64,000 nucleotides of DNA from Capsaspora owczarzaki ATCC 30864 (Eukaryota; Opisthokonta; Filasterea): positions 845,587-909,586 of the forward strand of contig NW_011887297.1 of assembly GCF_000151315.2 (NCBI RefSeq), read 5' to 3'. The notes beneath the pieces were generated by a model. The model was not told where the DNA came from. It did not search any database and saw only the letters and a program-made list of their open reading frames with translations. Of this stretch, positions 1-64,000 are shown piece by piece (the stretch's first letter is position 1; each line of letters starts with the position of its first letter). The translations under genes were made by a program, and so were the position numbers.

Positions 1-149
1 ACAAACAACCCCCAAGCAAGGGGGTCGGACGAGGTCACCAGAGCGAAATAGACGGAGAGCGAATCAAGAACGAGCCTCACGTCACACACTCTCACACACT
101 CTCACTCAAGAGAGACAGAGAGAGAGAGAGCAAGAAGGCGAGTGTGTAC

Positions 150-374
150 CTGTGACATCAGGCTGTGCAAGACATGGACCATCTGCGCAAAGTTGCGTGG
201 CCGTGGCACATCCGCAGCGCGCTGGTTGAGCAACTTGATTGGATCTACAAAGACCTCCGCGCCAATGCCACTGTCGCTGCCACTCAAACTGCTGATGCTA
301 TTCAGACGACTACTGTGGCCACTGCTGCTGGAAGCGGACGCGACGCCACTGCCGGCTCCGGAAGGGGTCGCCAT
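150..374 (-). CDS. Hypothetical protein, first exon only (gene runs off left edge)
   Basis: Seen: an ATG at 374 opens 75 codons that stop at a good splice donor (CAG then GTACAC, exon end 150). The rest of the gene lies beyond the left edge. The first 40 residues are Ser/Gly-rich and look disordered. They are followed by an ordered segment beginning VDPIKLLNQRAADVPRPRNF and ending HVLHSLMSQ at the donor. I do not recognise the family. Reading past the donor gives a low-complexity Ser/Leu stretch, which supports splicing. The 273 bp upstream, to the TBC gene stop at 648, is its probable promoter. Confidence 0.5.
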
Positions 375-647
375 GGGACGAGCAGCAAGGCGGCGGGAAT
401 GAACAAGAAGAAGAGGGGAGAACGAATGGGAGACTGAACCGAACCCTTGACTTTGTCATCACCATCACCCCTCGCTCAGTTCGCATTGTGTATTGTGTGC
501 GAATTAGAGGTGCTCGACACAACAATGAGGGTGATTGCGAGCAAATAGCGGTTGATATTTGAAGGAGAGGGTGAAACCACAACAAGGACATAAACAACGA
601 ACGAAAACAATGTTACTCGAGCCCAAAAAACCGAAAAACCTCGCGCG

Positions 648-3600
648 TTACTCGAGCCCAAACTGGGACGTTAACAAGGCAGTTGACGTGGCGTGTGCAA
701 GCTCATCTCGCAGGGTCTGATCGTGCTCCGCACCGTCCAGCAGTGCGGGCGTGGGCTGTGCGATCGAGCTGCCGTCGGACTGGGTTACAGCAAGCGTTGG
801 TGCAGTCTTCAGGGGCGACGTCAAGAAGGGCATGGTTGTGCGCAATGCGGTCGGCGACGAAGGCAGCGGTGGCGATGTTGCGCCAGCGATGGACGTGGTG
901 AAGCTGGCTCGCTCTGGCGAGCTAGTGACAGTTGCTGCAGTGGCCGCTGCCGCTGCCGTTGTTGTCGCTGTTGTTTCTTGCTCCAGAATGGCGGCATTGT
1001 GTTGAAACTGCTGTTGCTGCGAGTTGAGCATTTCTTGTTCCTCCTCGTGCAGTCGTTGTGTGCGTAGACGTTCTTGCGCCTCGATTTCGGCACGAGCCTT
1101 CCGCCGAATGTAATCGGCACGGTTTCGCTCGAGATCGTTGACTTCGTTCTTGACCATTGTCAGGTGGTGCTGCCGGCGCTGGGCAATCTTTGACTTTGGG
1201 AATGGATTCAAATCGGGGAAGCTCGCCTACTCGAAAAAGAAGCCAAAGAACAACGCAGTGAGAAAACCTCCAGTCTGTCAAAATGCAATCGAAAAAGTGC
1301 CCGCGCACAGACACACACGCTCACCTTCCAAAGCACATCCGGGTCAAAGGACTTTGTTGAAAGATTCTTCAGATAGTTAAAGATGGCCAGCGAGTCGTCC
1401 ATTGCAAGCAAGGTCTTTTCGTTCACGCGCAGCAATCCCAGCGCATATCGGAAGAGGACCTTGTTGCCTTCCAGGAAGAATGTGTCCCACACACGGAAGA
1501 GAACCTGCAATTAGGGATCAGAGGGGAAAAAAAAAGACAAGACACAAGTTAGGAACACACAAACGCAATCCCCGATTCCAACCGACCCACACATTCTTTG
1601 GCCTCCCTTCAATCTCACCTCAGGGGACAGTGCATCCACGAAAAGCGTCAAGAACCAGTTGAAAGTAATCATGGTCAGATCAATCTTGAGCTTGTCGAGA
1701 TGGGCAAAGAGACGCGGACACTTCTCCTGCAGCAAATCACGCAAGACACGCTGGTCGGCTTGGCTGGCAATCAGCGAGGCATTGTAGTAGTCCGGCGGCA
1801 TGACATGCTCAATCAGCGCGACAAGGCCCCAGAAAGAGTCCTCCTCGTTGAGATGGAGCAAGAGGATGGCGGCAATCAGGTTCATGCCCTGGCAGTAACC
1901 GACTTGCGGGTTGTGCCAGCTGTAGGCGACTAGCACACGACGCAGGTTTGCAATACCTGGCGCTGTGGGCGTCGAGTAATTGACATTGAGCGGCAGCGTT
2001 CGGAGCAGATCGAGCTCGATCTGCTGGGTCGCTCGCGATTGTTTGCGCACATTGCTTTCGAGCAGCTTGAAGTAGTGCCCAGCACCCATCATGCGGCGGT
2101 CGTCGCCGGTGAGCCGTTCAATGCACTCGAGCCAGATCTCTGTCCGGAACTCCTCCGGAATGCCGCTCCGCACGAGGGATTTTAACTCTTTCGCGTTGGG
2201 ATCGATCGGCTTGCCAGAATGTGTCTGCATGTAGCGGTTCCAGCGCTGCAAGCGAGTCTCCTGCAGGCTTTCGCTTTGAGTAGCGACTTGCTTCTTGCTG
2301 TGCTTGATCAGCGAGCCGAGCGCATCCGAGCTCGAGGGCTCCAAGAAGCCGTACTGATCGTACTGGCCGAGCGAGTCGAGCGCAGCATCGTTGGGCGCGT
2401 CACTCGGCTCGGCAAACGCAGGCAGGGTTGGATCGAGGTCAGCGATGCCTCCACCACCTTCACTACCCAGTCCAGAGCTGGCCGTTCCCGCTTGCGAGGC
2501 CGGAAGGCGCTGGAGAAGAGCATAGTAGGACGATCGAGCGCGCGAGAGGTCGCCCTCCAACTGGGCAATCTTCTTTTGCTGGCGAGCGATAGTGCGGTCG
2601 TTGTCGGTGCGGAACTGGATGACAGCGTTGTTTTCAGAGGTGAGAAACGAGTTGCGCTCGGCCAAGGCAGTGTTCTCCTCGCGGAGTTTCCTGATCTCGG
2701 CTTGCGCCGTCTGGAATTGGTGTCGATCAATTGTTTTATCGCTGAGCGAGACAATTTCACGATCGCGCTCAACGAGCGTATCCGAAATGGCCAGCAGCTG
2801 CTCTTCAAGTGCGGCGATGCGCGCCCGCGCAGCATCTGCCTCGGCACGAGCCGTGTCACGCTCGTTGCTCATTTCGTGAATGTTGCTCTCGAGTTCCATC
2901 ACCCGTCGATCGCGCACAACAAGCAGCTCCTCCTTTTCTTTGTCTGACGCGCAGCGGTCGAGGGCCGCGCGCGACTGTCGCTCAGCATCCAACTCTTTGA
3001 TGCTCTGGTAAAGCGACTGCAGAACCTCCTCGCGAACCGAAATGTCCTTCTCTGCTTGCGCCAGCTCGTCGCGCAAGCTTTCGATGGTTGCGCTGTCCGT
3101 CGATTTGCCGAGCTTGATGCTAAAGCCAAACCGTTGGAAGGGCTTGGAGTCGGTGGTGTCGCTGGCCTTGCGCTGTGCCGACCCCGGGGTAGCCGGATGG
3201 GACACATTGCCGGGAGAGCTGGATGCAGAGCCAACGCCAGAGCCAGAGCCAGAGCCAGCGCCAGAGCCAAAGCCAGAGCCAGAGCCAGTCGCCGAACCAG
3301 AGCCACCCAGCGCAGTCTTCAACTTGAGGGAAGAAAACCATCGGTTTGACGACGAGGTTGAGGCCGTACTGACAGACGGTGGAGCGCTGGGTGCTGGCTC
3401 CAACGCTACCGGAGCCGCCGTGCTTGTGGCATCCGCGCCACTACCAGGTGCTGACGGTGTGGGCTGGGCGGTGGTGACTTGCGGTGGTGCCTCGGTACTA
3501 CTGCTGGCACTAGAGCCGGTCTCGGCTGCTGCCGCGATGCTATTTTCCAAATACACGGCATACGGAAGAGGCCTCGGGGGTGGTCCACGACGCTCAGATG

Positions 3601-5016
3601 CAGGCGAACCGGATGGAGAGACCGTACCAAGGCTCGGCCTTGCGGGCGGCGCAGTTGTAGCGGTCGAGGGAGGCAAAGCTGTGCCGCTGGGCGCGAGTGC
3701 GGGCTCGGGTGAGACAGCCGCCTGCGTGGGAGCCAGAGACGCAGCTGCACTCACGGGCGCGGGAGGAGTGGTTGCGGTTGTGTTTGTATTTGACTGGATG
3801 CGCGCTTGATAGCGCTGTCGCTCCTCCTGCAGCGATCCCAACCAACCCAGCATTGTTTCCTTGTCTCGCGCAGCAAGAATATATCGGCGGGCTTCCGTGC
3901 TGCGTGACACGACAAGACCGTTAGCAAATACGAACATGCCTATTCCACGCAATCAAGGAGCAAAGACCGCGTCTCTTACTTGATGGAAAAGTGACCAGAG
4001 TCGCTGTGCTTGTTGGCATCGTTGTCAATGGTGAATGTGGCGTTGGAAATGTCAATCGTTCTGTTTGCAGGAGAAGAGAAACAACAAACCACGTTAGGCA
4101 CGACCACTAGCTATCATCATCATCACCACCACCACCACCACCACCCAACGGATTCACTTACCCAAGAGGATAGACATCCTTGGGGCTCTCGTAGTAATGC
4201 AGCTGGCAGCTGAATGGTTGAAACACCATCCATCGCGTCTTCCACGTTTTCACCAAGCCCTTTGCGCCAAGCTTGTTCAGCCAGCCATGGATGGATGGGT
4301 GCTCGGACGAGCTTCCACTTGCGAGCGCGGGTTGGGCTGCGAGTGGCGGCGGCGACAACGGAGGCGATGTAGGCTCGAGTGTTTGTGTCGAGATTGGCAT
4401 TGCGACCATTCCCGCCACCGCGCTCATCATGGCAGCCGACATGTCGAGCGTCGGCTCCTCCAGCGACGCCGAGCGACTGCTGGATGACAGTGCAGCACTC
4501 GGCACGGCCGACGGTGGTCCCGCAGCAGCGCCTTGTCCGTCTTGCTGTCGATACCCAATGCGCGACTGTGTGTTTCAAAGAGGAGGGAAGAGATGATCAG
4601 TCGGCCGATACACCACGACACTCGGATACGAAAGAATCCGAAATCATGAGAGTGAATACATTGCAGGTTGAGCGTGTGTGAGTTGAGAGAAGCAGGGAGG
4701 AAGGGGGGGAAGTCATCGCAGCAGTCACAAGCGTCAAGCGTCTCAATCACGGGTCAAAACCAAAGGAAGGGGGAATCCTCAAAGTCATCAAAACAGCGGA
4801 GACCACGACGACGATCCACTCTTAACAACAAGCCAAACGAGTGGCAGGAGCGAGAAGCAAGGAAGGATGCGGGGAAAGTGGGGGAAGTGAGGATTCAGAA
4901 ACCTGTGCGGTGGCAAGGGACAAGTGCTCGTCAACGGCAGTGTCGACGCCAGTCACGCCAGCCAGCGGCGACGATGCGCTCGGACCGGCTGCTTGCAACC
5001 CAGTCTGCTTCAGCAT
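648..5016 (-). CDS. TBC1D2/Armus-like Rab GTPase-activating protein (PH + coiled coil + TBC)
   Basis: Exons (minus): 5016-4903, 4565-4162, 4060-3980, 3899-1619, 1504-1325, 1226-648; all phases agree and give 1212 residues. Role (family knowledge): GAP that switches off endosomal Rabs such as Rab7. Domains seen: a PH domain (about residues 110-235) split over three exons, starting at GWLNKLGAKGLVKTWKTRW and ending at ETMLGWLGSLQ; a long Ser/Ala/Pro/Gly-rich linker; coiled coil (about 470-680); TBC domain (about 770-1000). Both catalytic fingers are present: IELDLLR (IxxDxxR) and GYCQGMN (YxQ). The C-terminal ASFPDLNPFP segment matches the conserved ASFNDLNPFP of TBC1D2. Exon 4 carries a run of GSGSGAG-type repeats. 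The start at 5016 is the least certain part; a further upstream exon cannot be excluded. Confidence 0.88.
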
Positions 5017-5366
5017 CGGACTGGTGGTTTGGGAGGGAGGGAGGGAGGGAGGGAGAATGGAGACAGAAAACGAGACAACAAAGAAAGATCAGTGGGAAAA
5101 AAAGAAAGAAAGAAAAAGAAGGATTGGATTTGTTGTTTTGTCAATATGAAATTGGAGATTAAGCAACAACGACATTCACAACCAGACATCAAATACATCA
5201 TCAGCGGCAGAAGGAAATCACAGCATTAGAGAGAGAGAGAAAACCAACACAGAGCAGCAAATCCGCGCCATTGTTCAAAACGAAACAAGTTTTGTTCAAT
5301 GTCGACTGACCAGGTTTGTTTTTTCTGCAGAGCTAGAGCTGTTGGACACACCACATGTTGCAGCTA
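5017..5366. other. Intergenic: 5' side of TBC gene, 3' side of RPF2
   Basis: About 350 bp with no convincing ORF. It holds a (GGGA)n run near 5033-5055, A-rich stretches at 5098-5125 and an AGAGAG tract near 5230. It should contain the TBC promoter/5' UTR and the RPF2 3' UTR. Confidence 0.5.
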
Positions 5367-6560
5367 TTACTTGCGAGCAACCTTGGCCTTGCTGCGAGTG
5401 ACACGAGGGCTAATCTTGGGCGAGGCAGCAGCCTTGATGGCGGGGCTGGCAACCTTGGGCGCAGGAGCCGCATCCGAATCAGCGCGCGCTCGCTTAGGGC
5501 TGTGAGCAGGAGCAGCAGCAGCAGCAGGCAAGGCACGCGGCTGGACAGGCTCGGGTTGGCTGGCGTCCACACCGTCATCATCATCATCATCAGCGTCCGC
5601 TTGGGCGTGACTTCGCTTCAGACCCTTCATCTTGCGCGTCTGCAACTCGGCAAGGTCGGGCTGTGCAATGTGGACACGGCCGAGCTTGTTGCCAAGCGAA
5701 TCGTATTCGATATTCTTGACCTTGGTTGGCTTAAGCTGCTTGGGCACACGCAGAGCGTCTCGTCGCAGGTCGTCCGAGGCGAGTTGGGTGCGGCGAATCT
5801 CGAGGGTCATCGAGGGGCCAATCTCCTCGAGCTCGACGCGTGGTAGCCGGGTGCCGCTCTTCTTGAGGACAATGCGGTGGTGGTTGAGCAGAATGCTCTT
5901 GTCGCTCAGCGCAACAAAGGTGATGACGTGGTCGAGGCCTGCGAGGGCAATCTTGTCGACCACGGGGCCGCGGAAAAAGTCTGCCAGCAGGTTCTTGACG
6001 TGCTTGAGCTCGGGGAGCTGCTCAAACCCGTCGCCGGCAAAGAACAGGCACGGCTTGGAGCCCTGCACGCTCTTTTCATTCTTAAAATCGCTCAGCGACT
6101 TGAAGTCCTGCACACCAAACTCGATCATGTCAAGCAATTGGTGGTCAAAGGTACGCCCGAGAATCAAGTTGTGCGGGCGCTTCTTGGAGTGGTTGCCAAA
6201 GGCAAACAGCGACGCGTCGTACTTTTTCGAGAACGACTCGACAAACGTCGCATCCTCGAACGGGTGAATTGGGTTTTTACGACGCAGGTTGATTGTGTGT
6301 GGCTTGCGGAGCAGGCTAAACTCGCGCAGGCAGTTTGTGATGACTTCGGACGTGTTGCCGCCACGAACAAACAGCGACGACTTTGGGTTTTCCTCAATCT
6401 TTGGCGCGCGGTCTTCCAGGATGCGCTTTCCACGGCGGGTCTTGGCCTTGCGGACACCCGAAGATCCAGACGCAAACGCAGCGGCGGGATCGCGCGGCAT
6501 TGCGTTGCGCTTCTGCCGGTGGTTGGTCTTGGACTTTGGGATGAGGCCTGAGCGCGCCAT
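5367..6560 (-). CDS. RPF2: Ribosome biogenesis factor RPF2 (Brix domain)
   Basis: Single exon, 397 residues, ATG at 6560. Role (family knowledge): with RRS1 it brings the 5S RNP into the pre-60S subunit in the nucleolus. Seen: a basic N-terminus, then the Brix core from about residue 45, including APKIEENPKSSLFVRGGNTS, LRRKNPIHPFED, NLILGRTFDHQLLDMIEFGV and FFRGPVVDKIALAGLDHVI, all typical of RPF2. After residue 310 there is an Asp-rich run and an Ala/Pro/Lys tail of about 80 residues that family members vary in. It is one of the few intronless genes here. Divergent with the RPEL gene across 578 bp. Confidence 0.95.
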   Translation of the reverse strand: MARSGLIPKSKTNHRQKRNAMPRDPAAAFASGSSGVRKAKTRRGKRILEDRAPKIEENPKSSLFVRGGNTSEVITNCLREFSLLRKPHTINLRRKNPIHPFEDATFVESFSKKYDASLFAFGNHSKKRPHNLILGRTFDHQLLDMIEFGVQDFKSLSDFKNEKSVQGSKPCLFFAGDGFEQLPELKHVKNLLADFFRGPVVDKIALAGLDHVITFVALSDKSILLNHHRIVLKKSGTRLPRVELEEIGPSMTLEIRRTQLASDDLRRDALRVPKQLKPTKVKNIEYDSLGNKLGRVHIAQPDLAELQTRKMKGLKRSHAQADADDDDDDGVDASQPEPVQPRALPAAAAAPAHSPKRARADSDAAPAPKVASPAIKAAASPKISPRVTRSKAKVARK

Positions 6561-7138
6561 TCAATAGGGGAGTTCTGTAATAAGGGCGAATGCAATGCAA
6601 CGGGATGCGGTCAGTTCGTCTCAGATGCCAATGCTGAGTGATGCTGAGAGTGATGTGCCAAGCGAGGCAGTTGGAGGCGAGAGTGGTGGCTTTCAAGGGG
6701 GGTTCAAGTTCCACGTGGAGAGAGCGATGGGGATTCGTCTCGATGGTGGGGCTTCCACTTCTCACGAGATCGCTTCTATAATTCGGGTGGTGCACTGTGA
6801 GATGCCACTCGGCAGGGGAGGGGGCGGTGGGGTGAGTGGCGGCGAGGAAGGGGGGAGCGGCGGGGAAGAGCACAAGCAAGTCAATGGAAATGCATTGAGC
6901 AATGGCACAGCGGATTTACCAAAGAGAAAGAGAGAGTGGGTAGGAAGAACGACAGAACAAAGAAGGCAAAGGAACGGGTTGAACAGAGCTGTGTCAATTG
7001 GATGAATTGAGCGTTGACTGGTGGTCGGATACAGTAAAAGAAAGCGTGAATTGGGCTCGTTTCGCTCAGAAAGAGCTCACTCTTGTTTCACTGAGATTTT
7101 TCTGCGCCCCTTTTTTTTACAAAATCCAACCAATAAGA
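6561..7138. promoter_or_regulatory. Shared upstream region of RPF2 (-) and RPEL gene (+)
   Basis: This 578-bp gap lies between two divergent start codons and must carry both promoters. I see a TATAAT-like AT-rich patch at about 6777-6784, G-rich runs around 6820-6870, and a CCAAT pentamer about 10 bp before the RPEL ATG. None of these is proven functional. Confidence 0.4.
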
Positions 7139-9744
7139 ATGTCGGCTGCCGTCGCCCTTTCCGTCCATTCCAGTGAGTGAAGTAGAAAAAAAAAACGGTT
7201 CGGGGTTGTGAAAATGAAAAACTGGCACTTTTCCAATCGGCAAATTGGTGCAAAAGCAGCTGTTCGTCGCGCCGTCGCCGTCGTTCACCACACCATTGCG
7301 TGTTGCTACCGAGTCAATGCAGTCGTTGGCAAGCGAGTGAGCAGAGGGGGGAAGCGGAAGCACGCGAGATGACTCCGAAAGATGCGAAAAAACCTGCCGC
7401 ATTTGGCAGCTCCCATTGAAATTCGCGCTCTCCCTCTCTGCCCCTCGGACTCTCGCCAGCAGCCTGCCAGTGCGCTGCTGCAACCATTCGACATGCAACT
7501 GGACTGGCTTTGCTACGCACTCGGCGCTCGGCGGCAGACTCGCGATCGTGCGCTCGTGGTCCGATTGGAAACATTTCATGCTTCTCAATTTCCAAATTCT
7601 GACAAAATTTGCTGTTTTTGCTGCTTTTTTTTTTTTTATTGAATTTGAGCATTTGAGCCTTTTTTTTTTCTCCTTTGCTAATCCCGTCCTTTATCAATAC
7701 ATGGGTGTGTAGACGAAGCTGAGCATGCTGATGCGGCCATCAAGCTGCAAAACCGCCTGTCGCAGCGCATGGAACCGAGCGAGCTGCTCGATCGCAACAT
7801 TCTGAAAAGTACGCTCGTTTTGATTTCTGTTGTTTCGCACTCTCCGACTTGTTACTGACCCCCACTCCCCAATGTGCCCCTCTTTGTATTTACTTTCTCG
7901 TCTTGTTTGACTGTGTTCTTTAAACTGTTTACTTGGCTCGTGTGCCTTTTGCGGATGTGCGTTGGTCTTGGCGTTGTTTCTTGTTTCATTGCTTCTGTTT
8001 ACCTTCTTCCTTGCTTCTTCTTCTTCTTTTTCTTCTTCCTTGGTTTCTTTTTTTTCTGAAACAACCAATCCGATAAAAAAAACAACCTTGCCAACTGATT
8101 GCTGGCAGGCCTCGAAACGGCGCCTGCCATTCAGGCTGCGCAGACAGAGCTGGAGCGCGAACGACTCCGACAGACGCTCGATTCCAAGCTGGCCGCGCGT
8201 CCCGAACCGCTGGAAGCCGCCTCCCTCATCAACTCGACCGAGGATGCCGCCGATTTGCACTGTAAGTCTGAGTTGGAGGGGATCTCTGGGAAAATTGTGG
8301 TCAAGGGATTGTCTTGGTTCGAATGCGCACTTTTGTTCTTCGCACTTTTTTCGCTTTTGATGATGACGCTTGTTGTTTCTATTCGGCTTCGTCGCCCCTC
8401 TGTCGCCCCCTCCTCTGGTGCGGTTCGAGTGCTTTGCGTTGCTCATTTTCCTATGCGGGGAAGCGACGTAGGAATGGGGTCGAAAATATCAAAGAAGGAA
8501 GAGAAGAAGAAAGACACGTCCAAAAACCCCTTTGTGAAACATTTTCATCATGCGTCATATCGGCCTTTTCGTTTTTAAAGGGCCTATTTTGGCATCATGG
8601 GACATGCAGTCGTTGTTTTTTTGGTTGACAAAAAATCTCAATCGTCGGAATCGATTGTCTTACCGAAAACCTTTGTTCTGATTCTACCTACACACAAAAC
8701 ACCACAATGCCGCACATTGCAGCTCGCGACGCCACCATGGCCTCTACTGGCATCACCCTCGACCAGAAGCTGGCCAGCAGGCCCGACAAGGAGACCCTGG
8801 TCGAGCGCAACATTCTCAAGGACTCGCACTTGGCTCCTGCCCTCCAAGCCGCCGAGGAGGAACTCAAGAAGCAGCGCATGGAAGACAAGCTCAACCACAT
8901 GATTGAGCACCGTCCTCCCGTCCACGACCTGGTCGAGCACAACATCATCAAGGGTATGTATTTTATGTGGTACTTTTGGGGGTGGTGGCACACGCGACGT
9001 GGCACTCCTGCACGAGAGGATTGGCCTGCGTTGATGTTTTCGAACACAATCCGATTTCGAATATTTTATTTTGATGACGGCGTTGTTCTTTTGGGATTCC
9101 GTTCTTGCCAAGCGCTTTCTTGTGCCAGCTGCAGAAATGAGTGCGTAGTGTTCATGGTGACGTACCCGTCACTGGAGGGAGCGCGGGGAGGTGGTTGGAT
9201 GGATGTTGTAGTTGCTCTTTTGGGAGCAAGCTCATTTTGAACAAAACCAAAACCCCGACAAGATCGATTTTTTTTTTCGCTTCCTCCCCGACCTTTGTGA
9301 TCAATTTTTTACTCAAATTCCGATGCCGATCGATGTGCTGTGTTTACTCACTTGTCGAGCGTTTTTCAATTGCCTGTTTGCGCAGATGGAGGACTCGCCC
9401 CAGCTCTTCAGCATGCCCATGACGACCTGAAGAAGCACATGCTCGAGGACAAGCTCAACCACAAGCTTGAAAATCGCCCCGAAGTCAGCGATCTTGTTCA
9501 GCAGCACATCATGCACGGTAAGCCAGACACTTGCGTGGCGTTTGGAATGGTTTACAGTTTGTTCTCGTACCTCACCTATGTGTCTCGCTGCATTCTTGTT
9601 CACGCACAACTAGACCGCAGCGTTGCGCCATCACTCCAGTCGACTCAAGACTCGCTGAAGAAGGCCATCATTGAAGACAAGCTCACCGAAAAGCTGGAGC
9701 ACCGCCCGACTCAGGCAGAGCTCAAGAAGAAGCACGTCCTCTGA
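7139..9744 (+). CDS. RPEL-repeat protein, six tandem actin-binding-type repeats
   Basis: Exons: 7139-7172, 7713-7808, 8109-8261, 8723-8953, 9386-9517, 9614-9744; every intron is phase 1; 258 residues. Role (family knowledge): RPEL motifs bind monomeric actin in MRTF and Phactr proteins. Seen: motif arginines at residues 30, 74, 114, 158, 202 and 246, so spacing is 44, 40, 44, 44, 44. Motifs: SQRMEPSELLDRNIL, AARPEPLEAASLIN, ASRPDKETLVERNIL, EHRPPVHDLVEHNII, ENRPEVSDLVQQHIM, EHRPTQAELKKKHVL. The third is closest to consensus; the first has Met for Pro and the second has lost the EL..NIL part. Linkers repeat the pattern APALQ...LKK...EDKL. No SAP, coiled coil, PP1-binding or DNA-binding domain follows, so this is an RPEL-only protein, unlike animal MRTF or Phactr. 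The 34-nt first exon is supported by an ATG, a GTGAGT donor and the correct phase. Confidence 0.9.
7173..7712 (+). other. Long first intron of RPEL gene
   Basis: 540 bp, GTGAGT...TAG. It contains T-rich runs (7626-7639, 7660-7671). No RNA gene or alternative coding exon is apparent. Introns 3 (8262-8722) and 4 (8954-9385) of the same gene are also over 400 bp and look non-coding. Confidence 0.6.
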
Positions 9745-10127
9745 AGTCGCTTTCAGGTGGCATGTGATGTTAGTTGTCAATATGAACGGAGACAATGCAA
9801 GATGTTAGTGTCAATATGAACGAAGCAAATGTATGCTCGATTGTTCTTGTCTTCAATTTAACTTGCCGATTTCGGTGCTAACATGTCCACAAACTCGCCA
9901 TCCATGCATACGTGCATCAACGACAACCAACAGTCTCGACTCTCACGACTGTGAATGACTAGAAAATGCTAAATTGCAATTTGCAACGTTGCATTGCAGA
10001 AAAACCATATTACAGCTACATCAAAACATTGCACTGAAAAGACGACTCGAAAACGAACAAGCAAATGATCGATTGTTTTCAAAAAAAAAAACGAAAGAAA
10101 AAATGAAGGTTTGAGGAGGGGGTTGCG
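9745..10127. other. Convergent 3' region between RPEL and SLC12 genes
   Basis: 383 bp of AT-richer sequence with no ORF support. Near 9767-9825 the phrase GTTAGTGTCAATATGAACG appears twice in slightly different form, about 36 bp apart. An A-run lies at 10081-10091. It serves as 3' UTR/terminator space for both genes. Confidence 0.5.
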
Positions 10128-13100
10128 TTAATTGTAAACAGAGATGGCTTGCTGGTTGGCGCTATGCAACAGCAACGTACGCTTGAGCGATCCAGTCAGC
10201 AGCTCAATCAGATTCATCCATTCCTCGGGGCGACGGAATGCTGCTTCGTCCGGAACGGGCAGATTGATCAGCACAAGAGATGCGTCGCGGGACTGGCCCT
10301 CGATGGCGCTCTTCAGGCGATCGGTAGCGCTAATCTTCAGGAAGGATTTGAATTGCTTCTTTTGCCGCTTTTGCACAAACGTCTGAGCCTTGTCCGTAGG
10401 CTTGGTCTGTGCAGCGTCTGTGCCATTCGTGCTTGCTGCTGCCGGGGGCTGTGCCGAAGATGTGGAAGCAGCAGCTGCTGCAGGAATGACTGACGGCGCA
10501 CCCTCGACGTAGGACACTGCAAAGCGACTCTTCTTGGTGTTGTTGTTGTTGTTGGTGGTGGTGGTGGCTTCGGGGGTGGAGAGCGCAACTTCCGTCAGCA
10601 ACGCAGAGCCGCCCGTGCTGTCAGCACCGGACGCTGTATGGTCGGTGCGCCAAGCCTCTGGAATGCCAGCGTGCTGCTCTTCGGGGGCACTGTTGGTAAA
10701 GTCTTCCACAGTGCCATCGACGTCTTCCGTAGCCATGCTGCGGGAAGCGCGCTCGAAGGCGCTCATCGCTTGTTTTGGAATGTGCTTCACACCGGACAGC
10801 TCGTCGACCAGTGACGGGAAGATGCCCTTGCCAACATTCTGGACGGTCGTCTTGGCGAGTCGCATGCGGTCTTGCGCGGCAATGGTCCACTCGTGCGTGA
10901 AGGGATCAAAGTCCTCTCGCGTCATCTCAATCACCTTGACCTCGGCTGCAATTCGCAGCTGGTCGAGCATGTTGCGCAGTTGCTCCTCGATCGCCATCGA
11001 GTTGTCACTCAGCTCGGCGACAGTGAAGAGACGCAGGCGGCACTTTCGCCACACCTTGTGCTTGGCGAGCAAGTGGCCAATCAACAAGAGCAAGCCACCC
11101 TCCTGCACAATCCACCAAATGTCAATCGTGCCAGTCATCTGGTCGTCGATGCCGGGGAATGCAGACAGACCGGTGAGAATGAGCATGGCTTTGTCTGCGG
11201 CGCGAATCTCCTCCACCGTGTTGAGGAAGCTGCGTGCCACCTCGGGCTGGGCTCGCCAGGAAGTTGGCCAGCCCGTGACCACAGTGTTGGGCTTCATGCC
11301 ACCAAGACCCGCGGTTTGCAGCAAGATGGACTTGCCAATCTCAAAGGTCGGTGCAGACACGACCTCGGCAAAGCCAGAAATGCGGTACTCAATCATCTTG
11401 AGCTGCAGGCGGCGCTTGCACTCGTTCACGTGCTCGGTGACTCGTCGATAGGAGGCCCGCCGCGTGGACGAGTAAAACCGCTCGGGGTTGGTGCCGGGCG
11501 GTGGCTCGGGGAAGAAAGGCTTGGTGGAAACGACAGAGGCTACCATGGTCAGGCCGCGAAGCTCCTTGAGCTGGTGCACAAACGACAAGAGGCCTGGGTG
11601 CGCCAACCGGCCATCGTCGTAGATTTGGTCAAAGCAGAGAATCTGTGGGCGCCACTTGCCGGTGGGCTTGTTGTGCTCTGGCAGGGGGAGGCTGTCTGGC
11701 AAAACGCTGGGCAGGCTGCCGCTGCTGCCGCCGCCGCTCGAAGGCTGACCACCATCGGCGCCAGCTTGGGGCAGAGGTGGCTGTGGCGTCATCTCAAAGG
11801 CAGACGTGTCTCGTTCGAGAACTTCTTCGCTGTCATAACGCTGGGCGCTATTGCGACCACGCGGCCGCCGCCGCCAGAACAGGAGGCGAGAGCAGAGTTG
11901 CTTGATGCTCTCGTGCAATTTTGGCGAGCTTGCTGGGAGGTATTGACGAATTAGCTCGCCCAAGTCCTGCTCAGTGTCGGCCTCTTCGATGGCGAGCAGG
12001 GACAAGAGGGCAAGGTGGAAGCGAACTCCGCGGAAGCCCGAACCCCACACTGCTTTGGAGCCGTAGAATTGGACAAAGACGCAGAGGCAGAACGTAAAGA
12101 CCATCGACGCGAAAGCGGCAATCGGCTCAATGTAGAACATGAGCACAATGCAAAACACAAACCCACAGAGCGCAATCGACCAGTGGTAGTACCGGTACCG
12201 CGGACGCCAGTCGGGCGTGCGCACGACGCTGAGCGCAAAGCAGGCCAGATTCATCATGGCGTAGCAGAGGAGGAAGCACATTGTGACGATGGTTGCAATG
12301 GTGTCGAGATTGGAGACAAAGATGAACGGCATGGCGAGCAGATACGTGACAAACAGGGCGCGGCGCGGCTCGTGCGACCACATGCGGTCAAGGCCAAGGA
12401 AACGAATGGGCGGCAGAAGACCGTCGGCCGCAATGGCGTTGAGAATGCGCGGAGCAATCGTCAACAGCTGGATGGCAGAACCGAGCGAAACGAGGAGAAT
12501 GCCAATGAGCGTCACCCATTTGGTCGGCCAAGCGACAAACGCAAACGTGAGCTCGACGTATTGCAAGGTTTCGCGGGCTGCAACCGCGCCGAGCAACAAA
12601 ATGATGGTCGAGTACAGCGTGGACGACGCCATGATGGCAGCAAACGTGCCGCGAGGAATGGAGCTGAAGGGCTTTCGAAGCTCGCCGCTCATGTCTGCGC
12701 CAGAGAAGATTCCAATGAAACATGGGAACATGAAGGTCATCACAATGCTAAAGTCCCAGCCCTCCGAGTACTTTGGAGCCCAGTTATCGCGCAAGGTTTG
12801 CGTATTCAGACCAGTGATGCTGAGCGTGGAATTGGCGTCGTGTGCAATGTCCACCTCGCCGACAGCCCAGCCTCCCGTGGTGGCAAACAAGCCAACAAAG
12901 CCCGCGGCGTACGCGAGAAGCAGGCCAGACAAGAAGACGAGGCCAATGTGGTGCACAAAGCTGACGCCAATGAACGAGCCGGCACACAACAAGGTCAGGA
13001 CGACAAAGCCGATGAGTACTTGGTCCCAGTAGGCGCTGCCGGTGAGTGAGCTGAGCTCCGAGGCGTCGAGCAGAATAATGTGAAAGCCTTCTGTGAATCC

Positions 13101-14057
13101 GACCACTTCGACGGTGGACATGAAGGTGAGTCCAAAGTAGTACAAGAGGCCGATCGAGCCGCCGAGCGCTGGGCCGAGCGATCGCGTTAGAATGTAATAG
13201 GTGCCACCCGCGGGCGTCTTGCCGTTGGTGCCGACAGCGCAAAGGGAGGACGTGCTCATCAACACGCAGAGCGCGGAAAGCAGCACCGAGAAGAGGGCAT
13301 ACCCGACGCCCGCCTGGCCAGTGAGGACGCCAAACCGTAGAAAGATGATGACGCCCCACATGGACTCGCAGGTCGGCACAAACACTCCTGAGAAGGTTGG
13401 TAGCTTTGGCTTTTTCGGATTGACTGCGGGGGGAAATGCGGCAAACGGGCGCGAAGTGAGCAATGCATTTCAAGACACCTTGCATCGTCCCTCCTCACCC
13501 CACCCCCACTTCAAACACTCTCCATGACTGATTCGCCATTGGTGATTGTACATACCGACTTCGGGCGCGGGCATGCTGAGCCGCACGGTCGGGTTTCGGC
13601 GGTAGAGCGCGCCAAATTCCTTCATGGCGAACGAGTTTGGCCCTCCGAGATGTGGATCGTGCATGTGGATCTCGTCCATCTCCTCCTGGTCTGACTCGTC
13701 GTGGTCAGTGTCGTACGGTGACGCGGGACTCGAGACGGACATTTGCCGCGAGGGTGACCTGAGGAAGGACAGGCGCGACGGCTTCTTCCGTGCAGAAAAG
13801 CTTCGCTGCGATGGTGTGCCCAGGCCCAGCGCCCGCGGGCTTCCGTCAGAGCGGAACTCTGGGGCACTGCCGTGTGCTCCTGCATCCGACAGCTCTGCGC
13901 TGGACACCGAATGCTCGCTGTGGCTGGCGGACGAGTAGTGCCGTGGCGAAGAGCCGCCCGCGCTGCCCGAGCTGCCTGCGCCAGTCGTGGTGCCGCCATC
14001 GTCCTCGTCGCCCTCGTCCTCAAAGGAGTTGCCCAAACGCTGCCATGGCCTTGACAT
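10128..14057 (-). CDS. K-Cl cotransporter-type SLC12 cation-chloride cotransporter
   Basis: Exons: 14057-13556 and 13423-10128; 1265 residues. Role (family knowledge): electroneutral K+/Cl- export across the plasma membrane for volume and chloride control. Seen: a 167-residue Ser-rich, acidic cytosolic N-terminus; about 12 TM segments from residue 175 (GVFVPTCESMWGVIIFLRF, GTNGKTPAGGTYYILTRSLG, FPCFIGIFSGADMSGELRKP); then a large SLC12 C-terminal domain with KCC hallmarks: RPQILCFDQIYDDGRLAHPG, GTIDIWWIVQEGGLLLLIGH, HKVWRKCRLRLFTVAELSDN, and the end LLLHSANQQAISVYN matching KCC C-termini. A Thr/Asn/Ala-rich insert sits near residue 1130. These match KCC better than NKCC/NCC; exact transport type cannot be proven from sequence. 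Divergent with seven-TM gene A. Confidence 0.93.
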
Positions 14058-14658
14058 TTGTTTTGGGCAACAGAACAGGTGGTGGTGGTGGTGGTGGTGG
14101 TGGGGTTTGGGGTCCGAGAGCTGGCAGCAAAAAAACGGAGGTGGGTGAACCACAGAATGAGTTTGAGGGTCGTTGCAGATACGAGAGTTTGAGCTTTGTG
14201 TCGTCGTGGTGGTGGTGGTGGTGATGATGATTGTGATTATTGGGTGGACTCCGTTGATCCTGGAGCAGGAAGAGAACAGGACGAGTAAAGACGAAAAGCA
14301 ATGACCAAGTCATCGAAAAGACAAGAAAAAAAAAAACAGCTGGGATCAACCACGCCGTCAGCCACAACCAAGGACATGAACGTTCGGTAGATCGAATAAG
14401 AGAGTAAGAGAGAGTAAGAGAGTAAGAGAGAGAGAGGGAGGGAGGGATCGCTGTTGATGGGAAATGGTGCATTTTGGTGGACGAGCATCCCAATGCACAC
14501 CAGATCATAAACCACCGCCCGGAATTTCACTCAGGAGCGCACGTTCAGAAGACGAGAGACCAGCGAGACCAGCGAGAGACAGAGACAGAGCGAGCATCCG
14601 ACAACACCCCAATCATCAATGCAATAGAACGAGCGGCAAACCTGTGAAAAAGGAAGCG

Positions 14659-14692
<34 letters not shown>

Positions 14693-15003
14693 ACTGATCA
14701 CCAATTTCATTGTGACTTTTTTGCTTGTTTCGTTGCTGCTGTTGTGCGATACGATGATACTCGGATTTGACTTTCAATGCATTTGGATGAACACGTGTTG
14801 TTTTCAAAGGCATCTCTCGATTTCCCACCAGCTGTGAATTCGAGTTCGTTTTGGCCCAGTTTATCAAATTCAGTCTGTTATTTTTGACCGTTCTTTTTTT
14901 CGACTTTCAATCTTTTTTTTTTTCCGCTCTCTCCCGCGTTTCCTTTTCATTCAAATCTCCTCTGCGTTTTATCACAGTTTTGCAACAGCAACGCTCGTCA
15001 ACC
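14058..15003. promoter_or_regulatory. Shared upstream region of SLC12 (-) and seven-TM gene A (+)
   Basis: About 950 bp without a supportable gene. It contains two GGT/GTG triplet runs (14080-14103, 14203-14225), an AGAG-rich block (14398-14438) and a 32-base poly-A tract (14659-14690), then T-rich sequence just before the ATG at 15004. Both promoters should be here. Confidence 0.45.
14659..14690 (+). repeat. Poly-A tract (32 A)
   Basis: Uninterrupted run of A in the divergent intergenic region. No retroelement sequence precedes it, so it reads as a homopolymer, possibly nucleosome-excluding, rather than an insertion tail. Confidence 0.9.
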
Positions 15004-16121
15004 ATGACGCTGACCGAGTTCAACCCGAACGAGATGCCATACACGGCAGAGTGGGTGGTGATTGGAATAGCAATTGTGAATTTCATCGTCAACGCTTCGG
15101 TGGCGGCCTATCTCCTCTACTGGCGCAACTGGCCTCCCATCCGCGCCAAGCAACTAGATCTCTTCCTTCTCTCGGCCTTTGGTAAATGCAAGCGCAATTT
15201 CGCACCAGCTCTCGAGCTCTCGTCATTTGTCGGAAGAAGAAGAAGCAAAAACCCAAAACAAAAAATAATAACTCGCTTTCGTTGTCAATCCGCCCCCCGG
15301 TTCCCCCTCTTCCTCCCCGGCTCGTGCCCTGATATTTTTTTTCTCTCGACTAGGGCACTTCGCATTTCGCACTTTCTTTTTCCAATGCCTTTTGCTGCAT
15401 CCACTGCCGTTCGTTTTGTTTGGTTCTCGAGCTGATTCTACTTCTGACTCAATTTTCGTATTTTTTTTTTTTCTTTGTTCCATCACATGAATCGGACTAT
15501 TCTTGCCAACCCCCTCGCTTTTTGCACCTTTCCAATGCTATTCCTGCTCCACCCAATGCCATTTCCCCCCCCCCTTCCCTCTCTCTCTCTCTCTCTCTCT
15601 CTTCGAACTCGGCTGCCGCTGTGATGATGATCTCGCAAAAATGTGTCATCCTCCACGTGAATTGTCCTGGTGGTGCCGTTTTCCAATGGAGGAAAGTAAC
15701 AATCAACGGTGGCCGTCGGTGGTTTAGCGTCCTCGATCACGAAACAAGCTACGAAAAAAGAAAAAAGAAAAAAAAGCGACAAAAAAAAATTAAACGGTTC
15801 TCGCAATGGTGCGTTTCGCCGGCCGCTTTTGTGTTTTTGTTTTTTTTTTTGCTTGTCGGCGATGGAGGCTGCTCCCCCCAATGCTTGTGCGTATTGCACG
15901 ACTCTGCGCAATCCACGCTGGAGAGCGGGAGGCTGAGAGCCACGGGACGGCTCAACTTAAGCCGGTCGAACATTTTTTCAAAATTAGTAGAAAAAAAAAA
16001 AGACAAAGTACCGGTTGCTATGAGGCAGGTGGATTGATTGGCCGAGCACACGCGGAACTCACAGCCACTCAGACATTACACGTGCAAAGGACATATACGA
16101 CGCTTTGTCTTTTGTGTCTGG

Positions 16122-16152
<31 letters not shown>

Positions 16153-18119
16153 GACCCCGAATTCGCACTTTAAATTTTTCGGGGTAAAAATGTATTGCCG
16201 GGAAATTTTCCTTTGCTAACAATTGTTTTTGTGCCGCTCGCTCGGCTCCCCTCCGACTTTGCTTCCAAACAAAAACCATGCCGCGACTGTGCTCCTTCTC
16301 CTTCTCGTCGTGCTTGCCAACGCTGCGTGCCGTGAATTTTGTCACAGCTGGCTGGAGCTGGCTTCTCGGTGCAATGAGGTAAACCATGTCGTGTTGTTTT
16401 GCGGCGTGTGTTGTGGTTTTGCGCGGTTTCCACGCGAGCGCGTCGCAAAATAGCTTGTTTACTCGCGCTCCGACCGTGGCGCGAGGCTTGTTATCGCTCG
16501 CCGAGCAAGAACACACAAAAACAGGGCTTGCGTTTTTTGGGGGGGCTCGCTTGTGCATATTGCCACGAAACGCGCTCAAAAATCTCACGCTTAATCTCAC
16601 TCTTGTTGGCTCTCAATAGTGTGATGCGTCTCATTCCTCAAGTAGGAGCCATGCTCGCGTGCAACTTTTGGACCTTTGTAAGGCTTGTTTGTGGTTTTTT
16701 TTTATTTGTTTGGCACGAGTGCGAAATGGGGAATTGCGTGGCGGCTTGGTGACACGCAATCACCACTGCTCTTGCTCACGCTTGTTCACATGGCGTGTGC
16801 TGGTCTCGGCGTCGAGCAGTGGTACCAGTTCCTATTTGGCTCGCTTCTCTGGATTGTGTGCATCATCATGCGCATGTACCGGCTTTATGTCATCCTGGTT
16901 GCCTCGCGCATGCGCATGTCCATTGCCAAGAATCCACGGTTGTGGATTTACATTCGACTCGTCGCACTTTGCATCCCCTACATTACTTTCGCCATCATTG
17001 CGACGGGTACGTCCGTTGTGGTGACAGTGCTTGCTTATTTCCGTTGTGTTTGGCAGAGCTGTGCTCTTGCTTGGTTTGTCAATGACACGGTCCGCTCACT
17101 CTCAACACACCGCCGCCTTTTGCCAGCTGTCGATGCAAACGGCGCGAAACCACAGCCCACTACAGACGGATACATGCAAGAATTGTGCAGTTTGCGATCA
17201 TGGGCACTTTACGTCCTCTTCATGCTGACCACATGCTACCTTGCCGTTTGCGCTGTGAGTTAATCTGTCGTTCTGTTTTGTTCTGTTTTGTTTTCGTTTT
17301 TATGCATGCCGAGTCCTTCTTCCTACGCGGTGATTCGGCCTCTCCCAAAAAACAAAACTCTGAAAGCACAATCGAGATACTGACCGAAACCAAATACCCC
17401 TATGTGGCAGTTTTTCATTTACAAGTTGCGAAACATTCGCAAGTTCTTGAACGAGTACCGCGAATCCAAGATTGCCTTTGGTTGCATCGTCTTCCTCTTC
17501 ATCGTCTACATTGTCATTCACGTTGGCTCGTACCAGCGACAAGTGTGGGGCCGCGTTCTGGCGACCTGCCTAATCCTGGTGACCATCAACGTGGCCTACT
17601 GGGTTTTCGTCGGTCGTATCGTTTACGGGCGGTAAGCAAAAAAACAGTGGGCTGAAGACAAGCACTTGTCCAAGCTCGCATCTCACCTTCTTGTCCAACT
17701 CGGGCGTGCTTTGCCGATGTCGTGATTGTATTCCACAGATGGTTCAACCCAGAAGAGTTCCTTGCCGAATTCCAGGCCACAAAAGACTACGAATACAACT
17801 CGACCAGCAAGCAGTCCAAGTCCAAAGGTACGCGTTCATTGTCGTCTTGTGTTGGTACTTTTTTTTTGTTTGCGTTTTGGAGGATGAAGCGAACAAGGGT
17901 GTCTCACTTTCTCTTGCGCCGCATCCTGAAGGAACAAAATCGGTCAAATCCAACCCGGACACAAGCCGATCATCCACCGAGCAAAAGTCAAACGTTGAAA
18001 ACCAATCAGAATTCGAGATTCGAGCAGAAGGTGGCACGTTTGCCCTCACCACCATGGAGGAGGTCGAAATTCCGGACGACGCGGCCGCCACGGAAACAGT
18101 TGCAGCTGCTGAAGCCTAG
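15004..18119 (+). CDS. Seven-transmembrane receptor-like protein A (no RGS domain)
   Basis: Exons: 15004-15181, 16348-16378, 16620-16677, 16820-17006, 17127-17254, 17411-17631, 17739-17827, 17932-18119; 359 residues. All eight exons have the same phases as gene B (21683-24235), which confirmed the short exons. Seven hydrophobic segments: TM1 about 17-38 (before YWRNWPPIRAKQLD), TM2 about 62-90 (IPQVGAMLACNFWTF), TM3 before IIMRMYRLYVILV, TM4 WIYIRLVALCIPYITFAI, TM5 WALYVLFMLTTCYLAV, TM6 after KLRNIRKFLNEYRESK, TM7 before RWFNPEEF. The layout recalls the membrane half of 7TM-RGS proteins (plant RGS1 and protist relatives), but the C-tail is only about 90 residues, polar and acidic, with no RGS fold. 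Function unknown; a sensor or GPCR-like role is inference. Exon 8's acceptor is the weakest junction. Confidence 0.8.
15182..16347 (+). other. Long first intron of seven-TM gene A
   Basis: 1166 bp. It contains CT-dinucleotide runs (about 15577-15604 and 16131-16153), several A/T homopolymers and no convincing coding potential. Gene B's intron at the same position is 922 bp with unrelated sequence. Confidence 0.6.
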
Positions 18120-18468
18120 ACAAACCAAACCTTGTACATTTTTTTCCAACAGCTGCGTTTCACGATGAGAATGTCTATTACAAATTGTCGTTGCGTTTTC
18201 GTTTGTTTGGGGGGGGGGGTGAGGAAAGATCAGAATTGCTGGTGATTTTGGTTTCCTTTTGTCTGTTTGTTTTCGATTTGTGTGTGTCTTGGTTGTTTGT
18301 TCGGTTGGTTGCTCCGGGTTAATTTTGCTTCTGAGTTGTTTCGATATCTATCTTTTCGTTTTTGACACTGGATCAATGCTTCAACAATTCTGTATTTGGC
18401 TGAAAAGCCATAGTGCACAACACAAGACGGTGCCTTTCACTAGCAACGTGCACAATAAGAGCGTGCGC
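18120..18468. other. Convergent 3' region between seven-TM gene A and FNTA
   Basis: 349 bp, G/T-rich with a run of nine G near 18211; no gene seen. Stop codons of the two genes face each other. Confidence 0.5.
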
Positions 18469-18591
18469 CTACTGGGGGCAGCGCTCGCGAACAGTCACTT
18501 TGCGGTAATTCCAGTACTTTGCGCGAATCGTGTCGACCTCATTGCCAAGCTTGTCGCACAACTAGAATTCCAATCGAAAAGTGAGGTGAAT

Positions 18592-18624
<33 letters not shown>

Positions 18625-20376
18625 ATTCGCAAAACCAATGTTGATAGATTGGTGCACTCACTTTCTCGAGCTCGAGAAGAGCATCGCGATTGCCGGCAAG
18701 GGCCTTCTCTTCCTGAATCTCAACTTGCAGGCCGAGGCAGTACGGGTAGTGTACTGGTGACTTTGAGAGATCAGTGCAGAATGCCTCGATCGACGGGGTG
18801 TCGCCAAACCGCCGTGAGCTCGCCACGCTGAGGAAAGGGCAATAAACAATATAAAGATGAGCGGCGTTGGTGAAGACAGCACAATCCGTTGACGTATTTG
18901 TACACTCACCCTCGAACAAAGTTCCACGCGCTCTCGTTGTTGGGTGCCTTGCGGATCAGAGCAAAAGCAAAGCTGACACGAAACAGAAAACAAAGAGGTC
19001 AAGGTCAGCCCGAGACATTTTACCAAAACGCGGAGCGGAAGTCAAAGACTCACGCAAGCTGCTCGTCAATCTTGGCCAAGGAGTCAAGCCCGTTGGTCTT
19101 GGACAGGATCCAGTAACGGTAATTCCAGGCAGAGTTGTTGCGAACGTCGCGCTGCAGCAAAAGCGCCGAGTAGTCCAGCTGTCCGTCCCACAGGCCAAAA
19201 GCCTCCACAACCCAGTGTCTGCAAAACAGATGGGCCAAAAAAATGAGTTTGTGGAATATCCTTCTTGGAGATTTTGACAAGAATTATGATTGTCCCATAC
19301 CGGTGCGTCCATGCGTGATAATTCTTGGCATCATGGTCCAGCTGGGTCGCAGTGAACTCGAGTTCGTTCGAAGGCGAGCGAATCTTTTCAGCCACCACTC
19401 GACGATGGTGCCTGTCAACAAGAGAGCGGTGTGAGCAAGGAGAAACCCCGGAGCGAGACAAAAGGGAACGCAAATAGTGCAGCTGGGCAATCGCAGCAAA
19501 TCGCGCCAACCCTCAAAAAACCAACCAAATTTGATAGTTCTTGGGGTTGGCCTCTGCAAGACGATGGGTGAAGGCGAGCTCGGGTTGGTAGTCGAGGTTC
19601 AAGGCGTCCATCACAAGTCGCCGAAAGTGCCTTTCGAGAGTGTCACAAGAAAAAAAGGAAAAAAAAAAAGTTGCCAGCGAGGCGAACGAAGCGAGCATGT
19701 GAGCACTGGATGGGATGGGGCCTTTCATAGCCGAATACCACGACCGAACAACCCCCGAACGAGCATTCATTACCATGCATGGTAGTTGGCTGGATTGGCT
19801 TTGATAACCTCGGTCGTAAGGTCGAACGCGCGCTGGCTCCGCTCGTCGAGCTGCACGATCGCGCGAAAGTAGTTCATCTTGTCCTTGACTGCAGATGAGC
19901 AATCACACACACACACAGAACCAACGCGTCAGAGCGAGATGCAGAATCAGTGAGCGAGTCGCGCTGTTGGTGCCCCCTTTCGCAATCCTCTCGTGTGCGG
20001 CCGTCACTCTCGCAACGGGGTCGGACACAAGCTACCAATGTCAGTCTCGCATGTATACAAACGAGACTGGCATTGCTTTGATGGAGCTTGAGGAGAGGGG
20101 CGAAGGCTCGCTTTACATTCGTCAGCGTAAAGAATGGCTACGACTGGGTCGGGTCCGTCGTCCTGCTCCAGCGGCTTGACATCAGCCCATTGGGGACGAT
20201 CCTTGAAGAAGACGTAGGTCTCGCTGTCCGAGTCCGATTCGTACTCCGAGTCGCTCTGCACAATGAGAAGGCTGATTTGAGTGCAAATGGCGAGACAACC
20301 CATTTCAGAAATTTGCCATTCTGCTGCTCTACCATTGTGTGTGAAGTGATGTTGTTTTTGCAAGAGTGACCTGCAT
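18469..20376 (-). CDS. FNTA: Protein farnesyltransferase/geranylgeranyltransferase I alpha subunit
   Basis: Exons: 20376-20371 (ATG CAG), 20255-20117, 19888-19774, 19630-19526, 19411-19301, 19218-19054, 18972-18910, 18827-18662, 18561-18469; about 320 residues. Role (family knowledge): shared alpha subunit of FTase and GGTase-I, attaching isoprenoids to CaaX proteins. Seen: acidic N-terminus ([12 protein letters not shown]), then the family opening [20 protein letters not shown] and ILYADEF, followed by PPTA repeats ending in [49 protein letters not shown]. The C-terminal segment [13 protein letters not shown] matches the family end. Intron phases fit throughout. The start is uncertain: a 6-nt coding exon at 20376 (donor GTCACT), or readthrough from an in-frame ATG at 20303 giving 14 extra residues. 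It lies between, and antisense to, the two seven-TM paralogues. Confidence 0.9.
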
Positions 20377-21682
20377 ACTTGTAAAGAGGTCAGATTGGGT
20401 CGATGGGGGTTGGAACGCCGTATTGTTGAATGGAAGAGAACTTGTTGGCGTTCTGCTGCGTCCGTTCTCAGACCACAGCACCGTCCTGTTGTCTTCTTCG
20501 CCCCCCGCTTCACTTTTAAATTACTTGCCTGATTTATTTGTGTATGTGCGAGGAAGGCGAACGGGATTGGCGGCCGTCAAACCGGCGCCGATTGCTCTTT
20601 GTGGAAATGGAAACATAAAGTGGACAGGCCACTCAAAGTTCTATTTGTGCGTACAAGTCGACCAAACCAGTGACTTTGGCCGTAATAACATACATAGTAG
20701 TCTAAGGAGCGCATGCAAAGAACAGCGGTGTACCTTGGTTGGCGATCGGCGCCTCGCCGACGCTGAGAATGTGGCTCCGGTTTGCCTGTTTGTGTCGTGT
20801 CGTCCCCAACGCAAGCGAGGGCACGTGCTCACTCTATACTTGATGTCAACTATATTTTGAATCAATTAGTGGCAGATTTATCGGTAGGGAGCCGCGGGAC
20901 AGCGGAAATCACTCAACCAGATCGTCGTCGCTCGAGACGCACCGGCTGTTGACGATGTCCTGGGTCTCCGTGTCAGGGTTAGTCTCGCCAAAGCTGGTAG
21001 CATTGTTCTAATACCCGAAAAGATCTCCTCGTACGCTGTGGAGAACGAGATCGGCTTGAGGTAAAATACAAAAGCAGAATCACAAATCAGGAATCGCAAA
21101 TAGGCGACCACAGCAAAACATTCCCCCACCTTCCCCGCAGTGCGTGACGCGTGTGTCACCTTCAAAACGTGAGGCTCTTGACTCTTCAGAACCCGCCATG
21201 ACCTCGCATGATTTTTGACGGCGCGAGCTTGCGGTTTGGTGACAACAAAAAGCCCCATTCTTGCGTTTGTGATTCGGTTTTGTTCGCACTCGTGTTGAAC
21301 TGCAGCACACCTCCCCTCCCCCATCCTCCCATCTTCCTTCAAACTTGTCAATGGGGGTGCTCCCCGTTTCCGACATCGATGACAGCATGATGCTCGCGGA
21401 CGTTGTTCTTTTTGTGGTTGGTCTTCTTTTGTTTTTTTGTTTGTTCTGTTTTGTTTGTATTTGTTTTGTTTTCATTGCTATTCTTATTTTTAAAAGCTTT
21501 CATTCCTTTTTCATTTTTTGAGTCCCTTCGGTTCAGTTCAGTTGAGTTGAGGGATTGCGAGGAACGTGAACGTTGCCACTTCAGTCCAACCCATCCATCG
21601 CGCGCGCCCCGCTTGACTCCCCAGCCAGCCTCCCACGCTCCTGCTCGAGTTGTCCGATCAAAGCACCGCTTGAAGATCCCAA
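20377..21682. promoter_or_regulatory. Divergent intergenic region FNTA (-) / seven-TM gene B (+)
   Basis: 1.3 kb containing the two promoters. The stretch 20909-21062 looks like decayed coding sequence on the minus strand (see findings). From 21403 to 21540 the sequence is T-rich with TTTGTTTTG phrases. I see no intact gene. Confidence 0.4.
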
Positions 21683-22020
21683 ATGCCAGACAAGACCGTC
21701 GACTTCAACCTGGACGAGTCGCCGTTCGCTGCAGAATGGGGCCTGTACGGCGTCGCGCTCGTCAATTTCCTGGTCAATTTCACGGTTGCGTGCTACCTCG
21801 TCTACTGGCGTAACTGGGCGCCCATCCGCGCCAAGCAGCTCGATTTCCTGCTTCTGTCATCAGCATGTACGTCGGTGTCTCCGTTGTTGGCGCCGCTGTC
21901 TCTCTTAGAGAGCAGGGGCGAGAGCAGGAGCCGTTGGAGCGAATGGATCGTGACGGAAATTTGCGGTCACACAACACACACACACACAACACACACCCAA
22001 GTCCATTCTCTCCTCTCGCG

Positions 22021-22068
<48 letters not shown>

Positions 22069-24235
22069 CACCAGCAACGTTGTGCTGCCGCCTGCATGCG
22101 ATTCAATCAGCGCCCTTTTCATCGGCCCAATGACAGGCATGTGCTGCGAAAGCTGGCCAAACCCACCTCTTCTTCTTCCCTTCCCCTTTCGCGCTCAGAC
22201 AACCTCCCCCTGCCCTTCCCCTCCTCCCACCAAATACAACCATAGGGCAGTCTCGTTTGTGAGATGGAAGAGGAGATGTGAGGTCCTCAGCGTGAGACTC
22301 TCAACCATGAGAACTTTGAACAACAAGACCAAACAACCAAAATGATGCGAAAATGCGTTGACATGTGTCTCATCAGCGACATTCGCACGCTGCTGCCTCG
22401 ACCTGGCTGAGTTAGAAACGAGAAAGACAGAGGAGAATGAGCGATGGACTGGAGATGCTCCTTGCATGTTGATGGGCTGATTTTGAGGCTTGGGGGGGGG
22501 AGGAAGAAGGAGGCCTGGTGTGCATTCAGAGCAGGGCTGCTTGCGGGCTGTTGCTTGTTGGTCCAAAGCCCATCTATGCCCACTCCCTCACAGCTCACAT
22601 GCATACTCGCGCATCCACGAGGGATTATGAAGTTTCGTCTGTAATGTCGGATGCATTGGGAGCGGGGGGGGGGAAACGGACTCAAAATCCAAACCACAAC
22701 AACCACAACAGCCGTCTGTTCAATTTTAACTCACAATGTTGAACACTGCCCTCGCGACAACTCCTTATGCTCCATTCAATGCTTCCAGCGGGTTGGATTT
22801 GGCTGATCGGCGCAATGAGGTAAATCACCCTTCGCGTGATGCTCGTTGGTTTGTTGGTTTGGTTGTTAACAATTGGAATTGCCGCTCACACAACCGCCAA
22901 ATCCGACAGTGCCACTCGTACCATTCCTCAAGTCGGTGCGATGCTATCATGCAACTTTTGGGCATTTGTAAGGCGTTGATGGCTCGGGCTGAACACGATC
23001 GATCTCCTTTGTCTCCAACCCAATGTTCTGACCATCCATTTTCCTGGTTGGTTCAACACCACCAAACTGCCTGCCGTGCAACAGTGGGTTCAGTTCTGCT
23101 TCGGGGCGCTCATGTGGTGTGCCTGCATCATTCTTCGCATGTACCGGCTCTACGTGATTATGATTGCAACGAAAATGCGCATGAACGTCTCCAATCCGCG
23201 CGCCTGGATGTATGGTCGATTGGTGATGGTCTGCAGCCCCGTTATCCTTTTCTGCATCATTGCCACAGGTACGATGCTTCATCGTCCAGAGCGGAAGCTG
23301 CGTGCACAGTTTCTTTGGCCTCACTTGTTTGTTTCGCCCAGCCACGAACGCCGTACCGATTGTTCCGCAGCCCACCTCTGCGGGCGTGTACGTCGACCTG
23401 TGCTCAATGGAATGGTGGGCGCTCTATAGCCTCATGGTCTTTTGCATCGTTTACTTGTTGCTCGTTGTGGTAAGCAACCTCTGTCGACCGCTACCTCGAA
23501 ACGATGATTGGCTCGGGCATGCACTCGATTTGACGCATCTTGCTATCACAGTGGTTGATGGTCCAACTGCGCCGCATCCGAAAGTTCCTCAACGAGTTCC
23601 GCGAAACCAAGATTGCGTTTTGGTGCGTCGTGATCAGCGGTGTCTTCTACGCCGTCATCCATGTGATGGCTTGGCAGAAAAAGGTTTGGGGTCGCGTGCT
23701 TTGCGTGGCCATGATTTTGGTCATGGTGAACGTGAGCTACTGGCTCATTCTTGGGCCCACGGTCATTGGCCGGTAACGTTGCTCGCTGTGTTGGGATGAG
23801 ATTCTTGTCAACGAGTCACAGTCGTCACTAATGCTGGGTTTTGGGTTTTGGGTTTTGGGTTTGGGTGTGGTTGGCAGATGGTTCAACCCCGAAGCCTTTC
23901 TGGCGAAGTTTCATGCTGATAAGGATTACCAGCCCAATTCCACAACCAAGAAAGAGAGTAACGTTTGACAAATGGGAATATGGCTTGTACGGTGGGGCCA
24001 TTTTGAAGCAAGCCACTCAGCTGATTTGCATGTGACAGATTCTTCAACCAAGCACAACATGTCGATTAATCCTCTCGCAAAGGCCTCTTCGAGAAAATCG
24101 GAAGGGCAAAGTGACAGAACGGAAGAGTCCGAGCACAACCAGTCAGAGTTTGAAGTTCGAATGACGGAAAACGAGTTTTCTGTCGTTCCAGCGGGCGAGA
24201 TTGCCGGGAACGAAGACGGGCCGGAAGAGGCTTAG
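21683..24235 (+). CDS. Seven-transmembrane receptor-like protein B (paralogue of A)
   Basis: Exons: 21683-21866, 22789-22819, 22910-22967, 23085-23268, 23342-23469, 23552-23772, 23878-23957, 24039-24235; 360 residues. Exon count, phases and nearly all exon lengths match gene A; in exon 6 about half the residues are identical (for example RKFLNE.RE.KIAF and VWGRVL). Shared landmarks: YWRNWAPIRAKQLD after TM1, IPQVGAMLSCNFWAF in TM2, ILRMYRLYVIMIA after TM3, RWFNPEAFLAKF after TM7. The tail ends acidic (EDGPEEA) and has no RGS or kinase domain. No signal peptide. Function is unknown; the pair is a local duplication. Differences cluster in the TM4-TM5 loop and in the C-tail, as expected if ligand or partner contacts diverged (inference). 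Confidence 0.82.
21867..22788 (+). other. Long first intron of seven-TM gene B, with (CAT)n microsatellite
   Basis: 922 bp. A (TCA)n run of about 16 units lies at 22021-22068, preceded by an ACACAC tract (21976-21998). G-runs occur at 22493-22501 and 22664-22672. No coding exon or RNA gene seen. Confidence 0.6.
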
Positions 24236-24779
24236 AATGTTGCTAATGAACTATTGTGGTTTGCATGGTGTATAGCCGTTTCTTATTTGTTGTGTTCGCT
24301 TTTCTTCGTTTATGTTTTCAGTACGTTTTCCCTACTCGTTTCATATTCGGTTCATGTTCGGTTCAGGATCTCAAACTTGCTGAGTCGTCGAATGCGATGT
24401 CAAGTTCAACGTTCACCTATCGTTCGTTGATGCAGTACTCTTCGTTTGTATCGCACATCGAGTGCTATCAGCGGTTTGACCACCAAGAAGGAGCAGGTTG
24501 CGTTGAAAACGCCCGAAGCATGTGCCACGATGAGGTGGCGCATCAAACAGGTAGGTTGTTGCAATTGAATCGGTCTCAACCCAACAAAAGTTGATTTGCC
24601 TGTTCCACCCCAACCCATCTGCACGCGCGCCATCGACCCCATAATACAGTATCACGACACCAGATTGTCTTTATTAGAAAGCGACAAATACAAGGGGACC
24701 ATCAAACCCTTCAGCACGATTGCCGTATTGTATGTAGTTGAGTGACCCAGTCTTAGAATCTACATCTCCATACAACAGA
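24236..24779. other. Intergenic between seven-TM gene B and RMND5 (tandem)
   Basis: 544 bp, AT-richer, no supportable ORF. It must hold the 3' end of gene B and the promoter of the RMND5 gene. Confidence 0.45.
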
Positions 24780-26799
24780 ATGGACGCGCTGCTGAGCGAG
24801 CACAAGCGGCTCTCGACCAAGCAAAAGCAGACCACGCTGAAAACGCTGCAACATCTTGACAATGTCATCAAGCAGCTCGAGCAGGCCAAGAGTCTGATGC
24901 TCGTCGACCCCAACCCAGGTACACTGCAACAGCAACAGCAACAGCAAAAGAAAGCACGAACTTTGGCTGCAAAGACCGGGTTTGGGGTTATGAAGCCCCC
25001 CCCCCTCCTTCTCCGTCGATTTCGTCCTGCTTGTACGCCTATGACACTGTGGACGACGCGCGGGGCGTCAGAACGGACGCTTCTCGTTGAGCGGACTGAC
25101 TGAACGCTGCCTGTCTGTCATCGCTTCTTGCGCTGCTGCCACTGCAAGCTCAGCAGCCACCCGCACTCTTGGACTGACGCGTTATTGCTGCAAAGTGGTG
25201 CATTGGAAGAAGCTCACCCTTGTCCTTGTCCTTGTCCGTGTGTGTTGAACAGGCGCGGGGTCGGATGCAATGATGATGGAGACGTCCGACTCGGCGACCC
25301 CGACCCCGACTCTGACGACGACGAACGCTGCGCCAGTGCCGAGCGAGTCGCGGGAGCAGATTGTCAAGTCGTTCGTGTTCAAGGCCAAGTCAGTCAAGGA
25401 AGCGTGCGACAAGGTCACGGAAGAGCATCGCGACATGCACGCGACCGTGTCTCGCTTTGGCAAGACGATCGACAAGGTTTGGGGTAGCAGCTTCTCATGT
25501 GGTGCTGATCAAGCGCTGAAGACACTGCACTCTGACACGGGGATGGCGTTTGCTTGTGTTTGCTTGACAATTGCCGCGTCCGTTTTCTTTGCTTTTTTCT
25601 TTGCTTTTTTTTTTTGTTTGTTTAGGCGTTCGTCACCGACATTGACAAGTTTGCCAACCCGGCAGCGTTTGAAGGAGCTCAAGCGGCATTGCTGAACGAA
25701 GTGATTGCCAAGCATTTGCTGCGCCAGGGTCATTTTGCGGCCGCCGAAACATTTATTCGCGTGAGTGGTATCGAACATCGACTTTCAACGTGTGTCTGTT
25801 CCATTGCTCTCACTTCATGAATGTGTCTGTCGCATTGTCCAAACATCGCAGGAGTCGGGATTGACCTTGGAGCAGCCGCAACTTGGTCCATTCATTGAAA
25901 TGTACAACATCATGGAAGCTTTCAAACAGCAGGACTTGGCGCCAGCGCTTCGGTATGCGTGTTCCGCCCCTCGCTTGTGCATGGCGCCTCTCTTTCCTCA
26001 CTAATTCAACCACTCCTTTGTTTTTGTGTCAGTTGGGCAAGCGAAAATCGCCAGGCGTTGGAACGGATTGGCAGCTCGCTGGAATTCAAGCTGCACAAGC
26101 TGGAATTTCTCCGTCGCCTGCAGATTGATCGTCGCGATGCGCTGCAGTATGCTCGTGTCCAGTTTGTGCCATTTTCGCATTCGCACTTGAACGAGGTGCA
26201 GCGGTTGATGGGCTGTCTGTTGTACTATGGTCGCGCGCCGCCAACGCCCTACATGGAATTGGTCGACTCGATCCATTGGACGGAAATCGCGCATGCGTTT
26301 ACGCGCGACTGCTGCGCCATGCTTGGCATGACGTACGACAGTCCGTTGTTTGTCAGCTTCCTGGCCGGGTGCGCCGCTCTGCCAACTCTTTTGAAAATGG
26401 CCTCCGTCATGCAAGGCCGTGGCGCCAGTTCAACGCTGTGGACAAGCAAGGATGAGCTTCCTGTATGTTGGGAGTTTTTTTCGGAGGGATTATCATCCCG
26501 TCGTTTTGAACAGCATTGCGCTGCTTGCCCTTTTACTCTTGCGAGAATGCTCATCGTTTGTGTGTTCTTGGCTGTAGGTCGAAATTGAACTGGGCAAGGA
26601 TTCCCAATTCCACTCAGTGTTTGCGTGCCCCGTGTCCCGCGAGCAGGCCTCTCCTGAAAATCCGCCCATGATGATGAAGTGTGGCCATGTTGTGTGCAAG
26701 CTCTCGCTCGAGCGCCTCTCCAAGAACGGCGGGAGGTTCAAGTGTCCCTATTGTCCCGTCGAGCAGACTCCAGCGGATGCGCACATTGTTCATTTTTAG
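24780..26799 (+). CDS. RMND5: RMND5/Gid2 subunit of the CTLH/GID E3 ubiquitin ligase
   Basis: Exons: 24780-24918, 25253-25476, 25626-25760, 25852-25952, 26033-26462, 26578-26799; 416 residues, close to the usual 390. Role (family knowledge): RING-type subunit that with MAEA/Gid9 forms the catalytic core of the GID/CTLH ligase. Seen: N-terminal helix ([18 protein letters not shown]); LisH region [23 protein letters not shown] segment [20 protein letters not shown] and [19 protein letters not shown] region [20 protein letters not shown]; and the degenerate [45 protein letters not shown], matching RMND5A nearly residue for residue. A Thr/Pro-rich stretch sits at 52-78. Exon 1 starts at the first ATG after the upstream stop. 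Confidence 0.95.
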
Positions 26800-27163
26800 A
26801 GATTGATGATGACCAACATGCTGTGTTTGTGTTGTGATGGGTGTAGTCAAAAAGGTAACTTTGTCAAGATCAAATCTTCATCCTCAAATCTTTGTGACTG
26901 TGTCGCTTTTGCTCTGATCCTTTTCAACCAACATATAGAAATGGTGTCATCGCCGACATTCTTTTTTGTCTGAGCCCTTTTCCACGCTCAGTCAGTCAGT
27001 CTTGTTTTGTGCGGTCTCGTTTACTGACGCTCCCTCCCCCCTCGTCACGCATTGCACACAAAAGCGCCCCCTTTTTTTTTCTCTGACATACATTGTTAGC
27101 ATCATCATCTTTATCCGAACTAGTCCTCGCCACCCCCCTACATTGTCGCTTCGGGTTGCAAAA
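26800..27163. other. Intergenic between RMND5 and DDHD lipase (tandem)
   Basis: 364 bp. T-rich run at 27070-27080 before the DDHD start. No gene seen. Confidence 0.45.
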
Positions 27164-30100
27164 ATGATGACCTGGAACGCCGACAATCGCCTGTCGGCTG
27201 CCAACAACGCGCCGGCCTCGCTCGATGCCACCCGAGCATCTTCCTCGTCCTCCGCTGGCCCTGGCGCTTCTTCTTCTTCATCTGTTGGTCCTGGTGCTTC
27301 GTCGTCACCCCAGCAGCCGGTCGCTTCGGCGCACTGGTTCTTCTGGTCGCCTCCGAAAGAGTCGCCCGTCAATCTTCCCATGCTGGCGGCGACGGTGACC
27401 GAGACGGCGGGTCTTGGCGGTGCGTGGCCGCTGCTCTCTGCCTTTGCCGCACGAGGCACAGCAGGATCCAGCAAGCCAAGTGCCGGCACTGCGAACTCGA
27501 GTGCGGCCGCCGCTGCTGGGAACGCGAGCTCGCCCCCGTCCGAGCAGGCTCGTCTCGCTGCCCATCTGCTTGCCGCTGCGCGGTCGTCGTCCGTCGCGGC
27601 GGGCGCTGGCTCGTATCTCTGCGTTGGCTGGAAACCATTCACCCGGATTGATTCGAGTCGTCTGGAGCAAGCGTACCACGAGCTGCAACTGCCACGCCAT
27701 GCTGACGGTGCAGCTTCTGACGCGACTGCCTTTCCTGGCTGCCCTGCCAACGAGGTCGTGTCAGTCTGTGGAGGCCGATTTGACGTGCACGTCCCGTCGC
27801 GTTTCGGAAAGCCCGTGTACTGGGAAGGCCTCCCGATGCTCGTCACTCGAGCGTCCTGGTTTTGCGCGGGAGACCGCTCGGGCGATCCGCTCATTCCGCT
27901 GGAGGAAGCCACCGCAGACTTGATCGAGTCGCATTATGTGGATGTGTTCCAGAACAGCGCTGATAGTACGGTACAACCAATGGATTTGACGGAAACACCT
28001 CAGCTCCCTGAACAACAGCCGTTCGCGCGGGAAGTGACGATTAACGATCGAGGCGACAAAATTACCTTCCACTCGCGCGAGTTGACAATGCTCTATGTCT
28101 ATCAGCCTGTCTCTGGAGAGTTGGACGGCTCGGATTTCATTGCACGCCAAGTGTATCGCGGGTTGGACATTTCGAGCGTTGACGAAGGTCAGTTCTGCGT
28201 TGAAATTCCATGTGTGCTGTTGACACGCACTTACTTTTCCAATCATCTTCCAGGCGAGCTCGATGACATTGAAGGCTTGGTGTTTGTCATTCACGGCATT
28301 GGGAGTGCATGCGACCTGCAACTTCGTGCCCTGCCCGATTGTGGTACGTGCTCTTGCTGTCTGAAGCCCAAAGCCGAAACAAGCTCTTGGTTGATGCTTT
28401 GGTGCCACCTTCCAGTCTGACGTCGTAATGATTCTTTGTCCTTGGTGTGGGTTACTGGAACAGTGGACGACATGCGAGCCAATTCTGCGGCCTTCCAAAA
28501 GACTCACTTTAGCGCGCAGCGCGGGCGTGTCGAACTCATTCCGATCGAATGGCACGATGCATTACACTTGCATCGCGATGTCGACAAGTACGTTGTTGCT
28601 TTTCAGGCGAATCTAAATTTTTGATTCGGCGTAGTAGAGTGTTTGTTGTTGTGGGGGTTTTTTGTTGTTGTTGTATTTTTGTATTTTTTTTTTCTTTTTT
28701 TGCTCGGCACGCTAACCAATCACGGTTTACTTGGTTGCTTGCTTTCGTTGCGCTTCCCCTCCGTATTCCCAGAAAACTCCAAAACATCAGCTTGGACACC
28801 ATCCGAAAACTGCGCGAACTCGTCAACGACACGGTGCTCGATGTGATGCTGTTCACCAGCCCTGTGTATGCCCAGGTGATCATTGACCGTGTGGCGGCAG
28901 AGCTAAACCGGCTGCATGCTCTCTTTATCGCCCGAAACCCAACGTTCAAGGGCAAGGTGTGCTTGTTCGGCCACAGTCTGGGCTCTTGTATTGGGTTCGA
29001 TCTCTTGGCGCACCAACCTCTGCTTGGCACTCATGAAGCTGCTCCCAGCGATGCAACGGGCGGAGTGCCGACCACCGTTGGCGCCGAGGATGCCGACGCT
29101 AGACATCCTCGCAACCTCGTCGATTCTCTAAATTCCGTTTTGGAGCCCTCGTCGCCGCGAGCCTTGTCCAACTGCCTGTCGTGCGAACACAACCATCACA
29201 ACCACAACCAACGCTCTCACGGCCTCGGCCACGTTTCTGTGGGCGTGCACTATCCTCGGTTAAACTTTGCATGCGACGCCATGTTTGGTGCCGGCTCGCC
29301 CATGGGCATGTTCCTCACCGTCCGTGGGCATGACCACATTGGGCGGCACTATCAGTTGCCAACCTGTCCCAAGTACTTTAACATTTTCCATCCGTTTGAT
29401 CCAGTGGTAAGACTGGTGTCGATTTTGCATTCACTGATACCACCGTTGTTTTGTTGTTGTTTTGTTTGGTTGTTGTTTTGTTTTTTTGGGGTGATTCATC
29501 CGTACGCTTCATTTTCCGCTACCCAGGCCTTCCGAATGGAGCCAATCATCGACCCGCAGTTTACAGACGTCAAGCCCGAACTGGTGCCACATTATACCGG
29601 ACGAAAACGCATTCATATTGAGCTGCGCGATAACATTTCCCGCGTGAGCGCAACAATCAAGAATACGTTCAATATGGTGGAAGAGGCCACCAAAAGCACC
29701 AGCTCTTGGTTTTCATTTGATTCGCTGAGTGGTTTGGCGAAATCGTTGACTGGCGGTAGTTCTGCCGCCGCTCCCGCCCCTGCTGCCGCCGCCGCTCCCA
29801 ATCAAAGTGCTTTGCCGCTTCCGCCCGCTGATACTCCAGCTGGAGGTAGTTCGCGACAAGAGCTCTTTTGTGTGTGGCTTCAATCCACTTCACTCATCTT
29901 CCATCCTTTCTGTTTATTCCCTTTTTGCGCGTCACAGCCGCCCTGCTGCATCCAGGAAAACTGAACTCGGGTGCACGGATTGACTATGCGCTGCAAGAAA
30001 CTCCCATCGAGTCCATCAATGAATATCTCTTCTCCATCACAGCGCACTTTGTTTATTGGTAAGATTCGGGTCTTCTGGTGAACGTGCCTTGTCGAAACAA

Positions 30101-30238
30101 CTGATTGATTGACCTGCTCGTTGTTGGTTTTTGAACTAACCGACAAACGGTTGTGTTGTTCATCGCAGGCGCTCCCAAGACACAATCCTGTTCATTATGA
30201 ATGAAATTTTCAATTCGTCGACCTCGCCAAGCCAATGA
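27164..30238 (+). CDS. DDHD-domain phospholipase A1 (PA-PLA1 / SEC23IP family)
   Basis: Exons: 27164-28187, 28254-28343, 28464-28587, 28773-29406, 29527-29845, 29938-30058, 30169-30238; 793 residues. Role (family knowledge): intracellular PLA1 acting on phosphatidic acid and other phospholipids at ER/Golgi or mitochondrial membranes. Seen: Ser/Ala-rich N-terminus, WWE-like region beginning [28 protein letters not shown], lipase start LVFVIHGIG, catalytic GHSLGS (about residues 479-484), and the DDHD domain [54 protein letters not shown], carrying the Asp, Asp, His and Asp that name the family. A His-rich insert ([17 protein letters not shown]) lies just before the domain. The first true ATG in frame is at 27164. 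Which human subtype (DDHD1, DDHD2, SEC23IP) it equals is unclear. Confidence 0.95.
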
Positions 30239-30355
30239 GCTAGCACCGTCCACCCCCACTTGAATGCGATGCTAAATTGAGGAATGTCAAATATATTGTG
30301 CTCGTAATCAAAACATACAAACACAAACGACTTTTCGAGTTTGTCAGAACGCTGG

Positions 30356-33300
30356 CTAAACTCGTTGACGCATCGCCGCGTCAATGGGCTTCAAACTCCA
30401 GCCAGCCTCACCATTGAACATTAAGAGGTAGTCGTGGAACTGCAGCCGTGTCATGAAGCGTGGGTTCAAAGCGGTGAGTCGAGTTCAGCCGGCATTGCGA
30501 CGATATTAGCGGCAACTTACCTTGAGAAGAGACCGACGATGGGCAATCGACACGGTCGTAATGTTCAGCGCTCGACAAAGCGAGTACAGCTCGCTTTCAA
30601 GGTCGCCACTGATTGCACTGGTAGACTCGTCCAGAACTGTTGAGAATGCACCAATGTGTGCGATATCAGATCAAACAGCGATTGCCAAAAGCTAGCATTC
30701 ATCGATCAAACCTCTTACCGGCAAACTGAGGCCGCTGTAGGAACAAGCGAACGAACGCGAGGCGTTGCTTTTCACCAGGCGAGAAGGAATCATAAAAAGT
30801 CCAATCGTGCCAAGTGTCGTACCCGCCACAGCGAGACACCACAAAGCCCAACTTGACCTCCGCCAGAATCGACGTCAAAACCTTGTCCTCAAACTCGAGA
30901 GCTACAGCAAACATCAAATCCAAGACAGCAACCCACGCCATTTCAAATGAGCCGCAACAAAAATTCTAATGACCCGCAACGGTCAAACACACATACCAGG
31001 GTCGACCCGCACCAAAGAGCCCGAGTGTGCCAACGAGATTGCAGCAGACGATGCGGAGCTCGAAGGGACAGCTCCCGGACAAAACACTCGCGACAGCTCG
31101 ACGAGATTATCGTGCGTCAAATCGTCGCGGTTTGGATACTTGAGCAGATCGCGCAACGTTCCATCCGAAACGAACGGCACCTGTGGCAAGTAAAAGAGGC
31201 CGTTGCGTCCGACATGGCGCGGCTTGGTGATGGTGCCTGCAAGCCAAAAGTCATGAGTACATGTTCCCACGTTCACACGCTTTCCTTGCCTAGCTCCCTC
31301 CGATCCACTTCCTCAAAAGTGTCAATTCCCCATCCAAAGAACGGGACGCAATACCTGAAGAAAGCGGCCAGAGGTCGTTGAGAGTACGGAGAAGGGAAGT
31401 TTTCCCACACCCTGACGAATTGTAGCACGCACAAAGCGTCATCGCTGTGAGCATGTGCCTCCGCAAAGAACGCTGCCCCTACAACAACAAAGCGCAAGTA
31501 ACCTACCACTGGCACCCATCACTTGAATGTTCATCTGTTCTTCGATCACGAGATTGAGGTCTGCATCGAATGAAAATCGTGGTCAGTTTCACGAAAAGCA
31601 TCATCGCAATCATGAGTTCGCACTGCTTTCTTACCCTTCACGATTTGGACGTGGTCCTTGGGTGTCTCGAACGAAACGTGGTCAAATACGATGGTCTTTT
31701 GGGTGGATGCTGCTCGCTCGTCCGGATCCTCGTCACTGAATCGAAAAGGATGATTCGTGTCCCAAAGCGAGACTGTGAGGATGCAGCACGACGTCGCATC
31801 GGACATAAAGACAGCACACTCACTCGTTATCTTGGGCAACTGGGCGCAGCAGAGAAGTGTCCATAAATACTTCCATCATCTCACCCAGACGGTGAGTGAA
31901 ACCAGCCAGGTTGCTAAACTCGGTGGAAAGGTCAATCAGTGTTGAAAAGCAGCTGATCAGGTAAATGGAGACAAAGGCACTCTGGAGAGTTCAAAGGAAA
32001 TCGCAATGTTAGGACCGAACTGTGGCAACGGCCAAACCGGGACGAACAACGCGCCAATAATCTCAAAGTAAGCCACCAACCTGAGAAATGACAGTGGAAA
32101 TGTTGCTCAGTTGGTCATCGTAGCGCCCAGCAAAGATTGGTACAGCAATGACCAAGTAGCTCAAAATGGAGCCGGCATAATCGAAGAGTCCAATCGAAAC
32201 TGCCAGTATGGAATCAAGCGCAGCACTAGCTTGTGAGGGCGAGCAGAGTCAAAGCAGCGCAGTCCCCCGAGAGATACATACTGTCCAAAAACACGTTGCG
32301 GAAGATCAGCCGCTCTTGGGTGCGAATCAGTTCAGCAAAGCGTCGCGTCACATTCTCCTCCTCGCGTCTCTCGCTGTGGTAGAATGCCACAGCCTCGGCA
32401 TTTGAGCGGACATGGGCATGAGCGTACCTTCAAAGCACCCAAGCAGTTCAATCAGCATCGTGGCAGGTCAAAAGCAGAGGAACTCAACCCAAAAGCTGCT
32501 CAAACGCGCACGTGTTCCACACACAAACATACCTGAAATCTCCCTCGAGGCGCTCTTGTTTGACGACTTGAGGCACAATGAACGAAATCAAAAACTTGTT
32601 TGAGACGGTACCAACGATGAAAAAGCCAAAAACGCTGACTGGGCCGACCCAGCCCATTGCATTGGCACTTTGGTACGTGTAGTAGAGGATTGTGAGGGGG
32701 AGGATGATGATTTTCGCCTGGATTTTACTCAACGAGGTGGAGAATTTATCCACGTCTTGAGCAATGCGCTGATCTCTGTGAGATTGCCAGGCAAAAGCAA
32801 ACACAACAAGTGAGCAGAAATTCACTCCCTTCCCCCCTCCCGATGCACCATGCTAAAACCCGAGCTATACTCACGCATTGTCCACGCGGCTGTCCAGCAC
32901 GTTGGTGCGGTAGCAAGTCGTGTTGCTGAAGTACAGTTGTTGGAGAAACAGCGTCAAGCGCTGGCGATACTGCAAGTAGAGCTGCGCCTGAACAAAACCG
33001 CTCGCGCTGTTCATGACGGCCACCGCCACGACGAGGACAAAGCAGTAGATGGTCTGGGCAGTGAACGCGCTCTCGTCCTTGCGTTGCAGAATCGAGTAAT
33101 ACCGACTTGGGATCATGCCAATCAGGTAATAAACGACCTGCAGTCCCAATGCGAGGCCAAGCAGCAGACAAAGCCACATCGACGGCTGTGCTCGAATGGA
33201 CGGGAAGAAGAGCTTGGTGATTTGCCAGAGTCGACGGAAGAACACTCGATCCAAGGTATGTCTGCAGACGAAAAAAAAAAAAAAAAAAAAAAAAAGCGTT

Positions 33301-33802
33301 GCGTGTCAATCAGAACAACATCACTCAGGCAAAGCAGTGGAATATGGCGACAGCAAGAAGGGGTTTGTGCTATGGTGTGATGGGTGGATTGGGGTGTGAT
33401 ATGAAGGGTGGACGAGGGGTGTGCGTCTGAGCAACTGGCAAAATGGGATTTTTGACACCTTCGCGCGTGCAGCCCCCTTTGTTCCCCTTCTTCTTCTTCT
33501 TCTTACTTGGAGGGGCTCTCGGTGCGGTCGTCTGAAGATGAACAGCAAGACGAGCATCCAAACCATTGACTGCAGGTCGACGACGAGGTCGACGAACGAG
33601 CGGCAGACGCGCCACCGAGTGGTGTCCACGCTTGGCTCCGTCCATGCTTGCTGCCGTGCCCGCCCTTGAACACTGCGCTGATGCTGCTGACGAAGGTGCC
33701 TGCGCTGCCCGAATGTCGGCCATCCATGCCTGCATGCGACTTGCTGCTGCCCAGCTTGTCGTCGTGGTGCTGCTGGATTGACCCTGCACGCACGTCCGAC
33801 AT
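30356..33802 (-). CDS. ABCD4: ABCD4-like ABC transporter (lysosomal cobalamin type)
   Basis: Thirteen exons: 33802-33507, 33261-32875, 32775-32533, 32427-32282, 32199-32081, 31981-31824, 31735-31635, 31560-31507, 31411-31355, 31236-30997, 30901-30719, 30636-30521, 30439-30356; 727 residues. Role (family knowledge): half-transporter; animal ABCD4 works with LMBD1 to release vitamin B12 from lysosomes. Membrane domain matches ABCD4: [80 protein letters not shown]. Nucleotide-binding domain: Walker A GASGCGKTS (about 498-506, across an exon joint), Q-loop LPQVPF, signature FSPGEKQRL, Walker B AVLDEST, H-loop SIAHRRSLL. There is a 98-residue polar N-terminal extension absent from human ABCD4 (606 residues). 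Convergent with the DDHD gene, 117 bp apart. Confidence 0.93.
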
Positions 33803-34152
33803 TGTGTTCTGTGCTTGTCACGTCCAGAGCAGAGAGAGCAGGAGAGTCGGATGGTCACGAAACTGGAAGACTGGGCGCAACAAACGTCGTGTCCACTCTC
33901 CCTCTCCCTCTCACTCACTCACTCACTCACTCACTCTATCTCCATCATTCTCAATCATTCTCAATCTCAATCACTCTCAGTATCAACATCACGATCTCTC
34001 TTCCATACACACACCCCTCCTCTTTCCCCCTCCCCTCTTTCCCCCCTCCCCCAAACCCGCCTGCCGATCCAAGCATGACATATCACGATGTGGCGTGTTA
34101 TTCACGTGTTGAGCGTTGAGTCGCATTTTTTTCCACACTATTCGACTTCCGG

Positions 34153-34192
<40 letters not shown>

Positions 34193-34232
34193 TCTTTTGT
34201 GCTCTGTTCCATTCCACTTTGACTAAAGCACC
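33803..34232. promoter_or_regulatory. Divergent promoter region ABCD4-like (-) / orphan membrane protein (+)
   Basis: 430 bp. It is strongly pyrimidine-rich (33897-34060) with CTCA and CAAT phrases, followed by a 38-base poly-T tract (34154-34191) about 40 bp before the plus-strand ATG. No coding sequence seen. Confidence 0.45.
34154..34191 (+). repeat. Poly-T tract (38 T)
   Basis: Uninterrupted T run upstream of the start codon at 34233. Probably a dA:dT promoter element or simple slippage tract. Confidence 0.9.
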
Positions 34233-36805
34233 ATGAACGACGAAGAGACGAGCGGCGCGCTTGGACACTCCCGCGTCAAGATCAACCGCGATCACTACGA
34301 CGCATCGCCGTCGTCGATGGCTGTGCTCAAGCGCCATTGGCGGATTGCACTCGTTGCGGCCGCATGGTCCATCATCATTTTTGGCATTGCTGTTGCCGCT
34401 CTCGACAAGGCCCATACACAGGTACACCCGGTCTCAGTCTCGAGGCAACTCTACCCCCTTCCCCCAATCTTGCTGGAACGTCTCTGTGCACCCCTTCATG
34501 TCCGAGATGTACAGCGGCGGTGTGCATTTCCGGGGCGATCGTTGCTCTCCTCATGCAAATGCGAAACAAAAAAACCAGGCTTTTTTTTTTTTTTATTTTT
34601 TTTTTTATGGGAATCTGTGCGAATCCGCCGCTTTCGCCCTTCCGTTCCTTGCTTCTGCTTTGCTTCTTCTTTCGTTGATTGGAAGTGACTGCGATCGGGG
34701 TGTCCTATCAAACGCGAGTTGCTCGATTTTCAACAAGCAGAATGTCAACATCAAAACAGATCACACCTGTCAAAAAAATATCTTGGCTGTTTGCGGGAAG
34801 CGGTGCGAAAACAAACAAAAAAACAGGCTTTCGTGGCCTTTTTTGTTTTGGGGGCTTGATGGGATCGCGCCACTTTCTATGGCATGATGTTACTTCTATT
34901 TGTCAGTGTAAGACAAACAACCAAACCGCAGTTGCAGAGTGGGTTTTTTTTTTTATTTTTGTGAAAACGGCAACAGCAGGAAAAAGCAAAACATTTCACA
35001 GCTTTGAAAAATAAAAATCCTTCAAAAACAAAGCATGCTACATGTGCTGCTGAGACATGCAATGCACCGCATCAACCTCATCGGCCTCGCGTTGCCATCC
35101 ATCGAAGCTGTCTTGCTCATCCATTCCTCACGATTGTTTTTTTTTTTTTTTGCTTTTTGTTTTTTTTTGTGTGTCAAACTTGAAAAAAACAAACTAGGAC
35201 GAGCAAAACATTGCGGTGACTGTGTCCCTCCAGCCCAACGCGGATTTGCTCTCGTTCCGTGCGGGTTCGCCCGTGACTGTGGCTGCCGACGGCACAATGA
35301 GGCGCGGCGCCGGCACGTCGCTTTATCGCAATGCAGGCACCTTCGACTCGACCGATGAAGTCACTCATGTGGTCACGGCCAACTTGGACACTACGACGAT
35401 TGTTGTGGCCTACTGCGGAGCCAGCGGCTGCGTTGCCCAAGTCGGCCTCGTGCCCGCCGCGACTGTGACTCGTGTTGAAACCGAGACGTCTGTGATCTGG
35501 AGCCCTGCAGTCTCTCTGGCTGGAATGGCCGCCGTGGATGATGTTATCGTGCTGAGCGCGACGACCTTCACCGTCGCCGGCCGCGGTGTCGTCTACGTTG
35601 CCACGGTCACTGCCAACCATCGCGATATTTACGCCAATGTGGCCGACACCATCTCCCAGCTCAGCGCGTCCGTGAATGTCTGCCCAAGCCCTTGCCAGAC
35701 GATCGACAATCAGATCGCTGGTCTGAGCGCAACTCGCTTGATCATTTCGTACTATGACAGCTTGAACGGCAACAACCTGTTCATCCGCACCATCGATGTT
35801 GCCATCACGCCGTCGGCTGTTACTCTGACGATGAACACGCCGCTGCAGTACCAAAGCGGCCGCACCGCCTCCAGCATTGACGCGCTCGACAGCAACACGG
35901 TCATTGTCTCGTACCTGACCGAGGACCAAATGGTTTGGCCCCCAGTCGGCGGCCCGTTGGGTGCCACTCCGATTATCGTCGATACGGTCACCGGTGCGTG
36001 CACGGCCGGCCTGAACACGACCCTGCCCGTCGTGGCCGCCTACTTTTTCTTTGATTCGGCGGCCCTTGACAACTCGACGGTGGCCGTTGTGTTTGTGGAT
36101 CGCAGCGTGAATGACGGCCTGCGCGGCTGCCTCATGACCGTCGAAATCGACTCGACCACCAGCTTGCCCTTTGTCAAGTTTGGCTCCCTGGTCACCATCA
36201 ACGACGGTGGCTTCCAGGACTCGAGCGTGTGGACGTTCATCACCGTTTCGACCCTGGCTGTCGATCGCTTCATGGTTGTGTACAGCGATCTTTCCAACCA
36301 AGGCCGTGTCACAATGTCCATTTGCACCAAGAACGACGGCGCTCAAATCATTGCCGACTCGCCCGAGTTTGTCCTCTCCCCGCCAAACCCCAAGTTTGAC
36401 AGCGACGTGTACTGGGTTACTGCCACCGATCTGTCGAGCAACCGCTTTGTGATTATCGACTCCATCTCCGACGGCAGGCACGATCTTCCGCTCGGTGGAC
36501 ACGTCACCCTCGGCGAAACTCTCAGCACCCCCATCGGACTGACGGCAGGCAGCTTTGCCAGCGGCACCACGGGCGTCTCCAGCTTGGATGTGATTGTTTC
36601 TGGCACTGTTAAGGTGCCGATGACCCTGAATCCTGGCCGCTGGTACTATGCCACGACGCTCGGCACGCTCGTGGAAGGCACCCATACTTCCACCGACATC
36701 AACCGCAACCCAACCGAATACGTTGTCAACGGCGATACCATTGTCACGCTCGACGCTCGCGTTGGCCTGGCTGTTGATTCGTCTCACATTCTTATCCACA
36801 TTTGA
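34233..36805 (+). CDS. Orphan type II membrane protein, beta-propeller-like ectodomain
   Basis: Exons: 34233-34421 and 35198-36805; 598 residues. Seen: a cytosolic N-tail with one TM anchor (about 38-57, IALVAAAWSIIIFGIAVAAL) and no signal cleavage site, so the rest should be lumenal or extracellular. The ectodomain is Val/Thr/Ser-rich and repeats a blade-like phrase: LDTTTIVVAYCGAS, LSATRLIISYYDS, LDSNTVIVSYLTED, LDNSTVAVVFVDRS, LAVDRFMVVYSDLS, LSSNRFVIIDSIS, at spacings of about 50-90 residues, which suggests a six- or seven-bladed propeller. The last 89 residues form a separate module with LNPGRWYYATTLGTL and RVGLAVDSSHILIHI, a pattern I associate with tail-fibre-type and bacterial surface proteins. 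Few cysteines (paired CGASGC, CPSPC). No family recognised; function unknown. Confidence 0.75.
34422..35197 (+). other. Single long intron of the orphan membrane protein gene
   Basis: 776 bp with GTACAC donor and CTAG acceptor. It contains long T runs (34580-34607, 34945-34955, 35138-35152). No intervening exon with supported frame was found. Confidence 0.55.
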
Positions 36806-37079
36806 TTTTTTTTTTCTTTCGTTTATGCATGGTTTTTGTGTGTTTTGTGCACTTGTTTGGTTTGGGAAGCTTGTTTTTGCGCCAACGTTTTGTGTGGGTC
36901 GCTCATGGACTAACGTATCCACGTTCTGTGATTTCAACATTCCCAATATATGTCAGTGTCGCCATCTTCCAACCGCAATTTAACTTCATTGTGTACAACC
37001 AAAATTTCCTCAAAATTTCCTTTCCGTTGCAATTCAAGCAAGCATAACCAAAAAAAAAAATCCAATATGCAGATTCACG

Positions 37080-40000
37080 TCAACCATCAAGCTTGGCGAG
37101 CGAATGGACTTCGACCCGAATATCCTTCCGTCCGGAAACCTGCGGGCTGGAGTTGGGGGGAAAACGGAAGCAGAAGGGATGTAGGTGAGTGAGAAGCAAA
37201 GCTCAGCAGGTCAACCCACCACCCTCAAAAATACACGTACTCGATCGATTGTGGAGTAATCAGAATGTGCTGCCTGAACGGCTGCAAGGCTGCAAAATCT
37301 GTGAGGAGCTTGGCACTCAAGCTCCGGTTGACTTGATCCATAAACACATCAAACTCGTCCAACACGCGGAAGGGCGAGGGCATCGAATGCCACAAGGAAA
37401 CGAGGAAGCAGATCGTTCCAAACGACTTTTCTCCACCAGACAGGCTTTGAATGTCTTTCGAACCGGACGATTGACCATCCTGTTGCGACGGCGGTTGCGC
37501 CTGAGGTTGGAGATTCAATGCGACAAAATAGGAGGAGAGCGGGGGTGTAGTGAGTTTGCAGCTCGGCTGGTTGACAGAGACATGGTTGGATGCATGAGGA
37601 TGCACAAAAGAAAAACAAAAAAAGAGGACGCACCCTGATCTCCAGTTTGGAAGATTCGAAATGGAACTTGAGCTTTCCCTGAAATCCGCGAAGCGCCAGT
37701 AGTCGGATGAAATACTGACACGCTCGCTGCGCGATCGAGATGCGGAAATCTCGATACAGCACGGCACGTTGGACGAGAATCACATCCAAGCGCTGTTTGT
37801 TTGGTTGGGGGTTTTTGTGTGTGTGTGGTAGCAAGCGCAAAAGCAAACATCAGGCAGTCAGTCAGAGGGTTGTGCATTGAGCACAGCGCATCACCAATAA
37901 GAAATGCGGGTTTGAGTCTGTTACCCCGTGTAAATCCTTCAGGGCGTTGTGGTCGGCCATGGACTTCTCCAGCATGCTCGTTTTCTCAAAGTACTCGCGG
38001 GTGATATCTTCATGTCGGCCCTGCCTGTGTCACCAGAAACAAAAACGACGCAGAGCGACGCAGAACAGACTTTAGCTTGCGCTGCTTCCTCTCTGCAACA
38101 AGCAAAAAATGCTCAAACAAAAGACAGAGTCGAAAACTGCAACGCACTGTCTCTCCTCGTCACGAAGACGCTGTTTCGTCGATTCCATCTCCTTCTGGAT
38201 TGTCCCTGAGGTGCGCTTGGTGGGAATTGCAACGCTGCAAAGCTGTTGGGCCTGTTCTTTTGTGCTCTTGGCGGTGTTGATCATATCGAGAACCACTGCC
38301 TGTCGCTGGTCAACCTGCTGCTGAGCTTCAAGGTGCTGCGCGGTGCGGCGCGTCAGAAGGTTCTTGGCTTGCGTTTGCTTTTGGTCGCTTGCTTTGAGCT
38401 GTTCGTCTCGCTCTTCACTGCTGCGCGTAATGTCAGCCAGCAGCTTGTTCGCTTCTTTGGATTGTTTGTCGCACTCGGCAAACTGCGCTTGAGCGGGCAG
38501 TACCTGTGCTTCATGAATTTGCTTGGCTCGCGCAAAGAACCTGTAGTTGGTGTGGGACGAACAAGCAAGCGGGCAGGCTCGAATGAGCTTCAACATCCTG
38601 CTTCGAGCGCAGCCAAAACAAAACACACGAAACCAAGACTTACGACACGGCCTCTTCCTGAAGGGCTTGCATTTCGCGCTCCAGATCGGACACATCCGTG
38701 GCATCGTTCTCAATTTCAGCTGCACTGCTTTGAATTGCCTCAGCTCTGGCTGCGAGCTGCGACTGTTCACGCTCTTTGGTCGCAATTGCCGAGCGCAGCT
38801 GTCAAGTGACAACATTGCAAAGTGAGTTTGGAGCAAAGCAAACCAGGTCAACAAACCGTACCGTACAAAGAATCCCTTACTGTTCTTTCGTCGCGCTTGT
38901 TCGCGTCAGCAGCGAGCTTGGTCTCCGCAAGCTGCCTGTCGTTTTCATGAAGGCGCTGCTCCAATGCTCTCAGCTCGTGCTTGATACTCTCGACGTTCTG
39001 GGACGTGGGCTGCGCTGCAGTCAACTTTTGCGGACCGCGGTACTTGTTCGCAACAGAGGATTGCGAGCGCGTGCCACCCTCGTAGAATGTGCCGATCTTG
39101 TCGTAGCCAGTAGTCACACCATGGGGTAAAGCAGCGTAGTCTGTGCGCAAGATGACGCGCTGGGCCTCCTCGAGATCCTTCAACAGCACGGTGGTGTGGA
39201 TTTTGTTTTGATCAATCAGCGTGTTCAGCGCCATCGCTTCGGAGCAGCGGAGGACCCGGAGGACGGTCAAGTATTCTTTCGATGGGGAGTCCCGCGTCAC
39301 GTCAAACAACGGACCAAACCGGCGGGTGATGATCATTGGACGCCGCTTGTGGGACTCAAACACTTGATTCATAATGTCTTCCAAGCGACGTGCGTCGTCA
39401 AAGTTATCCACGGCGAACGCCGAGATCGTGTCCTTGAGACAAGCCTCGACCGCAACTGCCCAGCTGGCATCGGTCAGCTCAAGGTAACGGCCGATCGGAC
39501 CAATTGGCTTGTGTTTCCACCGAGACTCGGCGTCAATCCTGCGCAGAATCTCCGGGACCTCGTTGCCGTACACGGCGAGTCGATTTTTGCTCACCGAAGT
39601 GATGGACTCGATTTCCTTTCGCTTCGCCGCGATGTCGCGATTGAACTTCATCACAACCTCCTGCAAGCTGTTGACATCCGTCGAGAACGATTGGCCATGC
39701 TGCTCAACAACCACGAGCTTGCGCCTCATCGCGTCAGCCTCGTCCTTGATGTTGGCAATTTTGCGCTGCCACTGTTCGACATTTTGCTCGACGGCCTGTC
39801 CGCGCTTTCTGAAGAGCGGATCAACCAAAAAAAAACACAAAAAAACGAAAAGAAAAGAGCAACAACCAGGTGAGCATCAAATCGCTGGTGAAACCCTATT
39901 TAACAGATACCAAGAGCGCGGGTTGATAATGGTTGGGGGGGAGGGAGAGGGAGGGGGACGGGGGCATTCGGAAGGAAGCCGGCTTTTTGATGTGGCAGTG

Positions 40001-41993
40001 GTTTGGAGAAGGGGAAAACTTACTGTTTTGACTCGAGTGCACGGCGGCGAGTCTCTGCAATGTCCCGTTCCACTTGTTTGACTTGCTGGAGCTTTGAGTT
40101 GCCCTGATTGTCGAATCGCTTGACTTCTTCTTGCGCCTGGTTGACCGCACGACGGGCTGCAACGGTCTTCCTGTTGAGCATCTCTGAGGACGCACTCAGC
40201 TCTTCGGTGTCTCGATGGACTGCTGTTCGAGTCGCCTGCACTTCCTCATACTCGTTGGAGGCGGCGCGATAGGACTTGTCGGCCGCTGCAACCTCGGCAC
40301 TGAGATTCTGCACGAGCTTTTGGCACTTGGTCAGCTCATTCGTCTCCTTCTCGACGATCTGCTCGGCCTCCGCCACATACGCCCACGCCAGCTCGTTGGC
40401 CAGATCGTTAATGCGATTGCCAAGCTGTTGTAGAGCCTTCGAGCTCTCGTAGCGCGCTTTGAGTCGCTCAACCTCCTTGTTCATGACTTTGAGTTCGTCG
40501 CTCTTGGCCTTGAGGTCGAGGCCGATGGCGGTGTTGCCCTCCTTGAAGGAGCGATACATGTTGCTCATGCGCTCCAGGTCTGTTCCGCGAAGGAACAAGT
40601 CGTACAATTTGTCAGGCGATGCCGTCTTGATAAACTCGCGACTGTGGTCCTGGGTCAGAACGGAGATCGGGTTGTCCACATCAATGCGCAGCGCGTCCTT
40701 GAGCTGGGCAAGGTCATGGGCGCTCTTGCCCACGGTCGCGTTGGTCTCGCCATTGATCAGTTTGTAGGATGAGCTTCCGGACTTCAGGAAGACGCGCTCG
40801 ACGATGATTCTTTTGCCAAACTGAGCGGGTCGGTACGCAAATAGTCCTTCGTTGCTTAGAGTAATGCGCACCACTGCGCGATCAGCGCCAGTCTTGATGA
40901 GCTCTTTGATGGAGCTGCCGCGACCCGTGCTGCCAGTCTTGCCACCCAACCCGACCATCAATGCACAAAGAATGGCAGATTTGCCACCTTTTTTTTTGTT
41001 TTTTGGAAAAGGAGCAGCATGGGTCAGAGACCAAACAATAACAACAACGACACCAGCAAGAACAACAAGAGTTAGCAAAACAACAACAAAACAAGCGCAA
41101 GACTTACTGCCATTCACGCCAGTCACAAAGGTGAACTGCGGGCTAAATTTCATGTGGAAACGGCCATGGCACATAAAGTTCTGCAGATCGATTTCGAGAA
41201 AGATGCCAGCTTGTGTTTTCACGGTCTTCTGCACTCGGTTCGCATGCACACAGTGACAGCAAGGGTAGGATTGGACATTCAGTTAGAAACCGCCAAAAAA
41301 TGTACCAACCAGTGCCTCGTTGTTGGAGGTGCCTTACGTTAAGTTCATCGCCTTTCTTGATACCTTCCGCGATTTGCTATCAAAGAGTCAAACATTCCAG
41401 CGAGGGCAGGTCATGGCAATGTGAGAAAGGAGGCGCAAATGCAGCCAATGGACCGCCATTGAAGTTTTGGCGGGAAAAGTTTTGCTTTTTTTTTTTTTTC
41501 CTTCTTCTGCTCCCTCTTGTTCGTGCAGCTCGTCCTGTGCTTCTCCGCTCCACTTCTTCACGTGACCTGTGTTTTCGCAAGGCGCGAATGTACCTACCTC
41601 TGCAAAGACCTCTGTCTCCTCGGCGGTGTAGTCGCGGTCCATGATGTCCGCGAACGTGGCGGGCTCTGCTTCGTCCTCATCCTGCTGCGCTGCCCGCCCT
41701 TTCCCTTTGGCCTTGGCGTTGACGCTTGCAACAACGACCTCCTCTTCTTCCTCCTCCTCTTCATCATCATCATCATCGTCATCGTCGTCGTCGGATGACT
41801 GCAGTCGCTGCTTGCGCTTGCTCGAGCCGTGAGCGCGGTCGTCGTCGTCGTCGTCGGAGTCGTGGATGCGCTTGCCTCGAGGCCGCGGCAACTGCTGGAC
41901 CGGCACTGACGCGGCGTCATTGCGGCGGTTGTCGTCGCTGTTTGCAATCCGCGGTCGCTTGCTTGGCGGCTTGTTGCTGGGAGCGGCGCTCAT
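37080..41993 (-). CDS. SMC6: SMC6, structural maintenance of chromosomes 6
   Basis: Eleven exons: 41993-41598, 41376-41338, 41228-41108, 40987-40024, 39808-38881, 38798-38644, 38540-38148, 38024-37925, 37792-37634, 37500-37237, 37139-37080; 1192 residues. Role (family knowledge): ATPase of the SMC5/6 complex in DNA repair and chromosome segregation. Seen: nuclear, very acidic N-terminus with Asp/Glu runs; IFLEIDLQNFMCHGRFHMKF; Walker A GVNGSGKSAI (about 182-191, split by an intron); LTQDHSREFI; long coiled coils; a hinge with GPIGRYLELTDASWAVAVE; second coil; signature QSLSGGEKSFGTICFLVSLW and Walker B FRVLDEFDVFMD; ITPQSIEY. The last 20-codon exon (VSGRKDIRVEVHSLAKLDG) fits the SMC6 tail; without it the protein would stop three codons after TAC. 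Divergent with the small PH-like gene. Confidence 0.95.
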
Positions 41994-42915
41994 CGTCAAC
42001 CCAACGCGAGCACTCTCACTGCGAAACAAAAAAAAAAATGACTGGCAAAAAAAAAAAAAAAAGCGCGCCAAACAACAAAAAGGAGCATGCAATCAGCTCC
42101 TTTTGACCTGAACGACGAGACGCTCGTGCAACGATGCGCAAGGGATCGATTCAATGTCGGCTATCACGCGTTATTCCCGCGCAAGTTGCGATCGACTTGT
42201 GTGCGCTGTGATTCAGAGTCCCTCAAAACTCTCTCTCTCGATCTCTGATTTTTGGCGCCGCGACTTTTGATTGATCTCTGGTTGCCCTTCTCTCGCGCAT
42301 CATGCAATGCAACCCCTCTCACCCCCCCCCCTTTTCTAGCCCGACTTGTACTGTTGGACGGCACACAACCTTCAAACATATTTCAGAAGCTTTTTTTAGA
42401 GGGGTACCAAATCAGTTACGATATATCCGGCACACACACAATCGGCCGGGACCCTCGAAGAGGGGACGGCTGTTGTGTGCAGTCTAAGTCGGGCTAGACC
42501 TTTTGTTGAGTTGTGGGTGGACGTGTCTCCAAATGCGGTTCTGCAGCCAACAACTCACTCTTCTATTGTTTTGGTTTTTACATTGTTGTATTTTTTTTTT
42601 TTCTTCTATTCGCCTTTTTTCTACCAGTTCTGTTTGAGCCCCCTCTCCGCGCGCTGCCACTTGCGTCCATCGTCTGGCTTTCAATTCATCGATTGCAACC
42701 AGACCTTTTGACGAATCGCTTCCATCAGCATCCATCCGCCCTGCAAGAGTGACGAGAAACCACACTCGTCACCAACAAAGAAACCAAAAAAAAAAAAAAA
42801 ACACCACTTTGTTTTGGTTTCCTTCACGACAAACCCAATCTCTCTCTTTTGATTGCGTTTGACCAAACAACAAGCAACCATACCCACCAACTACCACAAG
42901 AAGAAATCCAGTGAC
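41994..42915. promoter_or_regulatory. Divergent region SMC6 (-) / PH-like NPF gene (+)
   Basis: About 920 bp. It contains A runs (42028-42062), C run (42322-42331), the inverted-repeat element at 42335-42498, T runs (42589-42602) and an A run (42787-42800). No gene in it is supported. Confidence 0.45.
42335..42498. mobile_element. MITE-like element: 13-bp perfect terminal inverted repeats, 164 bp
   Basis: TCTAGCCCGACTT (42335-42347) is exactly inverted as AAGTCGGGCTAGA (42486-42498). Partial inverted similarity continues inward (ACTG, and CACACAAC on both arms). A TA dinucleotide sits at each end inside the palindrome (TA-GCCCGACTT...AAGTCGGGC-TA), as for Tc1/mariner-type or similar non-autonomous elements. 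The interior is AT-rich and non-coding. A single copy in one window cannot prove mobility; it could also be a large imperfect palindrome. Confidence 0.4.
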
Positions 42916-44077
42916 ATGGAGAACCGACAGCGCATCGGTTCCTTCCGTGCCACCAAGGCCGGCTTCGACGAGTTTGTCGGCGACAACCCATTCATGAAGC
43001 TTGAGGTAAAAAAAAACAACAGCGATCAATCGCGTTCCGCATTCGCCCTCCTCCCCAGTCCCCCTAGTTCCCACGCTGCAGTCGCCAATCGTGGATATGC
43101 TGCGTGTGTGTTGGCTTTGCTTGGTGGTCGGCTCGTCGTGGGACGCTTGCAAGAACGCCTATGACGAGGACGATGACGAGGACGGATACAAAAAAAAAAA
43201 AAAAGCGAACAGCTCACAAACGTGTTGAAGCTGCGATCACAGACCACAAACCGTGTGTGTGTGGAACGAAGGGCGAGCAGAGAAATCGAGTGCGTGAGAG
43301 TGAGAGTGGATGGGACGGTGCCACTGTGCGGGAAGAAGAAGGGAGAGGGGTTTCTCGATTCGCTGCTTGTGCGTTGTGTTGCCCCAAACGCCCGAGCTAG
43401 GAGGCGGCAAACTTCTGCTTGCTGGTCGCTCCCCTCTGCCATTGGCAGCGATGAGCTTTTGCAACTATCTGGCGCAGGAAAGCCAGCAGCAAAAGCGAGT
43501 ACTGTGGGAGGGAAGCAAGTGATGGCTCGTGGCTGGTGGTTTTGCGGTTTGGGATTTCGGTTGTTCTTTTTTTTTTCCGGTTGTGCTGTCGTTGCCCTGC
43601 CTTCGCCGTTTCTCTCTCGCCCTGTGAGATTGAATGAGTGTTGTTGGAGCTAGCAGAAGCAGACTCGTTGCTTGTTCTGCGACGCGAGGTTGTCCGCTTT
43701 GTTTTTTTTCTTTCTTTCTCCTGTTCTTTTTTTTTAAAAAAAAAAAAAAAGGTTGATCGGCCGAGATCTGATCATCGCTTTTGTGTTACTTTTGTGTTGC
43801 TAGGTCTGTTGGCTTGCTATGGCGCTTGTTGTCGTGGACGCGTTAATGTTTAGTTCAGAGTTGGAACAAAACACCGGCAAAAACAAAACAAAAATCACCG
43901 TTCGCTTGTGGGACAGGTGACAGAAGGAGGAAAAACAGGAGATAGCGGTTGCGTTTGCGGTTCGGCCCGCCCACCGCTGCTCCTTTTGTTCCGTTACGCG
44001 CAATGTCAGTTCTCCCTTCTCCCTTCTCCCTTCTCCCTTCTCCCTTCTCCCTTCTCCCTTCTCCCTTCTCCCTTCTC

Positions 44078-44125
<48 letters not shown>

Positions 44126-44631
44126 GCCCTGCTTTCATGTGCCTGTGGCTTGCTCTGGTGTCTGACTGCACCCCACCCACCGAATCTCACAAAACTGCGT
44201 GGATGACACTTTTAGATCTCACCCGAAGGCGTCCGACTCTACAAGAAGGGCACCGTGTTTGGCTGGAAGGAACATCGGTTTATGGAAATGGAATCGCTGG
44301 CAAAGTGGAATATTCGACGAGACGGCATCGTGTTTGTTACGTACACGCAAGACTCTGAGCTCTTTTCGTGCTCCAGTGGTGAGTTGTCGCAGCAGGAAGA
44401 GCATGCCACCACACCAACAACTCGGCATTGCTCTCACTGCGTGGTTGCGTTTGGTTTTTGGTTGCATCTTCTCCAGCTCTTGCGCAAGAGGTCAACAAGG
44501 CGCTCCAAAAACATGCCACTCTGAAGCGCAAAGACGTGAAAAAGCAGGAACAGGAAGATATTATTGTCAACCCGTTCGAGGATGACCTTGTCGGTCAGAA
44601 TTTTAGCAACCCATTAGCCGAAGAGTCATGA
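42916..44631 (+). CDS. Small PH/FERM-F3-like protein with NPF motifs
   Basis: Exons: 42916-43005, 44216-44378, 44477-44631; 135 residues. Seen: N-terminal MENRQRIGSFRATKAGFDEF and DNPFMKLE; then a compact beta-rich core (ISPEGVRLYKKGTVFGWKEH, WNIRRDGIVFVTYTQDSELF) followed by a helix (ALAQEVNKALQKHA), the order of a PH-like/FERM F3 fold; then a charged tail with VNPFEDDL and SNPLAEES. NPF is the EH-domain ligand of endocytic adaptors, so an adaptor role at membranes is a reasonable inference, not shown. I do not recognise a named orthologue. The phases agree at both introns and the frame ends at a clean TGA. The 1210-bp first intron carries large microsatellites. Confidence 0.72.
43006..44215 (+). 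other. Long first intron of the PH-like NPF gene
   Basis: 1210 bp, GTAAAA donor and TTTTAG acceptor. It contains an A/T hairpin-like TTTTTTTTAAAAAAAAAAAA (about 43730-43751) and the CCCTTCT minisatellite. Several short ORFs here are low complexity and not credible exons. Confidence 0.6.
44011..44123 (+). repeat. CCCTTCT minisatellite (about 10 copies) merging into (CT)n
   Basis: A 7-nt unit repeats about ten times without interruption, then passes into about 20 CT dinucleotides. It is a pure polypyrimidine strand inside an intron, about 90 bp before the acceptor. Confidence 0.9.
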
Positions 44632-44961
44632 TCACAGGCACAGGCTGGGCTGTCTTGACCGATTGCGGGCGTTTCGGTCTCGAGTGTCTTTTTTGGTTGT
44701 TTTTCGGGTCTTCGTCGGTGTTCTTTTATGGAAGTTTGATGCTTTACTAGTTCTAGTAACAAAAACAGAGCAATTGTTGCAATTCGTACATTTACATTGG
44801 AAACGCAAGTTCAAAATCCAACGCTGGAAAGAAGGAGCAATGTGTCGTATCGGGTTCTCATTATGCACAGAAAACAATTGCCCACAACACAAAGACGAAG
44901 AGCACAACACAAAAACAAAGAGCACAACGAAGCCAACTCAAGACCAACAGGAACAGCCATC
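44632..44961. other. Convergent 3' region between PH-like gene and polycystin-like gene
   Basis: 330 bp, no gene seen. Contains two AAAGACGAAGAGCACAAC-like phrases in tandem near 44891-44928. Confidence 0.45.
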
Positions 44962-47560
44962 TCACGGGGTGTAGTGGTACTTGCGGCGCCGGCAGTGATC
45001 GATCCATGTAAGAATGACAGTCATGATAAACACTTTCAGCGTGGACGAGATCAGAATCGACTGGATGATGGACACGGAAGCCGAGATAAACCACATGCGG
45101 TAGACGCCCTCGTCGTCGAACGTGTGGCTGTACGACCAGAAAATGGTCAAAAAGATGCCGGTGGCGCTGAAAAGGAAGCACAAGACATAGGCAACATATT
45201 GCCAGGCGTGGGGAATGCGCCACGCGCTCCAGCGCTCGACCAGGGTGCGCTGGCCAGGCTGAGCGGGCTTTTCGTCGTAGCCAAAGTTACCAGTCGACGA
45301 CATTGTGGAAAGCTCCATGGCGCTCTCCAGATTGGCCATCGTCTTGCGCACCTCGGCTGGGTGCCGGAACGAGTGGCGGAAGAGCTCAATGACCAAGGTC
45401 GACAGCGGGAAGACGATGAGTGTCGAGATGATGCCGTTCACAATGCTGATGGCGAGCGACATGCCCTCAAAGCTCACTTGGTTGTAAATGAGCGTGTTGA
45501 GGCCCATGCACATCAGCAAGGTCGTTGTGCAAACAGTGGCGCGCGCCACATGCGAAAAGTTTCGATCAAGATGCCTCTTGACAAACACCGACACGTAAAT
45601 GTGGCGATTCTTCATGTTGAGCATCAGCCTCTGCTTGAAGGGCATGGCTGGCTTTCCGTCGTCCGTTCCAAGGGTTTGAGTGACGTTCAACAGCTCGGCC
45701 ACAGTGTCGCCTGCCGCCAACTCCTTGTCAAACCCGCCTCCAATCTTGGACGACGCTTCCAAAAGTTCGCGCTTGACGCGACGGTCGTTTCGGATGGCAA
45801 ACGGCAGCAGAATCACCAGGTAGACAAAGACAATCGCGGCCAAGAAGACAATCAGCCACGGGCGCTCGGCAATGCGCTCGCCCAGATGGTCGGCAACCTC
45901 ATCGATGTCGATCGGATTGATCTCGAAAACGGCAAACGAAGTCAAGTGCGTGCAATGGCATCGGAGAGAGGCGGTACCGTTCGAGACAACCGAGCAGCCC
46001 TTTTGTGAAAACTTGCCAGTGGTCTCGTTGCGGAACATGCACACAAACGTATTGTTGGGATTGACAAGCGCGCGGAGCACTGGGATTTCAATAACAATCG
46101 GATCGTCCGAATCCAGATCGTTCACAGAAATTTCGTTGCCATCAGCGTCAGTGAGGCGCAGCGAGAAGGTGTCTGAGGCTTGCTCGTCGGTCGCATTGTC
46201 GTAAGCGAACGGGTTGTTCAAGTGGTGAACGTACTCGACGCCAACCACAGAGGCTGACCCGGCAGCGTACGAAGGCACGGTAAAGTTGGCGCCGTCATTT
46301 CGAGAGATGGGCGATGCGCCAAGGTCGCTTGCATCGCGGTTTTCGTTGCGAATGACGATATCGTCGGTTTCAATCACATCCACATCGCCAGGGGCACGAT
46401 TGGCACGGGCGGCCGAGCCAAGGCGTTGCAAAACATCAAACGCCAGCGCCGAGAACTCACGCGACGCAGGGGAGTTGTTGGTGGTTTGCAGCAACGGAAT
46501 CGCACGCAGCAGCTGGCCGAGGGTACCAGCCAAGCTGACCTTTGCGCTGTCCTCGATGCCAACCGTGCGCAACAAGCCGGCCACGATGCGAAGGGCACCA
46601 AGGGCGGTCGTCAGACCGTCAGCGGTGAGCTCGGAAGGGAAGCGCGTCAGCTCAAGGAACAAACCGAGAGTGTCTGTCAAATCTTGCGGCGTGACGGCAT
46701 CCGCAGTCTCCGCTTGGGTGGCATTGACAATAGCCACGGCACCAGTGATCAGCTGCGAGCGAATCTCTCGGCGACTGCTGGTGTCCGCGCCAGCACCCGC
46801 ATCGGCAATTGCATTCACGAGCGTCGATGCAAGGGCAATGCCCGAACGCGACTGATCCGAGTTGAAAACACTTTGGGCTTGATTCAAGACAACCCCGCGC
46901 GCGGCGTCATCCGAGTTCAAGTTGCTGGGTTGAGTGACTGTCAGCGTCAAGGTCTGGTAGTACTGACCACCGAACGGCGAGGACGAGCGGATGGTCACCT
47001 GGATGGTGCCAGGCGGCAAAGTGTCAATATAAAAGAGTCCTGCTTGCGCAGACGCCTTCGGGAAGAAGGAAATGCCATCCACTGTTGTGGCACCGCCCGC
47101 AGCAGGTGCCGCAGTCGTGCCGCCAGGCTCCGTCGTACCGCCAGTCGTACCGCCAGTCGTACCGCCAGCAGGACCGGACAGTGGTCGGAAGAAGAACAAA
47201 CGGCCCATGTCAGTCATACCAGCCGAGCATTGCAGTGAAAACACATCCTGCAAGAAGACACCAGTGGTGCTTCCGCTAATGGTGCAACCAGCGTCATCGC
47301 GGGGAGACCGAACATACACGTTGATGGAGGTGGCCAAAGTGGTCGAAGCAGTCGAAGTGGATGTGTAGAAAGTGGCAGTCACGGTCGCAGTGAGAATCGT
47401 TGCGGTGGGCAGCTGGCTCGCGTCAATTTGCAGTGAGCCGGCCGAGTTTGATGGGGAAGCGGTGAATCCAGTAAATGCCCAGGTCATTGTGACGCCATAG
47501 ACGCACAAGCTGGAGCCGGTGCCAGAACCAGAACCAGAACCAGAACCGGAACCAGAACCG

Positions 47561-47595
<35 letters not shown>

Positions 47596-50500
47596 GGAAC
47601 CGGATCCAGAACCAGAACCTGATCCAGATCCAGATCCAGAACCTGATCCAGAACCTGATCCAGATCCAGATCCAGAACCAGAACCAGAACCAGAACCTGA
47701 TCCAGAACCTGATCCAGAACCTGATCCAGATCCAGAACCAGAACCTCCAGATTCACCAGAACCAGTACCAGACGTAGTGGAGCCAGTGCCAGAACCAGCG
47801 CTGCCAGCACAGAGACTCGCCCCGCCAAGGACAGGCGAAAGCTCCAGGCGATCAGTTGCATCCAGATAAATCTTTGTACCGGCAGACATCCAGTTCTCTG
47901 CAAAGGTAAGGAAAGGTGTTGAATTCAAGCCGGCGGGAATCGTGACAGTGTAAGGATTGCTGACAGTCACACTCGAACCACGTGTAGTGCGGAACCGCAA
48001 AATGTAGCTCTGGCCACCAACAAAGCCTGCGCGAATGACAGCGGTCAACACTTGAGTGTCCTGGTCGGACAAAATAACGGGCTTGACGGGGAATGTCGCT
48101 CGGGCGTTGGGATTGTTGGCAGGAGCAACCTCCACACTGTACGAGAATGGAGCAAGGTTGGAGTCCTTGGTTCGAGACCAGCGAACAGCGACGAATCCAG
48201 GGCCAGGGCTAACCTCGATGTTGGTGTTCGCGGTGGTTTGACCGCAGCCTAGAGCAGCAAATCGGGCTTGTGTTGTGTTGGCAGCATTGGCCCACCAGGT
48301 GTACGAATCAGGGTCATCGGTCTGGCAAGCATCCAGTGCGGTGAAGGCTTGAACGACAACAGTGTCCAGGAATGGCTTGCACGTTTGGCAGACGGAAACA
48401 GAGGTGAAGACGCAGCTTGTGCGCATGCGAAGCACGTAATCGGCAACATTCTGTCCGCAAATGGTACCCAGGTTGAGGCCAGGGAACTCGGTCGCAGCGT
48501 TTGGGAAGTTTGTAATGTTGACCGTCGTGGAGGAGCCGCGATCAATTGGGGCACACTGACCGAAAGTTCGGGTGCACGAATCGCCCGTTGTGCCGCAGCG
48601 ATAGCCGCCGGCGCACAGACTGCCCGTTGGGCATTTAGTGCCTGCAGGAGCACAGACATCGCCACCACAGTCAATCTGGCCTGCGCATCGCGTGCCAGCA
48701 GGGCACACCGACGAGGTATTGTAGCACCCAGGGGTCATCGTGGTCGCAGGTGGGCAGTTGTTCAAATTGGGAACGCACAGCGCACGATTGGTGAGGCATC
48801 GGTGTGGCGCGCTCGAGGTGCAGCAGCCAGGGGCCGCGGGATTGTTGGTGCAGAACGAGGCGATAGCTTGCGTGCATTCCAATGGCAACGACGTTCCAGC
48901 GGGGAAGTTGCATCGTTGACCCATGAAAGAGCAAAGCGTGGGATTTTGGAACGGGCAAGCATAGCCACAAAAGTGTTGGTTGTTTCCGTTGCAAGTGACT
49001 GAGCCAATGGGAGTTGTGTCGTTTCCCGAGCCTGATCCTGATCCGCTGCCGGAGCCGGATCCGCTGCCGGAGCCGGATCCGCTTCCTGAGCCGGATCCGC
49101 TGCCTGAGCCCGAGCCGCTGCCCGAGCCCGAGCCGCCACCAGTACCCGAGCTGGACGCGTGAGGCTGTTCGTTCCGGGAGGTCGCACTGGCCGATGGAGG
49201 CTTGGAGCTGCCACTAGCCGACGGAGGCTTGGAACTCGCACTGCCGACGCCGGACGGGGAATAGGAACCGCCCGTGCCGATCAGGTCAACGGGGTTGCAC
49301 TGACCAAGCGTCAAGGTGCACGACGCAGGTGCGTCACCGCATCGGTAACCGTTGGGACATTGGGAGCCGACGGGGCACGCCGAAGTGTCGCCTGCTTCCA
49401 GACAGACGCCAAATCCGCAGTCTCGAGCCTTGTTCGGGCAAGCAGACCGCACTGGGCAATGCTCAGCGACCGAGTAGCAGCCAGGGCGGACAGACATGGC
49501 CGGGGGACAAGCAGTCGCACTTGTTCTGCAGCTTCGGTCGGAGGTGCATCGCACAGATCCGGCAGCGCAGCAACCAGAGTCAGATGGATGGGCGGCGCAG
49601 AAGGCATCGATCGCCTTGGAGCAGTAGTACGGGAGGGAACCGCCCGGGAATAGTCTGCCGCATTGCGGCCCGATGCTGTCGCAAAAAGTCGCGTTGTCGA
49701 ACGGGCAGCCAGTGCCCGAGCAATAGTGCTGCGAGTTCTGGCAGGTTCTGCGCGATGGGGAGTTGGGATCGGTCTCGCCGCCGTCCGCCGGGGAGCAATA
49801 GCCAAAGGTCTTGGTGCAGGTTGTCTCGCCGCACATGAAGCCTTCGGCGCACAAGCTCGGGGCAGGACATCCTACATTGAGATTGTTTGTGCATTGCGTG
49901 GTAGTTCCATTTTGACCGCAAAAGTATTGCATTGGGCACCGCTGGCCATACAGGCAGGGAAGTCCGGCGGGCTGGCATCCCGGAGTGTACGTCGCGAGAG
50001 TTGGGCATTCGGACACGTCATTGACGCAATGGCGAGTGGTGTTGCAACGGACCTGGCCGGCTTTGCAGCAACCAAAATCCTCGGGATGGTTGGCGCAGTA
50101 GCTTGCCACTTGCGATTCGCATTGAGGCGAGTACGGTGCCCCTGGTGCAACGGCGCAAGATTGAATGGCGGTGCAGAATGTGCCGTTCATAAAGGGGCAC
50201 ACGCCAGGGCCATCGACGCCGCAGTAGTGATAGTTTGTCGGGCATTGAGCTCCAGTCCCAGCGCCAGGGCCGCCAGTGCCAGCGTCACCAGTGCCAGTGC
50301 CCGTGCCGCCGCCAGGACAGGTGCCAACCGCCTGGCAGCCGTCCGCGCAGAGAGCCGCAGTCGCCACACACATTTGATTCCATGGGCAGCGGACTGCGCG
50401 CGTTGCGTCGCAGCACCCGGATTCGCTCGAATGAGCATTGCAGTACGTCTGGATGCGAGACGCGCACACGGGCAAGCCGTAGTTGCTCAGGGTGCAGTTC

Positions 50501-50652
50501 AGTGCATAAAGCTGCTCGCAGAACGTCGTGTTGACAAAGGCGCAAGGCGGGGCTGCACACTGCTCCATGCCTGCGCTGCATTGCGCCGATGCGAACGGCG
50601 CTGCCAAAGCAACAAGCGCGAGAACCAGCAAGCCGAGTTGCGAGTACCTCAT
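44962..50652 (-). CDS. Polycystin-1-like receptor: Cys-rich repeats, REJ-like region, GPS, 5 TM
   Basis: One exon of 5691 nt, 1896 residues, ATG at 50652 directly after a splice-acceptor-like TTTCGACGACACCCGCAG, so a 5' UTR intron is likely. Seen: signal peptide ([20 protein letters not shown]); four Cys-rich units (about 25-500 and 560-730), the first shorter; a Gly-Ser tract at about 500-540 and a longer one at about 964-1045; a REJ/GAIN-like region (roughly 800-1560); GPS site [13 protein letters not shown] (about 1564-1576); TM1 (about 1596-1618), then four more TMs to residue 1885; C-terminus RRRKYHYTP. The GPS and the spacing of the early TMs resemble polycystin-1 family proteins (family knowledge). 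The TM1-TM2 loop (about 85 residues) is too short for a full PLAT domain, and the last six channel-like TMs of polycystin-1 are absent. Likely a surface receptor or adhesion protein; ligand unknown. Confidence 0.85.
47517..47760 (-). repeat. Gly-Ser coding minisatellite (hexamer unit) in polycystin-like gene
   Basis: About 40 hexamer units on the plus strand alternate between GAACCA, GATCCA and GAACCT, which encode Gly-Ser on the minus strand. A shorter tract of the same kind (GAGCCG, GATCCG) is at 49027-49150. The mixed synonymous variants show that selection or slippage keeps the Gly-Ser reading rather than the DNA unit. Confidence 0.9.
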
Positions 50653-52285
50653 CTGCGGGTGTCGTCGAAACAAACAAACAAAAAATAACAAGAGCAACGA
50701 ACAGCAAAACAAGCAAGTCAGTCGACGGGTCGACGAACGAAGGGATTTTGTTTGCCTTTTGGGTGTTTGGCGGTAAAAAAAGTTTAAAAATTTCAATGTT
50801 TTGGTTTTCGCATGTTTTGTTGTTTTCGACCTTTTTTTGTTTTCTTTTTTTTTTTTCTTTTTTTTTTTTACCGTTTATTCGTGGTGAGTCATTTCGACTG
50901 CGCACAGACACCCCGCACCAACCCGAACGACCAGCTGTGTGTGCAAGACTGGAAGAGTGAACAGCCAGTGCATTGCACGGAGGCAGGCAACGAGCAACTG
51001 CGAAGAGCATCAACATTGAAAACAAACGTAAAAAGAACATCAATAGATCTGGTTCCAAAGTAGCCACCGCCAACCAAAAGGGCAGCAAGAGCGCGCTGAC
51101 AACCACACACACACACATGATCCACACCAGTCGCAGCAGCAGCAGCAGTAGTTGCGAGCCGCGGCTCGAGCGAGGGGAGGTCGTCGCTTCGGCAGGAAAC
51201 CGAAAAGGGGGGTTGGGTTTTGCGCAACAACCGAAAAACCAATGCCAAGAATGCGAATCTGGACTTCGCAACACAATCCCCACCCCCTCGAGACATGCTC
51301 CTGCCTGTGCGTCAACTCACCCCCCCCCAACTCCGCCGAGCTCAGAAACACAGCCAGCCAGAGGTGATTTCGGTGGGAACAGAACGAGAGCAGAGATGGC
51401 GCGGGTTGAGTTGACGCCTGCTGCACCCATAAAAATTGTATTTTTTTAAAAAATTAAAATAAAATAAAAATTGAAAATCACCAAAGTTGGATTGAGAACG
51501 GTCGGCGTTCTTCTTTGTGTTGGAAGATCGCTCCTAAAAAAGGGATGACAATGTTTGGGTTTTTGTGTGCTTTTGTTGATTTTATGCCATCCAACGACAG
51601 CTCGGAACCAACGGGAAGGGAGGATGGGGGAGTAGCGAGGTGGAAGGGGTTTGAGCGAGGGGTGATTCATGGGCCTTTGAACAAGACAGATTTTTGCAAT
51701 CGAGAGTGCTACTGACAGCTCAAGAAACAGAAAGGAAAGAAAAGAAAGAATGGTATGACACAGAAAGTACAGTAAAACAACGAAGAGAAAAGCAAAAGTA
51801 AAAAAGAAAAAGACTGACTCAAATTTTGTTTGCTGTTTTCGTTTGAAGAATCCAAGCACTTGTTTGTTTCTGATCTGGCTTGTCTCGTGTGTGCGAGCAC
51901 GCAGTTGGAAGAAGCGTTGCACGACTCACTCATGGTTGCATGAATGCCGAGAAAATGGCCAATTCACTGGGCTGTGGTGAATTCCAGTTGAAGGGAGCAG
52001 CGGCCAACCGCTTGTCCTTTTTATGGCGAACGCGAAAATTTGCTGAATGATCTTCCCTCCCTCGCGCGCCCTTGACGCCAAATTCAATAGGTTGTCTTTT
52101 GTTGGGTTTGTTTGGTTTTTCGCAGCCTTCATTTGGCGGGTTGGTTGAGCACTTGGAGGCATCCTGGAAAGGGTGGAAACATGCAACGCATTGTCAAATC
52201 CGAACGAGACACGATACAGCACGATGGAGACTGTGAAACTCGAAAATGGACTATCTTTGAAAACATGAAGGAGGACATCGACAAG
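50653..52285. other. Upstream region of the polycystin-like gene
   Basis: About 1.6 kb. The first part (50653-51440) probably holds the 5' UTR intron and promoter: T/A runs at 50832-50870, CAG/CAGCAG run near 51130-51149. From 51446 to 52285 I see only low-complexity or short reading frames; (GGGA) and AAGAAA-type tracts occur near 51720-51815. No gene is supported. Confidence 0.4.
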
Positions 52286-52716
52286 TCAACGCAAGCACGC
52301 GAAAACAGCCCGCTCAGTCTGGTCAAGCAGAGCTCTGACGCTGGGATGGAGCAAGTTCTGAGTCAGCCCAATCATGCGGCCAGTCCCAACATGGTTGAAC
52401 GCGTCGTGGTTATGGATCATCTTGACGTACGTGGTCCAAAAGCCGACAGGATCGAACGAGCTTGACGCATTCGCGGTCAGCTGGGCGATCCTTGTGCTCC
52501 AAATCACGTCTGGGTCGTTGATTGAGTCGGCCAGCAAAGAGTGGAGGATGTTGCTGGCATGGTCGGGATCGGCGACGGTCTGGTTGTTGGAGCTCGACGC
52601 GCCGTCTTCGAGCAGACCGACAACGGCCTCATCAGCAAGGTCAACGGCGCCGCGTTTGGCTTTCCCTTGGTCTTTGCGTTTGCCGGCTTGCACGTCGCGC
52701 TTGTGAGCCTCATGGG
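52286..52716 (-). CDS. Hypothetical protein, start unresolved
   Basis: An open frame on the minus strand ends at a stop at 52286 and has protein-like content: KRKDQGKAKRGAVDLADEAV, SNILHSLLADSINDPDVIWS, FDPVGFWTTYVKMIHNHDAF, IGLTQNLLHPSVRALLDQTE. No in-frame ATG exists; the only nearby ATG (about 52711-52713) is in another frame that soon becomes low complexity. Either a missing upstream exon is too short for me to find, or this is a remnant. It lies head-to-head with the LPCAT gene with only about 110 bp between them, little room for a spliced leader exon. No family recognised. Confidence 0.35.
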
Positions 52717-52824
52717 TGCACGATGATAAATACAATCTCAAAATCTTCAGTCTCTTTTTTCTTCTTTTCTAAGCCTTTTTTTTTTTTTTCAAATCTGAGC
52801 TTTCAATTTTCCGTTCACGCACGC

Positions 52825-55736
52825 ATGGCCATCACACGATCGTCAGCTGCAAGCGCTGCAGCCGGCGACGCCGCGACCAAGAAGCATGCTGAACAGCAAC
52901 AGCAGCAAGAGCATGACCGGCAGCAGCAACCAGCTGGCGGACGCTCGGGGCTTCGACTGCGCATTGCCCCAGTGACAGGAACGGCGAAAAGCACGCATGC
53001 GGCCGCACAGCAAGACGCAGCAGCAGCAGCGGCGGCTCAACGCGAGCAGTCGCAAGACCAGCTGCAGCTGAAGCGGTCATCATCGTCATCGCAGAAAGGG
53101 CAGGCGAAGAAGCAGAAGCAGCAGCAGCAGCAGCAGCAGCGAAAGACTTGGCGGGAACGCGCTCGGCTGCGAATCGAGAGCCGTCGTGCTCGGCTGCTGC
53201 CTCCGCCGCTGTCGGTGCGTGCAAAGGGCTTTGGTGGGCCGCTGGCGAGCGTGTATGCGTCGTCCATCTCGTCGTCGTCCTCGCCGCTGCTTGCCCCCGA
53301 GGATGCGGATTCCAAAATGCTGCCGCAGCGCGAGACAGCGCTCGATGCCGCCTCAACCTCAGCCAGCAGCCGTGGTGCTGGTGTGGGCGGTGCTGGTGCT
53401 GGCACTACTACTACTACTACTGGTGATGCTGGTGCTGCAGGTGCTGCATCGACTGCGAGCGTGTCTCGGCCTGCCCAGGACGAACATCGCGACGCTGTTG
53501 CCAACCCTCACAAGCTCATGGACCAGCTCAAGCGCCCCGAGATCAACCCCTTTGACTACGATTACCGGCATGCAACCGTGCCACAATATATCAAGGTATG
53601 GTACCACCCCTTGTTGCAGTGTGAATGTGTGTGTTGCACGTTTGCTGGGGGGAAATACGTCCGACTCTTTTTGCTAAGAACAACGTCATGATGCTGCAAA
53701 ACACCCCAAACCCAATGCCAAAACCAGATGGCCGTGTGCGGAGCAATTCTGATTCCAGTCAGACTGTTTGGCATCATTTGTGTGCTCGTGTACACCTGCA
53801 TCCTGTCCCACATTGTTTTCTTTGGCATTGACGGAACAAACTTGACAGAACCGTTGGCTGGGTGGCGCGCGTAAGTTCTGAGAATTGAGGGAGGGGGTTG
53901 CTTGTTTTTTGGCTCACTCTCACGCTTGCTGTCTCGATCTATCTCTCAACAGTCCGGTACTGCATTGGAACTTTCGCATCCTTGCTCGCATCTTGCTCCA
54001 CTTTTGTGGGTATTACCACATCAAAACAACCGGCAAACTCGCCACCGTGCAAGAAGCGCCCATTCTGTGCCTCGCCTCCCATTCGACCTTTTATGACTTT
54101 TTCCATCTCGTGTACAAGATTTTCCCGTCGTCGGTGACGCGCAAGGAGAACGTCGTGGCACCTGTTGTTGGCAGTTGAGTCCTGCGTTTTTCGATTTGTG
54201 CCATCAACAACGAATGATGCTGCTTGCGTGCTCTGTTGCTCACACAAACATCCCATCCTGCTGAATTGCTTTTGTCCGTGGACGTTTCTCGCAGAAATCG
54301 TTTGCGGCTCGCAACCCATTCACGTGGACCGAATTGATCCCAACTCCAAGCGCACGTGCGTCGAGCGCATTTCCAACCGCGCCAATTCGGGTGGCAAGTG
54401 GCCTCAGTTGTTCATCTTCCCGGAAGGTACTTGCACCAATCGCAAGGCTCTCATCTCGTTCAAGAGCGGTGCCTTCATCCCAGGCGTTCCCGTTCAGCCA
54501 ATCGCCCTCCGCTACACAAACAAGCACTATGATCCTTGTTGGGTGTACGGTGGCCCGAGCGTGTAAGTCACATGTTCAGGTTGCTGTTGGATGGGGCGAA
54601 CAATGCAGAGCGCAGCTAAAACATGTGCGCTTTGATACCCCTTTTTGTGCACGTGTTGATCGATTTAGGCTTCGCGGTCTCTTGTTCCTCCTGGCTCAGC
54701 CTGTCAACTATTTGGAGGTGCAGTTCCTTCCACCGCACGTGCCAACCGAAGAAGAGCAGTCATCGCCCGCCCTGTTTGCCAATAATGTCCGGAACAGCCT
54801 TGCCGCTGCGCTCAACGTTGGTGTCACTGAGCATTCGTATGAAGATGTCCATTTGTGTGAAATGGCGGATCCCATGGGCCTTCCTGGCGTGACGTACGTT
54901 TCCAATGCCATTTGCTGGGTTTGTTGGCCTGTCGCCGTGTGAAACCGTCCCCCGCGTCTCATGTCAGTTGTGTGTCTATGTGTCAGGGCTGTTGTCGAGT
55001 TTTCTCGATTGCAAAGCGTGCTGGGCTACGATCTTGCAGAATTGGAAGAGTTGGTGGAGGTCTTTTCACGCATCGATCGGAATCACGACGGGCGGTTTGA
55101 AGCGGCCGATTTGGCCGAGTTTTTGCGTCTGCCGCTGACCAAAGAGGTTCAAGATTTGTTCAGACTGTTTGATTATGTGAGTGCCTCTTCTGCTGCTCCG
55201 TTTTCGGAAACGCTAGTCCAGTCGACACTGATTTTTCGTGTTTGTTCGCAGGATTCTCGCGGATTTGTCGACCTGCGCGACTATGTCATTGGATTGCGCG
55301 TCTGGTGCGAGCCCACTGTGTCTGAAGCTCTGATTTCCAAAGTATTCAGGTGAGTGTTCAGAGGGGTGCGGTTGGAATCGAAAACTTTCAGACAAGACTA
55401 AAGTTTGTCCATGTTGTCCTGTTGCATAGCGCTCTCAAGGATCCATCGTGCAACGCAATTACTACAAGATACCTGAAGGAAAAGCGTCATCCACGCCTCG
55501 CCTTCCTTTCGGATGAGCAACTTGATTTGCTAGGGCGGTTGTTCGATTCGAACAATGATGGATTGATTTCGAAGGGTGAGTGGTTGGTTGTTTTTGGTGT
55601 GTGCGTGTGTGTGGTGCGTGCATTGACCTTTGGCACTGACGATCTCATGTCCGTTCTTCCAGACGATGTGCAAAGCCTGTTCTTGCTCTTGCTGCACCCC
55701 GAGTACGCGAAATTGGCCTCCATGCTGTCATGTTGA
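52825..55736 (+). CDS. LPCAT: Lysophosphatidylcholine acyltransferase (LPCAT1/2-type) with EF-hands
   Basis: Nine exons: 52825-53595, 53728-53870, 53953-54173, 54295-54562, 54669-54893, 54987-55176, 55252-55349, 55430-55575, 55663-55736; 711 residues. Role (family knowledge): re-acylates lysophospholipids with acyl-CoA at ER or lipid droplets. Seen: a 250-residue Gln/Ala/Ser/Arg-rich N-terminal extension; TM segment (about 258-295); acyltransferase motif I HSTFYD (348-353), the HX4D pair; motif III FPEGTCTN (420-427); PVQPIALRY; then EF-hand loops DRNHDGRFEAAD (573-584, good), DYDSRGFVDLRD (degenerate) and DSNNDGLISKDD (good). LPCAT1/2 have the same order in about 540 residues, so the extra length is the N-terminus. 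No KDEL-like end. The start could be further downstream, but the frame is open and biased from 52825. Confidence 0.92.
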
Positions 55737-55934
55737 GCTCGTTCCTCGCGGTCTCATATTTTGTGTCTATCGTGTCTGTCGTGTCTATCGTGTCTGTCGT
55801 GTGCCAGCTGCACACTTTGGTTGTGCTTTGTAAATGGTGAAGAATGACATTGGATTTGTCTCCCACTCAGTCATTCATTCAATTCGACCAGTTGTCTTGA
55901 AAAGTGATTTTGTGAGCGCGCGCGTTTCTCAATC

Positions 55935-56864
55935 ATGTCTGGGTTCCTTGACAACATTCGATGCTCGTGCAACATTGACGTCTCCGAGTATCGCAACTCG
56001 ATTGCGTCGTACTCGAGCGGGGTTCTTGTGAGTAGTGGTTGTCGTTGTAGTCGTCAAATTTTGACCTCGCTCAGCGCTCAGCGGTGTGCTCATCGACTCC
56101 CCGCGTTCGACCTTTCCACTCATTGCCGCGTTCTTGCCCTTTCCATTTGCTCTATACTTGCGCTGTATCCGACGCGCCCCCGCTGCCCGCGCTGCTCAGT
56201 TTGCTGTCGGGTGGTGGCTCTTCATCGACGCCCAGTCCATCTACTCGTTCGACGGCGCGCTATGGGTGCCCTCCGTCGCCTCGACTGTCGCGTTGTTCAT
56301 GTGAGTTGCATTCGGATTTGGCGCACTTTCGGCGGGTGGTGAACAACGCGCTGCCTGGACGCGAGTCATTCCGAACGGGGCTGCCAAATTTGAGCTTCCC
56401 GTTGACCTACGTTGGCATACGTCCCACTTTGTATCTCCGCGCTCCCTACGAAAGTTCACCCCGATGTCCAGAATGGATGAATGTGGCTGATTGCAGGGGG
56501 CGGGGGTGGTGTGAATGCATGGAAAAGTTGAAGCTCAAGTTCAAAATTGTTGGTCGCTCTTTCTGAACACTTTTGCTTGTCTGTTTGTCTGGTTTACAGG
56601 ATTAATGCAATCTCGACAGGGCACATCACCGGAGAGACATACAATGAAGGCTGTATTGGAACGACCGGAGCCCGGATATGGCTATTCCTGGGGTTTGGCT
56701 TTGCGTTCGGCGGATTGATCGCGAGCTGTTGGATTATGGCCGCAAACTACATCATCGATGACAATGGCGACACTTGGGTTGGCGTGGCACTCTTCCTGCA
56801 AAACTTTTTAATCTTCTTGAGCAGCATGATGTTCAAGTTTGGTCGTACTGACGATACCTTTTAA
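55935..56864 (+). CDS. TMEM50: TMEM50 / Vps68-family four-TM protein
   Basis: Exons: 55935-56027, 56200-56300, 56600-56864; 152 residues, near the usual 157-158. Seen: MSGFLDNIRCSCNIDVSEYR, IASYSSGVL, FAVGWWLFIDAQSIY, MINAISTGHITGETYNEGC, TGARIWLFLGFGFAFGGLIA, LFLQNFLIFLSSMMFKFGRT, which align almost along the whole length with human TMEM50A/B; four TM helices. Family knowledge: endosomal/ER membrane protein; yeast Vps68 acts in late endosome sorting. Only 198 bp separate it from the LPCAT stop, in the same direction. Confidence 0.95.
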
Positions 56865-57043
56865 CGGTGCAAATGTTGGATGCTTTGTGTGTTGCTTGCT
56901 GCTTCTTTTCCAAGTCGCTGAGGAAGTGTATAATGTGCATATCTATTGAAAGACAAAGGTTCTTTGCTTGAATACAGTGACGCTTTTCTTTGTCATTTGC
57001 GTCGTCGTCGAAAAATCAAAAATGCACAAATACATGCTACATC

Positions 57044-57341
57044 TCATCGAGAAGCAAACTGAGCCATGGGATCGTCACTGCGAACCTGACGAAGTCGGTA
57101 GGCCTCGAGCTCCTCTTCGGATGGTGCTGCAGAGCTTGACGAGTGACGCATCGAATGGTAAGGGCGCGAGCGATCGTCCATGGCGAGCAGACGCTCGGCT
57201 TCACGGTCGTCTTGCTCCAGCTTGCGCTTGGCGTCCGCCAGTCGAGCAGCCTTGTTGCTTGCCGAATCTTCGGCCGACTCCTCGTGCCGTCGCTTGTTGC
57301 CCCGTGATTCGAGGTGCTGCTCAACCAACGTCTTGGTCGGC

Positions 57342-57381
<40 letters not shown>

Positions 57382-58758
57382 TGCTGCCTGCGTCGGCAGT
57401 GGCGTCGCGTACTTCTCTTCGCTTGGCAAGAATGCCCGCATCTCCAACGCAAAAAGAGTTTTTGACAAACGACTGGCAGCAGCCATAGCCCCAGCGGCCG
57501 GCCTCCCAATACGAGCCCCAAATCTTGGTGTGATTGTTGACGAGCACTACGACGCATGGACCCCAAGACAAAAGTGAGCATCAAGTCACTGCACTAGCCG
57601 CAACAAACCCATTCAACAAGCATCGCAACAACACTTTTTGGGGAGTCTGGCCTTACCATCTTCTTCGTAGCGCGAGCGAGGAACGGCCTTCTCCTGGCCC
57701 TTCAATACCTTGCCAGACCGGCTGTACTCGACATAGTTCTCGGACTGGGCAAGAAGAAGTTCTTTCGGAGGAGCCTCGAGATGTTCAGCGCCACCGTACT
57801 TTTCGAGGATGGCTGATTGCTGCGACGTGGTGAGCTCGCTCTTCTTGACATCGAAGGTGCGACGCGCGAGCTCAGCGCGTGTCGGATCTGCCTGCATGTG
57901 CACATCTGCGCCGTGGCTTGCAGCCTCCCACGCATAGATTTGCGTCTTGGCCATCACAGACATGTCGCCCGAGTTGCGCGTCATGTTCTCGCCGGCAAAG
58001 CGAACCTCGTTCAGGTCCTTGCCAGAATCTGCGAAGGGATTGTCACGCATGGCGCGCGACTTTGGATCGTAGTATGCCGAGTCGACGTCGAGATTGTACA
58101 GGTACTTGGCAGTGTCCTCGCGAATGCGCAAATTACGCACAGAAATGCGCTTTTTGGGATCAAACTTTTGACCGGGCATTGCCACGTCCTCGCCATAGCG
58201 GAATTCATCTTGCTCGTCCTCAGAGTCAGAGTCAATCGCGTGTGCGTCGCCGGTGCCCGCAGCAGAGGCGGCATCGCCGGCAGCAGGCTTTCCGTCCGCC
58301 GTTGTCGTGCCGCCGGGGGCGTCCGACACTGCTGCGGCATCGTCGCTGGCTCCGTCTGCGGCCTGGGCTGCGCGTGTAGCCGCCTCCTCGTCCTCGTTGG
58401 CCACGGCGCTATTGGCTTCTTGCTGCAGTCGGTCAGCTTTCAACATGCGCTTGGCCATGTCCACTTTTTGGTAGTCTGCAATGACCTTGGAGTAATCGTC
58501 GGGATTGTACCCATTCCACCGGTCGCGCTTGCCTTCAAAGTCCAGGTTGAGCTCGTGCTGCTGCACGTCGTCTGGGGCAATCTGGACTTGAAGCTTCTTG
58601 GCGTTGGTTTTCCGCGGTCGCTCCAAGCAGTCGATTTTCTTGTGCGTGGTGGCGCCGCAGTTTTCGCACGAGCCCTTCTTGAATTTGACCAGTCCGCTCG
58701 CGGTGGGAGTCGGAGCGACCACGGCCTCGTTGCCCTTCTTGTACCAGTGGATCCATGT
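57044..58758 (-). CDS. SLU7: Pre-mRNA splicing factor SLU7 (N-terminus lost in assembly gap)
   Basis: Exons seen: (gap)58758-57657 and 57546-57044; about 534 residues of the C-terminal part. Role (family knowledge): second-step factor that helps choose the 3' splice site. Seen: [10 protein letters not shown] just after the gap; zinc knuckle [14 protein letters not shown] (C-x2-C-x4-H-x4-C); [111 protein letters not shown], then [20 protein letters not shown] and the end [10 protein letters not shown]; all match SLU7. A 14-residue poly-Ala (GCA)n tract lies near 57343-57380. To the right of the gap, RNKPTF at 59114-59134 may continue the conserved RPTLKHQR segment, but the exon is not resolved. 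Confidence 0.93.
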
Positions 58759-59113
58759 NNNNNNNNNNNNNNNNNNNNNNNNNNNNNNNNNNNNNNNNNN
58801 NNNNNNNNNNNNNNNNNNNNNNNNNNNNNNNNNNNNNNNNNNNNNNNNNNNNNNNNNNNNNNNNNNNNNNNNNNNNNNNNNNNNNNNNNNNNNNNNNNNN
58901 NNNNNNNNNNNNNNNNNNNNNNNNNNNNNNNNNNNNNNNNNNNNNNNNNNNNNNNNNNNNNNNNNNNNNNNNNNNNNNNNNNNNNNNNNNNNNNNNNNNN
59001 NNNNNNNNNNNNNNNNNNNNNNNNNNNNNNNNNNNNNNNNNNNNNNNNNNNNNNNNNNNNNNNNNNNNNNNNNNNNNNNNNNNNNNNNNNNNNNNNNNNN
59101 NNNNNNNNNNNNN
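58759..59113. other. Assembly gap (355 N)
   Basis: A run of N inside SLU7. It should contain about 20 missing residues before the WYKKG motif plus, probably, an intron. Confidence 1.
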
Positions 59114-59179
59114 CGAAGGTTGGCTTGTTGCGTCCCCGACCACAGCAGAATGCGAGGTTGTTCTGTCTCTGCAAAAGTC

Positions 59180-59671
59180 AATGGTAAGCACACAAGCATG
59201 AGAAACTAGTGAGTACGAGCGTTCGTTCGTTTTTGAAGGGGGGAGGGAAGGGAGGGAAGGGATGGCACAGTAGAACGTTGTCGTTTCGATCAGTCGAGGG
59301 GGGGGGGTCGTCGGTGGTGCAACACACGAATGTGGAAAGTGTTTTGCATCGGAAGTTGTTGTTGTGGGGATGACAAAGCGCGTGGTCGGGGGGGGGGCGC
59401 TGTGAGGGGGCAAGAAGGAAGAGGAGCAGAACAAACCCAAAAAAATAAAATAAAAGGCGAAAATAGTGCTACGCTCGACTCACTATTCAAGCAAGGAAAC
59501 GACTGCCAAAAACAAGACCAAACTGGATACGAAACCAGTAAAAAAAACAAATGGAAAAAACTGAACTGGATTCATTTGATCTTGGCTTTGATTTCTGATC
59601 AAATCTACGTTCATTGAGGCAAAAAAATTCCCTGCATTCTATTCATTCAGTCTCTCTTGTTTTGTCTGACA
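59180..59671. promoter_or_regulatory. Divergent region SLU7 (-) / acetyltransferase gene (+)
   Basis: About 490 bp likely to carry both promoters and the 5' end of SLU7. It contains G runs (59299-59307, 59389-59397), a GGGAGGGAAGG phrase and an A-rich stretch (59438-59456). Confidence 0.35.
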
Positions 59672-61880
59672 ATGCTGAGCAGCGCTTCCAAGCTGACAAT
59701 CCGCGCAATTCTCCGTGGCGGGACGACTTCAGCGCGCTGTGCTGCTGTTTTTACGACGACGACGACGACGACCACGACCACGACGAGATTGTCTTCAGCG
59801 TGTCTGACGCTGCCTGCGATGCACAAGTCGTCGTTCACGCGAGCCGGGACACGGATCTCGGCGGAGGATTCCCTGCGAATCAAGCACCTCGAGTACCGCA
59901 ACCAGCCGACTCCGACACTGCCGTCCGGTGCAGCGACCACCAGCAGCAGTCAGGCTCAGGGACTGCCAACAACCACAGCGGCAACGACGACGGCAGCCGG
60001 GGCAGCTGCAGGCGCGGTCTGCCACACGCCGATCGCCTTTCCAAAGAACGAAAGCCAGGCCGCACGGACAAACCGTGACGATGCTCCGACATCCAACTTC
60101 AAGGGATTCAGTGCAAGCTTCCCGTGCATGGAGAAGGAAGCCGAACGCAGAGCTGCAGGCGGCCCAGAGCCAATGTACGATCGCGTCGTCTCGGGCTACG
60201 AAGTCTACCATCACAAGGTGGGTGTGGTTGTAGCCGCTCTGAGATTGTTGTCCCAGTCGCGGCGGTTCGAATCGATTCCGTAGTTCCGTGGCTGTGTAGT
60301 TCCGTGGTTGGACAAACGGATGCAAAATCTTGTTGTTGGATCACACACAATGGAACCTTTCACCGACGTTTCGATCTGACCTTGTACGATTGGCTTGACA
60401 GACGCCCTTCCAACTCTACCACGGCGGCGTGTTGCCAGAGTTTAACATTGCCTATGAGACGTGGGGCACACTGAACGCGTCCAAATCAAACGCCATTCTG
60501 CTGCACACTGGGCTCTCGGCCTCCTCGCACGCCAAATCGCAAGCCAAAAACACAAACCCCGGGTGAGACTGGCAATGCAATGCATGTAATGTGTCAGTGG
60601 TCACGAGCGTCTCGTGGCTTACTCGTTTTATTTCATGAATCTTGCGTGTGCGTCGTTGCAGCTGGTGGGAAGCCTTCATCGGACCTGGCTGCGCCATCGA
60701 CACCAACAAGTTCTTTGTCATGTGCACAAACGTCCTTGGCTCGTGCTACGGCTCCACAGGACCATCATGCATCAATCCAACCACTGGCGAGGCGTATGCA
60801 ACTCACTTTCCAATCCTAACAGTGAGTCTTCTTTTTTTTTTTTTTTTTTTGGTTCTGTTGCTTGAACTGATCGCAGATTGCTCTTGACTTCATCATCATC
60901 CATCCTGACAGGTCCAGGATATGGTGAGGGCTCAGTTCCACTTGCTTGACCACATGGGCATCCAGAAGTTGTACGCTTCTGTCGGATCCTCGTTGGGCGG
61001 AATGCAATCGCTGACGGCTGCTGCACTCCACCCCAGCCGTGTCGGGAAGGTGGTCAGCATCTCGGCCGCGGCCATGTCCCATCCACTGTCCATTGCAATG
61101 AGACACGTGCAGCGTCGCGTGTTGATGGCAGATCCTCATTGGAATGGTGGTCAATACTACAAGGGCATTTTCCCTCACTTTGGCATGAAAGTGGCTCGAG
61201 AAATTGGAACCATCAGCTATCGCTCGGGTCCCGAGTGGGAGGAACGCTTTGGACGCCAGCGTGCCAATCCAGAGTCGTCGCCAAACTTTTGCCCCGACTT
61301 TCTCATCGAGACCTATCTCGATCATCAGGCAAGTGCTTTGAAGAACACAATGAAATCACTGACGCAAGATTGGCTCACCTCCCTGCCTCTCTATTTTTGG
61401 CACACTGACTTTCATTCCGTAGGGTGAGTTATTTTGCCTGAAATACGATCCAAATTCGCTGCTGTATATCTCCAAGGTGAGTCGGGCATGAACACCAAAA
61501 AAAAAACCAAAAAAAAAAACCCCTGCTGCAACCCAAATCCTCGCTTCTCCTCACAACTTGATGGCTTTTCATGGCATTCTTCTCTTCAATGTACTTGTTA
61601 CTGCGCTTCATAGGCCATGGACCTGTTCGATCTCGGCCAGGGATTTGAATCGCTGGACGCCGCGTTTCATCGCATCGACATGCCAGCGCTCGTCCTTGGT
61701 GTTGAGTCTGATATCCTCTTCCCCGAATGGCAGCAACGCCAGGTTGCCAACAAGCTGCGAACCACGGGCAATCAATCGGTTGTCTACTACCAGCTTGACT
61801 CGATCTACGGCCACGACACATTCTTGATCGATGTCAACTCTGTCGGGAAGGCTGTCAAAGGCCATCTGGAAAACGAATAG
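59672..61880 (+). CDS. Homoserine O-acetyltransferase-family enzyme (MET2-like), probably mitochondrial
   Basis: Exons: 59672-60217, 60402-60562, 60662-60821, 60912-61328, 61423-61476, 61614-61880; 534 residues. Role (family knowledge): alpha/beta-hydrolase acyltransferase that makes O-acyl-homoserine, or O-acyl-serine in some fungi, for sulfur amino acid synthesis. Seen: Arg/Ser/Thr-rich N-terminus without acids, typical of a mitochondrial presequence, then a Thr/Ala-rich linker; [55 protein letters not shown]; nucleophile elbow GSSLGG (Ser316); [25 protein letters not shown] (Asp479); [11 protein letters not shown] (His513). The triad is complete, so the enzyme is probably active; serine versus homoserine cannot be decided. 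Intron 4 starts with GC instead of GT (CAG then GCAAGT). Confidence 0.92.
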
Positions 61881-61990
61881 GTTGTCAAATGCATTCTATC
61901 AGTTGGATACTAGCATGTGGAAGAATATTAAAATGGTGTACAATGAAAAACGAGAAACCGCGAGCGCAAAAAACGAAACAACAAACAAAA

Positions 61991-64000
61991 TCACGCATCA
62001 AATGTGACACGAACAAGGATTTGTCCCGGCGCAGGCTCTAGATTCAAGAGCACCTCTCGCTCATATGGCAGAGTCAACTTGGAGGTACCGGGTGGTAGCT
62101 CAAACAACGAGCCAATCAGCACACAGCATTTCGAGAGAGCCTCATTCTTTTGGAAAACATGATGCTCGTTCAGTGTGAAAATGCACCGCGTGGCGGCCGT
62201 TAGCGGAGTGCTTGATGCATGAACAGAGACGCTGGCAGCTGCGCTGGCAAGCGATGCTGTGGACGTTGACGGAACCTTACCGGTGCGCAAGACCTTCACC
62301 TCGCCGACTTTGACAGACACGTACCGCTGAGGTCCGCCTTCAGGCAGGTGCATGACGCTGAGCAAGTCTAATTTCATCGAACCGAGGCGCAGGTACACGT
62401 TCTCATCCAGGATGAGGGCAGAAACCCAATTCGCATTGTGCGCAATGGGTTCGGAGAGCGGAAGAACTTGCTCGTCCAGCGCACCGCTGTCTGCGGAACG
62501 CGTGCTCCGCCGCGAATCCGCCCGAGCCAGCAGACTGTGATCTGGGCTGGCTCCGAGAGCGTTCTGATGGTTGGTATCTGGCTGAGAGCTGGCAGCTTCG
62601 CCTTGTAACTTGGAATGAGCAGAGGGATGGCTGACGGCACTCGTCGGTTTCGTGGTCGAGGTGGCATCAGTCTCCTCTGCGTGACTAATTTGCAAGAGAG
62701 GCAGAAGCGAAGGTGCTGGGTTGTCTGAAGAGGAGGGAACGTTTGCCGATAATCGAGATGGAGGCGATGGGCTTGCCCCGTCCGCTGCTTCCAAACTGGA
62801 CACTGACCCAGAGGCCGGAGTGAGACCGGCCAGACTGAATTCATGCGGGCTTGATGTCGGGCCAGGCGTGGGCGGTGCAGACTGCTTGGACGACAGCGGC
62901 GCTGCTACGTCTGCATTCACCTTGGCCAAGCCAGCCAGGATGGAATGCTTTGAAGCCGACTTGCCAACAGGAGCGGGCGGGCCAGCCAGACTCCTGGGAT
63001 TCAAGATGCTGACACGCCGCGGAAGAAGGCCAGATCGACCTTGACCGTCGGGAGGTGGCGTGGAAGATGTCTGCAACAAGTCCATGGGCGAAAGCGGGAG
63101 AGATGGAGAGGGTTCGCTCCTTCGTGACGGCAGAGAGCTTGACAGGCTGGCGCTATCGCCAGGAGTGCGGTTGGCATCGGACGCGAGGGACGAGCTCGTA
63201 GCCGCACGAAGCAGCCGCTGCAGCGGTCCTTGCGAAAGAGTCTTTTCCGGATCTGGGCTCCCAGGAGGGACGACGCCGGTGAGTTGCATGCGAATGTGGA
63301 GCATGCCATCTGCGCCATCATTCAACTTGATCCATCCGTCGTTGGTCTGATACAAGGCCGCAGCTGACGTGTTACCGTTCGCGCCAGCGGCGCTCAGAGC
63401 CGGGTCGACTCCTCCGTCGGCGTGTTTCGCGGTCTCTTGTTCCGCCGCGGCCATCTTGGAATCGGCAAAGAAATCACCCAGACAAATTTCACAGTTGCCG
63501 ATCGGTACACTCGAATGCGACAGATTCCAGTCCTTGACCACAAACAACAGGCGGGTATAAAGCCGATCAACGAGCTCAACAACTGTGGTTTCATTGAAGC
63601 GCGGATTCAAGTCTCGCTTGATGGGCTTTGTGCGGTGCAACCGTCGCCCATCCATCTTGACCACGACAAACGGGTCGGACAGCATGTTTCGATCCACTCC
63701 CGGCAAGTGCTTGGCCTCGATGATGGTGAGAATGAGTCGAGCAGCCCGCTCGGACGACGCCCCGCTCATGGTCGCATCATGCAGCAAGGCTTCCCGCACG
63801 CTGGAAGAGGGGTGGCGCTCTTGGTTGACGAGCTTCATGCCAGAGTTATCAGAAACCGCTCCAAAGAGACAGATTCGAGCGCCGTTGATGAGAGGGACGA
63901 AATCATCCCATCGGTCTTCGCTGCCCAAGGCACCCTGATGCTGTCGCGCAAATCCCAATGGCGAGCCGGTCATCCCGGAGCTGCCGCCGGGAGGCTCAAA
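61991..64000 (-). CDS. C2-domain protein (5' end beyond right edge)
   Basis: One open frame from the right edge to a stop at 61991, at least 669 residues, start not seen. Domain 1: a clear C2 domain (about 63754-63460) with RLILTIIEAKHLPGVDRNML, SDPFVVVKMDGR, RDLNPRFNET and VVKDWNLSHSSVPIG, keeping several calcium-ligand aspartates. Then a long Ser/Pro/Ala-rich disordered middle. A second, divergent C2-like domain closes the protein (about 62400-61994: LRLGSMKLDLLSVMHLP, RYVSVKVGEVKVLRTGK, FTLNEHHVFQKNEALSKC, ILVRVTFDA). Such proteins bind phospholipids or tether membranes (family knowledge); the exact family is not recognised. Convergent with the acetyltransferase gene, 110 bp apart. Confidence 0.8.
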   Translation of the reverse strand, partial: FEPPGGSSGMTGSPLGFARQHQGALGSEDRWDDFVPLINGARICLFGAVSDNSGMKLVNQERHPSSSVREALLHDATMSGASSERAARLILTIIEAKHLPGVDRNMLSDPFVVVKMDGRRLHRTKPIKRDLNPRFNETTVVELVDRLYTRLLFVVKDWNLSHSSVPIGNCEICLGDFFADSKMAAAEQETAKHADGGVDPALSAAGANGNTSAAALYQTNDGWIKLNDGADGMLHIRMQLTGVVPPGSPDPEKTLSQGPLQRLLRAATSSSLASDANRTPGDSASLSSSLPSRRSEPSPSLPLSPMDLLQTSSTPPPDGQGRSGLLPRRVSILNPRSLAGPPAPVGKSASKHSILAGLAKVNADVAAPLSSKQSAPPTPGPTSSPHEFSLAGLTPASGSVSSLEAADGASPSPPSRLSANVPSSSDNPAPSLLPLLQISHAEETDATSTTKPTSAVSHPSAHSKLQGEAASSQPDTNHQNALGASPDHSLLARADSRRSTRSADSGALDEQVLPLSEPIAHNANWVSALILDENVYLRLGSMKLDLLSVMHLPEGGPQRYVSVKVGEVKVLRTGKVPSTSTASLASAAASVSVHASSTPLTAATRCIFTLNEHHVFQKNEALSKCCVLIGSLFELPPGTSKLTLPYEREVLLNLEPAPGQILVRVTFDA

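Follow-up and report, generated by a model that had tools for sequence, protein, structure and literature searches.

The RPEL-array gene

The window, the whole 64,000-nucleotide stretch of DNA analysed here, carries at 7139-9744 (+) a gene whose six exons and five GT-AG introns join in frame:

5367..6560, - strand: neighbouring gene, Brix-domain protein
7139..7172, + strand: exon 1, 34 nt; codons 1-11, from the start codon on, and one further base; in-frame ATG, donor GTGAGT
7713..7808, + strand: exon 2, 96 nt; RPEL 1 (Arg30), 21.6 bits alone against a cut-off of 23
8109..8261, + strand: exon 3, 153 nt; spacer 1 (MRTF type), then RPEL 2 (Arg74), which is degenerate and alone has no Pfam match
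8723..8953, + strand: exon 4, 231 nt; RPEL 3 (Arg114), spacer and RPEL 4 (Arg158), 40.3 and 24.6 bits; helical model
9386..9517, + strand: exon 5, 132 nt (44 codons, phase 1-1); spacer and RPEL 5 (Arg202), 37.6 bits
9614..9744, + strand: exon 6, 131 nt; spacer, RPEL 6 (Arg246) and stop, 31.3 bits
10128..13469, - strand: neighbouring gene, SLC12-type transporter

Spliced in silico, the exons give 777 nt including the stop and a protein of 258 residues with motif arginines at 30, 74, 114, 158, 202 and 246, just as an earlier sequence-only reading of this DNA had it. Exon 1 is the least certain exon, placed solely by splice signals and phase. Cysteine, tryptophan, phenylalanine and tyrosine are all missing from the 258 residues, in keeping with an extended, helical peptide that forms no core by itself. 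The genes on both sides are unrelated, lie on the opposite strand and have no evident link to actin.

The 44-residue period of the protein is far above chance. At a lag of 44, 70 of 214 residues are identical, whereas 10,000 shuffled versions averaged 16.3 and never exceeded 34. The distances between motif arginines are 44, 40, 44, 44 and 44, so the constant period first described stands for four of the five spacings and breaks down between repeats 2 and 3 (R2 and R3). The full motif [LI]-x3-[LI]-x2-R[PM]-x4-L-x4-[IV][LIM] occurs five times in the 258 residues and at least once in 1 of 10,000 shuffles, a control that is favourable because the pattern was written after the repeats had been seen. 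Pfam RPEL (PF02755) matches the whole protein with E = 3.1e-31 and 106.6 bits, in five stretches (maximum E 10), as against the one or two motifs at which the proposal of an RPEL array was to be given up.

Scored singly, four of the six repeats (R3-R6) pass the curated RPEL cut-off, R1 falls just short of it and R2 finds no match. Only the first half of the motif survives in R2, with L at -7 and -3 and with R, P and E; in the second half, the L, I and L of the motif at +6, +11 and +12 are replaced by A, N and S. The array is fairly described as five credible RPELs plus a single degenerate copy, and the claim of six repeats holds in that reduced form. A six-frame search of the genome with PF02755 at E <= 0.001 recovered three of the six (R3, R5 and R6). 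In every repeat the residues at Arg-7 and Arg-3 are L and L or I. Four spacers share a signature of invariant A, P and Q and two invariant leucines; the R2-R3 linker, at 40 residues, is without it.

The RPEL-only architecture proposed for this protein is borne out, as no other family passed its cut-off in the Pfam scan of the 258 residues. DUF5921, SHS2_Rpb7-N and DHNA are also listed at E <= 10, each below its own cut-off. A SAP domain, present in one paralog (see below), is absent from the families matched at that threshold. The C-terminal PP1-binding region of the Phactr type is missing too: the protein stops at R6, and in a comparison with the Phactr1 chain 4B1Z the RPEL part alone matches.

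Other RPEL genes in the genome

PF02755 finds at least nine matches in four genes of the 27.46 Mb genome (29 contigs), and the idea of a lone RPEL gene was rejected. One paralog, C17 (L010:2647-4710, - strand), is a 687-residue open frame with a SAP domain and three RPELs by alignment to MRTF-A. At E <= 0.1 Pfam recognises two of its RPELs, and its match to MRTF-A has E = 9.8e-24; by these marks it is clearly an MRTF. A basic stretch is also visible by eye in this protein. A second, C11 (L009, - strand; offsets 2798-4153 of the reverse complement), has four RPEL stretches and a tail that matches the Phactr tail chain 6ZEE (E = 3.9e-19), and is recognisable as Phactr-like. The third, C9 (L011:2843-4575 and beyond), carries two RPELs at MRTF spacing on a longer protein with CxxC stretches; the 385 residues scanned gave no further Pfam family at E <= 0.1.

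The SRF partner of MRTF is a protein of the MADS-box class, and the genome has two MADS-box loci. It also has two Runt loci and six T-box matches, which fall at four loci by our own grouping. Such Runt, T-box and MADS-box gene sets occur in unicellular holozoans, and the earlier suggestion that the host may be a unicellular relative of animals agrees with them. The Runt and T-box genes fit Capsaspora owczarzaki. Against that species, an RHD (NF-kB) search of the genome gave no match, but the search, which reads exon by exon, was likewise silent in the control genomes, so that this result shows no absence.

Intron positions and the age of the repeats

All five introns of the array gene are in phase 1. 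Introns 2, 4 and 5 split the codon at Arg+14 and intron 3 the one at Arg+21; intron 1 precedes the first repeat, and repeats 3 and 4 share an uninterrupted exon. The Arg+14 phase-1 position recurs in two of the three other RPEL genes, namely C9 (two introns) and C11 (one intron, GC-AG by our own gene model). In the C17 MRTF the RPELs all lie in one open frame. A 132-nt exon of 44 codons, phase 1-1, is found as exon 5 of the array gene and once each in C11 and C9, and exons 2-5 of the array gene are each symmetric (phase 1-1). Part of the array therefore follows an exon module that could be duplicated or skipped without loss of frame. Three of the four RPEL genes pair the 44-residue module with a 132-nt symmetric exon, which suggests a route by which arrays of this kind expand.

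Did the array arise by recent tandem duplication? This was rejected, since third codon positions are 30-45% identical in all 15 repeat pairs; the duplications are old. For the intact repeats (R1 and R3-R6; 10 pairs), identity is 55-86% at second codon positions, with 86% between repeats 4 and 5, and 32-45% at third positions. This contrast suggests that selection on the protein maintains the intact repeats.

Relation to MRTF and Phactr

The closest known system is MRTF-A (MAL, MKL1; 2YJE, 2YJF, 3TPM and 3TPQ), which shares the 44-residue period, the spacer and the motif. In a phmmer search of PDB sequences, residues 154-258 (repeats 4-6, 105 residues) align without gaps to the MRTF-A RPEL domain, with E = 6.4e-13 for 2YJF and 4.9e-12 for 3TPQ, and the MRTF-A RPELs are spaced 44 + 44, like those of the window array. 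When 42-residue stretches are compared without gaps, which penalises Phactr modules of other spacing, the window modules reach a best shuffle z of 9.1 with the genome's own MRTF, 8.1 with MRTF-A, 8.8 with the C9 module and 6.0 with the Phactr-like gene; for R2 and R3 these scores differ little. MRTF-type spacers at 44 residues, the mark of an MRTF array, are found in the four spacings other than R2-R3. Judged by these alignments, the constant spacer is an MRTF-type spacer. A spacer unique to the window protein was rejected, because the phmmer alignment and the module comparison place the same spacer in MRTF-A.

MRTF-A differs in having three RPELs and further domains, whereas the window protein has five credible RPELs, one degenerate RPEL and no other family over its cut-off. 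Phactr1 and Phactr3 (scapinin; 4B1Z and 6ZEE) also carry an RPEL array, but the window protein matches Phactr1 more weakly (4B1Z, E = 0.0019) and is without the Phactr tail. The genome's own Phactr-like gene is likewise unlike the window array, with spacings of 47, 38 and 52. Phactrs bind G-actin via multiple RPELs, and their C-terminal PP1-binding region overlaps the RPEL domain (PMC7599070).

The other RPEL genes in the genome, the MRTF-like modules and the common intron position make paralogous expansion the likelier origin of the gene. The proposal that it was ancestral or independently built is not supported in the form in which it was made, given at least three more RPEL genes, the MRTF-like modules and an Arg+14 intron common to two of them.

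Structure prediction agrees with the sequence matches to RPEL proteins and adds little weight to them. AlphaFold2 models exon 4 (RPEL 3, spacer and RPEL 4; 76 residues) with a mean pLDDT of 74.1 and a pTM of 0.34, from an alignment of four sequences that are all pieces of the window. The predicted helices span 12-17, 22-34, 38-61 and 66-71, with the spacer helix continuing into the first helix of the next repeat. Foldseek against the PDB (E <= 10) returned six matches, all from entries of RPEL proteins with actin: MRTF-A, MAL, Phactr1 twice and ArhGAP12 twice. None of the six reaches E 0.001; the best has E = 0.077, probability 0.80, TM-score 0.39 and rmsd 7.9, and the last four have a probability of 0.15 or less.

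Proposed function and alternatives

What might an RPEL array without an output domain do? We favour, at a probability of about 0.65, a multivalent, effector-less G-actin binder built of MRTF-type modules (spacer plus RPEL) that would sequester or buffer monomers. Multivalent binding of G-actin had already been proposed and is probable from the modules. Each intact RPEL (R1 and R3-R6) would be expected to dock its helices on a single actin monomer. Three RPELs and two spacers make up the five sites of the pentameric complex of MRTF-A; by analogy, the MRTF-type spacers R3-R4, R4-R5 and R5-R6 (and R1-R2) may contact actin and carry further monomers. The predicted load is about five actins, rising to roughly eight or nine at saturation, as against five G-actins with the MAL RPEL domain in the title of 3TPQ, the largest RPEL complex among the Foldseek matches.

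Work on MRTF-A and the Phactrs bears on this prediction. MRTF-A forms tri- and pentameric actin complexes, and its spacer 1 itself takes part in actin binding (PMC4963197), which makes the rigid rod with a row of actins, as first pictured for the window protein, too simple. The same source reports that the LL74/78AA mutation in MRTF-A RPEL1 abolishes its actin binding. Counting back from S98 in the aligned letters places L74 and L78 at Arg-7 and Arg-3, and the leucine pair kept in all six repeats therefore counts in favour of actin binding by the window protein. The number of motifs need not match the number of actins, since a partial scapinin RPEL construct (350-422) gave a fitted stoichiometry of 1.21 (PMC2626280). 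The degenerate R2 and the short R2-R3 linker without the signature suggest that the array may act as R1 plus its spacer and a separate R3-R6 block.

Having no effector domain, the protein would most likely sequester or buffer G-actin, and MRTF and Phactr of the same cell would then have to compete with it for monomers. The fuller version, in which the array takes up to eight or nine G-actins and, as a monomer buffer, sets the thresholds at which MRTF and Phactr are activated, is speculative and rather improbable. A related account makes the protein a signalling competitor, a short RPEL-only relative of MRTF that takes up the G-actin by which MRTF and Phactr are otherwise kept inactive, and does so to set their thresholds, not for bulk sequestration. 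The SAP-domain MRTF, the Phactr-like gene and the two MADS-box loci would supply the setting for it, and the window modules score nearer to MRTF than to Phactr modules in the ungapped comparison; however, abundance and affinity alone separate this account from sequestering or buffering, and we consider it unlikely, though a real contender.

Could the gene model be wrong, or might a larger RPEL protein be decaying, with this gene as its remnant? The degenerate R2 and the very short first exon would fit such a history, but the five phase-1 GT-AG introns with open exons, the codon-position contrast among the intact repeats, the lack of any other family over its Pfam cut-off and the unrelated neighbours on the other strand make it very improbable. 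Tandem WH2 proteins, which are actin nucleators or filament organisers, offer a model for a last alternative. A tandem series of monomer-binding motifs at regular spacing might likewise line up actins as a seed, but this is scarcely credible given that the scapinin RPEL domain inhibits actin polymerisation in vitro, the MAL RPEL domain is cited as doing the same, and these domains are reported to bind monomers, not filaments (PMC2626280).

Sequestration or buffering by a protein of this kind would have precedents. Thymosin-beta and actobindin-like sequesterers are small effector-less binders of actin monomers, some of them tandem; their motif is different, and no homology to the window protein is claimed. 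Short RPEL-only proteins whose spacer is similar occur in many fungi; they are shorter than the window protein and have fewer repeats. A gene named as an 'rpel repeat protein' is reported in the fungus Moniliophthora roreri (PMC3948071). RPEL proteins and MRTF spacers are already known, and effector-less RPEL proteins in themselves are probably not new. In the literature searched, which left most subscription journals outside and took in long listings in part, we found no paper on a longer effector-less RPEL array, none joining RPEL with Capsaspora and none joining 'RPEL repeat' with Aspergillus. A single-protein query with exon 4, which reaches close relatives only, confirmed none of 45 pattern-matching stretches in viral contigs and none of 176 in genome contigs.

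Implications

If exons 2, 3, 4 or 5 were skipped, the frame would be kept (phase 1-1), and the number of actin sites could be tuned in this way. The other RPEL genes carry implications of their own. If the host is a unicellular holozoan, the presence there of an MRTF-SRF pair is relevant to how animal contractility genes arose, and with the Phactr-like C11 gene in a unicellular host, actin-controlled PP1 may predate animals.

If the prediction of actin binding by the window protein is right, its host, probably a unicellular relative of animals, has MRTF and Phactr sensors together with a longer RPEL array that lacks an output. This would provide a one-cell system for the study of how monomeric actin is split between sensors and buffers, and would let one ask whether the RPEL system began as monomer buffering.
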